From contig JAIQGA010000043.1 in assembly GCA_020072925.1 (NCBI GenBank), forward strand, positions 1 to 42,966: 42,966 nucleotides of DNA. Direction: 5' to 3'. Positions within the stretch are counted from its first letter, which is position 1. Each line of letters begins with the position of its first letter. This stretch comes from Terriglobia bacterium (GTDB lineage Bacteria > Acidobacteriota > Terriglobia > UBA7540). The notes below the pieces were generated by a model. It was not told the DNA's origin. It saw only the letters and a program-made list of their open reading frames with translations, and made no database searches. The position numbers and the translations under genes are program-made. Of the stretch, positions 1-42,966 are shown piece after piece.

Positions 1-203
1 CCAACAAGGCGGACGCCCTGCGCGCGCTCACCGAAGCACATGATAAAGGCGAAATCGTGACCGGCCTGTTTTATGTGGATACGAAACGCCAGAACTTCCT
101 CGAACTGCTCAACCTTGTGGATGAGCCCTTGGCCACATTGCCAGAATCGAAAGTCCGCCCACCCAAGCAGGTGCTCGACGAAGTGATGCAGGCGCTGATG
201 TAA
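1..203 (+). CDS. 2-oxoacid:ferredoxin oxidoreductase, beta subunit (3' end only)
   Basis: The window opens inside this gene; the first complete codon is at 3 and the stop TAA is at 201-203, leaving 67 codons. The tail has the pattern GEIVTGLFYVD followed by a short loop and DEPLATLP, which resembles the C-terminus of thiamine-diphosphate beta subunits of 2-oxoglutarate or pyruvate:ferredoxin oxidoreductases. These cytoplasmic enzymes oxidatively decarboxylate 2-oxoacids to acyl-CoA and reduce ferredoxin, paired with an alpha subunit that would lie upstream. The catalytic TPP-binding part is outside the window, so the exact substrate cannot be read. The assignment rests on the short C-terminal pattern alone. 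Confidence 0.72.
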   Translation, partial: NKADALRALTEAHDKGEIVTGLFYVDTKRQNFLELLNLVDEPLATLPESKVRPPKQVLDEVMQALM

Positions 204-245
204 CGAGGGGCGGAGTAATTCTTCGAATCGCGCAGAGTTCCACGA

Positions 246-1445
246 TCACTTCTTGGCGCAGCTAAATACCATCTTGAATCCGTCGATGCCTTCGGCGCCT
301 GGCGCCACGTCGGAGCGTTCATCCTGCTTGGGACAGCCATGTCGCTTGAGCGTGACGTAGTTTCGGCCCGGAATCAGGTTGAGCGCGGCGATGCCGTCGT
401 CTCCGGTCTTGCCTTTGACATTGTCCATGATCGGGCCGTTCGACCAGACCGCCTCGATCTCCACGTTACCCATGGGCCGCCCGGCGCTGTCCTCGACTCG
501 GAAAAGCACTGGCTTGTGCAAGACTTTCTGTGGCTCGTAGGTTTCCGGTGGCAGCATCACGATTTGCGCGGCGGCTTCGGGCTGGGCCGCGCTCAGCTCC
601 ACATGTTGGAAGACCGTCGTATCCTCGGTGATATAAGGGCGTCGCACGGTGATCCAGTAGAGGCCTAGGGGGAGATGCGGAAAAGAGAAACGGCCGTCCA
701 GGTCCGTCTGCACCTGGTTCACAAGGTGCTCCTGTTCATCGCTGAGCGAAACCAGGGCATCGGGGATCGTCCGGGTGTCCGGCGTGACGACCGTGCCGGC
801 GACGGAGCCGCGCGCCTCCGCGCCGGGAGGCTGCAATTCGATGTCGACGGGGTTGCTTGTCACCTCTCCTTGCCAGAGCGTTAAAGACAGAATGCGCTCG
901 AGGTCTTGTCCGTTCGAATAGCTCGCGTGGTAGACCACGCTCAGCCGGTAGCGCCCCCAGATCGGCTGATCTCCTTCGCGGAGGGCGGGGGAAAGTTGCA
1001 GCGTGACCTTCTCTTCGAAGTCATCGCCTGGCCCGACCTTGACCAGCTTCGGGTGAGGCAGGCCGGTCCAAGTCAGAATTCGTCCACGGCCAGGGATGGC
1101 GCTTTGCTTGGCGGCTGCGGCCTCTGTCGGCTCGAGGTGCACCGTTACCATCGTGCCGCCGCGCGTGGGCGGCGCCCCACCTTCTTCTTCCGGAAGTTCC
1201 GGGCCGGTCGCGGGCGGCCGCGCCCGCCGGTAAACCCACACCGGCGTCTGGCTGCCATTGAGAAGATGCAGCGATGCCCGCACAGGTAGCGGCGCCGCGA
1301 TGACGGGTTGTTCGAGGGATACTACGAGCTTCAGCGCGCCCGGATTTTCGGCGGCGGAAACCCGCGGGGCCAAGAAAAGGGAAAGGAACAGTAGGACAAT
1401 CCCTATCAAAGCAAGTTGAGTCGTTCGAGGTCTGCCCATTGCCAT
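246..1445 (-). CDS. Secreted protein with carboxypeptidase regulatory-like domain
   Basis: A 399-aa exported protein of unknown specific role. Residues 10-32 form a hydrophobic signal segment ending near APRVSAAEN. Residues about 35-205 are beta-rich and unrecognised. Residues about 214-295 match the carboxypeptidase regulatory-like (transthyretin-fold) pattern: GSVAGTV, then DGRFSFPHLPLGLYWITVR. A second beta domain spans about 310-398 and ends with a Cys pair (371, 396) that could form a disulfide. Such domains usually act as structural or binding modules on exported proteins. Start: ATG at 1445, with a second ATG two codons later; neither has a strong ribosome site. A similar secreted protein lies at 39609-40157. 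Confidence 0.72.
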   Translation of the reverse strand: MAMGRPRTTQLALIGIVLLFLSLFLAPRVSAAENPGALKLVVSLEQPVIAAPLPVRASLHLLNGSQTPVWVYRRARPPATGPELPEEEGGAPPTRGGTMVTVHLEPTEAAAAKQSAIPGRGRILTWTGLPHPKLVKVGPGDDFEEKVTLQLSPALREGDQPIWGRYRLSVVYHASYSNGQDLERILSLTLWQGEVTSNPVDIELQPPGAEARGSVAGTVVTPDTRTIPDALVSLSDEQEHLVNQVQTDLDGRFSFPHLPLGLYWITVRRPYITEDTTVFQHVELSAAQPEAAAQIVMLPPETYEPQKVLHKPVLFRVEDSAGRPMGNVEIEAVWSNGPIMDNVKGKTGDDGIAALNLIPGRNYVTLKRHGCPKQDERSDVAPGAEGIDGFKMVFSCAKK

Positions 1446-1508
1446 CGAGCCTGGAGTTCGATCATTCCGCTTCAGGGTTTAGTCTGCTTCAAACCGCCAG
1501 CCAAGCGG

Positions 1509-3398
1509 TCATTTGCGCACTTCCAGGGTGACCTCGCGCGTCAATTTCTCGCTACCGCGTAGGACAGTGACCTGGACCTTGTCGCCGGGCTTGTGGGCGC
1601 GCAGGGCGTAGGTAAAATCGTAGAGATTATCGATTTTCTTATCCCCGAACTGGATAAGGACATCGCCGCTTTTGAATCCCGCCTTGGCGGCAGGGCTGCC
1701 GTCGCGGACGTCGGCAAATTTCACTCCGTGCTCGATTTCGCCGAAGTCAGGAATCGAGCCGAAATACGGGCCGTAGCCGCCGCCCCCGCCACCTATCGCC
1801 GTATGCGAGGGCTCGGCTACCCGCACGTACTGCGGCTTCTCCTCGAGTTGGTCGAGTTCTCCGACCACATTCGCCACCAGGTCCACGACCTTGGCGCCGC
1901 CGTCAGCATTGATTTTCTCCCAGGTATCCGAGGGTTTGTGATAGTCGGAGTGCAGGCCGGAAAAGAAAAACAGCACCGGAACACTCTTCACGGCGAAGGA
2001 AGTATGGTCGCTTGCGCCATAGCCGGAGGCGGAGTAGCTCAGCTCGAAGCCGACTTGCCGGTTGGCGGTCTCGACCAGCTTTTTGAAATCCGGTGAGGTT
2101 CCTGTTCCGCCGACGTACAGCTTGTTGTTTTTGACGCGGCCGATCATATCCATGTTGAGCATGGCCAGGGTCTGATCCATCGGGCAGGCGGGATGGGCGG
2201 CGTAGAAATTCGAGCCGAGCAAGCCGCTCTCCTCGGCCGTGAAGGCGACAAACACCACGGCATGCTTGAGTTGCGCGCGCTCGCGCGCCAGGCCGTCCGC
2301 CAGTTCCAGCAGCCCGCTGGTTCCAGAAGCGTTGTCGTCCGCGCCGTGGTGAATCTTGCCGATCTGGCTGGGCGCCAGCGAGTGTTGATCGCCAAAGCCG
2401 AGGTGATCGTAGTGCGCGCCCAGTACGATGCATTGCTGGGCGTATTTCGCGTCCTGCCCCGGGAGAATCCCCACGACGTTCTCGACGCGCTTGCGGATGC
2501 GCTTCACGTCCACGTGCAGCGCCAGTTGCGCGGACGGGTCGAGCGCGAAAGAATGGATGGAAAGGTCTTTGTCAATGGCCGCGCGGAGTCCTTCGAGCGT
2601 CTGGCCGGAAGGCTTCAGCCACTCATCGGCGACCGCCGCCTTTACCTGAAGGGCCGCAATCTTCATTTCCTCCGGCCCCACCAGCGCGCCGAAGCGAAAC
2701 AGGTCGTCCGGCTCGCCGGGATGGTTCCCGAGGTCGTTCACCAGGATCATTCCCACCGCGCCATGGTTTTTGGCATTGATAGCTTTGTTAACAATCTCCG
2801 CATGCGTCGTCAGTTGCTTGCCTGCGAAGACGCTCTTCGCGTCGTTCTCCTGCGGCTCGTGGCGCAGCACGAGAACGATTTTGCCTTTTGCATCGATGCC
2901 ATTGTAATCGTCGTAGTTGAATTCCGGCGCGGTGATCCCGTATCCCGCGAAAACCATGGGAGATCGAAGCTGAACGTCTTCCGAAAAGCTGAAGGGGATG
3001 AAATCTCGTCCGGGTTTGAGAGCTACGTGGGCGCCCGCGCCCTCGTAGGTCAGGTGGTTTTTGCTCCCGAGCTTTGCGCCCACGGTGATGGGGAAATGCT
3101 GGAAATAGGTTCGCGAGTCGCCGGCGGGTTCGAGACCGAATTTCTTGAATCTTCCCTCGATGTAGCGGGCGGCTTCGTTGAGTTGGCGCGAGCCGTCGCC
3201 GCGCCCTTTCATCTTGTCGCTTGCAAGGACCTTGACAGGGTTCAGAAATTCCTGCGACGAATACTCTGGCTGAGCGTTTTCCTTTGGACTGGTTTTCGGG
3301 CCGGGAACAAGAATGGCCGCAGCCGTTAGCAGAATACAGGCCTTTAATTGGGAAGTTCCCGTGAGGGTTTGGCGTAGACGGCAAACAAGGCAGCTCAT
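1509..3398 (-). CDS. M28-family zinc aminopeptidase with PA and PDZ domains, exported
   Basis: A 629-aa protein. Residues 18-33 are a hydrophobic export signal; about 140-260 is a protease-associated insert (SPMVFAGYGI to GAVGMILVND); the M28 catalytic domain covers about 300-515; residues 545-629 form a PDZ domain (GSPAAKAGFKSGDVLIQF). Likely zinc ligands of the family are visible: H329 in GAHYDHLG, D354 in HGADDNASG, E390 in FTAEESG, D417 in NMDMIGR and H487 in SDYHKPSD. M28 enzymes remove N-terminal residues from peptides, probably here in the periplasm. Start ATG at 3398 is chosen because GGAG lies four bases upstream; a TTG seven codons earlier (3419) is a weaker alternative. The PDZ domain may bind substrate C-termini or regulate activity, which is inference. 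Confidence 0.9.
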   Translation of the reverse strand: MSCLVCRLRQTLTGTSQLKACILLTAAAILVPGPKTSPKENAQPEYSSQEFLNPVKVLASDKMKGRGDGSRQLNEAARYIEGRFKKFGLEPAGDSRTYFQHFPITVGAKLGSKNHLTYEGAGAHVALKPGRDFIPFSFSEDVQLRSPMVFAGYGITAPEFNYDDYNGIDAKGKIVLVLRHEPQENDAKSVFAGKQLTTHAEIVNKAINAKNHGAVGMILVNDLGNHPGEPDDLFRFGALVGPEEMKIAALQVKAAVADEWLKPSGQTLEGLRAAIDKDLSIHSFALDPSAQLALHVDVKRIRKRVENVVGILPGQDAKYAQQCIVLGAHYDHLGFGDQHSLAPSQIGKIHHGADDNASGTSGLLELADGLARERAQLKHAVVFVAFTAEESGLLGSNFYAAHPACPMDQTLAMLNMDMIGRVKNNKLYVGGTGTSPDFKKLVETANRQVGFELSYSASGYGASDHTSFAVKSVPVLFFFSGLHSDYHKPSDTWEKINADGGAKVVDLVANVVGELDQLEEKPQYVRVAEPSHTAIGGGGGGYGPYFGSIPDFGEIEHGVKFADVRDGSPAAKAGFKSGDVLIQFGDKKIDNLYDFTYALRAHKPGDKVQVTVLRGSEKLTREVTLEVRK

Positions 3399-3520
3399 GA
3401 TTCTCCGACGGACGCGCAAAGTGTGCGAGGGTCTCGCGCTCCGGCGGGCTCCGGCATTCGCCGCGCGCGATTCCAGGCGGATTCAACCCCGTTCAATCCA
3501 CCAAACCATCTTACCGGGTT

Positions 3521-4687
3521 TCACAGCGCGCGCAAGATCAAACACTTTAGATAATGAGTTTCGGGAACGGTGAGCAGGATGGGATGGTCGCGGGCCTGAG
3601 TGCGCCGTTCGACTACCGTCACGGTACGGTGAGCGTCGAGCGCCGCTTCGGCGATTGCGTCCAGTAGGTCGGCCTCGCTCACGTGGTAAGAGCACGAGCA
3701 AGTGATCAAGTATCCGCTCGGATTCAGAATCTTGAGCGCGCGCAGGTTCAATTCCTTGTATCCGCGCAGCGCCGACTCGACATTGGATTTCTGCCGGGCA
3801 AACGCCGGTGGATCGAGGACCACAATATCAAAGCGCTGTTTTTCCTGATCGGCGGCCTTCAGGAAATCGAAGCAGTTAGCCTCTTTCCATTCCGTGTTGG
3901 TGATGCCGTTCAGCTCCTGGTTGCGCCGGGCCAGGCGGAGCGCCTCCGGCGAGGAGTCAATTCCCAAAACCGTTTCGCATTGGCGCGCGAGCGTCAGCGC
4001 GAAGCCGCCCGTGTAGCAAAAACAATCGAGCGCGCGCCCGCGGGCGTAACCGCGTGCCGCCGCGCGGTTCTCGCGCTGATCCAGGAACCCGCCGGTCTTC
4101 TGGCCGCCCAGCAGGTCGAAGCAGAACTTCACGCCGTTTTCCTCCACCACGACTTCATGGATATTTTCACCGGCCAGCACGCCTTTTCGTTCGGGCAAGC
4201 CTTCCAGTCCGCGCACGGCCACATCGTTGCGCTCCAGGATAGCAAGCGGCGAGAACTCCTCTTGAAGAATTTCGACAATCTGGGAACTCAGCCGATCCAT
4301 GCCCTGGCTGAGCGTTTGGACGACGAAGCAGTCGCCGTACCGATCGACGATCAACGACGGGAGCAGGTCGCCCTCGGCGGCCACCAGGCGGAAGGCTTTA
4401 GCGCCGTCGACGATCGGCTCGCGAAATGCCGCCGCAGCGCGAATGCGCTCCGCGAGGAAGGCGCGGTCGAAGGGCCGCGTCTCGCGCGTCAGCAGGCGCA
4501 GGGCTATCTGCGACTTGCTGCTGTAAAGGGCTTGTCCCCAGAAATGCTTTTTGCGGTCCAGCACGCGCACGACTGCGCCCGGTTCGACTCCCGACGCGTC
4601 CGCAACGTCCGTGCGATATATCCAGACGTGCCCCGACCGGAGGCGTTCCACGCCACGCGCGGCGATCGCGACCTCAGCGAAGCTCAT
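3521..4687 (-). CDS. Class I SAM-dependent rRNA methyltransferase, RlmI-like (PUA + methyltransferase)
   Basis: A 388-aa cytoplasmic enzyme of the RlmI/YccW family, members of which methylate C5 of a cytosine in 23S rRNA. Residues 1-75 form a PUA RNA-binding domain (GHVWIYRTDV; GAVVRVLDRK). The methyltransferase core shows FLDQREN (201-207), SAM motif I DCFCYTGGFA (221-230), the acidic end of beta-2 in GIDSSPEAL, LDPPAFA (291-297), and CSCSYH (330-335). Length matches the family (about 390 aa). The exact rRNA position cannot be inferred. No strong ribosome site precedes ATG 4687, but the N-terminus aligns with expectation. It lies 83 bp beyond the 3' end of the decayed gene at 4771-5111. Confidence 0.9.
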   Translation of the reverse strand: MSFAEVAIAARGVERLRSGHVWIYRTDVADASGVEPGAVVRVLDRKKHFWGQALYSSKSQIALRLLTRETRPFDRAFLAERIRAAAAFREPIVDGAKAFRLVAAEGDLLPSLIVDRYGDCFVVQTLSQGMDRLSSQIVEILQEEFSPLAILERNDVAVRGLEGLPERKGVLAGENIHEVVVEENGVKFCFDLLGGQKTGGFLDQRENRAAARGYARGRALDCFCYTGGFALTLARQCETVLGIDSSPEALRLARRNQELNGITNTEWKEANCFDFLKAADQEKQRFDIVVLDPPAFARQKSNVESALRGYKELNLRALKILNPSGYLITCSCSYHVSEADLLDAIAEAALDAHRTVTVVERRTQARDHPILLTVPETHYLKCLILRAL

Positions 4688-4770
4688 GCCGCCACATTAT
4701 CACACTCAGCGGAGTCGCCGACGAGCGGTCGCCTTTTGCGCCGTGCAGCTCGCGGGCCCGCTACTTGGAG

Positions 4771-5111
4771 CTATTTCACGCGCTTGAAGACTAGCGGCAA
4801 AGTCCCTCCGCCCTGCTTCCATTCGCCGGCGATCTCCGCGTTTTCCTTATTCATTTTGCCGTCGTAGCTGCCCTTGATCGGCTCGCTCTCGAAGTGAAGG
4901 GCAGGTTCTTTGTAATTGATCGTGGTGACGGGAATTCCCGAATGACGTGCAGGACCACGCGCAGCTTCCCTTGCATCCCTGCGTCGAGCGTACCCTCCCA
5001 ATCGCCGACCACCGCCGGCGCCTTTTCCGCCCGCGCACGAATGGGCAACACCGCCAAACCCCAGGTGATGGCCAAAGCTGCGAGCAAAAATGACAGGAAT
5101 TGTTTCTTCAT
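4771..5111 (-). pseudogene. Small secreted protein gene broken by an internal deletion/frameshift
   Basis: From ATG 5111 the first frame gives a signal peptide (FLSFLLAALAITWGLAVLPI) and then GDWEGTLDAGMQGKLRVVLHVI, after which it turns into nonsense. In another frame the sequence resumes as GIPVTTINYKEPALHFES and runs to a stop at 4771-4773 (ending KRVK). The two halves look like one small exported domain found in acidobacterial proteins and hydrolase N-termini, where VVLH is followed by roughly 20 residues before the GIPVT strand. That segment is absent here and the frame is shifted, so the junction lies near 4928-4945. A sequencing or assembly error cannot be excluded. Function is unknown. 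Confidence 0.65.
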
Positions 5112-5294
5112 GACTTCACTCCTCTCGATCTACTTGGCGTTTGTTCATGCCGGCGGCGGGAACATCCATGGAACGCCAGCGGAGTCTACCTCTGCGGGGT
5201 CTCTAGATGTTCCGAGTATACTCCGTTATCTTGAGGTCTTCCTGCGGAAAGTGCCCGGACAACGTGCCCGCATCGTTGGTACAATTTCTCTGCA

Positions 5295-6299
5295 ATGCTG
5301 CTTCAGGATTTCGATTACCCTTTGCCTGCCGAATTGATCGCGCAGCGCCCACTGCCGGAGCGCGACGCCTCGCGCCTGATGGCTCTGGATCGGAGTACTG
5401 TTTTTCCCGCGCGCTTGCTCGGCCGGCGGCGGGGGATCCGGGCGCAGAAGATCGGCAAGGGCAACCCTGCGGCGCGCGAATTCCTTTCCGGCGAGACAGA
5501 ACTCCTTTTGACGCGCCAGGAAACTGAGGAGGTTTGGCAAGGATTAGTGCATCCCGGCCGCAAGGTCCGAACGGGCGAAGTGCTGGTCTTCGGCGACGGC
5601 GAGCTGGAGGCGGAAGTCCTCGACCGCGGCGAGTACGGTGTGCGCGGCGTCCGCTTGCGGGCGCGGGAAGGGACGATTGAAGACACGATCGATCGCCTGG
5701 GGCACGTGCCCCTTCCTCCCTACATCCGGCGGCGGGACGAATTGCAGGACCGCGACACCTACCAGACCGTGTATGCGAAGGTGCGCGGCGCAGTGGCGGC
5801 TCCGACCGCAGGATTTCACTTCACCGAGCGAGTTCTGGCAGCGCTTAGCGCGCGCGGCGTCGAGACTTGCGAGATCACCCTGCACATCGGCCTGGGAACA
5901 TTTCAGCCGGTGCGCACCGAGCGCGTCGAGGAACACCGAATGGAAGCCGAAGGCTACGAAATCTCCGGGGCTGCCGCGGAGTCGATTGAGCGCGCGCGGG
6001 CGGCCGGCCGCCGCATCGTCGCCGTGGGCACAACCACCGTGCGCACCCTCGAGCATGTGGCGCGTGAGAACGCCGGGAAGATTGTCCCCGGCCGTGGTGA
6101 AACGAGACTTTTCGTTGTGCCGGGATTCGAATTCCGGGTGGTCAGCGGGCTGCTTACCAATTTTCACCTGCCGAAGTCCACACTGCTGATGCTGGTGTCG
6201 GCGTTTGCCGGTCGCGGCCTTATCCTTCGCGCCTACGGCCACGCCGTCTCGGAGCGCTACCGCTTCTACAGCTACGGCGACTGCATGTTGATTTTCTAG
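5295..6299 (+). CDS. queA: S-adenosylmethionine:tRNA ribosyltransferase-isomerase, apparent internal deletion
   Basis: QueA transfers and isomerises the ribosyl part of SAM onto preQ1 in tRNA to make epoxyqueuosine. The start (LLQDFDYPLPAELIAQRPL) and the body (PLPPYIRR; YQTVYAK; GAVAAPTAGFHFT; LHIGLGTFQPV; VGTTTVRTLEHVA; LLTNFHLPKSTLLMLVSAF; YRFYSYGD) are typical. At residues 31-38 the protein passes straight from MALDRS to TVFPARLLGRR. Family members have about 28 residues here, including the conserved stretch ending in N(N/D)TRV. The protein is 334 aa where I expect about 360. The deletion keeps the frame, so the product may be inactive, or this may be an assembly fault. A TACAAT box at 5280-5285 lies close to the ATG, suggesting a very short leader; no ribosome site is visible. 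Confidence 0.88.
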   Translation: MLLQDFDYPLPAELIAQRPLPERDASRLMALDRSTVFPARLLGRRRGIRAQKIGKGNPAAREFLSGETELLLTRQETEEVWQGLVHPGRKVRTGEVLVFGDGELEAEVLDRGEYGVRGVRLRAREGTIEDTIDRLGHVPLPPYIRRRDELQDRDTYQTVYAKVRGAVAAPTAGFHFTERVLAALSARGVETCEITLHIGLGTFQPVRTERVEEHRMEAEGYEISGAAAESIERARAAGRRIVAVGTTTVRTLEHVARENAGKIVPGRGETRLFVVPGFEFRVVSGLLTNFHLPKSTLLMLVSAFAGRGLILRAYGHAVSERYRFYSYGDCMLIF

Positions 6300-6311
6300 C
6301 GCGGTCCGCAC

Positions 6312-6800
6312 TCACAGGATCTTGCGCAGAGCGAACTGCGTCTTCACCACTTGATAACCAGACTTCTGGTAAAACGCGTGGGCATCTTTGCGGATCACGT
6401 TGCTGCGTAAATAAACCGAGCGTAGGCCCTTTGCGCGCGCCCATTGCTCAGCATGCTGCATCAACAGGTGCCCCGCCCCGCTGCCTTGGTGGCGGGCATC
6501 GACGACCAGCCCGCCGATCTCCGCTTCCTCGTCGCTCTCCAGCAGGTGCTTGACGAAAACATGTACCCACCCGATGACGCGGCCGGCTTTTGCGGCCACG
6601 AAGGCGGCGTGCTCGGGGTCTTTTACGAGCGACTTCAGGCGCGCTTCAACCTCTTGCGCGGAGGAAGGGTAGCCGAGCTCGGTGGCGAGCCGCGCGATCT
6701 CCTCCGCGTCCTCGGCCATCGCGGGACGGACCGTGAATTCAGATCGGTTGTTCTCAGATTGAACGACGGTCACGTGCCGCTGCTCTTTGCCGGTTACCAT
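6312..6800 (-). CDS. GNAT-family N-acetyltransferase
   Basis: A 162-aa single-domain acetyltransferase. Residues about 22-162 show the GNAT fold: the start FTVRPAMAEDAEEIARL, the strand IGGLVVDARHQGSGAGHLLM with the acetyl-CoA loop QGSGAG, and the C-terminal HAFYQKSGYQVV. Family members acetylate amines on small molecules, antibiotics or proteins; the substrate cannot be predicted. Its start ATG (6800) overlaps the stop of the upstream DUF4139 gene by 7 bases, which suggests translational coupling. The 3' end faces queA with a 12-bp gap. Residues 1-20 look unstructured, so a start slightly downstream is possible. Confidence 0.85.
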   Translation of the reverse strand: MVTGKEQRHVTVVQSENNRSEFTVRPAMAEDAEEIARLATELGYPSSAQEVEARLKSLVKDPEHAAFVAAKAGRVIGWVHVFVKHLLESDEEAEIGGLVVDARHQGSGAGHLLMQHAEQWARAKGLRSVYLRSNVIRKDAHAFYQKSGYQVVKTQFALRKIL

Positions 6801-8242
6801 CGCACGCGCACACGATACTTCAGCACCGACTCACCGTTAGCGGCCACGGGCACGAGAAATTGCGCCGCAAACGCCGCGGTCTTCGTGAATTTGAAGCTTG
6901 ACTCCAACATGGTCCAGTCGCCGCCGATAGGCTCATTCACTTCCACGGTGATGGGTTCGGGCTTGTGATTGCGCAGGGAGATTTCATATCCCAACTCCAC
7001 GACCCTGTTGGCGATCCGCTGGTAATCGGTCTGCTTGCGCTCCGACACCACGTCAAAGGCGTTGCCGATGTAGAGGTTCAGCGTCTCATCCTTCGGCGTG
7101 TGCTGGATGCGGTCCTCGCCGATGAACTGAACACGCCCCTTGGAGTCTCCCTGGTAAACGCGCACCGTGCCGGCGGGAAGCGGAATCCCCAGAGAATTTT
7201 CCTCAGAGTTCTTGAATTTGATGTGAACTTCGACGGGCTGCTTCAGCGGCGCGCCGGGCGTTTGCGGATTCTGGTAGTAGTACGCCTGGCCGTTCACCTG
7301 GAAGATCTTATTAATGCTCACTCCCGTCGAAGCCAGCAGGCTGATCTGCTTGGTTTCGTTGTTCTGGATGTTGGTGCGGCGGCCGAGCGTGTAGAGGTGA
7401 TACTCTGACAATGCTTCCTGCGCGAATTGCGGCGCGGCCGCAGGCATGGCCTTCATCGCCATCATCTGGTCGCGGGCGCCGCCCTCCGCGTAAACGCGAT
7501 GTAACTCGCCGGCGACGAGCTGAAGCTGCGCATTGCGGAAGGCCGTCCCGCTGTTGTTGACTACCGTGACCCAACCGTTCAAGTCCGCGGCCTTCTGGTC
7601 GGAGCCGACCGTGAGGACGTAGTCAGCATTCCAGTTGACAGCGTTGGTAAGGTACGAAGCCTCGACGGTCTGCTCCCCGGCCTTCTGATTATTAAGCAGC
7701 CAGACGAGCGTGGGCTTGCTGTACAGATTCTCCGGCAGATCAGGAAAGACGTAGCGATCCGCACCCATACCGGTGATGATCTCGTTTCCGACTTTCCACA
7801 CCGGCCCCTCGTTGTACGCAAGGAGCGTGGCTTTGACGGGCACTTCCTTGGTGGAATTGTTTTCCTGAATCATTCGCACCAAAGTCAGCTCTTTGCCGAC
7901 ATATTTCTGCAGGAGCTTCTGAGGGCTGAGCAGGTCGTACTCATAGTTCTGCTCTAAGATGGCGAGTTCTTTCGGTGCGCTCAGCGAAACGATGTGCACC
8001 GTAGCGGGATTGACCTGCGCGGCGATGTCCATGTAGCGCAGGTCAAGGGTTCCGGCTGGAAGCCGCAGCCGGCGAACATCGCGCACCAGCGCCACGTTCG
8101 AGTTGTACACGGTGACCGCCAGTTCTTTCTGATCCTGCTCCGTGGAGGTCACCACGGATTGAGCGAAGGCTTTACTGGCTGCAAGTAGAAGCACGAAGGC
8201 GAGCGTTAGTCTGAAGAATCGAACGGCATGTGTCTTAGGCAT
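6794..8242 (-). CDS. Exported DUF4139-domain protein
   Basis: A 482-aa protein with a clear signal peptide (FFRLTLAFVLLLAASKAFAQ). The N-terminal part (VTVYNSNVALVRDVRRLRLPAGTLDLRYMDIAAQVNP) and the long beta-rich C-terminal part (VEVHIKFKNSEENSLGIPLPAGTVRVYQ; QTDYQRIANRVVELGYEISLRNHKPEPITVEVNEPI) are characteristic of DUF4139 proteins. Their biochemical role is unknown. Start ATG 8242 is chosen because GGGGAGG lies about 6 bases upstream; an in-frame ATG at 8344 would add 34 residues ahead of the signal peptide, which is unlikely. The stop overlaps the start of the following GNAT gene. It is divergent from the glycosidase-like gene at 8423 with about 180 bp between them. Confidence 0.85.
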   Translation of the reverse strand: MPKTHAVRFFRLTLAFVLLLAASKAFAQSVVTSTEQDQKELAVTVYNSNVALVRDVRRLRLPAGTLDLRYMDIAAQVNPATVHIVSLSAPKELAILEQNYEYDLLSPQKLLQKYVGKELTLVRMIQENNSTKEVPVKATLLAYNEGPVWKVGNEIITGMGADRYVFPDLPENLYSKPTLVWLLNNQKAGEQTVEASYLTNAVNWNADYVLTVGSDQKAADLNGWVTVVNNSGTAFRNAQLQLVAGELHRVYAEGGARDQMMAMKAMPAAAPQFAQEALSEYHLYTLGRRTNIQNNETKQISLLASTGVSINKIFQVNGQAYYYQNPQTPGAPLKQPVEVHIKFKNSEENSLGIPLPAGTVRVYQGDSKGRVQFIGEDRIQHTPKDETLNLYIGNAFDVVSERKQTDYQRIANRVVELGYEISLRNHKPEPITVEVNEPIGGDWTMLESSFKFTKTAAFAAQFLVPVAANGESVLKYRVRVRW

Positions 8243-8422
8243 CAGTAGCCTCCCCAGGCGAAGGATTTGCTCCCCGGGCGTTGGACGCGAAGAGACTACC
8301 GCGTGTCGCCGCGGATTGAAAGAGGTGGATTCTTTTCGATCCACAATACAAGAACGCCACCATTCCCCAAACTTGCGCTAAACTTTCGCGCGCGGGAACT
8401 TGTCACCCGGGGAGTGTGAACG

Positions 8423-10840
8423 GTGGACTCAAAGGTCATTGCCAAGCACGGCGCCCACATTCTTTGCCGATCGGTAGCGGGGCTTCTCCTGCTTGCTTCC
8501 CTAGCCGCACCATCCGGCCTTGTTGGCCAGGATTCAAAGTCCGCCGCTGACTTCGCAATCGGCAATCGTTTCATTGAGCGCGTGTTTCGCGTAGAGGACG
8601 GCCAGGCTTTTACCGTAGCGCTCCAAGGCCGCGGGAAGATCAACGTGACTTCCGGTGAGTTTCAGATCGGGTGCGAATTGGACGGCCACCAAGTAATTCT
8701 GGACGGTCGTCATGCGCACCCGCAGGGTTACACTCGATCGCCGGATGGACGGGAGTTGGTGCTGAGGTGGTCGTCTGAAGACCCGACGCTGGAGATTCGC
8801 GCTTCTTATCGCGCCGAGGAAATCCGACCGTATATTTTCAAATCGCTCGAAGTGACCAATCGCGGAGGGCGCGCCATCCGCGTGCTGAGCGCCACAGTCG
8901 ATGAACTCGAAGTTGAAGGCGGAGTCGAACCCGTGCGGGGCGGCGTGGGCCAGCCCGTGTTGTTGCAGAATGATTTCTTCCTGGGAATCGAGCACCCGGC
9001 GGCGGCCAACGAAATTCTCGGGCGCAGGGTGAGACTCTCGCATTATCCGGAGGTGGAAATCAAGCCCGGCCAGACTTGGGTGAGCGAACGCGCTGTCCTC
9101 GGCGGCGCCACCGGGGCGGATGCGTCCATCGAGGACGCTTTCCGCGAGTATATCCTCGCGGTCACGGGCCGTCGGCCGAAGGCGGCGCCTATCTACTGCG
9201 ATTGGGCCGCGCACGATGAGTTGGGGACGCTGGTCAAGCCGCAGTTGACAGAACAGTTGGTTGATACGCAACTCGACGCGCTCGAATCGCTCGCGACTCA
9301 CGAAGGCGCGCACTTTGACTACTACCTCATGGACGCGTTCTGGTACGACCCGAAAGGCGCCTACCTCGATTTCAAAAAGCCCAACTGGCCCCGCGGCTAC
9401 GAGCCAGCGCTCCGGAGAATGCTCGACCTGGGATTGAAGCCGGGCTTGTGGTTTGACCTGGGCGGCTCAACGCTCGACCTCAAGAACACACCAGGCTGGA
9501 GTGGCCCCGAGCAGCCGTGCCTCGCGGACCCCCCGTTCGCGCAGCTTTTGCAGCGCGCTTTTGAGTATCACATCGAAAAGCATTCACTCGCCATGCTCAA
9601 GTTCGATTTCACGAATCTCTATTGCCAGCATGGAGGTTCGACGCCTTCGCTTGCCATCCTGGAGCGAAATGCCAATGCCTTGCGGACGCTTTGCGCGCGC
9701 GTGCGGCAATTGAATCCGGCCATAGTGATTCGCGCCTACAACACCTTCAGCCTGACCGACATGATGAGCAGTACGAAATACTGGGACGAGGCCTATGCTG
9801 TCTCCCCCTGGTGGCTGCTCTGGTTCGATTCGGTCTATTCCGGCGACCCGCGGCCCTCGGAGCTTCCGTCGGTGACATCCCTGCGCGACTCGGTCGATTG
9901 GTATCAGGACCATGTCTCGCGGGGATATTTCCGGTCCCTGATGCCGGCGCCGACCATCGATGATTGCGGGATCCTGGTGGGCAAGACTTCCACAATCTAT
10001 TACCTGGGCGCCGAGGGTTTCACCGATGCCTGGATCTTGAATGTGCTGCGCGGCGGGATGATGCCAACGTTTTATGGCGATCTGACGCTCCTCACGCCGG
10101 GCGACCGTAAATTCCTCGGCGCAACGTTGCGGTTTCTCCGCGACCACCAACAGCTCATCGCCCGCACGCGCCCGATTCTGGGAGTTCCGGGCAGGGGCGA
10201 AGTCTACGGCTACCTGGCGCACAACAGCGGGCGCGTATTGATCACACTGGTGAATCCCGGCCTGTTCTCGCAGTCCTTCAGCGTTGAGGTCCCGGGTCTG
10301 CCGCCCCCGGCATTTCAGAAGTTGGTCTTCTCCAATGACGCGCAGGCGCGTCAGGAAATGCAGGCTTCAAGCGGAATGCTCACGGGCAAACTAGTGCCGG
10401 GGGAGATTCGTGTGTATGCGCTGGGCGCGACGGCGATGATCAGACCGCTGACGCTTCCCCCGGCTCCCACCCGGCTGTACCATGAAGTGGCGCAGATACC
10501 CGATCCCTTCGGCAAGGATCGAACGGCGGAACTCAAAATCGGGCCCGAACATAAGGGTGAAACGCTTGCGATCATCGTCCGATACTGGAAGGGCGGGGAA
10601 GTCGACCGCGCTTACGACCGGCCGCAAGAGGTTTTGAAACTCACGGGCGAAATTGATTCTCACGCGGTCGCTTTCTTCTCGATTCCTCGCGAGGGGACGG
10701 ATATCTGGTCGCGATGCTCGTGGGCGGTTTTCAAACATCACGTTACGCCCGACGAAGTGAACCATACCTTGAAGTTGAAGTGGACTGGCAATCCGCCTGA
10801 AGGAACGACTTGGACCATCACTGCGCTCTGGCTCCGGTAG
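8423..10840 (+). CDS. Large secreted glycoside-hydrolase-like protein (GH36/clan-D-like TIM barrel)
   Basis: An 805-aa protein with an N-terminal hydrophobic export segment (residues 13-34), an N-terminal beta-sandwich (about 40-240), a central TIM-barrel-like region (about 250-600) and C-terminal beta domains. The barrel has FDYYLMDAFWYD, LGLKPGLWFDLGG and MLKFDF; the Asp of KFDF (D395) sits where clan-D alpha-galactosidases keep their nucleophile. D513/D514 in APTIDDCG is a possible acid/base site, which is inference. Start is GTG 8423 with GGGGAG eight bases upstream. Family and substrate are uncertain; it may act on plant or microbial alpha-linked sugars in the periplasm or outside the cell. 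No transporter or sugar regulator lies beside it. Confidence 0.65.
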   Translation: MDSKVIAKHGAHILCRSVAGLLLLASLAAPSGLVGQDSKSAADFAIGNRFIERVFRVEDGQAFTVALQGRGKINVTSGEFQIGCELDGHQVILDGRHAHPQGYTRSPDGRELVLRWSSEDPTLEIRASYRAEEIRPYIFKSLEVTNRGGRAIRVLSATVDELEVEGGVEPVRGGVGQPVLLQNDFFLGIEHPAAANEILGRRVRLSHYPEVEIKPGQTWVSERAVLGGATGADASIEDAFREYILAVTGRRPKAAPIYCDWAAHDELGTLVKPQLTEQLVDTQLDALESLATHEGAHFDYYLMDAFWYDPKGAYLDFKKPNWPRGYEPALRRMLDLGLKPGLWFDLGGSTLDLKNTPGWSGPEQPCLADPPFAQLLQRAFEYHIEKHSLAMLKFDFTNLYCQHGGSTPSLAILERNANALRTLCARVRQLNPAIVIRAYNTFSLTDMMSSTKYWDEAYAVSPWWLLWFDSVYSGDPRPSELPSVTSLRDSVDWYQDHVSRGYFRSLMPAPTIDDCGILVGKTSTIYYLGAEGFTDAWILNVLRGGMMPTFYGDLTLLTPGDRKFLGATLRFLRDHQQLIARTRPILGVPGRGEVYGYLAHNSGRVLITLVNPGLFSQSFSVEVPGLPPPAFQKLVFSNDAQARQEMQASSGMLTGKLVPGEIRVYALGATAMIRPLTLPPAPTRLYHEVAQIPDPFGKDRTAELKIGPEHKGETLAIIVRYWKGGEVDRAYDRPQEVLKLTGEIDSHAVAFFSIPREGTDIWSRCSWAVFKHHVTPDEVNHTLKLKWTGNPPEGTTWTITALWLR

Positions 10841-10895
10841 CAGAATGCTGAACCGATGAGAATCCGCCCGAGAGACCGCTTCAGAGAGGTGAATT

Positions 10896-11891
10896 ATGAA
10901 AAAGATAATCGTCACGCTGGCGTTGCTCGCGTGGATGATGCCCGCTTCCAGCCGAGCGCAGCAAAGCGAGCCGTTGCGCTTGGTGGCGACAATCTCCCTC
11001 GACAATGTCCAAGGCCGCATCGACCACTTTAGCGCGGATCTCGAAGGCGGCAGGCTCTTCATGTCGGCATTGGGCAACAATACCGTGGAAGTTTTCGACC
11101 TGCGCACCGGCAAGAGAATTCACACGGTTCCCGGATTACACGAGCCGCAAGGCGTTTACTACGTTCCGGAAGTCAACAAGCTTTTCGTGGCGAACGGAGA
11201 AGGCGGGAGCGTCGAAATCTTTGACGGCTCTTCCTTCAAGTTGCTCGGCGAAGTGAAATTCTCCGACGACGCGGACAACCTTCGCTACGATTCCGCCGCC
11301 CGCCAGATCTATGTTGGTTATGGCGAAGGCGGGTTGGGAATCATTGACGCCGCGAGGAATCAACTTCTCCACGACATCAAGTTGGAAGGGCATCCGGAAT
11401 CGTTTCAGTTGGAGAAATCCGGCCCGCGGATTTTCATCAATATTCCCAACGCCCGAGAAATCGCGGTCGTGGACCGTGTGAAGCGCGCGGTCGTCGGGCG
11501 GTGGCCCATGGATGGCGATCGAGCGAACTTCCCGATGGCTCTCGATGAGCCGGGAAAACGGCTCTTCATTGTGTGCCGTCATCCCGCGGCGATGATGGTC
11601 CTAGATACCTCCTCGGGAAGGCTCGTGAGCACCTTGCCCTGCGTGGGCGATGCTGATGATGTTTGGTACGACGCAGTTCTCAAACAGATTTATATATCAG
11701 GCGGGGAGGGTTTCCTCAGCGTAATTGCGCAGCAAAACGCCAACCATTACGAGGCCCTGGCGAAAATACCAACTGCACCGGGCGCGCGGACATCGTTTTT
11801 CGCGCCTCAATTGCACCGTTTGTATCTGGCGGTGCCGCGCCGGGGAACTCAAAGCGCCCAACTCCGAGTGTACGAAGTGCAAACCAGGTAA
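10896..11891 (+). CDS. Exported YVTN/YncE-type beta-propeller protein
   Basis: A 331-aa protein with a signal peptide (KKIIVTLALLAWMMPASSRAQ). The rest is a repetitive beta-propeller: successive blades such as LFMSALGNNTVEVFDLRTGKRI, KLFVANGEGGSVEIFDGSS, QIYVGYGEGGLGIID, RIFINIPNAREIAVVD, RLFIVCRHPAAMMVLD and QIYISGGEGFLSVI, about 40-45 residues each and six or seven in all. Such propellers act as binding scaffolds; no catalytic residues can be identified. AGAGAGGTG lies just upstream of ATG 10896. It follows the glycosidase-like gene by 55 bp on the same strand and may be co-transcribed with it. Confidence 0.82.
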   Translation: MKKIIVTLALLAWMMPASSRAQQSEPLRLVATISLDNVQGRIDHFSADLEGGRLFMSALGNNTVEVFDLRTGKRIHTVPGLHEPQGVYYVPEVNKLFVANGEGGSVEIFDGSSFKLLGEVKFSDDADNLRYDSAARQIYVGYGEGGLGIIDAARNQLLHDIKLEGHPESFQLEKSGPRIFINIPNAREIAVVDRVKRAVVGRWPMDGDRANFPMALDEPGKRLFIVCRHPAAMMVLDTSSGRLVSTLPCVGDADDVWYDAVLKQIYISGGEGFLSVIAQQNANHYEALAKIPTAPGARTSFFAPQLHRLYLAVPRRGTQSAQLRVYEVQTR

Positions 11892-11975
11892 GATCAGGGG
11901 CGGTGCCCCACACTTTGCGGCGCCGGTTTTCTACGAAGGGTCAGGCGCGTTAATCAGGATTGAACTGGAGAGTTC

Positions 11976-12797
11976 TTACCGGAGATACTCTACGCCGTAG
12001 TAACGCCCGTTTGCCGCCGGCTGACTCCACACGATCTTGCCCTTGGTTTCAACGGGGACGGAGCTCGCGGCGAACGGCAGAATGATGAAGATTTCATCCG
12101 CGATGTTGAACAGCTTCGTGCTGAAGTAGCACAACCCCAATTTGGAGACATCGCGGGTCTGCGCCACATCGATGACACCCCAGGTGTTCCGCACGCGGAC
12201 GCGCATTACGAGCTTTATCCGTTTGGCGCGCCGCTTCTCGCCCTGGGGGGGAGCGGCCTTGCGTTCGATTTCGATCTGCGGAAGGTTGGTCTGCTCGCTG
12301 GGTCGCCAGCGCGTGGTTTCATTGCAGCGGGTGCAGTGGCGAGAAAGCATTCCGACCGCGAGCAATACGTCGTACTCGATCGAGGAGAGGGTGCTCTGCA
12401 CCACCCGCTGGCATCCGCCGCACTCGACGAGCGCCTTGGGCTGTAGTTCCTCCGACGGTGTTGAAAACTCGATGCCCCAGATTTTGCCGTCCGGATTAGA
12501 GGCTTCGACGCCCCATTCGCTGCGGTCGCCCAGCGATCGCCCGAACGAGCCCACGACGCGGAATTCCTCCTCGATGCCGGTCCGCTTGTTAAGAATCAAG
12601 ATGACATCGTCAAGCAGCAGCGAGTGCGTCACCGTGATGCGCGCCCCCTGCCGATTGAAGCTCACCGTAACCGTGTCTTCCGCGAAGGCGACGCCGTTGG
12701 CGTCGTTGGCGATGATGCGGATCGGGACCGGAGCGAGGACGCGGTCCGTCCGCCGGCGATTCAGTTCGACATCAGTTGGAGGCTCTTGACCTGGCAT
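11976..12797 (-). CDS. PilZ - zinc ribbon-like - PilZ protein (candidate c-di-GMP receptor)
   Basis: A 273-aa cytoplasmic protein. Residues 14-113 form a first PilZ-like domain with RRTDR (15-19), but its second motif is degenerate (SFNRQGARI). Residues 126-158 carry two CxxC pairs (C126/C129 and C155/C158), which suggests a zinc knuckle. Residues 188-273 form a second PilZ domain with both halves of the c-di-GMP signature, RRAKR (189-193) and DVSKLG (216-221). PilZ proteins bind c-di-GMP and control motility, polysaccharide or secretion. The downstream target is unknown and no GGDEF/EAL gene is present in the window. The weak site GAAAG precedes ATG 12797. Confidence 0.82.
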   Translation of the reverse strand: MPGQEPPTDVELNRRRTDRVLAPVPIRIIANDANGVAFAEDTVTVSFNRQGARITVTHSLLLDDVILILNKRTGIEEEFRVVGSFGRSLGDRSEWGVEASNPDGKIWGIEFSTPSEELQPKALVECGGCQRVVQSTLSSIEYDVLLAVGMLSRHCTRCNETTRWRPSEQTNLPQIEIERKAAPPQGEKRRAKRIKLVMRVRVRNTWGVIDVAQTRDVSKLGLCYFSTKLFNIADEIFIILPFAASSVPVETKGKIVWSQPAANGRYYGVEYLR

Positions 12798-12814
12798 ACT
12801 TTCAACGAATCCTC

Positions 12815-12909
12815 ACGAATGATGAATGCTGAATTATGAATGCTGAACTGAGAAATGCCCGCATCGCAACCGCGTTTCGCTCGTTCCTCATTCACAGCTC
12901 ATCATTCGT
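12815..12909. repeat. Word-repeat inverted element, TGAAT/TGATGAA type
   Basis: The left arm is a chain of short words (cgaatgatgaatgctgaat, then tatgaatgctgaactgag). After about 35 bp of ordinary sequence, the right arm (attcacagctcatcattcg) is its imperfect reverse complement. It lies upstream of the PilZ gene and downstream of the HAD gene. Similar words occur at 14722-14822 and 26661-26880. Confidence 0.7.
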
Positions 12910-12993
12910 CCTTTTCATGGGGCCGACCCAATTGAAGGTCAATCCCTACATTAACCGTTAGCGATCCAGGCAACTGGCGCCAAGCTTTCACTA

Positions 12994-13719
12994 TCATACC
13001 GAATTATTGCGGAACGCGTCGGCGACTCTTGCCAGGTCCACCTCGGCGAATTGGCGGTGGACCCATTCGGCGTGCTGAAGTTCTTCGACGGAACGGCTAT
13101 GTGGGAGCGCCAGGCATTTCATGCCCGCGGCGTGCGCCGCCACGACGCCGAGAGGGGCGTCCTCGATGGCCAGGCACTCGCGCGCTTCCAAGGGCTGGTT
13201 GTGAAACGTCGAGAGATGCTGCAGGCGTGCGAGGGCCAGCCGATAGACTTCAGGGTCAGGTTTCGAACGCGCGCAATCGTCGGCGGTGGCGAGCACAGTG
13301 AATTGCTCTTTCAGACCCAGCTTCGCCAGCAAGTGCTCGATTTCCTCGCGCAGGCTGCCACTCGCAATCGCCAGGGGATATTGACGCGCCGCATGCCGCA
13401 CGAAGTCCACCGCTCCGGCCATAGGCGGCAAGCCGTCGCGAATGATCTGCTGATAGGTGCGAGCCTTCCACGCCACGAGCTCGTCGCGCCGCTTGCCATC
13501 GATAGCCCGGCCATGACTGCGATACAGGTGCTCGATGATACCGCGATCGTCCAGTGCGAGGTAATCCTGGTAATACTCCTCCGGGGTGATGGTCCAGCCC
13601 TCGCGTTGGGCCATCTCCTGGGTAAGTCTCAGGATGATTGGCTCGCTATCCACGAGGATGCCGTCGAAGTCGAAAATGATGGCGCGTAACAATGTGGGCG
13701 AGTTCCGGGAAAAGTTCAT
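12994..13719 (-). CDS. HAD-superfamily phosphatase (beta-phosphoglucomutase-like)
   Basis: A 241-aa cytoplasmic HAD hydrolase. Motif I is DFDGILVDSEP (Asp nucleophile and general acid, residues about 17-27), motif II is in LAIASGS, and motifs III/IV are in ARSKPDPEVYRLAL and CLAIEDAPLGVVAAHAAGM. The alpha-helical cap lies between residues about 30 and 100. Family members dephosphorylate small sugar phosphates or similar metabolites, or isomerise glucose phosphates; the substrate cannot be predicted. A second, diverged member lies at 22244-22936. The reading frame starts directly before the LLRAIIFDFDG strand, so ATG 13719 is a fitting start. Confidence 0.87.
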   Translation of the reverse strand: MNFSRNSPTLLRAIIFDFDGILVDSEPIILRLTQEMAQREGWTITPEEYYQDYLALDDRGIIEHLYRSHGRAIDGKRRDELVAWKARTYQQIIRDGLPPMAGAVDFVRHAARQYPLAIASGSLREEIEHLLAKLGLKEQFTVLATADDCARSKPDPEVYRLALARLQHLSTFHNQPLEARECLAIEDAPLGVVAAHAAGMKCLALPHSRSVEELQHAEWVHRQFAEVDLARVADAFRNNSV

Positions 13720-13727
13720 TTGTCGCG

Positions 13728-13752
13728 CGTCACCCGCTAAGGATGACGCGAG
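13728..13752. repeat. REP-like hairpin with GCT(T/A)AGGATGAC core
   Basis: The sequence tcgcgcgtca, a short loop and tgacgcgaga can pair. The loop and 3' arm contain CGCTAAGGATGAC. A related core, CGCTTAGGATGAC, occurs at 18406-18419, so the two look like members of one short dispersed family. This copy lies just upstream of the HAD gene (minus strand). Confidence 0.5.
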
Positions 13753-13804
13753 AGCCTGAATCCTTTATAGGTTCTCCTCCAGGCATCCTGCCGGGGCTTG
13801 ACGC

Positions 13805-13832
13805 GTATCAAGCGCCAACGGCGCTATGATAC
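13805..13832. promoter_or_regulatory. Near-perfect inverted repeat upstream of ccdA
   Basis: GTATCAAGCGCC, then AAC, then GGCGCTATGATAC: arms GTATCA/TGATAC and GCGCC/GGCGC with a one- or two-base offset between them. A TTGACG hexamer overlaps the left end (13799-13804) and TATGAT (13825-13830) lies in the right arm, but the spacing between them (about 20 bp) is long for a standard promoter. It could be an operator or an RNA hairpin in the 250-bp gap before ccdA. Confidence 0.4.
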
Positions 13833-13971
13833 ACTTGCAGAAGGGAGCCCGGCAAGGAACGACCTGGGGTCTCGGCGGACGTGGTCGGACCGGGTCGACG
13901 TGACCGCTGGAGAACTTGGTGCATCCAAATACTAGTGCAAGAGATCCCGGCAGTCCGGGCGTGCTCGCTTT

Positions 13972-14697
13972 ATGACGCATCAACTTAGCATCCCGATCGC
14001 TTTTCTGGCCGGCGTGGTTTCCTTCTTGTCGCCATGTGTGTTGCCGCTCGTGCCAGGATACATTTCCATGCTTTCGGGAGCCTCCATCGAGGAACTCAAG
14101 GCGGGCGCCAGCGCGGCTCTGCTGCAGCGAATTCTCCGTAACTCCCTGGCATTTATCGTTGGCTTCTCGGTGGTGTTCATCATTTTGGGAGCTTCAGCGT
14201 CCGCAGTGGGGACATTCCTGCGACATCACCGGACCGAGTTCAACATCGTTGCGGGCATCGTCATTGTCGTCTTCGGACTGCACTTGACCGGCTTGATCAA
14301 GATACCGTTTCTTTATCGTGAGGCGAGGCTCAACACCGGCGCGCCACGGCGAGGTCTGGGGGGAGCCTTTTTGCTGGGATTCGCTTTTGCATTTGGCTGG
14401 ACGCCGTGCATTGGGCCTATCCTGACGGCGATCTTGGCGCTGGCGGCGGAGCGCGAGACGCTGTTCCAGGGAATGTTTCTCCTGGCGGTGTATTCGGCGG
14501 GATTGGCCATTCCGTTCCTGCTCACCAGTCTCGGGCTGGGGCAGTTTCTCAAGGTCTATGCTGGTTTCCGAAAACACCTACAGGCCGTGGAAATCGCTTC
14601 CGGAGTGCTCTTGATCGCGCTGGGCGTGCTGATGGCGTTCAACAAGTTCACGATGATCTCCGGGTATTTTTCGTTCTTGAACAGGTTCACGCTGTGA
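13972..14697 (+). CDS. ccdA: Cytochrome c biogenesis / thiol:disulfide transmembrane protein CcdA
   Basis: A 241-aa integral membrane protein of the DsbD/CcdA family, with about six membrane segments. One redox Cys is visible in FLSPCVLPLVPG (residues about 20-31) and the second in GWTPCIGPILT (about 143-153). CcdA carries electrons from cytoplasmic thioredoxin across the membrane to extracytoplasmic thioredoxin-like partners. The next genes encode a TlpA-like thioredoxin and a DsbD-alpha-like domain, which are plausible partners: DsbD's three parts seem to be split over separate genes. The 250-bp upstream gap carries an inverted repeat at 13805-13832. No strong ribosome site precedes ATG 13972. 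Confidence 0.92.
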   Translation: MTHQLSIPIAFLAGVVSFLSPCVLPLVPGYISMLSGASIEELKAGASAALLQRILRNSLAFIVGFSVVFIILGASASAVGTFLRHHRTEFNIVAGIVIVVFGLHLTGLIKIPFLYREARLNTGAPRRGLGGAFLLGFAFAFGWTPCIGPILTAILALAAERETLFQGMFLLAVYSAGLAIPFLLTSLGLGQFLKVYAGFRKHLQAVEIASGVLLIALGVLMAFNKFTMISGYFSFLNRFTL

Positions 14698-14721
14698 CAC
14701 CGGTGGCGAGTGCGGGGTAGC

Positions 14722-14822
14722 AGTTTTGAATTATGAATTCTGAATTTTGAACAGGGAAGTGCCTGATGAATCCGACAGGAGTTTGTCAATTCGCAATTCA
14801 AAATTCATAATTCAGAATTTGT
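14722..14822. repeat. Word-repeat inverted element, GAATTATGAATTCTGAA type
   Basis: The left arm contains gaattatgaattctgaat and continues tttgaac. The right arm (caattcaaaattcataattc and following bases) is its reverse complement in altered word order. About 35 bp of ordinary sequence separates the arms. It lies 25 bp after the ccdA stop and 35 bp before lgt. An RNA copy could form a long AU-rich hairpin inside the operon. Confidence 0.75.
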
Positions 14823-14857
14823 CAGACCCCCGCCGCCCCCAGGTTTGAGGATAACTC

Positions 14858-15745
14858 TTGCATCCTATCCTATTCCATATTGGCACGTTTCGCTTGCCGA
14901 CCTACGGCACGCTGCTGGTGACGGCGATTCTGGCGGCGGTGTATACGGTGATGCGGTTGGGGCGTCGCGAGGGACTGGACGCGGGCAGGCTTCTGGATCT
15001 CAGCACGTGGGTGCTGATAGTGGCCCTGGTCGGCGCCAAAGTCCTGATGGTCATCAGTGATTGGAGCGATTACGGCAGCCTGAGCCGCATTTTCAGCATG
15101 GATACTCTGATGGCAGGGGGCGTCTTCTACGGCGGTTTCCTGGCGGCGGTGTTCTTTGCGGTCTGGTACATTCGCGCGCATGGGATGTCGTTTTGGAAAG
15201 TCGCCGACGTTTTTTCGCCGGCCATCGCTTTGGGGCAGAGCATCGGACGCTGGGGATGCTTCGCGGGCGGCTGCGATTATGGAAAGCCGACCCAATCCTG
15301 GCTCGGCGTTGTGTTCACCAATCCCTATGCCCACGAAATCGCGGGTGTGCCGCTCGGAGTGAGGTTGTATCCGACGCAACTCCTCGAATCCCTGGCCACC
15401 CTGACGATTTTTGGCATGCTGCTTTGGCGGTACCGCAAGAAGTCTGAGGACGGCGAGATTTTTGTGTTGTATCTTGGACTGTACGCCATCGCGCGCTTTT
15501 TTCTCGAGTTTCTACGGGGCGACGAAGACCGCGGATTTGTATTCAACCATCTTCTCTCGACCTCGCAGTTCATTGGTATTCTTGCTTTGTTGACGGCAGT
15601 GGGCCTGGCGATCTATCGTCGCCGCCATCCGAGCGAGGTCCCCGCCCGTGCCGGGAAAGCGTTGAATGCCCGCCGGAAGCCCAAGGCAGAAGCGGAGATC
15701 GCGGTGCCCGCCACGGCGTCCAACGCAAAACGCGCACGGCACTGA
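14858..15745 (+). CDS. lgt: Phosphatidylglycerol-prolipoprotein diacylglyceryl transferase
   Basis: Lgt is an inner-membrane enzyme that adds diacylglycerol from phosphatidylglycerol to the lipobox Cys of prolipoproteins, the first step of lipoprotein maturation. The 295-aa protein starts HPILFHIGTFRLPTYG, a family hallmark containing a conserved His, and has several membrane segments, the catalytic signature GQSIGRWGCFAGGCDYG (about residues 126-142) and ARFFLEFLRGDEDRG (about 211-225). Start is TTG 14858 with GAGG about 8 bases upstream. The C-terminal 35 residues are a basic, Ala-rich tail beyond the usual end. It lies between ccdA and the TlpA-like gene, on the same strand. Confidence 0.95.
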   Translation: MHPILFHIGTFRLPTYGTLLVTAILAAVYTVMRLGRREGLDAGRLLDLSTWVLIVALVGAKVLMVISDWSDYGSLSRIFSMDTLMAGGVFYGGFLAAVFFAVWYIRAHGMSFWKVADVFSPAIALGQSIGRWGCFAGGCDYGKPTQSWLGVVFTNPYAHEIAGVPLGVRLYPTQLLESLATLTIFGMLLWRYRKKSEDGEIFVLYLGLYAIARFFLEFLRGDEDRGFVFNHLLSTSQFIGILALLTAVGLAIYRRRHPSEVPARAGKALNARRKPKAEAEIAVPATASNAKRARH

Positions 15746-15763
15746 AAATGAAGGCGGGCAAGA

Positions 15764-16672
15764 ATGATCGAGGAACGTAAGGAGGCAAGTTTGGAGAATA
15801 ATGAAATACCCACTAACGCGGAGAGTCCTCCCCCGCCCAAGAAGGCAAGTGCTGCCAAATTGCTGGCGGGGGCAGCGCTGGCCGTGGCGTTCGTAGTCGG
15901 GATCTATTATGTGAACCTGCTGTGGATTGCTCCGGCGGTGATGAGCCAGACTCAGGCGAAGGGGTCGGCCCAGCATCCCCTCGCTCCGGATTTCACCCTC
16001 ACGGATATTTCCGGGAAAAGATTTAATTTGAGCGATTATCGGGGCAAAGTGGTGATGCTGGACTTCTGGGCCACGTGGTGCGGGCCTTGCCGGATTGAAA
16101 TCCCCGGCTTCATCGCCCTGCAGAACCGCTACGGCAACGAGGGCCTCGCCGTGATCGGCATTTCCATGGACGATGGCCCGCAGCCAGTGGTGGAATTCTA
16201 CAAACAGTTTCGGATGAACTACCCGGTGGCGATGGGCAGCGAGAAGCTCGGCGAACTGTACGGCGGCATTATCGGCCTGCCCACCACGTTCCTGATTGGC
16301 CGCGACGGGCGCATTTACGCGAAACACGAGGGCGCTACGGATATCGCGGTCTTCGAGGACGAAATTAAGCAGTTGCTGGGCGAGAATTCCACGGCTGAGT
16401 CCACCAACTTCAAGCAGGTCGGTCAGATGGTCTCGAATGACAAAATCGAGCTGGGTAATCCCGCAGAGATCAATTCGGAGGTGCCCGGTGTAGATATCTC
16501 CAAGCTGACCGCCGCACAGAAGACCACATTCGAAAAGCACCTGGAGGGAATCCAGTGCACGTGCGGCTGCAACTACAACCTGCTGAAATGCCGCCAGGTG
16601 GATCGGGCGTGCGGAGTCAGCCGCAGAATGGCGCGTGACGAGTTGGCCAAGTTCTTGAAGACCCACGTCTAG
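15764..16672 (+). CDS. Membrane-anchored TlpA-like thioredoxin with C-terminal CxCGC domain
   Basis: A 302-aa protein: a cytoplasmic tail rich in Pro and Lys, one membrane anchor (residues about 32-58), a TlpA/ResA-type thioredoxin domain (about 72-208) with active site WCGPC (105-109) and the cis-Pro loop GLPTTFLIG, and a C-terminal Cys-rich domain (about 245-302) with C265, C267, C269, C276 and C283. The thioredoxin part probably reduces exported thiols with electrons from CcdA. The CxCGC domain resembles part of the protein at 17248-17685 and may bind metal or act in thiol exchange, which is inference. It follows lgt by 18 bp. The stop is TAG at 16670-16672. Confidence 0.88.
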   Translation: MIEERKEASLENNEIPTNAESPPPPKKASAAKLLAGAALAVAFVVGIYYVNLLWIAPAVMSQTQAKGSAQHPLAPDFTLTDISGKRFNLSDYRGKVVMLDFWATWCGPCRIEIPGFIALQNRYGNEGLAVIGISMDDGPQPVVEFYKQFRMNYPVAMGSEKLGELYGGIIGLPTTFLIGRDGRIYAKHEGATDIAVFEDEIKQLLGENSTAESTNFKQVGQMVSNDKIELGNPAEINSEVPGVDISKLTAAQKTTFEKHLEGIQCTCGCNYNLLKCRQVDRACGVSRRMARDELAKFLKTHV

Positions 16673-16739
16673 AATCATTTCCCTTAACTTGAACGGGTCA
16701 GGTTGGGCTTCGGGAGATCACACCCAAGGAGTATAGAAT

Positions 16740-17282
16740 TTGCGTATGCGATACGTATTGATCGGCGGATTCCTTCTCAGTATCTTAGGCGTTGCTGTGG
16801 GCGCGCAAGATTCCACGCCGGTTGTCGAGGCGCGCGTGGTTACGGCGACGGATGCGGTCCATCCCAATTCTGTCGCGCGCATTGCGGTGATCGCGCAAGT
16901 GGCCTCCGGATATCACATTAACGATCATCACCCCACACTTGAATACTTGATTCCCACGGAATTGAAATTGGAGCCCACCAAGCAGGCAACGGTTAAAGAC
17001 GTGGTCTATCCGAAGGGGGAGATGAAGCGCTTCGCATTTTCCGATTCGCCGCTTTCCGTCTACCAGGGCACTGTGGTCATGGGCGCGGACCTCGAGATCG
17101 CCCGCGGGGTCCCGGCAGGAATGGTGACGCTTAAAGGGAAGCTCTCTTACCAGGCCTGCAATGATCACGCCTGCCTGCCGCCGGCAAACGTTCCGTTGAC
17201 TGTCAACTTGAAAGTCGTTCGCGCCGGAGTGCCATTGAAGCACATGCATGCCGATGTCTTCGACCGAATCCAATCCGAGTGA
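16740..17282 (+). CDS. Exported DsbD-alpha-like (DsbD N-terminal domain) protein
   Basis: A 180-aa exported protein. After a signal peptide (residues 5-22) the domain matches the N-terminal part of thiol:disulfide interchange protein DsbD: ASGYHINDHHP, FSVYQG-like SPLSVYQGTVVM, LKGKLSYQACNDHACLPP with the Cys pair C140/C145. In DsbD this domain passes electrons to periplasmic targets. TTG 16740 is chosen as start because AAGGAG lies 8 bases upstream; the ATG two codons later (16746) would place it 14 bases away. Its 3' end overlaps the next gene by 35 bp. Together with CcdA and the TlpA-like protein it supplies the pieces of a split DsbD-type relay. Confidence 0.83.
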   Translation: MRMRYVLIGGFLLSILGVAVGAQDSTPVVEARVVTATDAVHPNSVARIAVIAQVASGYHINDHHPTLEYLIPTELKLEPTKQATVKDVVYPKGEMKRFAFSDSPLSVYQGTVVMGADLEIARGVPAGMVTLKGKLSYQACNDHACLPPANVPLTVNLKVVRAGVPLKHMHADVFDRIQSE

Positions 17283-17685
17283 ACCTGGCCCGCCCGCGCC
17301 CCCGTCCGGCTCCGGACGCAGCGCGGTAGCTTGGGTCGTCGTTACGCTCGCTCTCCTGGCGGCTTTGGTCTGGGGGCTCACCCCGGCCCGGCTTTCGTTG
17401 AAGCCGGCGCCAATCCGCCTGGAGACGGCGGGTTGCCCGAAGATCGCCGGCGACTTTGTGCCCAGTGACTACACGGAAGTCCCGGGACTAAAATGGGATG
17501 GGCTTTCTTCTCAGCAGAAGAATTGCGTGCTGCTCAGGTTGAACATGGAGCCATGCTCCTGCGGCTGTAACGTGAGTATTGCGTCCTGCCTGCGCAACCA
17601 CCCGGAGTGCAAGACCTGCAAGGACCTGGCTCAAAAGATCCTTGCCGATGAACGCGGCGAAGGCCCTGCCCCCGTCGACAATTGA
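17248..17685 (+). CDS. Membrane-anchored Cys-rich protein with CxCGC motif
   Basis: A 145-aa protein of unknown function. Residues 1-24 are Pro/Ser-rich, 25-45 form one membrane segment, and the rest would face outward. Six Cys lie close together: C103, C105, C107 in EPCSCGCN, then C114, C121 and C124 in a CKTC pair. The same CxCGC pattern ends the TlpA-like protein at 15764-16672, so the two are probably functionally linked. A metal site or a substrate of the disulfide relay are both possible. It overlaps the upstream gene by 35 bp; ATG 17248 or ATG 17254 may be used. Confidence 0.75.
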   Translation: MPMSSTESNPSEPGPPAPPSGSGRSAVAWVVVTLALLAALVWGLTPARLSLKPAPIRLETAGCPKIAGDFVPSDYTEVPGLKWDGLSSQQKNCVLLRLNMEPCSCGCNVSIASCLRNHPECKTCKDLAQKILADERGEGPAPVDN

Positions 17686-17749
17686 AGACTGAATGGGAGA
17701 TTGCCCGAGTGCTGGATGCGCCCGGGAATCGACGCGGCCGGTTCGACCC

Positions 17750-18202
17750 ATGAAAATTGGTGTAGTTTCGGACACACACGGTTACTTCGAGCCGCGGCTC
17801 AATGACGTGCTGGCGGGCGTCGACGTCATCGTGCACGCCGGTGACGTGGGGACACTGGCCGTGCTGGACGAGCTCTCGCAAATTGCCCCGGTTCGCGCGG
17901 TGGCTGGAAACGTCGACCCGGCCCAGTTGGCTCTCCCGCCATCGTTGAAGCTGGAGGCGGAGAATATCCAGATCGAAGTCGCGCATCAGTTGCCGATCCC
18001 CCAGGGCGAGCTGGTCAAGTGGGCGGATGGCGACTTGCTTGAAAAGATGCACCCCGAGCGACGTGAGGCTTTCTTGAAGAGCTTCGATGACGCTACGCAA
18101 GTGATGGTCTTCGGGCACAGTCACCAACCTTGCCTCTTGACGCTGGGCCACCGACTCTTTCTCAATCCCGGCAGCGCGTGGTTGCCTGTGGGAGGACCGT
18201 AG
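17750..18202 (+). CDS. YfcE/MJ0936-type metallophosphoesterase
   Basis: A 150-aa calcineurin-like phosphoesterase of the YfcE/MJ0936 type. The metal-binding motifs are all present: DTHG near the N-terminus (IGVVSDTHG), HAGDVG, AGNVD, and GHSHQPCLL with a C-terminal LNPGS. Family members hydrolyse phosphodiesters on model substrates; the natural substrate is unknown. Start ATG 17750 is chosen because the conserved strand KIGVVSDTHG begins there; an in-frame ATG at 17693 would add 19 non-conserved residues. It lies 64 bp after the CxCGC gene and 2 bp before the small ORF at 18205. Confidence 0.88.
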   Translation: MKIGVVSDTHGYFEPRLNDVLAGVDVIVHAGDVGTLAVLDELSQIAPVRAVAGNVDPAQLALPPSLKLEAENIQIEVAHQLPIPQGELVKWADGDLLEKMHPERREAFLKSFDDATQVMVFGHSHQPCLLTLGHRLFLNPGSAWLPVGGP

Positions 18203-18204
18203 CG

Positions 18205-18339
18205 ATGTGGAAGGTGCTGAAGGTTCTGAAGACCGCGACGGAAGTGATCACCGTGGCGGGCGCCCTGCTCGCCGCCACGGTCGTTGCCATCGAGACCTAT
18301 CAAAAACTCTGCGAGAAAACGAAGGCCCGAAATTCCTAG
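18205..18339 (+). CDS. Possible 44-aa single-pass membrane protein
   Basis: A short frame starting WKVLKVLKTATEVITVAG, then a hydrophobic stretch (ALLAATVVAIETY) and a basic tail (KLCEKTKARNS). GGAGG lies about nine bases before ATG 18205 and the gap to the phosphoesterase stop is only 2 bp, so it looks translationally linked. No family is recognised. It may be a real small membrane protein or a chance frame; the ribosome site and tight spacing favour the former. Confidence 0.5.
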   Translation: MWKVLKVLKTATEVITVAGALLAATVVAIETYQKLCEKTKARNS

Positions 18340-18380
18340 GCGCCAACGCAGCACAACCAACTCTGGACGGATTCTACTCG

Positions 18381-18496
18381 GAGGGAACCGCTGGGATCTT
18401 TCGCTCCGCTTAGGATGACAAACGAAAGGCTCACGGCAGGTCGCGGTCGTGCGCCTGAGCAGAGCATGCCCTCAGCGAAGCGAAGGGATGCCCAGG
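18381..18496. repeat. REP-like palindromic sequences between two convergent genes
   Basis: Two hairpin-forming pieces lie here: tttcgctccgcttaggatg with a partly pairing 3' side (acaaacgaaa), and gcatgccctcagcgaagcga pairing through AGGGATGC on its 3' side. The first shares CGCT(T/A)AGGATGAC with 13728-13752. The block fills the gap between the small ORF at 18205 and the gltX stop and may also serve as a bidirectional terminator. Confidence 0.45.
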
Positions 18497-19996
18497 TTAC
18501 GGAGTAGCCCCTGCCCGGCCTGCCAGCCTGGCGCGCAAGAACTCCGCCGCACGGTGAAGGCGCGCGACGACGCGTTCCCGGCCCAGTTCCACCATCACTT
18601 CGAACAGGCCCGGCGCGACGGCCTGGCCCGTCAGCGCCACGCGCGTGGCATTGATTAACAATCCCGCCTTCACGTTTTTTTCCTCAGCCAGCCCGCGCAG
18701 ACATTGCTCGGTGGCCGCGAGCGTGAAGGGCTCAACGCGCGCCAGTCGCCCGCTGAGCGTCTCCAAAAGCTCCGGGAGCTGCGCGTCTTTCCAGAATTTC
18801 TTCTGCGCTTCCGGGTCGTACTCGAATTCGTCTGTGAAGAAGGCCCGAAAGGCGCCGGGAAAATCCTTCAGCGTCCGTGCGCGCGTCTGAAGCAGGCGCA
18901 CCGTATGCTTGAGCCCCTCCGTAGACTGACGATTGAGGACCGCCGGTTGCCGATTTCCGACCCCCGACACCCAACTCCCGATTCCCGCTTTCTCCAGTTC
19001 TTCCTCGACGAGCGGCAGCAACCGCTCCACCGGCAAGCTGCGCAAGTACTCGCTATTCATCCAAGCGAGTTTTTCCACGTCGAACACGGCATTCGATTTG
19101 GACACGGTTTCCAACTCGAAGGCCTGAATCATCTCCTCGAGAGGAAGGATTTCTTTTCCGGCCGGCGGCGTCCAACCCAGCAGGGCCAGGAAATTCACCA
19201 GAGCTTCCGGCAGCGTGCCCTGGTCGCGATAGGCGCCGACCGACGTGGCGCCGTGACGCTTCGAGAGGCGCTGCTTGTCAGGCCCCAGAATAAGCGGCAA
19301 GTGGGCGAAGACCGGCTCGGGTGCGCCGAGGGCGCGATACATCAGGAGTTGCTTGGGGGTGTTGGAGATGTGATCCGCGCCGCGAATCACGTGGGTCACG
19401 CGCATGTCGAGGTCGTCCGCCACGACGCCCAGGTGGTACGTGGGATGTCCGTCGGAGCGCAGCAACACAAAATCCTCCAGATCACGATGCTCCACCTCGA
19501 GGAGGCCGAAGACGCGGTCCTCAAAACTGGTCTGGCCGGACTCGGGCACGCGAAATCGAATCGCGTGCGGGCGGCCCTCGGCACGCCGTCGGGCGCGTTC
19601 CGCTTCGGTCAGGTTCCGGCAGGCGCCGTCGTATTTCCACGGCCGCTTTTGCGCTTCCGCCTGCGCGCGCTTGGCCTGAAGTTCTTCGGGTGAGCAAAAA
19701 CACGGGTAGGCGTGGCCGAGTCGCTCGAGCTCCGCAGCCATTTGACGATAGCGCTCCAGGCGTTGGGATTGATAAAACGGACCTTCGTCCCAGTTGAGCC
19801 CCAGCCACGTCATGCTGTCAAGGATCGCGGTGGTCAATTCCGGTTTCGAGCGGTCCACGTCCGTGTCCTCGATGCGGAGAATAAACACCCCGCGGTGATG
19901 CCGCGCGAATAACCAGTTGTAAAGCGCCGTCCGCGCCCCGCCCACGTGCAGGTACCCCGTCGGCGAAGGCGCAAATCGGACTCGGACTACTTCCAT
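18497..19996 (-). CDS. gltX: Glutamyl-tRNA synthetase
   Basis: This cytoplasmic enzyme charges tRNA-Glu (or also tRNA-Gln for later amidation). The 499-aa protein has RFAPSPTGYLHVGGARTALYNW with the HIGH-class motif at the N-terminus, CFCSPEE in the zinc-like region, HVIRGADHISNTPKQ, and KRLSKRHGA as the KMSKS motif, followed by an anticodon-binding C-terminal half. Start ATG 19996 is chosen because FAPSPTG follows within a few residues; an in-frame ATG 54 bases upstream adds a non-conserved tail. Residues about 335-358 (IGSWVSGVGNRQPAVLNRQS) look like foreign sequence encoded by a word-repeat insertion at 18921-18988. Confidence 0.95.
   Translation of the reverse strand: MEVVRVRFAPSPTGYLHVGGARTALYNWLFARHHRGVFILRIEDTDVDRSKPELTTAILDSMTWLGLNWDEGPFYQSQRLERYRQMAAELERLGHAYPCFCSPEELQAKRAQAEAQKRPWKYDGACRNLTEAERARRRAEGRPHAIRFRVPESGQTSFEDRVFGLLEVEHRDLEDFVLLRSDGHPTYHLGVVADDLDMRVTHVIRGADHISNTPKQLLMYRALGAPEPVFAHLPLILGPDKQRLSKRHGATSVGAYRDQGTLPEALVNFLALLGWTPPAGKEILPLEEMIQAFELETVSKSNAVFDVEKLAWMNSEYLRSLPVERLLPLVEEELEKAGIGSWVSGVGNRQPAVLNRQSTEGLKHTVRLLQTRARTLKDFPGAFRAFFTDEFEYDPEAQKKFWKDAQLPELLETLSGRLARVEPFTLAATEQCLRGLAEEKNVKAGLLINATRVALTGQAVAPGLFEVMVELGRERVVARLHRAAEFLRARLAGRAGATP
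18921..18988. repeat. Word repeat inside the gltX coding region
   Basis: On the gltX sense strand this reads as a chain of related words (gggaatcgggagttgggtg, then tcgggggtcggaaatcgg, then caaccggcggtcctcaatcg). It is of the same type as the intergenic element at 41210-41340 (gggactcgggattcgg). It stays in frame and encodes a Gly/Ser/Val/Asn/Arg-rich stretch in the linker ahead of the anticodon-binding domain. Confidence 0.6.
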
Positions 19997-20130
19997 AGGT
20001 TTCCCCACTTCCGCATGACGCGCGCCATCATCGAGGCGCCGCCAGCACACACAAAATCATCATGCTAAATGATTTGAGAGGAGATGGAAAGATGAAAGCC
20101 CAGCTTGGTTGAGCGAATTGATACATGCCG

Positions 20131-20538
20131 TCATGATTTCGGGAATTGACCTTCCAGAAACTGGCGCGCAGTGAGGATGCTGATTCCGTGGTAAGGGTGC
20201 ATCGAGAGCAGGTGTTGGTCGCCGGTCACGATGTACGCGGCCCGCACTTCGAGCGCACACTCCAGGACGCGATTGTCGTCCGGGTCGGGGCAGTCATTCA
20301 CGCGGGTTCGGGGCGTTACGCATCGGGCTAGCGACCACAGATAGTTCGTTGCCTTGGTCGTCGGTTCTTTGCTCCAAAGAAATTTTTCATGCAATACTCG
20401 GGCCACTTCCTTTTGGATGGGCGGGGAACAGTAAACATCGATGAAACTCTGCTCGGCGAGCTCAACGACCAGTCGCGGGTTGCCGCCGAACAGGAGTGCT
20501 GAAACGTAGATATTGCTGTCCAGCACGACGCGGGTCAT
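20131..20538 (-). CDS. PIN-domain toxin (VapC-like ribonuclease)
   Basis: A 135-aa PIN protein. Conserved acidic positions are visible: D5 in RVVLDSNIYVSALLFGG, E in SPPIQKEVARVL, and the C-terminal VNDCPDPDDNRVLECALEV with D residues followed by YIVTGDQHLL. PIN toxins of type II systems cleave tRNA or rRNA when not bound by antitoxin. The start ATG 20538 overlaps the antitoxin stop by ATGA, so the pair is co-translated. The target RNA cannot be predicted. The C-terminus runs to GQFPKS, typical of this PIN subfamily (COG1569-like). Confidence 0.88.
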   Translation of the reverse strand: MTRVVLDSNIYVSALLFGGNPRLVVELAEQSFIDVYCSPPIQKEVARVLHEKFLWSKEPTTKATNYLWSLARCVTPRTRVNDCPDPDDNRVLECALEVRAAYIVTGDQHLLSMHPYHGISILTARQFLEGQFPKS

Positions 20539-20807
20539 TTCCTGGGCCGTTTCCGGTGGCGTAACCTCTGCTCCTGCCGGTGTTCGTGGATTACTCGCAC
20601 TACATCTTCAGGCGTGTTGACGCCCACGCGGGCAGCCTTAGCTCGCCCATAGGCACGCATTTCATCCCACCAGGTCTGCCGTTCGTAGGTGCGAAGCGCC
20701 TCACGTACCAGTTCGCTCATGGTGCGATTTTCCCTCCTGGCAATCGCTTCGGCCCTGGAGAGCATTTCCGGTGGAAGGGTAATAGATAGCGTTTTTGTGG
20801 TTCGCAT
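20535..20807 (-). CDS. Ribbon-helix-helix antitoxin of the PIN toxin
   Basis: A 90-aa protein with an N-terminal CopG/Arc-type ribbon-helix-helix domain: RTTKTLSITLPPEML (the DNA-binding strand) followed by SRAEAIARRENRTMSELVREALRTYE. The C-terminal half (about 45-90) is charged and probably wraps around the toxin. Start ATG 20807 is chosen since the ribbon strand begins directly after it; the longer frame from 20864 runs through the operator. It shares an ATGA overlap with the toxin gene and very likely represses its own promoter at 20810-20842. Confidence 0.88.
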   Translation of the reverse strand: MRTTKTLSITLPPEMLSRAEAIARRENRTMSELVREALRTYERQTWWDEMRAYGRAKAARVGVNTPEDVVRVIHEHRQEQRLRHRKRPRK

Positions 20808-20809
20808 GC

Positions 20810-20842
20810 CGATATTATAGCGCAAGATTGCGCATGATATCG
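20810..20842 (-). promoter_or_regulatory. Palindromic operator overlapping the toxin-antitoxin promoter
   Basis: On the minus strand: CGATAT, cat, GCGCAA, tc, TTGCGC, tata, ATATCG. The inner and outer arms are both perfect inverted repeats, and a perfect TATAAT lies in the 3' half, about six bases before ATG 20807, so the transcript would have a very short leader. The arrangement fits autorepression by the RHH antitoxin. Confidence 0.7.
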
Positions 20843-20853
20843 CACGACTCCGC

Positions 20854-22068
20854 CTACTTCGCAAACCGCGTCGGCCGATAAGCCTCGAGGGGATGGGACG
20901 TGGTGCGGGTGAGCAGCAATTCGGAGATCACCTGTGCGGTTACGGGCGCGAGCAATATCCCATTGCGAAAATGCCCGGTCGCCAAAAGCAGGTTCTCGAT
21001 GGGGCTTTGGCCGAGGATGGGAAGATGGTCGGCAGTGTCGGGCCGTAGCCCGGCCCAGGCGCGTCGGAAGCGCAGGTCCTTCACCAATGGCGCGAGGCGC
21101 GTGGCGCCTGCGAGAAGCGACCTTAGTCCTTCGCCTGTCACCACCTTTTCGAAGCCGACGTATTCCGCCGTCGTGCCGACCACGACGCGCCGCTCGGGGC
21201 GAGGCACCAGGTAGTTGATTCCGGCCCGGACAACGAAAGGCAACTCGGCAGGCGCATCGAACTCGAGCATCTGGCCACGGCAGGGTTGCAGCGGCAGGTC
21301 CAGGCCTAGGGGCGTGGCAAGTTCGCCCGACCAGCAGCCTGCGCTCAGGATATAGCTTTCTGCAGAAAACCTCGTCGTCCTTCCATGCTCGCTGGAAGCG
21401 GCTTCCACGCTTTCCACGCGACTCCTGCGCACGTTGATTCTAGTGACGTTCCACCGACCTTCGACGCGCACGTTCAATCGCAAGCAGGATTCCACCAGCG
21501 CGCGCATGAGTCGCTGGTTATCCACCCAGTGATCGCCGGGGACGAACACTCCAACGCGCAGGTCGGCGGCGAGTCCGGGAAACCGCTGGGTGACTTCGGG
21601 TAGCTCCCATAGCTCGATGTGGAAACCCTGGCGCGTTTGCGTCAGGTGAAGTTCGCGCAGTTCTGTTTCCTGGTGTTCGTCGAGGGCGACAAGCAGCGAG
21701 CCGTCTCGCCGGTAACCAACCGACTGCTTGCTCATCTCTTCGATTTCGGCGACAAAGCGCGGGTAGAGGTCGCGGCTGGCGAAACAGAGGTCGGAGAATT
21801 CCTTCGGCTCGACCATCTCGCCTTGCGGCGCGAGCATGCCGGCGGCCGCCGCGCTCGCTTCGCAGCCCGGCTCGCCGCGGTCGAGCACCGTGACTTTCAG
21901 ACGCGCCTGCGCCAGCCGGAGCGCGATCGAGGCGCCGATGATTCCTCCGCCGATGATGACGACATCCGCGGTCTTTCGAGGACTCGTGCTCTGAGCCGCG
22001 CGCTTCACGGGCGGGGCGCTCGTGCTGCGTTTCATTCGCGTGCTTCGAGGACCTTTCTTCCGAGCCAT
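20854..22068 (-). CDS. thiO: FAD-dependent amino-acid oxidase, glycine oxidase (ThiO)-like
   Basis: A 404-aa flavoprotein of the DAO family. Residues 35-62 hold the FAD-binding Rossmann start (ADVVIIGGGIIGASIALRL) with the GGGIIG loop. The middle has the substrate region, and the C-terminus has YLVPRPERRVVVGTTAE, RAWAGLRPDTADHLPILG and TGHFRNGILLAPVTA, typical of ThiO. ThiO oxidises glycine to iminoglycine for the thiazole part of thiamine. No other thiamine gene is present in the window, so a general amino-acid oxidase role is possible. Start ATG 22068; the first 33 residues are a basic, Ser/Thr-rich extension of unclear use. Confidence 0.83.
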   Translation of the reverse strand: MARKKGPRSTRMKRSTSAPPVKRAAQSTSPRKTADVVIIGGGIIGASIALRLAQARLKVTVLDRGEPGCEASAAAAGMLAPQGEMVEPKEFSDLCFASRDLYPRFVAEIEEMSKQSVGYRRDGSLLVALDEHQETELRELHLTQTRQGFHIELWELPEVTQRFPGLAADLRVGVFVPGDHWVDNQRLMRALVESCLRLNVRVEGRWNVTRINVRRSRVESVEAASSEHGRTTRFSAESYILSAGCWSGELATPLGLDLPLQPCRGQMLEFDAPAELPFVVRAGINYLVPRPERRVVVGTTAEYVGFEKVVTGEGLRSLLAGATRLAPLVKDLRFRRAWAGLRPDTADHLPILGQSPIENLLLATGHFRNGILLAPVTAQVISELLLTRTTSHPLEAYRPTRFAK

Positions 22069-22179
22069 GCGCTCCAGTCTATCACGCCGCGAGACACTTC
22101 CGACCGCCCTCAAATTCACCTGTCCGCTTTCACAGAGGATTAATTCCAGATGACCGGCGGGTTCTGCGGCTTCTTGGTC

Positions 22180-22256
22180 GACTGAATCTGGGCTACCAGG
22201 CTTTCTGCTTTCTGTCGCCCGCGTACTGCCTTCTGCCGACTGTCTACTGTTTCCCC
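22180..22256. repeat. Word repeat of CTGC/CTACTG type at the 3' end of the HAD gene
   Basis: A chain reading ctttctgctttctgtcgccc, then gcgtactgccttctgccg, then actgtctactgtttccc. The stop codon of the minus-strand HAD gene (CTA at 22244-22246) lies inside the chain. No matching inverted arm was seen nearby. Confidence 0.55.
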
Positions 22257-22936
22257 GCGGTCCACAGCCCACGCAGGGTCTGGAGATTGACGGCCTCGAA
22301 CCCCGGCACAATGAGGTCGGCGTGCGTCTCGCGGCGGAGTTCGTCCATGGGGAAAGTCGTACCGAGGGCCACGCACTTCATGCCGGCGCGCTTGGCGGCT
22401 TCGACGCCCACGAAAGAGTCTTCAAAGGCCGCGCAACTTGCCGGGTCGGCGCCCAGTTTGCGCGCGGCAGTAAGGTAAATCTCAGGATCAGGCTTGGAGT
22501 GCGTGACTTCGTCGCCGCTGACCATCGTGCGAAAGTAAGAACGGAAGCCCACCGCGTTGACGACGAACTCGACGTTCTTGCACATCGCTGCGGAGGCAAC
22601 CGCCATGGGGATCCCCGCGGCGTGGCAGGTCGCGACCAGTTCGGTCAGGCCGGGCAGGGGCTTCGCGTGCGGGGCAAAAATCTTGCGGAATTTCGCTTCA
22701 AGTTCCTCGTTCAGGCGCTTCTTTTCTTCCGGGCCGAGTTGCGGGCCGAAGAAATATTGGAAGGCAAAGTCGTTTCGCAGACCGATGACTTGCTGGGGCA
22801 GTTCGGCTTCGTCGTAGCGAATCCCGCGCTCGTTCAACAGGTCTTTCCATTTCTGTAGATGATACGGATTGCTGTTCACGAGCACGCCGTCCATGTCGAA
22901 GATTATCGCGTGGGGTCTTGAATCCTTCGGTGTCAT
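22244..22936 (-). CDS. HAD-superfamily phosphatase (second copy)
   Basis: A 230-aa HAD hydrolase. Motif I is DMDGVLVNSNPYH, a helical cap follows (LLNERGIRYDEAELPQ), motif II is in MAVASAAMCKNV, and motifs III/IV are in THSKPDPEIYLTAA and CAAFEDSFVGVEAAKRAGM. It is similar in domain layout to the HAD protein at 12994-13719 but clearly diverged. Substrate unknown; beta-phosphoglucomutase-like enzymes act on hexose phosphates. Start ATG 22936 is supported by GGAGAG five bases upstream. The stop codon lies inside a word repeat (22180-22256). Confidence 0.87.
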   Translation of the reverse strand: MTPKDSRPHAIIFDMDGVLVNSNPYHLQKWKDLLNERGIRYDEAELPQQVIGLRNDFAFQYFFGPQLGPEEKKRLNEELEAKFRKIFAPHAKPLPGLTELVATCHAAGIPMAVASAAMCKNVEFVVNAVGFRSYFRTMVSGDEVTHSKPDPEIYLTAARKLGADPASCAAFEDSFVGVEAAKRAGMKCVALGTTFPMDELRRETHADLIVPGFEAVNLQTLRGLWTAGKQ

Positions 22937-22972
22937 TTCTCTCCAATCTGGTGAAGTCCGACCGCTTAGGAA

Positions 22973-23150
22973 AAAGTGACGAGTGATCAGTGACAAGTGA
23001 CGAGCCGGGAAAAAGCCTTCAGCCGTCAGCTATCAGCAGTCAGCAAGAAGCATGCGAGGTGTTGGTTGAAGGCCGAATACTTTTTGCTGATAGCCGATAG
23101 CTGATGGCTGACAGCTCATTTCTCGCTCGTCACGCATCACTTGTCACTTC
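22973..23150. repeat. Nested word-repeat inverted element between HAD gene and polX
   Basis: There are two nested pairs of arms. Outer: gtgacgagtgatcagtgac (22977 onward) against ctcgtcacgcatcacttgtc (23127 onward). Inner: cagccgtcagctatcagcag (about 23020-23045) against gctgatagccgatagctgat (about 23086-23106). The loop is about 40 bp of ordinary sequence. The polX stop codon (TCA at 23144-23146) lies in the outer right arm. Confidence 0.8.
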
Positions 23151-24877
23151 GGCAAAGCCCGCAGGCTCTTCAAGAGCTTCTCTGGCGGCAGGGTATTGAG
23201 CACGTCTTTCTTTTCCAGCCAGCCGCGCCGCGCGGTCATCACGCCGTAGCGCATGAGCTTGAGATGCTCGGGATGGTGCGCGTCGGTCGAGATGATGACC
23301 TTCATGCCGCGCTCGCGCGCCAGCTTCACGTGGCGGTCGCACAAGTCGAGCCGCTCGGGGTTGCCGTTCAGTTCCAGGATGACGCCCTGCTTCTGGGCTT
23401 CAGCGAAAACCTTTTCGAGATCGAAGCTGAACGGATCGCGCTTCAGAATCTGGCGCCCGGTCGGGTGACCCAGGATGCGGACGTAGGGATTGCGCAGCGC
23501 CTTGAGCAGGCGCTCGGTCATCTCCTCGGCGGGCATGGTCATTCGCGAGTGGACGCTGACCAGCACGATGTCCATCTGCCTGAGCAGTTCGTCGGAATAA
23601 TCGAGCCGCCCGTCACCGAGAATATCCACCTCCGCGCCCGCCCAGATCTCGATGCCTTGGACCTTCTTGCGCGCTGCGTGGATGCGCTTGATATGCTCGA
23701 CCGCGCGTTTTTCGTCGAGGCCGTTGGCAATCGTCACGGCCTTGGAATGGTCGGTGATGAGGATGTACTCGTACCCGAGTTGTTTCGCGGCCTCGGCCAT
23801 CTCCTCGACGCTCGACTGGCCGTCGGAAGCGGTGGTATGCATCTGGAGATCGCCCTTGATGTCGGCGAGCTCGACGAGCTTCGGCAGCTTGCCCTCTTCC
23901 GCCGCTTCGATTTCGCCCAGGTTCTCGCGCAGCTCAGGAGGAATCCACGGCAGCCCGAGCTTCTCGTAGACTTCTTCTTCCGTGCGGCTGGCGATGACCT
24001 TCTCGCCGTGGTAGAGGCCGTATTCACTCAGCTTCCAGCCTTTCTTCTTGGCGCGCTCGCGCAGGGCGACGTTGTGCTCTTTCGAGCCCGTGAAGTATTG
24101 CAGCGCGGCGCCGTATGCCGAGTGCTCGAGCAGGCGCACATCCACCTGCAGGTCGTTCTGGAGTTTCACGCTGACCTTGTCTTCGCCCTTCGCCAGGATT
24201 TGGCCGATGCCGGGATAGCTCGCGAAGTGGTCGGCGATGCCGGCGTGATCGCGCCCCGTGACCAGCAGGTCGAGGTCGCCCACCGTCTCGCGCCCGCGCC
24301 GCAACGAGCCCGCGGGAGTGATTTCTTCCACGCCCTTGAACTTGCGAAGGTATTCCGTCAACTCCTCCGCCGTCTCAGCGGCGGTGTCCAGTCGGAAGCG
24401 TCCGGAGGCGCGGCGGTAAACTTCGATGGCCTTCAGAATGTTCTCCTCGGACTTCACGCTCATGCCGGGGAGGTCTCGCAGCTTGCCCGCCTTCGCCGCG
24501 GCTTCGAGGTCGTCTACGGTTCTGATGTCCAGCTCCTTGTAAAAGAGCCGAACCTTCTGCGGGCCGACGGTCTGCAATTGCAGCAGGTCGAGAAGGCTCG
24601 CGGGGATTTTCGCAAGCTGCTCCTCGAGATACGTGAGCTTTCCGGTCTCGAGCAGTTCGCCGATCTTCTTGGCGAGGTCTTCGCCGACGCCGGGGACTTC
24701 CGTGAGCTTGCGCTTCGGGTCGCGAGCGATGTCCTCGAGGCGCTCGGGGAAACTTTCGATGGACCGCTTGGCGCGATCATACGCCGCGGCCTTGAAGGCC
24801 CACTTGGAGTCTTCTTGGAGAATCCTGACCAGGTTCGAAATCTTCTCAAAGACAGCGGCGATGTCGCGGTTCTCCAT
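23144..24877 (-). CDS. polX: DNA polymerase/3'-5' exonuclease PolX with PHP domain
   Basis: A 577-aa family-X polymerase for base-excision or gap repair. Residues 1-90 form the helical 8-kDa-like region with a helix-hairpin-helix ([18 protein letters not shown]); a second HhH lies near 100-150. The nucleotidyl-transfer site is [16 protein letters not shown], with D201 and D203. The C-terminal PHP domain (from about 345) carries metal ligands in [35 protein letters not shown] and [10 protein letters not shown] and probably gives 3'-5' exonuclease activity. GGGAGG lies six bases before ATG 24877. The stop codon sits in the arm of a word-repeat element. Confidence 0.95.
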
Positions 24878-25041
24878 CGTAACCTCCCGGAGCGGCGGCG
24901 GGCGAAAGTGCGCTTGATTCGCGCTGCTCCGTATGTGCCAGCGGCGCCCCTGTTTAGCGCTTCGTCATGGTCCAAGTATAAGAGAATGAATAAAATAGAC
25001 AAAATGCCCGTGTGTTCCTTTTTGCCACACAGGGTGTTAGA

Positions 25042-26661
25042 ATGTTTTCCGGCGCGAAAACCATGACCTTTTCCCGACTCAGCCTCCAAACCAAGATTAT
25101 CACTATTATAGCCGTGGCGGTGATGGGTGCGGTGGGGGTCTCGACGGTTATCGCCATGTTGTTGACCCGGGAGCTGGTGGAGGAGGAAATCTACCGCAAG
25201 TCGCTGGCCCAGGCGCGGGTGACCGCGCACCAACTCCTCAATGAGGAAGCCTTAACCAATTCCGCCCTACTCCTGAAGGTCTTGCGCCAGATGCAGCATG
25301 ACCTGCCGGGGGTCAAACAGGCGGACGTATACCTGCATGAGCCGGTCCACCACATGGAAGCGACCACGACTCCCGAAGGGGTACACCTCGAGCTCGACAA
25401 CATTCCGCACATCGAGAAGTACTTCGAATTCGAGCGCCCCGAAGACGACGCCATCACCATTGAGACCCCCGACGGGAAATACTGGGTGATGGGCGTAACG
25501 CTGTACAGCAAGGGCCAGCCGGTGGGCTGCCTGAATCTGAAGGTCTCCAAATCGCAATCCAGCATTGTGACGCGCAACCTGGTGATTCGGAACCTGCTTC
25601 TCTTGCTGGCCAGCCTGGCGGTGGTGATTCTGGCGCTGCACATTTTCTTCCTGCGCGCGGTGCGCAAGCCGGTGAAGGAGATGATCCGGGTGATGGAGGC
25701 GGCGGAGGGAGGTCAGCTCGACGTCCGGGCGCGCTTGCAGAGCATGGATGAGATCGGCATGCTGGCGGCTCACCTGAACCGCATGTTGCGGCGCATCGAG
25801 AATTTCAGTTCCGAGCTCGGCCGCCAGGTCGAGGCGGCTACCGTGGAACTGGCGCAGCGCAACGAGGAATTGCGGCGCATCAACGAGGAGCTTTTCGAGA
25901 CCCAGAAAAGCCTGGCGCGTTCCGAGCGGCTGGCGGTGGCCGGCCAACTGGCCGCCAGCCTGGCGCACGAAATCGGCACGCCGCTCAATTCCATTTCCGG
26001 GCACGTGCAGATGCTGGCGAGGCGCAAGGGCCTGGACGAAGCGACGGCGCGCCGCTTGCAGATCATCGAAAAGCAAATCGAAAACATCGTGCGCACGGTG
26101 CAGCAGTTGCTCTCCTGGAGCCGCAAGTTCGATTTGCGCCTCGAGCCCATCGAAATGCGCCGCGTGCTGGAAGAGGCTGTGCTGCTTTCCTCCCCGGCCT
26201 TGCAGCTTCGCAAAATCCGCCCGCGATTGAACCTGGCGAAGGACTGCCCCAAGATTTACGGCGATGCCGGGTACCTTCAGCAGGTCTTCCTGAACCTCAT
26301 TAACAACAGCATGGACGCCATGCCGCGCGGCGGGGAGCTTTCGCTGGCGCTGCGCGCTCCCGCCGACGGCGACGCGCGGGAGGTGACGGTTGAGGTGGCC
26401 GACAATGGTGTGGGCATGTCACAAGAAACCCTGGCCCACATCTTCGACCCCATGTTTACCACCAAGCAAATCGGCACGGGCGCGGGGTTGGGACTTGCCA
26501 TCTGCGACCAGATCGTGCGCCAGCACGCAGGTACCATCCAGGTGGAAAGCGAGCCGGAGCGCGGAACGCGTTTCACCATCAAGCTGCCGCTCGACTGCCG
26601 GGAGAAGATGGAAACCGCCGTCCCCGCACCTCTCGGCGCGTCCAATTTGACCAACTCTTAG
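25042..26661 (+). CDS. Membrane sensor histidine kinase (NtrB/AtoS-type)
   Basis: A 539-aa kinase. The first membrane helix covers residues about 18-41, an extracytoplasmic sensor domain about 42-180, the second helix about 185-207 (LLLLASLAVVILALHIFFL), HAMP about 210-260, then HisKA with phospho-acceptor H309 in SLAHEIGTPLNS. The ATPase part shows the N box (LINNSMDAMP), G1 (DNGVGMS) and G2 (GTGAGLGLAI). The kinase autophosphorylates H309 and passes the phosphate to the regulator encoded next (26903). The signal is unknown. Start ATG 25042 has AGGGTG just upstream; GTG 25012 and ATG 25063 are alternatives. The stop codon abuts a word-repeat block. Confidence 0.92.
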   Translation: MFSGAKTMTFSRLSLQTKIITIIAVAVMGAVGVSTVIAMLLTRELVEEEIYRKSLAQARVTAHQLLNEEALTNSALLLKVLRQMQHDLPGVKQADVYLHEPVHHMEATTTPEGVHLELDNIPHIEKYFEFERPEDDAITIETPDGKYWVMGVTLYSKGQPVGCLNLKVSKSQSSIVTRNLVIRNLLLLLASLAVVILALHIFFLRAVRKPVKEMIRVMEAAEGGQLDVRARLQSMDEIGMLAAHLNRMLRRIENFSSELGRQVEAATVELAQRNEELRRINEELFETQKSLARSERLAVAGQLAASLAHEIGTPLNSISGHVQMLARRKGLDEATARRLQIIEKQIENIVRTVQQLLSWSRKFDLRLEPIEMRRVLEEAVLLSSPALQLRKIRPRLNLAKDCPKIYGDAGYLQQVFLNLINNSMDAMPRGGELSLALRAPADGDAREVTVEVADNGVGMSQETLAHIFDPMFTTKQIGTGAGLGLAICDQIVRQHAGTIQVESEPERGTRFTIKLPLDCREKMETAVPAPLGASNLTNS

Positions 26662-26882
26662 ATGATGAATGGCGAATTACGAATTATTCTGAATGATGAA
26701 TGCTGAATGTTGAATTATGAGTTTTGAAATTCTTGAATCTGAAATCCGAAAGCTGAAGTTTAAAGGGTAAAGTGTAAGGTGTAAAGGGTAAAGGATGAAG
26801 GATGAAAGCTGAGTGCTGACAGCTGACGGCTGAAAACTGACTGTTGAATGCTGAGAGCTGACTACTGGAAGCTGGCTGCAGA
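26661..26882. repeat. Composite word-repeat block inside the two-component operon
   Basis: A 220-bp chain on one strand made of three word types in succession: TGAAT-type (atgatgaatggcgaattacg onward), GTAAAG-type (taaagggtaaagtgtaagg, then gtaaagggtaaagg), and GCTGA-type (agctgagtgctgacagctg, then acggctgaaaactgactg). It starts at the kinase stop codon and ends about 20 bp before the regulator start. No inverted partner arm lies nearby, unlike most other elements of this kind in the window. Confidence 0.8.
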
Positions 26883-26902
26883 AATCCGGAGGACAACGGA
26901 AA

Positions 26903-28291
26903 TTGGAACCCGAGAGTAACGGCGGGAAAGCGAATTTGCTGGTCGTGGACGACGACGCGGAGACCCGCAACCTACTGAGCGAGTTCCTGGGCGAGGCCGG
27001 CTATCGCGTGGTGACTTCCGGCAGCGGTGAGGAGGCCCTCGAAATCGGCCAGCAGGAGCTTTTCGACGTCATCATCAGCGACATGCGCCTGGGCCCCAGC
27101 CTGAATGGCCTGGACGTGCTGCGCGCCTACAAATCGATTCAGCCCGAGTCCGAAGTGATCCTCATCACCGCGTTCGGCTCGATGGAAACCGCCATCGAAG
27201 CGGTGAAGGCCGGCGCCTTCGACTATCTCTCCAAGCCCTTCAAGATCGACGAAGTGCTGCTGCAGGTCGAACGCGCGCTCGAGAACCGGAAACTCGTGCG
27301 TGAGAACATGAACCTGAAGCGGCAATTGGGGAGCCAGGGGCAGCTTTCCAGCCTGGTGGGGCGCAGCCCCAAAATGCTCGAAATCTACAAGAAAATCGCC
27401 ATGGTGGCGGACTCGCCCTCCACCGTGATGATCTACGGCGAGAGCGGCACGGGCAAGGAGTTGGTGGCGCGCGCCATCCACGGCAACGGCCCGCGCGCGG
27501 AGAAGCGTTTCTATCCCGTGAACTGCGGCGCGCTCACGGAAACCCTGCTCGAGACCGAGCTTTTCGGGCACGTGCGCGGTTCCTTCACGGGCGCCGTCGA
27601 GAACAAACGCGGCATTTTCGAAGACGCCAGCGGGGGCACGGTGTTTCTCGACGAAGTCAGCGAGATGAGCCCGGCGCTCCAGGTCAAGGTCCTGCGCGTC
27701 CTCGAAGAGCAGGAAATCCGCCGCATCGGGAGCAATCAGCCCGTCAAGGTGGACGTGCGCATCATCGCCGCCAGCAACCGCAACCTCGCCGAGCTGGTCG
27801 AGGCCAACAAGTTCCGCCAGGACCTCTACTACCGCCTGCGCGTTATCGAAATTGAATTGCCGCCGCTGCGCGAGCGCCTGGAGGATATTCCCCTCCTGGT
27901 CGAACATTTCCTCAAGAAGCTCGGGCGCGAGCGCAACCGCCACATCGGGATTTCCACCGTGGCGCTTTCCACCTTGATGGTCTATACCTGGCCCGGCAAC
28001 GTTCGCGAGCTGGAAAACGCGCTCGAATCCGCCGGGGCCCTGAACCGTACCGGCCTGATTCACCCTGAAGAATTGCCCGCCAAAGTCCGCGAAGAATCTC
28101 AGCACCCCAGTCGCCTGGAGGACCTCTTCGAGACCCTGCCTACGCTCGAAGAGTTGGAAAAGCGATACATGCAGCACGTCCTGAAAGTCACCCACGGCAA
28201 TAAAGCCGCCGCCGCTGCCATCCTTGAAATCAATCGCCGCACGCTGTACCGCAAACTCGAAGGCGGCAAACCGCCCGACGGCCAACGGTAG
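26903..28291 (+). CDS. NtrC-family sigma-54-dependent response regulator
   Basis: A 462-aa regulator. The receiver domain (about 8-125) has the acidic pocket VVDDDAE and phospho-acceptor D60 in IISDMRLG. The AAA+ domain (about 150-385) has Walker A GESGTGKE (179-186), the sigma-54 contact loop GSFTGA (226-231, a variant of GAFTGA), Walker B GGTVFLDEVSEM, and FRQDLYYRLRV. The Fis-type helix-turn-helix is at the C-terminus (KAAAAAILEINRRTLYRKL). It activates sigma-54 promoters when phosphorylated by the kinase encoded at 25042. Start is TTG 26903 with GGAGG about ten bases upstream. Target genes are not evident in the window. Confidence 0.93.
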   Translation: MEPESNGGKANLLVVDDDAETRNLLSEFLGEAGYRVVTSGSGEEALEIGQQELFDVIISDMRLGPSLNGLDVLRAYKSIQPESEVILITAFGSMETAIEAVKAGAFDYLSKPFKIDEVLLQVERALENRKLVRENMNLKRQLGSQGQLSSLVGRSPKMLEIYKKIAMVADSPSTVMIYGESGTGKELVARAIHGNGPRAEKRFYPVNCGALTETLLETELFGHVRGSFTGAVENKRGIFEDASGGTVFLDEVSEMSPALQVKVLRVLEEQEIRRIGSNQPVKVDVRIIAASNRNLAELVEANKFRQDLYYRLRVIEIELPPLRERLEDIPLLVEHFLKKLGRERNRHIGISTVALSTLMVYTWPGNVRELENALESAGALNRTGLIHPEELPAKVREESQHPSRLEDLFETLPTLEELEKRYMQHVLKVTHGNKAAAAAILEINRRTLYRKLEGGKPPDGQR

Positions 28292-28358
28292 CGACGAACA
28301 CCCACTCCACGCAAGGTAGCATGCTGAGGAGCTGCTAGCATTCTTTAGTAATTCGGCA

Positions 28359-28364
28359 TATAGT
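28359..28364 (+). promoter_or_regulatory. Possible -10 box (TATAGT) before the GNAT-PIN island
   Basis: TATAGT lies 20 bases before ATG 28385 in an AT-rich stretch that breaks with the GC-rich regulator gene upstream. A convincing -35 hexamer was not found. It marks the likely transcription start of the island. Confidence 0.3.
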
Positions 28365-28384
28365 ACGGCTGGAATTAACATGAC

Positions 28385-30568
28385 ATGGCCTACGGGGATC
28401 CAACAATTCTCGTAAAGCGGCTGTATAACGATCTGGCACCATTACTTCGGGACGTAAAGGCGCACGCCGATGCTGCGCGACAATCCCTCGGTTTCCTACC
28501 CGAACAGGTGTACCAGGAGGCTGCACTCCAACAGAAAATACTCATTGCCGTCGCTTACCGGCCCTCGGGAGAGGAGTACGCAGGTCATCTGCTTTTTGGA
28601 GGGAGATTCCCTCACCTAAGGATTTTTCAGATCTACGTGCCTCCGGCTCAGCGTGGTCGGGGAATCGCCACGCTTCTAATAGACACGCTCGTCAAAGATG
28701 CAGAAATCGTCGGTTACCTTAGCATATCAGCGCGCGTGGCCCAGGACTTGACCGAAGCCAATCAATTTTGGCAGAGGAATGGGTTTTCGCTTGCGAGAAG
28801 CAGGCCCGGCGGTGCATCTACGGGAAGAACGATAAATGTCCGGGTTCGTGAACTTAGGACGCCAAATCTTTTCACGGTCTTAGGGCCCCACGCCACGGTC
28901 AATCTCGGTTTAAAGGCCCGGCTGTCGGAAAGGCGGCCGACCTATGCCCTTGATCTGAATGTAATGTTCGATCTGGTTAGGCAGAGGACTAATGCCGATT
29001 CGGTTACTCGCATCTTCAATGCCGCTTTGAATCAGGTTTTTGCTCTTCGGGTAACAGACGAGTTTATCAAGGAGCTGCGGCGGACATCCCTTGGGAACCC
29101 CGATCCCGTTTTGGAATTCGCCCTCTCTCTCCCGCAGTTTCCTGTGGTTCCCGTACAAGCGATCGAGCCGCTGACACGAGAACTCGTCAGCTTGGTGTTC
29201 CCGGCCCGTGGCAGAATAGGCCAGCTCACAGTACAAGATCAATCTGACCTGAGGCACTTAGCCTGTGCGATTCACCACAAGGCTTCGGGATTCATAACCA
29301 GCGAAAAGGCGATTCTAGCTTGTAGAGAGACGCTCCGCGAGAAATATAGCCTCGACATCGTTGGTACCGCTGAGCTTGGCGAATCCATCACTCCAGCGCA
29401 ATGGTCGATGGATCGGGAAATTAGGCTCGCCCACGGAAGCGAAATCTTCGTTTGCCAGTTAGATGAATCCCAACGAGCAATGACAGAGCGATTCCTCAGA
29501 GGGTTATCAATTCCTCCCGAAGTCGTGACAGCCGCGCTTGCTGCTGGCGCCACGGGGTCATTGCGGAGGCGGTTGCTCGTGAACTGTGGCTCGGCGGTTG
29601 TGGGGTTTGCCTCGTGGGACGCAGTGAACCCTCTCCGAGAAGAGGTAGAATTGTTCCTATTCGTTGACGAAGATCACTTGGGTGCGGAGCCGATCCTCGA
29701 TTGCCTAATAGATCGCGCCGTCACAGACTCCAGTGGGGTCTGCCCTATCGTTATTAGCTTGAGACTTTATCCGGGCCAAGAACTTTGTCGAACGGCCGCA
29801 GTGGCTCACGGGTTCCGTTCCGTGCAAGAACCGACCGGTGGCAACAGCGCCGTATTCAGAAAGATCTGCGTGGGGCGCGTGGTGACTTCCGCGGACTGGT
29901 CCTCTCTGCGAACGCAGCTCCAGAGGACCGCAAGCGTAAACCTCCCCGAGAGTGCTCCCCTGTACGAGGGGGAGGAGACGTGTATGGACGTCGTTACCCC
30001 CCAGGGGAATTCGGTCCGCCTCCCCCTAGCCGAGGTTGAATCACTTTTGGGCCCGGTTTTATTTCTTCTGCCGAACCGGAACGGTGCTATTGTTCCGATC
30101 CGACGAAGGTTCGTAGAGGAATTGTTCGGTGCGACAATCCAGGGTTCGCTCCTTCCTCGTGAGGAAGCTGCATTGTTTAGCGAGCGCGTGTATTATAGCC
30201 ATCCGAGAACGCTGGCGGTCCTGAAGGCCGGCATGCCAATAGTATTCTACGAATCTAAAGGGGACAGGGGTCGCGGCGCGGTGTTTGCGTGTGCGAGAAT
30301 AGTCCGGGTTGAGCTACGAGATTCTGGGGAGGTAACAAAGGATCTTGAACGACGGGGAGTTCTTAGCGCGAGGACCATGCGGAAGATGCGTTACTCTGGT
30401 CAAGTTGCGATTACATTTTTTGACAACATCATGCGACTCAGAGTTCCCGTGGCATTGCGTACCCAACGCAACATGCATTGTGTGGATGGAGCTAATCTCA
30501 TGACGGCACGCTTGCTTCGGGCTGATCAATTGCAGGCACTCCTCACGGCAGGCCAACTGAATGGCTAG
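28385..30568 (+). CDS. GNAT-PIN-(GNAT-like)-(PUA-like) multidomain protein
   Basis: A 727-aa cytoplasmic fusion. Residues about 40-140 are a GNAT acetyltransferase with the acetyl-CoA loop in YVPPAQRGRGIATLL (84-97) and FWQRNGFSLA (128-137). Residues about 185-330 look like a PIN nuclease: YALDLNVMFD (D190), DEFIKEL (E226), QSDLRHLACAIHH (D288) and SGFITSEKAIL. Residues about 345-495 resemble a second GNAT that lacks a clear Gly-rich loop (AVVGFASWDAV; VAHGFRSV). Residues about 515-720 are beta-rich, and the stretch GMPIVFYESKGDRGRGAVF suggests a PUA/EVE-like RNA-binding fold, which is tentative. It overlaps the ASCH gene by 8 bp. Base and codon use are less GC-rich than in its neighbours, so transfer is likely. 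No strong ribosome site is seen. Confidence 0.72.
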   Translation: MAYGDPTILVKRLYNDLAPLLRDVKAHADAARQSLGFLPEQVYQEAALQQKILIAVAYRPSGEEYAGHLLFGGRFPHLRIFQIYVPPAQRGRGIATLLIDTLVKDAEIVGYLSISARVAQDLTEANQFWQRNGFSLARSRPGGASTGRTINVRVRELRTPNLFTVLGPHATVNLGLKARLSERRPTYALDLNVMFDLVRQRTNADSVTRIFNAALNQVFALRVTDEFIKELRRTSLGNPDPVLEFALSLPQFPVVPVQAIEPLTRELVSLVFPARGRIGQLTVQDQSDLRHLACAIHHKASGFITSEKAILACRETLREKYSLDIVGTAELGESITPAQWSMDREIRLAHGSEIFVCQLDESQRAMTERFLRGLSIPPEVVTAALAAGATGSLRRRLLVNCGSAVVGFASWDAVNPLREEVELFLFVDEDHLGAEPILDCLIDRAVTDSSGVCPIVISLRLYPGQELCRTAAVAHGFRSVQEPTGGNSAVFRKICVGRVVTSADWSSLRTQLQRTASVNLPESAPLYEGEETCMDVVTPQGNSVRLPLAEVESLLGPVLFLLPNRNGAIVPIRRRFVEELFGATIQGSLLPREEAALFSERVYYSHPRTLAVLKAGMPIVFYESKGDRGRGAVFACARIVRVELRDSGEVTKDLERRGVLSARTMRKMRYSGQVAITFFDNIMRLRVPVALRTQRNMHCVDGANLMTARLLRADQLQALLTAGQLNG

Positions 30569-31076
30569 TCGAAGCGACATTCTAATCTCCGTCCTACCCA
30601 GGTATATTGATGAATTTCGGAGTGGTCGCAAGACGGTTGAATTGAGACGACGTCCTGTTAGAGTAGACCCTCACAGCCGGGTCTGGATATACAGCAAGAA
30701 GCCCCGAGGAATGGTTGAATTGCTTTGCCTTGTTGATTCGGTACACGTCCACTCTCCCAGAAAAATCTGGGATAGATTTGGTGAACAAACCGGGCTGGAG
30801 CGCCGTGACTTCGATCTTTACTTTCGAGGTGTCAAAAAAGGTTGTGCCATCGTATTCAGCGAGATTGTTTCCCTCGATCCCGTCTTGCCGCTTGACAGTA
30901 TCCGCGTCCGAGTCGGCTCCTTCTTGCCACCCCAATTCTTCCGCATCCTGCAAGCCGGCAGTCCCGAGTTGAGGCTCTTCCGATCAGCAGTGAATCTTGG
31001 TTTGACTGATATTTCGAAGAACCGATCTGACTCGTCGTTGCCTCCCCTGAGAAGGGAGCAGGCCGGTGCTTGGTAG
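30561..31076 (+). CDS. ASCH-domain protein
   Basis: A 171-aa protein. Residues about 5-110 match the ASCH (PUA-related) pattern: ILISVLPRYIDEFRSGRKTVELRRRP, with the signature E-L-R-R-R, then VWIYSKKPRGMVE and RGVKKGCAIVFSEIV. ASCH domains are predicted to bind RNA or modified nucleotides. The C-terminal 50 residues are less conserved-looking. Its ATG (30561) lies 8 bp inside the upstream GNAT-PIN gene, so translation is coupled and the two products probably act together, for example as toxin/effector and partner. That functional link is inference from the overlap. Confidence 0.8.
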   Translation: MASRSDILISVLPRYIDEFRSGRKTVELRRRPVRVDPHSRVWIYSKKPRGMVELLCLVDSVHVHSPRKIWDRFGEQTGLERRDFDLYFRGVKKGCAIVFSEIVSLDPVLPLDSIRVRVGSFLPPQFFRILQAGSPELRLFRSAVNLGLTDISKNRSDSSLPPLRREQAGAW

Positions 31077-31157
31077 TCTTTTTGATCCATAGGCGTGGGG
31101 GCGCCGCACTGGCCATAACGGCGCGCGAGATGACCCGGGCTGAGCGAAGGTATTTTC

Positions 31158-31427
31158 ATGAGCAAAAACAAGCCCATCGAACCGATTCCTGAGGAATTCG
31201 CGACTTGCGACCACGCCGCGGAATTCTGGGATACGCACGACACGACTCACTACCCTGGCGCCTTCCGCACAGTCAAGGTGGTCAGCGAGTTACGCCACCG
31301 GCACTATGAAATCCCCATCGCGCCAGATCTCGCGGAAGCACTCCGCGCGCGGGCGCGCAGACGTGGCGTTTCGGTCAGCCACTTGACCGATCAACTCCTT
31401 CGGCGAAACCTCCACACCACACGCTAG
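31158..31427 (+). CDS. CopG-type antitoxin-like protein, no obvious toxin partner
   Basis: An 89-aa protein whose sequence (IPEEFATCDHAAEFWDTHDT, then ELRHRHYEIPIAPDLAEALRARARRRGVSVSHLTDQLLRR) matches the CopG-antitoxin family seen with type II toxin-antitoxin modules. The C-terminal part is a ribbon-helix-helix-like DNA-binding region. GAAGG lies about eight bases before ATG 31158. No BrnT- or RelE-like toxin flanks it; the closest upstream genes are the ASCH and GNAT-PIN genes, 81 bp away on the same strand, so it may control them or be an orphan. Confidence 0.75.
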   Translation: MSKNKPIEPIPEEFATCDHAAEFWDTHDTTHYPGAFRTVKVVSELRHRHYEIPIAPDLAEALRARARRRGVSVSHLTDQLLRRNLHTTR

Positions 31428-31731
31428 CAAGCCGGAATCCACCGGAGGCGCCGGCTGGCGCAGAGCGCAGCTCTGCGTCAGCCAGCGGAATCCCCCCACC
31501 CAGAATGTGGTAGCCCGAACAGGTGAACCGACCTGTTCAGGTTTCCAGTTCTTGGGTAGTCGGGTTCTATGCGGTTACTCGCTGCCCCTACTTCGACCGC
31601 TTCCACCTGCTAGCGACTCAGTGGTTACAACCCTCTGGCAATGGTCGGTTGGTTTGTTGCAGGATGTGTTAGCATTTCAGTCGTGATGCGGCTTAGGGAT
31701 AAAGGGTGCAAAGAAGAATGGAGGGGAGAAG
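31428..31731. other. Non-coding gap with two hairpins
   Basis: No gene is seen in these 304 bp. Hairpin 1 (31454-31486): GCTGG-CGCAGAG against CTCTGCG-tcag-CCAGC. Hairpin 2 (31517-31538): GAACAGGT, a six-base loop, and ACCTGTTC, perfect eight-base arms. Neither is followed by a T run. The gap may be the right edge of the accessory island. A good GGAGGGG ribosome site for the next gene lies at its end. Confidence 0.5.
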
Positions 31732-32703
31732 ATGCGCGCTACAGGAACTGGAACAGCCGTACTCCTGATTGCATGCGTCTTCCTCGGCTGGGGCGGCTCA
31801 GAGAAGAAAGCTGACGGCACGGGTAGCAGTGCTATCAACGGCGGCGATCCTGCGAATCCGACACTTTCCGAAGTTCGGCAACAATGCAACGAGATAGCAG
31901 CGTTCTTTCCGGTTGATCTCGCTCTCGCCCGCCGCTGGGTCCCGCAAACGTACAACCTGGAGGTGGATGCACAAGGAAAAGCAGGCGGCGCGCTCATTTT
32001 CATGAATTGCCCGAAGTACTTCTGGGTTACTACGCCGAACTCTCCTCCACTCCAGGAAGGTAAGAACACGGCGCCTGGGTCTGTCGTTCACTTGTGGTTT
32101 ATGCTCCAGGGTCCTGCTCAGGTTCTCCCGGTCCCAGGCGCGCAAGTGACCGCGCCGACCCGATATGCCTATGCCGTAGCGGACCTGGTCACCAGTCCAA
32201 TCGTGGCCGGCGTGTACCGGCGTGCCGGCAAGAACGCCGTTCTTATCAGGGGCACCAATTTGGTCGAACACGGAAAAAGACAGACAGCCAAAATCATATT
32301 CACAAATGGGCGCAAGATTACCCTTGAGGCCCACACAGCGACGAAGTTACCGGCGCCTCTCCGATATGGCGGAAACATCTGGCACTGGCACGTATCCGAC
32401 CCGGCGGAGACTGATGATGGCCTCGGCCTTCCCATCGATCGCGCCGTAGACAACCCCAGCAGCGTCACCACAAGCCGGGTGATGTTTCTGGCCACAGTAC
32501 CTGGATCTCCCAATACTACCCAAGTGACTATCCACGCTGAACGAGGCACGCCTTTCGCGGATTACTTCGGAGCCAGCAGGGTGGTGGCATCGCGGGCCAC
32601 GTTTCTGCGGCCGAACAACATCGTGACCAACTCGAGTCGTGCGGAACTGGCTTGGACAACCTATCCTCCGTATACCTTGCATTGTCCGCCTCTTCTTCCG
32701 TAG
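31732..32703 (+). CDS. Exported protein of unknown function (possible acetoacetate-decarboxylase-like fold)
   Basis: A 323-aa protein. The N-terminus has a short hydrophobic stretch (TAVLLIACVFLGWGG) that could be a signal peptide or a lipoprotein signal with Cys15 in LIAC. The mature part includes FFPVDLALARRWVPQTYNLEVD and a beta-rich body with GTNLVEHGKRQTAKIIF and RYGGNIWHWHV. The VDLALARRWVP stretch is faintly like acetoacetate-decarboxylase-fold proteins, but I do not recognise a family with confidence. GGAGGGG lies about five bases before ATG 31732. It has no evident link to the blaI operon downstream. Confidence 0.6.
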   Translation: MRATGTGTAVLLIACVFLGWGGSEKKADGTGSSAINGGDPANPTLSEVRQQCNEIAAFFPVDLALARRWVPQTYNLEVDAQGKAGGALIFMNCPKYFWVTTPNSPPLQEGKNTAPGSVVHLWFMLQGPAQVLPVPGAQVTAPTRYAYAVADLVTSPIVAGVYRRAGKNAVLIRGTNLVEHGKRQTAKIIFTNGRKITLEAHTATKLPAPLRYGGNIWHWHVSDPAETDDGLGLPIDRAVDNPSSVTTSRVMFLATVPGSPNTTQVTIHAERGTPFADYFGASRVVASRATFLRPNNIVTNSSRAELAWTTYPPYTLHCPPLLP

Positions 32704-32754
32704 TAGTCACGGCTTCACAGCCGGTGAGGGCGCCAAACCGCCCGAGGGGGCAAA

Positions 32755-32802
32755 GTAGCACGGCCATCTTGGCCGTGTTCACGGGCGGGATGCCCGTGCT
32801 AC
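32755..32802. repeat. Double palindrome, GTAGCACGG-type
   Basis: Two self-complementary units, CACGGCCATCTTGGCCGTG (32759-32777) and CACGGGCGGGATGCCCGTG (32780-32798), are also inverted copies of each other and are bounded by GTAG and CTAC. The structure can fold as one long hairpin or two short ones. It lies between the exported-protein gene and the blaI promoter and may act as a terminator. Confidence 0.6.
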
Positions 32803-32824
32803 CGGCGCCACCGGAAAAACGCCC

Positions 32825-32861
32825 TTGACATACGAAAATCTTACTAGTAAAGTTTTCGTAC
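32825..32861 (+). promoter_or_regulatory. blaI promoter with overlapping 30-bp palindromic operator
   Basis: TTGACA (32825-32830), a 17-bp spacer, and TAAAGT (32848-32853) make a good promoter. The start site would fall at or beside ATG 32862, giving a leaderless or nearly leaderless mRNA. The stretch 32831-32860 is an almost perfect palindrome: TACGAAAA and TTTTCGTA flank a central CTTACTAGTAA core resembling BlaI/MecI operators. BlaI bound here would block its own promoter. Confidence 0.75.
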
Positions 32862-33248
32862 ATGGACGCCGAACCACCTAAACCTACGAACGCCGAGCTG
32901 GAGATCCTGACAGTGCTGTGGAGCATCGGCCCCGCCACCGTGCGCGAGGTTTACAGCGTGATCAGCCGGCGGCGTCCGGCGCAATACAGCACCGTGCTGA
33001 AATTCATGCAGATCATGGCGGAAAAGGGCTTGGTGCGCCGCGACGAAAAGCAGCGTGCGCACGTTTACGAAGCGGCGCGCTCGCGCGAGTGGACGCAGCG
33101 CCAGCTCGCCGGGGACCTGATGGAGCGCGCGTTCAGCGGGTCCGCCAAGGCGCTGCTGGTGGGTGCGCTCTCGGCGCGAAAGACGTCTAAAGCGGAACTC
33201 GCGGAGCTGCGCAAGCTGCTGGATGAGTACCGGAAGGGGCAGAAATGA
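32862..33248 (+). CDS. blaI: BlaI/MecI-family winged-helix repressor
   Basis: A 128-aa cytoplasmic repressor. Residues about 8-75 form the winged helix (NAELEILTVLWSIGPATVREVYSVISRRRPAQYSTVLKFMQIMAEKGLVRR), followed by a dimerisation helix region (SAKALLVGALSARKTSKAELAELRKLLDEYR). BlaI proteins repress target operons until a partner M56 peptidase triggers their cleavage. The next gene encodes that partner and overlaps by ATGA. A palindromic operator sits directly upstream, so autoregulation is expected. No beta-lactamase is nearby; in many bacteria such pairs control other envelope-stress genes. Confidence 0.92.
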   Translation: MDAEPPKPTNAELEILTVLWSIGPATVREVYSVISRRRPAQYSTVLKFMQIMAEKGLVRRDEKQRAHVYEAARSREWTQRQLAGDLMERAFSGSAKALLVGALSARKTSKAELAELRKLLDEYRKGQK

Positions 33249-34735
33249 GATTTCTCGAAGCTTGGGTAGCAACTCCCCTGGCTCAGGCAGTGGGTTGGAC
33301 GCTGCTCCATTCCCTGTGGGAAGGGGCGATCATCTCGGCGGCGCTGGCGGCCTTGCTCGTGGCCGTGCGCTCGGCGCGTGCCCGCTATGCCGTGGCCTGC
33401 GTGGCGTTGCTTCTCTTGCTTGGGGGAATTGGCCTCACTTTTGTTCGCGTGATGCCGGAAGGGGTGCAGGGCCTGCACAGCGCAGGAACGCCCGCACTTC
33501 CGGCATGGACCGTTGGACCGGATAGGGATGCCAATGGCCCTTCGGGTCTTGGCCTTGCCGCGGTCGTGCCGTGGCTTACGCCGTTTTGGATTTTAGGCGT
33601 GTGGATTTTCGCTCTCGGGCAGCTGGCCGGTTGGATATCGCTCTCCCGGTTGCGGCGGCGCGGTGTGTGTTGTGCGCCTGAGCACTGGCAGAAGGAACTT
33701 GTCCGCTTGAGTGCACGGTTGCGCGTGTCGCGGCCCGTCCTGCTGCTGGAGTCCTGCCTGGCGGAAGTGCCGATGGTCGTTGGCCATATCCGGCCGGCAA
33801 TCCTCATGCCGATTGGACTGCTCGCCGGCTTGCCGGCGGGACAGATTGAAGCCATCCTGCTGCACGAGTTGGCGCACGTCCGCCGTTACGATTACCTGGT
33901 GAATGTCTTGCAACGCTCGGTGGAGAGCCTTTTGTTTTATCACCCCGCGGCTTGGTGGATCTCCCGGGTGATTCGCGCTGAGCGCGAAAACTGTTGTGAT
34001 GATGTGGTTGTCGCAGCGAGCGGCAATGTGCAGCAATACGCTGAGGCTCTGGCCACCCTGGAACAGAATCGTTGGTCAGGCAGGGAACCGGCGGTGGCGG
34101 CTAAAGGAGGGAATCTCGTGAAACGCATCCGTCGTCTGCTTTATCCGAAGGGCTCGAATGGCGCCTGGACGCCGTTATTCGCGGCAGCAATCCTTGTGGC
34201 AACCGGTGTGGTGGCTTTCGCCGCGTGGCCAGCGAAACCGCTCCAGCAGAGCTCAGCAGCCAAGCAGCGGCAGGCGGACCGCGCCGAGGCCTCGCCTTAT
34301 GAACGGTGGCTGAATCAGGAAGTGGTCTACATCATCACCGATGAGGAACGCGCCGCCTTCCAGAAACTCACCACCGATGAAGAACGGAACAAATTCATCG
34401 AGCAGTTCTGGGAGCGCCGCAATCCGAATCCCGGCAGCCCGGAAAACACCTTTAAGGAGGAACATTACCGCCGGATCGCTTTTGCCAACGAGCACTTTGC
34501 CACGGGTCGGCCAGGCTGGAAGACCGATCGCGGCCACGTGTATATTGTTTACGGCCCGCCGGATGAAATCGATTCCCACCCCGGGAAGAAGCCGTACCCC
34601 TTCGAGGAGTGGAGGTACCGGCACATCGAGGGCCAGGGCGACAAGGTGATCTTCGCATTCACGGACCGGAAGATGACGGGCGACTACCAGCTCGCTCCCG
34701 GACACCCGGTGAAGAAGAACTCAACGTATCCTTGA
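33245..34735 (+). CDS. BlaR1-like M56 membrane metallopeptidase fused to a GWxTD domain
   Basis: A 496-aa protein. Membrane segments lie at about 20-40, 48-68 and 100-130. The M56 zinc site is HELAH (H207, E208, H211), with a downstream acidic residue in RAERENCCDD. A further membrane segment lies near 310-335. Residues about 345-475 form a GWxTD domain (YERWLNQEVVYIITDEERAAF; FWERRNPNPGSPENTFKEEHY; VYIVYGPPDEI), with the name motif represented here by RPGWKTDRG. In the BlaR1 scheme the peptidase cleaves BlaI on sensing a signal; the GWxTD part, instead of a penicillin-binding domain, may be the sensor, which is inference. ATGA overlap with blaI. Confidence 0.88.
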   Translation: MRFLEAWVATPLAQAVGWTLLHSLWEGAIISAALAALLVAVRSARARYAVACVALLLLLGGIGLTFVRVMPEGVQGLHSAGTPALPAWTVGPDRDANGPSGLGLAAVVPWLTPFWILGVWIFALGQLAGWISLSRLRRRGVCCAPEHWQKELVRLSARLRVSRPVLLLESCLAEVPMVVGHIRPAILMPIGLLAGLPAGQIEAILLHELAHVRRYDYLVNVLQRSVESLLFYHPAAWWISRVIRAERENCCDDVVVAASGNVQQYAEALATLEQNRWSGREPAVAAKGGNLVKRIRRLLYPKGSNGAWTPLFAAAILVATGVVAFAAWPAKPLQQSSAAKQRQADRAEASPYERWLNQEVVYIITDEERAAFQKLTTDEERNKFIEQFWERRNPNPGSPENTFKEEHYRRIAFANEHFATGRPGWKTDRGHVYIVYGPPDEIDSHPGKKPYPFEEWRYRHIEGQGDKVIFAFTDRKMTGDYQLAPGHPVKKNSTYP

Positions 34736-35130
34736 ACGGGCTCACTGAACGCGCGGCACGATTCCTCCACACCTGCTAGAGCGGCGCTCGATGAGCGCCG
34801 ACCGGTATCGCGCTTTTGTGCCGAATTGCACGTGGAGGAGCGCGGGCGTCTCGCCCGCAAGCGGTCAAGATGGCGGCGCTCCAATCCGACGGTCAGACCG
34901 CCCCCACAGCAAACCCAACGTGCAAGTCCCACTTGCATTATGATTTGCGAGCCGCTACAATAGGTTTCGTCGGGGCAGTGTCGATACAAGCTATGAGCTG
35001 AAACGAAGCGTGAGGCTTCGCAGCGACCCGTTCCTCCGCACGAGAAGACGCGAACGGTCGATGACCGCACTCGCGAAACACGAATTCTCGGCGGCGGGAA
35101 CATCACAAATTCAATAAAGGAGGCAGTCTG
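34736..35130. other. 395-bp non-coding gap with hairpins
   Basis: No gene is seen. A perfect seven-base-pair hairpin GGCGCTC-gat-GAGCGCC lies at 34783-34799. A larger inverted repeat at 34837-34882 has arms GGAGCGC/GCGCTCC enclosing GCGGGCGTCTCGCCCGC, itself palindromic. Neither has a T run. AAAGGAGG at the end is the ribosome site of the next gene. Confidence 0.5.
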
Positions 35131-35499
35131 ATGACAAAGAAGCTAGCGATGTTAGGGCTTAGCCTGCTCGTCGTCGGGTGTATGGCTTTGGCGGCGGCGG
35201 ACAAGACGTACTCCGGGACCGTCAGCGATGAGCACTGCGGCGCCAAACATGCCACTCCCAGCAAGGCAGCCGAAGAATGCGTGGAGAAGTGTGTTTCCGG
35301 CGGCGCCAAGTACGTGCTGGTTTCCAAAGGAAAGGTCTACAACCTCGATGCCCAGGATAAGTTCAAGGGCATGGGCGGAAAGCGCGTCTCCGTGAAGGGA
35401 ACGCTCAGCGGCGATACGATCACGGTCACGGAAGTTTCCCAGGGCTCCAGCATGATGCACATGTTGCATAAGAAGTCTAAGGAAAAGGCAACAACCTAA
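35131..35499 (+). CDS. Small exported protein (DUF5818-like), copy 1
   Basis: A 122-aa protein. The signal region KLAMLGLSLLVVGCMALAAA contains a lipobox-like VVGC, so it may be a lipoprotein or be cut after ALA. The mature part has TYSGTVSDEHCGAKHA, ECVEKCVSGGAKYVLVSKGKVYNL and GKRVSVKGTLSGDTITVTEV: a small beta fold with three Cys. The function of such proteins is unknown. AAAGGAGG lies about nine bases before ATG 35131. A paralogue follows at 35770-36099. The C-terminal tail is Met/His/Lys-rich (SSMMHMLHKKSKEK), which could bind metal; that is inference. Confidence 0.78.
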   Translation: MTKKLAMLGLSLLVVGCMALAAADKTYSGTVSDEHCGAKHATPSKAAEECVEKCVSGGAKYVLVSKGKVYNLDAQDKFKGMGGKRVSVKGTLSGDTITVTEVSQGSSMMHMLHKKSKEKATT

Positions 35500-35532
35500 A
35501 CAACCCCAGGGCAGCAGGGGCGTGCTACGAGG

Positions 35533-35567
35533 GGCCGTCCGCAATGTTGGGCGGCCTTTCTATTTTT
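35533..35567 (+). terminator. Rho-independent terminator after the first small exported protein
   Basis: GGCCGTCC, the loop GCAATGTT, and GGGCGGCC form a GC-rich stem directly followed by TTTCTATTTTT. It ends the transcript of the gene at 35131-35499. Confidence 0.75.
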
Positions 35568-35769
35568 GGCAGGGGTCCGCCGAGAGGAGTAAGGGAGGCT
35601 CCGCCGCCCATCCGCACTGCCCTTGCCGCGGAAGTTGGGAAGTAACCTTGACGCGAGATTGTCATCCAAAAGGATTGAAAGCGATTAAGGACGAAGGTAT
35701 GGGGAGGTGCCGCTCACGATACTCGCCTCGCCAATTCGCAATCTCGAAGTTGCCCTCAGGAGGACCGGC

Positions 35770-36099
35770 ATGAACAGGACGTTTACTTTACTGCTCGCAT
35801 TGTTGCTGGGAGTTGGCATGAGCTTTGGGGCCACGAAATCCGCCTCCAAGACTTTTGTCGGCGAAATCAGCGACTCGATGTGCGGGCTGAAGCACATGAT
35901 GCCCGGCGGCGCCAAGGCCTGCACGGATGAATGTGTGAAGGCCGGGGCAAAATATGTGCTGGCGGACCAGGCCGCGAAGAAAGTGTATGGACTGAGCGAC
36001 CAGGAGAAACCCAAACAGTTCTCGGGGGGGAAGGTGAAAGTGACGGGCACACTGAGCGGCGATACGATCCAGGTGACCTCGATCACTGCCGCCCAATAA
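35770..36099 (+). CDS. Small exported protein (DUF5818-like), copy 2
   Basis: A 109-aa paralogue of the protein at 35131-35499: signal peptide (FTLLLALLLGVGMSFG), then KTFVGEISDSMCGLKH, CTDECVKAGAKYVLAD, KVYGLSDQ and KVKVTGTLSGDTIQVTSI, with three Cys at matching places. It lacks the lipobox and the Met/His-rich tail of copy 1, so the two may be sorted or used differently. ATG 35770 is chosen because AGGAGG lies about six bases upstream; an in-frame start at 35707 would precede the signal peptide with 21 unlikely residues. A terminator separates the two copies. Confidence 0.82.
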   Translation: MNRTFTLLLALLLGVGMSFGATKSASKTFVGEISDSMCGLKHMMPGGAKACTDECVKAGAKYVLADQAAKKVYGLSDQEKPKQFSGGKVKVTGTLSGDTIQVTSITAAQ

Positions 36100-36235
36100 A
36101 CGCCCGGGGGTTCGCGAGTCGTCGCCTGTCGCAAGCAGGATTCCTGCGGCGCCCGCGCGTCGAAGGCGGCAGAAAGCGGAAAGCTCCTGTATAATGAATG
36201 GGGTAAATCAAGTCTGGAGGATTTCTCAGGAACCT

Positions 36236-36379
36236 ATGGGAACGACAAGCAATCAACCACCCGCATCGGAATGGAAAGTCCGGCGTGTGGGCACCGTAAC
36301 GTTTGCAATATCCAAACCTAAGCGTAACCGCCGAAAGCTTCGTCAGACACGGCTGAAAAACCGCAGGCGAGCGCGCTAA
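36236..36379 (+). CDS. Possible 47-aa very basic protein
   Basis: The frame starts GTTSNQPPASEWKVRRVGTV and ends in an Arg/Lys-rich tail (KPKRNRRKLRQTRLKNRR). It is preceded by TATAAT at 36190-36195 and a GGAGG at 36215, but the latter is about 16 bases from the ATG. An ATG at 36194 in the same frame would give 61 aa. No family is recognised. The tail suggests nucleic-acid binding, if the ORF is real. Confidence 0.35.
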   Translation: MGTTSNQPPASEWKVRRVGTVTFAISKPKRNRRKLRQTRLKNRRRAR

Positions 36380-36577
36380 CAGCATTCGGGACATTCATAG
36401 GGAAGGTGTGACGGACCGTGGCGAGCCGCACGAGCAGAGGTAGCCAGGCCTCCGTCGCACTGAGACGAGCGAACAGTTCACCTTCCAGGGCATCTGCAAG
36501 TCTGCCTCTAGGCACCTCCTGAGATGAGGCGTGGGCGGCGGTACCGAGCCCCGCCGGAGCCCGGCGCGGACGGGTGC

Positions 36578-37552
36578 ATGATAGAAGTTCTTCGCCACTA
36601 CGGTTATTCCTTTGTCTTCCTGGCGGTCTTTGCGGAGAATCTCGGACTCCCCCTTCCTAGCTTTCCCATCGTTCTCGTCGCCGCGGCGCTGGCTGGCACG
36701 CTGAACCTGCGCGTGCATTGGATTGTCGCCGTGAGCGTGCTCGCGGCGCTGGCCGGCGACTCAATCTGGTACGCCATTGGGCGCCGCCGCGGTCGCCCCA
36801 TGCTGCGCCTGCTCTGCTCCCTATCCCTCGGTCCCGATTCCTGCGTCAGCCGCACCGAAAGCCTCTTCGAGCATTACGGTGGAAAGTCGCTGCTCGTGGC
36901 CAAGTTCCTTCCGGGACTGAACACCATCGCCCCACCGTTGGCGGGCATGCTCAAGATGTCGCCGCTGCGCTTCGCGCTTCTGGATCTGGGTGGCATCGGG
37001 CTTTGGGTGACTTCGGCTGTTTTGCTGGGCTTGGGGTTTCGAACTGAAGTGGAATGGATCATAGCCTGGCTTTCCGCGATGGGCATGACCAGCGTTTTTG
37101 TTATTCTGGTCCTGCTGGCGGGGTTCGTGCTCCTGAAGTGGGTCGACCGCCGGCGCTTCTATCGCACGCTGGCCAAGGCGCGCATAAGTCCGCAGAAGCT
37201 CAAAGAGCGTATTGACCGAGGCGAGGAACTCGTCGTCGTGGATCTGCGCTCGGACCTGCGCTATGAAGTCGAGAGCGCGAAGATCCCTGGCGCGCTGCAC
37301 ATCCCTCCCGGCGAATTTGAGAAGCGCTATAGGGAAATTCCGTCCGGCAAGCCCGTGGTGATGTACTGCACTTGACCCAACGAAGCCACCAGCGCCAGGA
37401 TGGCGCGGCTACTGGTCGAGAAGGGGTATCGGGAGGTCTGGCCGCTCCTGGGGGGCTTCGACGCCTGGGAAGCGCTCGACTATCCCCTCGAGCCGATTCT
37501 GGCCTCCGCATCGCCCTTGCCATTGATTGCAGCCGTAAAGTCCTCCGCCTGA
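36578..37552 (+). CDS. DedA-rhodanese fusion with in-frame TGA, candidate selenoprotein
   Basis: The DedA (SNARE-associated) membrane domain covers residues about 1-190: ENLGLPLPSFP, GDSIWYAIGRRRGR, FLPGLNTIAPPLAGM. A cytoplasmic rhodanese domain follows (about 200-300): VVVDLRSDLRYEVESAKIPGALHIP, then VVMYCT, TGA (37373-37375, position 266), then PNEATSARMARLLVEKGY and PLLGGFDAWEA, to a normal stop at 37550-37552. I expect Cys at the TGA (YCTCPNEATSA pattern from family knowledge). The coding frame is intact beyond it and a SECIS-like hairpin is at 37388-37416, so Sec insertion is plausible; a TGC-to-TGA error or new mutation is the alternative. Read as a stop, the rhodanese would be truncated after C264. 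Start ATG 36578 begins the DedA fold; ATG 36524 is in frame upstream. Confidence 0.75.
37388..37416 (+). promoter_or_regulatory. SECIS-like hairpin after the in-frame TGA
   Basis: ACCAG and CGCC (37388-37396), loop AGGAT (37397-37401), GGCG (37402-37405), bulge CGGCTA, CTGGT (37412-37416). The upper stem can also be drawn as GCGCC/GGCGC. The loop begins 22 nt after the TGA and has G in its first two bases, which fits the general bacterial SECIS pattern as I know it. Pairing was judged by eye; no folding energy was computed. Confidence 0.5.
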
Positions 37553-37663
37553 TAATTCCGGAATACAACGTTTGCGCCACAAGAGTATTCTATTTAATAG
37601 GGGTCCGGCTTCCGTCGAGGCAGGGTGGGGAAGACTGGGTCCGGCGAGGATCCGAATAACATT

Positions 37664-39508
37664 ATGGCAAAGAAAACTCTCGGGAAGATGGCTCTGTTGA
37701 TTCTGGCCACCGCGCTGGCAGTGCTGGCGGCCGTGGCGGAGCAGCCGTTGACGCAAGACGACGTCACGTTGCTCCTGCTGGGTGGCGCGCCCAGTGAGAA
37801 GATCATCAAGCTGGTGGAGCAGCGCGGTGTGGATTTCCAGCTTACCCCGGACGCCGTCACGAAACTCAAGAACGCGGGAGCCACCGACGAGTTGGTCGAC
37901 GTGATGCGCCGCGTTGGTTCGCACCCTCAGCCCGCCGCAACCAGCGCGCCCGCGGCCCCTGCGGCGGCCACGCCGGCACCCGCACCGGCGCCCGCGGCCA
38001 CCCCGCCACCGGCGGCCACCCCACAAAGCCCGCCAGCCTCCACGGAGCAGAAGGTCCGCGAGGTGATGCAGGGACTAAGCAGCGCCCCCGCGGGGACAAC
38101 CGAAGATTTGCCTTATGCGCCGACCTTCACCGCTAAGACCCTTGCGGGCGAGTCGCTTAATTCACGGAATTTCAAAGGCAAAGTGCTGCTGGTGAATTTC
38201 TGGGCCACCTGGTGCGGCCCCTGCAAGAAGGAAATTCCCTCGCTGACCCAGCTTCAGGATGAGTACGGCAGCGAGGGCCTCCAGGTGATTGGCTTTTCGA
38301 TGGACCGCACCAGCGGCGTGGTGCGCCAGTTCATGCACACCTACCGGATGAGCTTTCCGGTAGCCATGGCTGATCGCGACCTCCGGCGCATTTTTGGCGG
38401 AATTACAGCGGTGCCGACGACGTTCTTGATCGGCCGCGATGGCCGCGTGCATTTCAAGGTCGAAGGCGCGATGCCGCTCGAGTCTCTCGGCGGGCGGGTC
38501 CAGACGCTGCTGTCTGCGTCGGCGCCGGGCACGCAGATGGCCTCCGCCCAAACCGCCTCGGCCGGCACTCCTGAGCCCCTGAAGCGGCTGGATCCCTCCA
38601 AGGCGGCGGAGGACACGAGCGGGCCGCCCATTGCCTCACCGCCCGAATCCGCACAGAATTCGCCGCCCCTTCCGCCCACTCAGACGACTGCGGCCGCGGC
38701 CTCGCCCACCGTGAGACCAGCCGCCGCGAGGAATGCGGCGTCCGCCGCCAGTCCGGTCCTGAGCGATCCCAGCCCCGAGCGCGTTCAGCAGATCATTCAG
38801 GCCTTTGCAGCGAAGGAGAAACTCTTCAAGGAAGCCCGGGATAATTATACCTACCACCAGATTAACAAAGTTGAAACGCTGGATGCCGACGGCAGCGTGG
38901 ACGGGATGTACCAACAGGAATGGGATATTCTCTACGATGACGCTGGCAAGCGCATCGAGCGCGTGACCTATGCCCCGCTCGACACCCTGAAGCGCGTGAT
39001 GATTACTCCGGAAGACCTCGACGCCATGCGTAACATCCAGCCGTTCGTCCTCACCAGCGACGAACTGCCGGAATACGAGGTCAAATACCTTGGCCACGTC
39101 AAGGTGGACCAAATTACGGCGTACGTTTTCTCGATCCGCCCGAAGGAAATCAAAAAAGGTCGTCAGTATTTCCAGGGTGTCGTCTGGGTTGACGACCGCG
39201 ACCTCCAGATTGTGAAATCGGAAGGCAAGCAGGTCCCGGAGTTGCATACTAAGAAGGGCGAAAACCTCTTCCCCCGGTTCACTACTTGGCGCGAACAGAT
39301 TGACGGCAAGTTCTGGTTCCCCACCTTCACCCTGGCCGACGATACGCTGTACTTCGACCAGGGCCCCGTGCATATCAAGGAAGTGATCCGTTATTCAGAT
39401 TATAAACAGTTCAAGGCGGGAGCGCGCATTATCGGCGTCGAGGCCATCGACCAGCCCAAGGATAAGGACCAGAAGAAGAACAACGCCCCTCCCCCACCTA
39501 AGCAATAG
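37664..39508 (+). CDS. Exported three-part fusion: small N-terminal domain, TlpA-like thioredoxin, LolA-like C-terminus
   Basis: A 614-aa protein. A signal segment (about 8-25) is followed by a 55-residue helical domain (TQDDVTLLLLGGAPSEKIIKL to ATDELVDVMRR), of a kind I recall from other exported acidobacterial proteins, and a Pro/Ala-rich linker (about 86-125). The thioredoxin domain (about 150-285) has WCGPC (183-187) and VPTTFLIGRDG. A second Pro/Ala linker leads to a C-terminal domain (about 380-600; YTYHQINKVETLDADG; YQQEWDILYDD; WREQIDGKFWFPTF) that resembles outer-membrane-lipoprotein-carrier-type folds. It probably acts in periplasmic thiol chemistry. ATG 37664 is chosen since the signal peptide starts there; GTG 37625 is in frame upstream. 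Confidence 0.8.
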   Translation: MAKKTLGKMALLILATALAVLAAVAEQPLTQDDVTLLLLGGAPSEKIIKLVEQRGVDFQLTPDAVTKLKNAGATDELVDVMRRVGSHPQPAATSAPAAPAAATPAPAPAPAATPPPAATPQSPPASTEQKVREVMQGLSSAPAGTTEDLPYAPTFTAKTLAGESLNSRNFKGKVLLVNFWATWCGPCKKEIPSLTQLQDEYGSEGLQVIGFSMDRTSGVVRQFMHTYRMSFPVAMADRDLRRIFGGITAVPTTFLIGRDGRVHFKVEGAMPLESLGGRVQTLLSASAPGTQMASAQTASAGTPEPLKRLDPSKAAEDTSGPPIASPPESAQNSPPLPPTQTTAAAASPTVRPAAARNAASAASPVLSDPSPERVQQIIQAFAAKEKLFKEARDNYTYHQINKVETLDADGSVDGMYQQEWDILYDDAGKRIERVTYAPLDTLKRVMITPEDLDAMRNIQPFVLTSDELPEYEVKYLGHVKVDQITAYVFSIRPKEIKKGRQYFQGVVWVDDRDLQIVKSEGKQVPELHTKKGENLFPRFTTWREQIDGKFWFPTFTLADDTLYFDQGPVHIKEVIRYSDYKQFKAGARIIGVEAIDQPKDKDQKKNNAPPPPKQ

Positions 39509-39518
39509 TTCGAGGAAG

Positions 39519-39612
39519 AAGGGATTAGGGTTTAGGGATTAGCAAAAAGAAGCAAACACAGGGCATTTCCCGCGGAAGCCCTAATCCCTAAACCCTAACC
39601 CCTAATCCCTAT
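39519..39612. repeat. Word-repeat hairpin of TTAGGG type
   Basis: The left arm ggattagggtttagggatta and the right arm ccctaatccctaaaccctaa, then cccctaatccct, are reverse complements with about 40 bp between them. The right end supplies the stop codon (CTA 39609-39611) of the minus-strand gene. It resembles telomere repeats only in wording; the units are irregular and the setting is an ordinary convergent gene gap. Confidence 0.85.
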
Positions 39613-40157
39613 TTCAACACCAGCGGTCCCGTCCACGGATCATTCTCGGAAAGTTCTAGCCTGACCTTTCCCCCGGAGTACAAGCCCTTGATGGTTTCCA
39701 CTACCACGATGGGGCTGCCACCCTCGGCGGGCTTGATGCCAATCAGGTGATATTCGCGGCCGGGGGATACGTTGTCAAATTGGAAGGTGCCGTCGCGGTC
39801 GGTTTGCGCGGTGGCGATCGCCGGCAAGTTCGGAACCAGGGCGTACGCCTCCGCCAACGCTTGATCGCAAAGCTGATAGGTCCGGACAGGATCGGCGGCC
39901 GGATGAGCCATTGCCCGGCGGCACTTCTGCTGGAGTTCCCTGAAAGGCCTGGTCGCCTCGTAAGTGAAGAGGTAGACCTTCAGGTCCCGCACTGGATTCG
40001 CGGCCGTCTTTCGATTGATGGTCTCGACGACAGTCACATGGCCCGATACGCTTCCGGGCGCCGGCATCTGCCGTACCAAATGCGCGGCTTGCCCGGCATA
40101 TAATGCTTCCGCGCTGAACACCAAAGCCGATACCGCCCAACTGAGGCTTCTGCCCAT
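39609..40157 (-). CDS. Exported protein with carboxypeptidase regulatory-like domain
   Basis: A 182-aa protein with a signal peptide (RSLSWAVSALVFSAEALYAG). The remainder is beta-rich: GSVSGHVTVVETINRKT, RDLKVYLFTYEATRPF, a Cys pair in QQKCRRAMAHP and TYQLCDQAL, then TAQTDRDGTFQFDNVSPGREYHLIGIKP, which is the regulatory-like (transthyretin-fold) signature. Function unknown; such proteins are usually envelope-associated. Start ATG 40157 has AGGAGG about seven bases upstream. The stop codon comes from the word repeat 39519-39612. Confidence 0.78.
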   Translation of the reverse strand: MGRSLSWAVSALVFSAEALYAGQAAHLVRQMPAPGSVSGHVTVVETINRKTAANPVRDLKVYLFTYEATRPFRELQQKCRRAMAHPAADPVRTYQLCDQALAEAYALVPNLPAIATAQTDRDGTFQFDNVSPGREYHLIGIKPAEGGSPIVVVETIKGLYSGGKVRLELSENDPWTGPLVLK

Positions 40158-40298
40158 CTTGCCACCTCCTGTAGGTCGCGGTCCGGTCCCGTGGGAAGTT
40201 AGCGAGAAGGATACCACCGAAAAAGGGGTTGTCAATAGACACGATGTCGGGCGTTACACCTATCTATTCCAAAGAAAACACTCGCCGTGATTGTGCGT

Positions 40299-40390
40299 AG
40301 TGAGTAGTAAATAGCCAATAGTGAATGGTGAATGCAAATCTTCCAGGGGGGGTCTGCAATTCACTATTCACTATTCACTATTCACCATCT
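40299..40390. repeat. Word-repeat inverted element, AATAGTGAATGG type
   Basis: Left arm: agtagtaaatagccaatag, then tgaatggtgaatgcaaa. Right arm: attcactattcactattcac, then tattcaccat. They are reverse complements with about 25 bp between. It lies in the 319-bp gap between the divergent genes at 40157 and 40477, which otherwise shows only the two ribosome-site regions. The same words reappear at 41213-41230. Confidence 0.8.
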
Positions 40391-40476
40391 CCCATCCGTC
40401 GCTCGCGACTGCTCTTCCAGGTGGCGATTTGCCTATGGCGCGGCCGCGAGGACGATTCCTGTTAAAATGCCTGCGC

Positions 40477-41223
40477 ATGAAGCCGCCCTCAATCGAATGG
40501 CGCGTGGTGCTGGTGCGCCCGCGGAATCCGCTGAACATTGGCGCGGCGGCGCGAGCCATGGCGAACTTCGGGCTGCGGGAAATGTGGGTTGTGGCGCCCC
40601 ACGATCCCGTCTGGCAGGAGACGCGCTCGGCGGTGGGCGCGGAGGAGGTATTGCTCGCGGCACGCGCGGTGCCGGACCTGGCCGACGCGGTAGGCGACGC
40701 CACACTGGTTATCGGGACCACGGCCGGGTCGCGCCGCACTCTCGACCGCGACCTGCTGCCGCTTTCTGAACTGGGTCCCTGGCTGCGGCGCCACAAGACG
40801 CGCGGCCGCGCGGCGCTCCTCTTTGGCTCGGAGAAGACCGGGCTCTCGAACGAGCATTTGAGCTATTGCCACGCCTTGGTGCGCATTCCGACCGCCTCCG
40901 ATTGTCCCTCGATGAACCTGGGGCAGGCGGTGGCGGTCTGCGCCTATGAGCTCTCGAGAGCCGGTGCCATTTCCTCGCGAACCCCTCGCCTGGCAGTCCA
41001 CCAGTCCGATCCCGCAATTGCTCAATCACTCGAGCATGTCTTCGCCCGGGCCGCGCACGTGCTGGATCAAGTGGGTTATCTCAAGCCCAAGAGCCGCGCC
41101 GCCACATTGCGCAAACTGCGCCGATTGCTCCTTGACCTCGAACTCACCAATAACGACGCGAGAATCCTGGGCGGGGTACTGGCGCAGGTCGAGTGGGGGC
41201 TGAAGCAGAAGAATAGTGAATAG
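40477..41223 (+). CDS. TrmH/SpoU-family RNA 2'-O-methyltransferase, TrmJ-like
   Basis: A 248-aa SPOUT enzyme. Motif 1 is RNPLNIGAAARAMANFG (residues 16-32), motif 2 LLFGSEKTGLSNEHL, motif 3 IPTASDCPSMNLGQAVAVCAYEL, with a helical C-terminal extension (about 180-248) as in TrmJ, which methylates position 32 of tRNAs. It uses SAM through a knotted fold and acts in the cytoplasm. The exact RNA target is unproven. Start ATG 40477 is chosen because the conserved strand IEWRVVLVRPRNP follows; a longer frame from 40321 translates a word repeat. The last three codons and the stop come from the next word repeat (41210-41340). Confidence 0.9.
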   Translation: MKPPSIEWRVVLVRPRNPLNIGAAARAMANFGLREMWVVAPHDPVWQETRSAVGAEEVLLAARAVPDLADAVGDATLVIGTTAGSRRTLDRDLLPLSELGPWLRRHKTRGRAALLFGSEKTGLSNEHLSYCHALVRIPTASDCPSMNLGQAVAVCAYELSRAGAISSRTPRLAVHQSDPAIAQSLEHVFARAAHVLDQVGYLKPKSRAATLRKLRRLLLDLELTNNDARILGGVLAQVEWGLKQKNSE

Positions 41224-41340
41224 TGAATGGGGAGGGTCGGGACTCGGGATTCGGAACTCGTTACTCGGGAGAAAGGACCCGAGTCCCGGATCCCGAGTCG
41301 CGAGTCCCGAATCACGAGTTTCGAATTTCGAGTTTCCAGT
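41210..41340. repeat. Word repeat, GACTCGGGATTCGG type, at the 3' end of the TrmJ-like gene
   Basis: Begins with aatagtgaatagtgaatgg, then gggactcgggattcggaac, a short loop, and cccgagtcccggatcccgag, then tcgcgagtcccgaatcacg, tapering to tttcgaatttcgagtttcc. Arms of the GACTCGGG part are inverted. It fills the convergent gap between the TrmJ-like and radical SAM genes. Confidence 0.8.
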
Positions 41341-41351
41341 TTCCGCTGTTC

Positions 41352-42380
41352 TCAGCTTTCGCTGAGTGGCGAGGGCAGGTGCACAAGCGCGTCGGCGGGG
41401 CGGAAGGCCTCGCGGGTCTGCGGGTCGCGCCAGTTATCGAGCATGGCCACCTGCTGCACGCAGGATACGGTGCAGTGCGGGGCGCAGGACTTCTGGGTAT
41501 GATACTCGTGCTCGAGGTACTCGCGCGTGTACTGCTCGAGGGGAATGGCGGGGAAGCCGCGCTGTTGCGAGCAATAATGCACCAGGCCGTTCTCGCAGAT
41601 GTAGAGGTAGCGGCTGCCGGCGCGGCAGCGCCAGGCGTTCGGCTGGCCGTTCGCGATGTTCCTCTGAAACTGGTTGAAACGCGAGTAGGAACGCTTGCCC
41701 ATGCTCATAATTAGCGTGAAGAGCCGCCGCTGCTGTTCCTCGAGCGGTTTTAGCTGTCCCTCGTGATCGTGCAGGATGCCCACGGTGCTGGTAAAGCCCA
41801 GTTCCAGCGCGCGGCGCGCCACGGTGAGGGCGTCCTCGGGATGGCGCACGGGGCTGCCCAGCACGGAGTTGATATTCACCTGGAAGATGGCGTACTTGGC
41901 CAGCATCCGCAACTTGTGGTCGAGGACCTTCAGGCTCTTTTTCGAGACCTCGTCGGGCCGCAAGTTGTCGATACTGATTTGCAGGTGGTCGAGGCCCGCG
42001 CGGTTCAGCCACTCGATGCGCTGCGGCGTCAGCAGATAACCATTGGTAATCATCCCGGCGAGAATGCCGTGGCTGCGGACCCGCCGGATGACTTCCTCGA
42101 GCTGCGGATGCAGGAGAGGCTCGCCGCCACTGATGGTAACAATCGTCGTACGGAGCGCCGCCAGGCGGTCGACGCGCTGGAACAGGACCTCGAGCGGCAC
42201 AGGCTTCGAGAACGTGTCGTACTCGTTGCAGTACGCGCAGGAGAGATTGCAGCGGCGGATGGGAATCAGGTGGGCGAGCACTGGATGGCGACGCGACACA
42301 AGTCCCTTGGCAATCATCCGCCATTCCCGCAGGCGAGTGTTCCAGAAACGCAGCGTTCGCCGCAGGGCGAGTCGGTTCAT
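41352..42380 (-). CDS. Radical SAM protein with C-terminal Cys-rich (SPASM-like) region
   Basis: A 342-aa radical SAM enzyme. The cluster motif is C44-xxx-C48-xx-C51 in [26 protein letters not shown] is the SAM-binding GGE strand, with MITNGYLLT and HLQISIDN as further barrel strands. C-terminal Cys residues ([20 protein letters not shown] and CAPHCTVSC) may bind a second Fe-S cluster as in SPASM/HpnH-like proteins. The reaction cannot be predicted; hopanoid- or peptide-modifying members have this layout. The first 30 residues are basic and amphipathic and may contact the membrane. Start ATG 42380 is plausible, but no strong ribosome site is seen. Confidence 0.85.
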
Positions 42381-42768
42381 GATCTTCCAATCCAGACTGG
42401 TGGTCGGTTAAGCATTGATTCGCAGGGCGCTGTGCCGAGCAAGGCGATCCCTGTGTTTGGCGTCGTCTCAGATGGTCTTGAGCCCTAAGCGACGAGTAAC
42501 AAGAGGGTTAAGCTAACCTACCGTTCGATAGAATGACAACCATCAACCTTCGAATGGCGAGAAATCAGGCGCGAAATGTACTTTGGCGCAGCTAAGTGAT
42601 TGATTCTTGGTGTTTAGGCCCACATCTCTGAGGATTCCGGCCTCCCCTTACTTGGTAGTAGCGTAGTACGTATTGATGAGGTCATGGGTTCAAAATTGCC
42701 AAGGCTAAGGCAACACGCTTCATGGCGTAGACCCATAAGGCGGGACGTTGTAAAACAAGCAGACAGTA
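42381..42768. other. Non-coding stretch without recognised features
   Basis: About 390 bp upstream of the radical SAM gene on its minus strand and before the tandem repeat. No frame of convincing length or composition is present. The stretch is less GC-rich than the window average. The radical SAM promoter should lie at its left end but no clear hexamers stand out. Confidence 0.4.
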
Positions 42769-42826
42769 AGATTTACAAATGGGATTTACAAATGGGGATT
42801 TACAAATGGGGGGATTTACAAATGGG
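42769..42826. repeat. Tandem repeat, four units of GATTTACAAATGGG
   Basis: Four copies of a 14- to 17-base unit: agatttacaaatg, ggatttacaaatgg, ggatttacaaatgggg, ggatttacaaatgggc; they differ mainly in the number of G. It lies directly left of the presumed insertion sequence and may be part of its end. Confidence 0.75.
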
Positions 42827-42920
42827 CTGTTGTACCTCGATGATAATGTGCCCTTTTCTCCTCGATAGAAATGTCCCCTAATGTGACCTTCGAGAGGAGG
42901 TCAGATTGGGGCGAACGGAG

Positions 42921-42966
42921 ATGAGCGGGAGGGAGTTGGGAAGGGTCGAGGTGCTGGCGCGGGTGA
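42921..42966 (+). CDS. Start of a transposase-like gene (ISNCY-type), cut by the window edge
   Basis: Only 15 codons: SGRELGRVEVLARV after ATG 42921. This is like the N-terminus of ISNCY-type transposases (S-x-R-E-L-x-R-V-E-V-L-x-R-V), where a helix-turn-helix follows. CGGAG lies right upstream of the ATG; a TTG at 42906 is an in-frame alternative start. The upstream stretch (gtgcccttttctcctcgat, then gaaatgtcccct) could be the left terminal region of the element. The call depends on very little sequence. Confidence 0.5.
   Translation, partial: MSGRELGRVEVLARV

Follow-up and report, generated by a model that had tools for sequence, protein, structure and literature searches.

A BlaI-M56 gene pair of an acidobacterial genome with a GWxTD domain in the place of the β-lactam sensor and a compact promoter, probably leaderless or nearly so

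What does a BlaR1-like protease sense, and what does its BlaI repressor control, when another domain stands in the place of the β-lactam sensor? M56 proteases without that sensor are common in the genomes considered here, and a locus in the window (the whole stretch of DNA that was analysed, 42,966 nucleotides, contig G000:C22) offers a simple case, in which the genome has a single repressor with a single protease and promoter, and a defined operator is available for expression assays. The 6.5-Mb genome, assembled in 456 contigs, has its best-matching named relatives in the Acidobacteriota, many of them Bryobacterales/Solibacteraceae MAGs. The assembly encodes a single PF03965 protein and a single PF05569 protein, both at this locus; 22 named relatives encode 2-21 PF03965 proteins each.

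The first gene (32862-33248, plus strand) encodes a BlaI/Penicillinase_R repressor of 128 amino acids (PF03965, 5.4e-26; 91.7 bits against a cut-off of 22.6, residues 9-122), which matches the winged-helix profile over the full domain. The second (33245-34735, plus strand) starts inside the end of the first, with a 4-nt overlap, and encodes a BlaR1-like M56 membrane metalloprotease of 496 amino acids with a C-terminal GWxTD domain (PF05569, 1.6e-26; 93.6 bits against a cut-off of 31, residues 108-295). The BlaI-M56 operon described by a sequence-only reading of this DNA is supported, and the arrangement is kept in relatives. The protease has a HELAH zinc motif at residues 207-211 (33863-33877, plus strand) and the second gluzincin motif, E248-x-x-x-D252 (33986-34000, plus strand), corresponding to the HEXXH and EXXXD motifs as defined for BlaR1 (PMC9834060, in the portion available); His-207, Glu-208, His-211, Glu-248, and Asp-252 are invariant across 21 aligned M56 proteins. 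An AlphaFold model of the protein (mean pLDDT 82.5) aligned with the cryo-EM structure of Staphylococcus aureus BlaR1 (8exs) with Z 20.0 and rmsd 4.1 over 248 residues (model residues 16-289). A predicted fourth transmembrane helix (residues 308-326; 34166-34222, plus strand) is helical in the model and is placed in the membrane by analogy with BlaR1. The BlaR1 equivalog NF000326, in turn, scored 76.8 bits against a cut-off of 400, its match being limited to residues 112-265, and a Pfam search listed no penicillin-binding/transpeptidase domain in the M56 protein. We also saw no β-lactamase gene in the operon, either in the list of open reading frames or by Pfam search. The gene pair of this soil bacterium is related to the penicillin sensor of staphylococci, but another domain, predicted to face outward, stands where that sensor binds the drug.

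Some features of the surroundings and of related loci are noted here for completeness. The window also contains two adjoining genes for small DUF5818 proteins (35131-35499 and 35707-36099; one match slightly below the Pfam cut-off) and, at 28385-31427, three further genes: one for a 727-amino acid protein that matches GNAT and, weakly, PIN, one whose 171-amino acid product has no Pfam match, and one for an antitoxin of the CopG type. In one relative (L004, 1432-1828), the BlaI frame is broken near residue 53/54 and the promoter and M56-GWxTD gene are intact; in another (L015, 3134-3478 and 2190-2762, both minus strand), a second BlaI-M56 pair is divergent to the first, with a common intergenic region.

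Just ~40 bp accommodate the -35 and -10 elements of the BlaI gene, two candidate repressor sites and the start codon. A perfect -35 element, TTGACA (32825-32830, plus strand), and a -10 element, TAAAGT (32848-32853, plus strand), are separated by a 17-nt spacer and together give 10/12 matches; in most relatives, TTGACA is found at the same place and a TANNNT hexamer at the position of the -10 element. Between the -35 element and the ATG lies a 30-nt dyad (32831-32860, assigned to neither strand; TACGAAAATCTTACT|AGTAAAGTTTTCGTA) with 13 of 15 positions paired. As the sequence-only reading had it, this palindrome covers the spacer and the -10 element, an arrangement that we found conserved in relatives (24 loci for the dyad), and leaves a single base (32861) before the BlaI ATG (32862). 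It is the only 30-nt dyad of this quality in the window; 40 dinucleotide shuffles contained 0.05 such dyads on average and never more than 1. In the window and its relatives alike, a candidate dyad operator with TAC...GTA ends is located in the BlaI gene's own promoter. Directly 5' of the promoter, we also noted an inverted repeat with 23-nt arms (GTAGCACGGCC.../...CCCGTGCTAC, 32755-32802); because, by eye, a similar string occurs upstream of a Planctomycetales locus (L033), this may be a dispersed repeat.

The operator unit proposed earlier, TACGAAAA-n14-TTTTCGTA, gave way to a different one when upstream sequences were compared. The 30-mer is, as judged from this comparison, a composite of two overlapping 16-bp BlaI-type sites: predicted site 1, TACGAA-AATC-TTACTA (32831-32846, plus strand), and predicted site 2, TAGTAA-AGTT-TTCGTA (32845-32860, plus strand), which contains the -10 element and has a TA in common with site 1. 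The full form of these sites, TACGAA-N4-TTCGTA, is a common unit 5' of BlaI-M56 genes in Acidobacteriota, Planctomycetes, Bacteroidota, and others, where it is often doubled with starts ~21-22 bp apart and TTGACA in between; in the window's group, the two sites overlap by TA and start 14 bp apart. The TACGAA-N4-TTACTA/TAGTAA-N4-TTCGTA form is found in the window, L003-L008, and others; in L010, L012, L014-L017, and others, TAGTAA-N4-TTCGTA comes after a TACGAA-N4-TTCGTA that is full or nearly so. Across 24 aligned operators, the conserved halves are TACGAA/TTCGTA plus an inner TTACTAGTAA or TTCGTAGTAA, and the bases between them vary, including two in each 8-base arm of the earlier unit; TACGAAAA-n14-TTTTCGTA was for this reason rejected as a definition of the regulon. 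Pairs 2/29, 5/26, 12/19, and 15/16 are invariant, and pairs 7/24 to 10/21 are variable. Pair 3/28 is C-G in 21 operators and symmetrically swapped to G-C in the other three, and pair 6/25 shows a matched change from A-T to C-G in one (L009). Such joint changes in the outer arms would favor binding by a symmetric protein complex. Overall, 247 of 360 cells were paired, and 51 of 5000 column shuffles, run without control for relatedness, paired at least as many, so the arm covariation is supportive rather than strong. The conserved site differs from the staphylococcal-type core TACANNTGTA. That core is given for the BlaI/MecI operator in the available part of a paper that also doubts its sufficiency (PMC7253601); the window's protein belongs to the BlaI family, with an operator that may differ from the staphylococcal one.

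The distance between promoter and start codon is also conserved. Among 29 distinct GWxTD loci (28 from the upstream-sequence set plus L149, re-fetched duplicates of the same locus being left out), the ATG lies 6-11 nt after a -10 element located by script in 26; of the others, L018 fits by eye (9 nt), as does L106 (8 nt, with an earlier in-frame ATG); L113, which belongs to a distant system, does not. A Shine-Dalgarno-like word at -15 to -5 is absent in 27 of the 29, the exceptions being L048 (GGAG) and L113. Further, in 22 of 29 loci (a list that includes L015 and L105 and is without L113 and L149), no ATG, GTG, or TTG occurs between the start ATG and the nearest upstream in-frame stop; in the window, this stop is the TGA inside TTGACA, again with no in-frame start in between. 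Transcription usually begins ~6-8 nt past the -10 element, so the leader would be zero to a few nucleotides long. The leaderless or nearly leaderless BlaI-M56 mRNA of the sequence-only reading is therefore a well supported prediction. The same look is shared by ~8 of some 66 non-GWxTD loci (L034, L038, L066, L089, L090, L105, L111, and L133; counted by hand, with L141, L143, L148, L149, and L152 filed as GWxTD and L147 cut by the contig end), most of the remainder having the ATG further from the -10 element, and GWxTD systems on other chassis (L113/L186 and L185) have Shine-Dalgarno-like leaders. Leaderlessness thus appears to go with this particular BlaI-M56 chassis rather than with GWxTD. 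Leaderless genes had been predicted for Acidobacteria among other groups (PMC3160421, in the portion available); among the matches listed in our literature search, nothing relevant by title linked BlaI with leaderless genes.

We think it probable that these parts form an autoregulated BlaI/BlaR1-type envelope switch with one promoter, relieved by proteolysis. Two BlaI dimers would bind the two overlapping sites, from just past the -35 element to the start codon, and block the compact promoter of their own operon; the autorepression that results could be tight, as had been proposed from the palindrome. The M56 protein would sit in the inner membrane with its zinc protease in the cytoplasm and the GWxTD domain facing the periplasm. 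On sensing an envelope ligand or state, GWxTD would activate the protease, which would cut BlaI and so induce the operon, receptor included. A point against the switch is that control of itself only gives it no obvious output; beyond the operon, an output might come from weakly bound BlaI sites or from further substrates of M56.

The sensor step of this proposal concerns a domain (34307-34675, plus strand) that is predicted, from its position relative to BlaR1, to lie outside the inner membrane. The match to TIGR04514 covers residues 355-459 (1.5e-36; 125.1 bits against a cut-off of 28, profile positions 1-105 of 105) and that to PF20094 residues 356-477 (8.6e-22). Its standing in the β-lactam sensor's place, as first read, is supported and is conserved in relatives. 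The domain is modeled with confidence (pLDDT 89.2). A Foldseek search of the PDB with the model gave no match at E 0.001 or better, which does not by itself make the fold new, and no PDB structure reached Z 5. A BamE-like (SmpA-OmlA) fold was considered for the C-terminal half of GWxTD; OsmE (Z 4.3) and BamE (Z 4.0) are below the level treated as meaningful. By sequence, the GWxTD profile matched no PDB chain, and hhalign gave a probability of <0.1% for BamE, with a BamE alignment of four rows only; these comparisons leave a BamE-like fold unsupported. We found no paper that uses the word GWxTD in the library searched.

Outside M56 proteins, too, GWxTD occurs widely in the phylum, most listed matches being proteins of ~550-600 amino acids, and the window's genome encodes two free-standing GWxTD proteins, 60% and 71% identical over the matched part. 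The domain also changes places. In G400, a member of the same family (L167; G400:C217, 1684-3147, minus strand), BlaI shares 80% identity with that of the window and the promoter is related, with TTGACA and a degenerate operator, but the M56 protein has a thioredoxin/AhpC-TSA-like domain, containing CAPC, at its C-terminal end. Conversely, GWxTD with a TonB_C tail is found on distant BlaI-M56 pairs (M56 ~34-38%, BlaI 32-35% identical) in G405 (L185; G405:C531, 794-2977, minus strand) and G441 (L186; G441:C46, 1154-3355, minus strand). These observations suggest an interchangeable module, and the exchange makes a sensor role for GWxTD more likely. L187 resembles these M56-GWxTD-TonB_C loci, which have conventional leaders. 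Within the window's group, the M56-GWxTD protein has a TonB_C tail in 2 of 21 cases and a Poly_export domain (PF02563) in one (L013, 4001-6229), and L011 has a second GWxTD domain. We also built a tree from 44 GWxTD domains. Its 17 free-standing members, which come from one sampled family, all group on a single branch (99/95); the tree leaves the number of GWxTD-to-M56 joinings unresolved. L183 (G424:C121, ~3372-3992) is a fragment consisting of the last transmembrane helix and GWxTD; neither BlaI nor the protease part of M56 was found within the 5-kb stretch, and the fragment is possibly a remnant.

A bolder form of the switch, which we put forward only tentatively, is a plug-in envelope-sensing module, in which a fixed BlaI and M56 chassis with its leaderless, double-overlapping-operator promoter would take swapped periplasmic domains (GWxTD or a thioredoxin-like domain, to which a TonB_C, Poly_export, or second GWxTD tail may be added). 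It would have itself as its only transcriptional target and an output that is proteolytic or envelope-borne, and its GWxTD domain and the free-standing GWxTD proteins would recognize one and the same envelope partner. The resemblance to those proteins can also be taken to mean that GWxTD is an effector or anchor, induction simply yielding more periplasmic GWxTD protein for the job that they already do. The lack of any other BlaI target in our searches (see below) speaks for this, as do the envelope roles suggested by the TonB_C and Poly_export tails. We nevertheless regard it as unlikely, because the domain occupies the BlaR1 sensor position and because its thioredoxin-like replacement behind an 80%-identical BlaI is what would be expected of an interchangeable input.

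The genome scan for a BlaI regulon suggested by the sequence-only reading gave no target beyond the operon itself, which is the sole strong target found by pattern searches that tolerated at most one mismatch over the 12 bases of a single site and at most three over the 22 of the composite. In the 6.5-Mb genome, the composite operator at ≤3 mismatches occurs at the operon only, as does TACGAA-N4-TTACTA without mismatch. The alternative that BlaI is a global regulator, controlling other genes through degenerate sites of which the operon's is the strongest, could escape patterns of this stringency, and the title of Sala et al. 2009, cited in PMC9834060, gives Mycobacterium tuberculosis BlaI a genome-wide regulon. 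However, TACGAA-N4-TTCGTA at ≤1 mismatch gave nine matches, near the level of the reversed-pattern control (seven), and all nine fall inside open frames; the two nearest to gene starts were rejected as targets since they read as coding sequence, in what we take by eye to be genes for a zinc ribbon protein of the FmdB type and for an RRM protein. TACGAA-N4-TTMSTA is present in 22 of 23 genomes and marks the BlaI-M56-GWxTD promoter in 21 (in G494, that of its second copy; the own sites of G490 and G492 are altered and escape it). Elsewhere in the 23 genomes it occurs at 14 places, where the controls gave 7 and 8. Among the eight of these that we looked at, five are inside long ORFs, one is the promoter of a further BlaI-M56 pair, and two are intergenic (G504:C33, ~60 bp before a 780-amino acid ORF, and G491:C118); one of the other six (G000:C229) is inside an open frame. 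The sites in G499-G502 and G504:C177 were rejected as conserved second targets, being inside long ORFs, where three share one coding segment. These results, together with the small, paired-site regulons of the Clostridium thermocellum BlaIs discussed below, make a global regulator seem quite improbable to us. A search that started blindly from the composite operator in 151 genomes, our own included, gave 13 places in 13 genomes against five control matches on both strands. Eleven precede BlaI-M56 pairs: eight, the window's included, stand before M56 and a BlaI of the window's type (62-100% identical), and three before other pairs (BlaI 32-37%); the remaining two have neither. Three loci of the same type were new (L192, L196, and L197), each with the ATG one base past the dyad.

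Finally, a β-lactam response like that of BlaR1, with GWxTD sensing cell-wall damage caused by the drug, would fit the shared protease and repressor families but is very improbable, as the protein has no penicillin-binding domain, the operon has no β-lactamase gene, and no conserved neighbor that could be a target was seen by eye in the seven loci compared.

Judging by its listings, our literature search gave nothing related on BlaI-M56 or peptidase M56 in Acidobacteria, on M56-BlaI-TonB, or on BlaR1-thioredoxin; the systems nearest to the locus are compared here. From the GWxTD family (PF20094/TIGR04514), whose curated cut-offs the window's domain passes, the locus differs in that most listed members lack an M56 match, and the natural swap between GWxTD and a thioredoxin-like domain could help to assign a function to this uncharacterized domain. 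The pair of M. tuberculosis, BlaI (Rv1846c) and a BlaR homologue, has, as described in the available part of PMC9834060, an M56 protease without a β-lactam sensor domain, as in the window, but unlike the window has no equivalent sensor domain at all. C. thermocellum BlaI_1845 and BlaI_0696 have regulons of one and three operons and need two inverted-repeat pairs per target (PMC8457756, in the portion available), so there is precedent for regulation of the operon alone; the very small regulons, mainly the own operon, and the paired repeats are alike, whereas the motif (GACTAT/GTCTAT) and the extra operon genes differ, and the accessible text does not mention GWxTD. With S. aureus BlaI/BlaR1 (bla and mec), the locus has in common a BlaI-type repressor, an M56 membrane protease, its HEXXH and EXXXD motifs, and its fold; it differs in having GWxTD in place of the penicillin-binding sensor, a TACGAA-N4-TTCGTA-type operator, no β-lactamase target and, judging by its geometry, a near-leaderless promoter.
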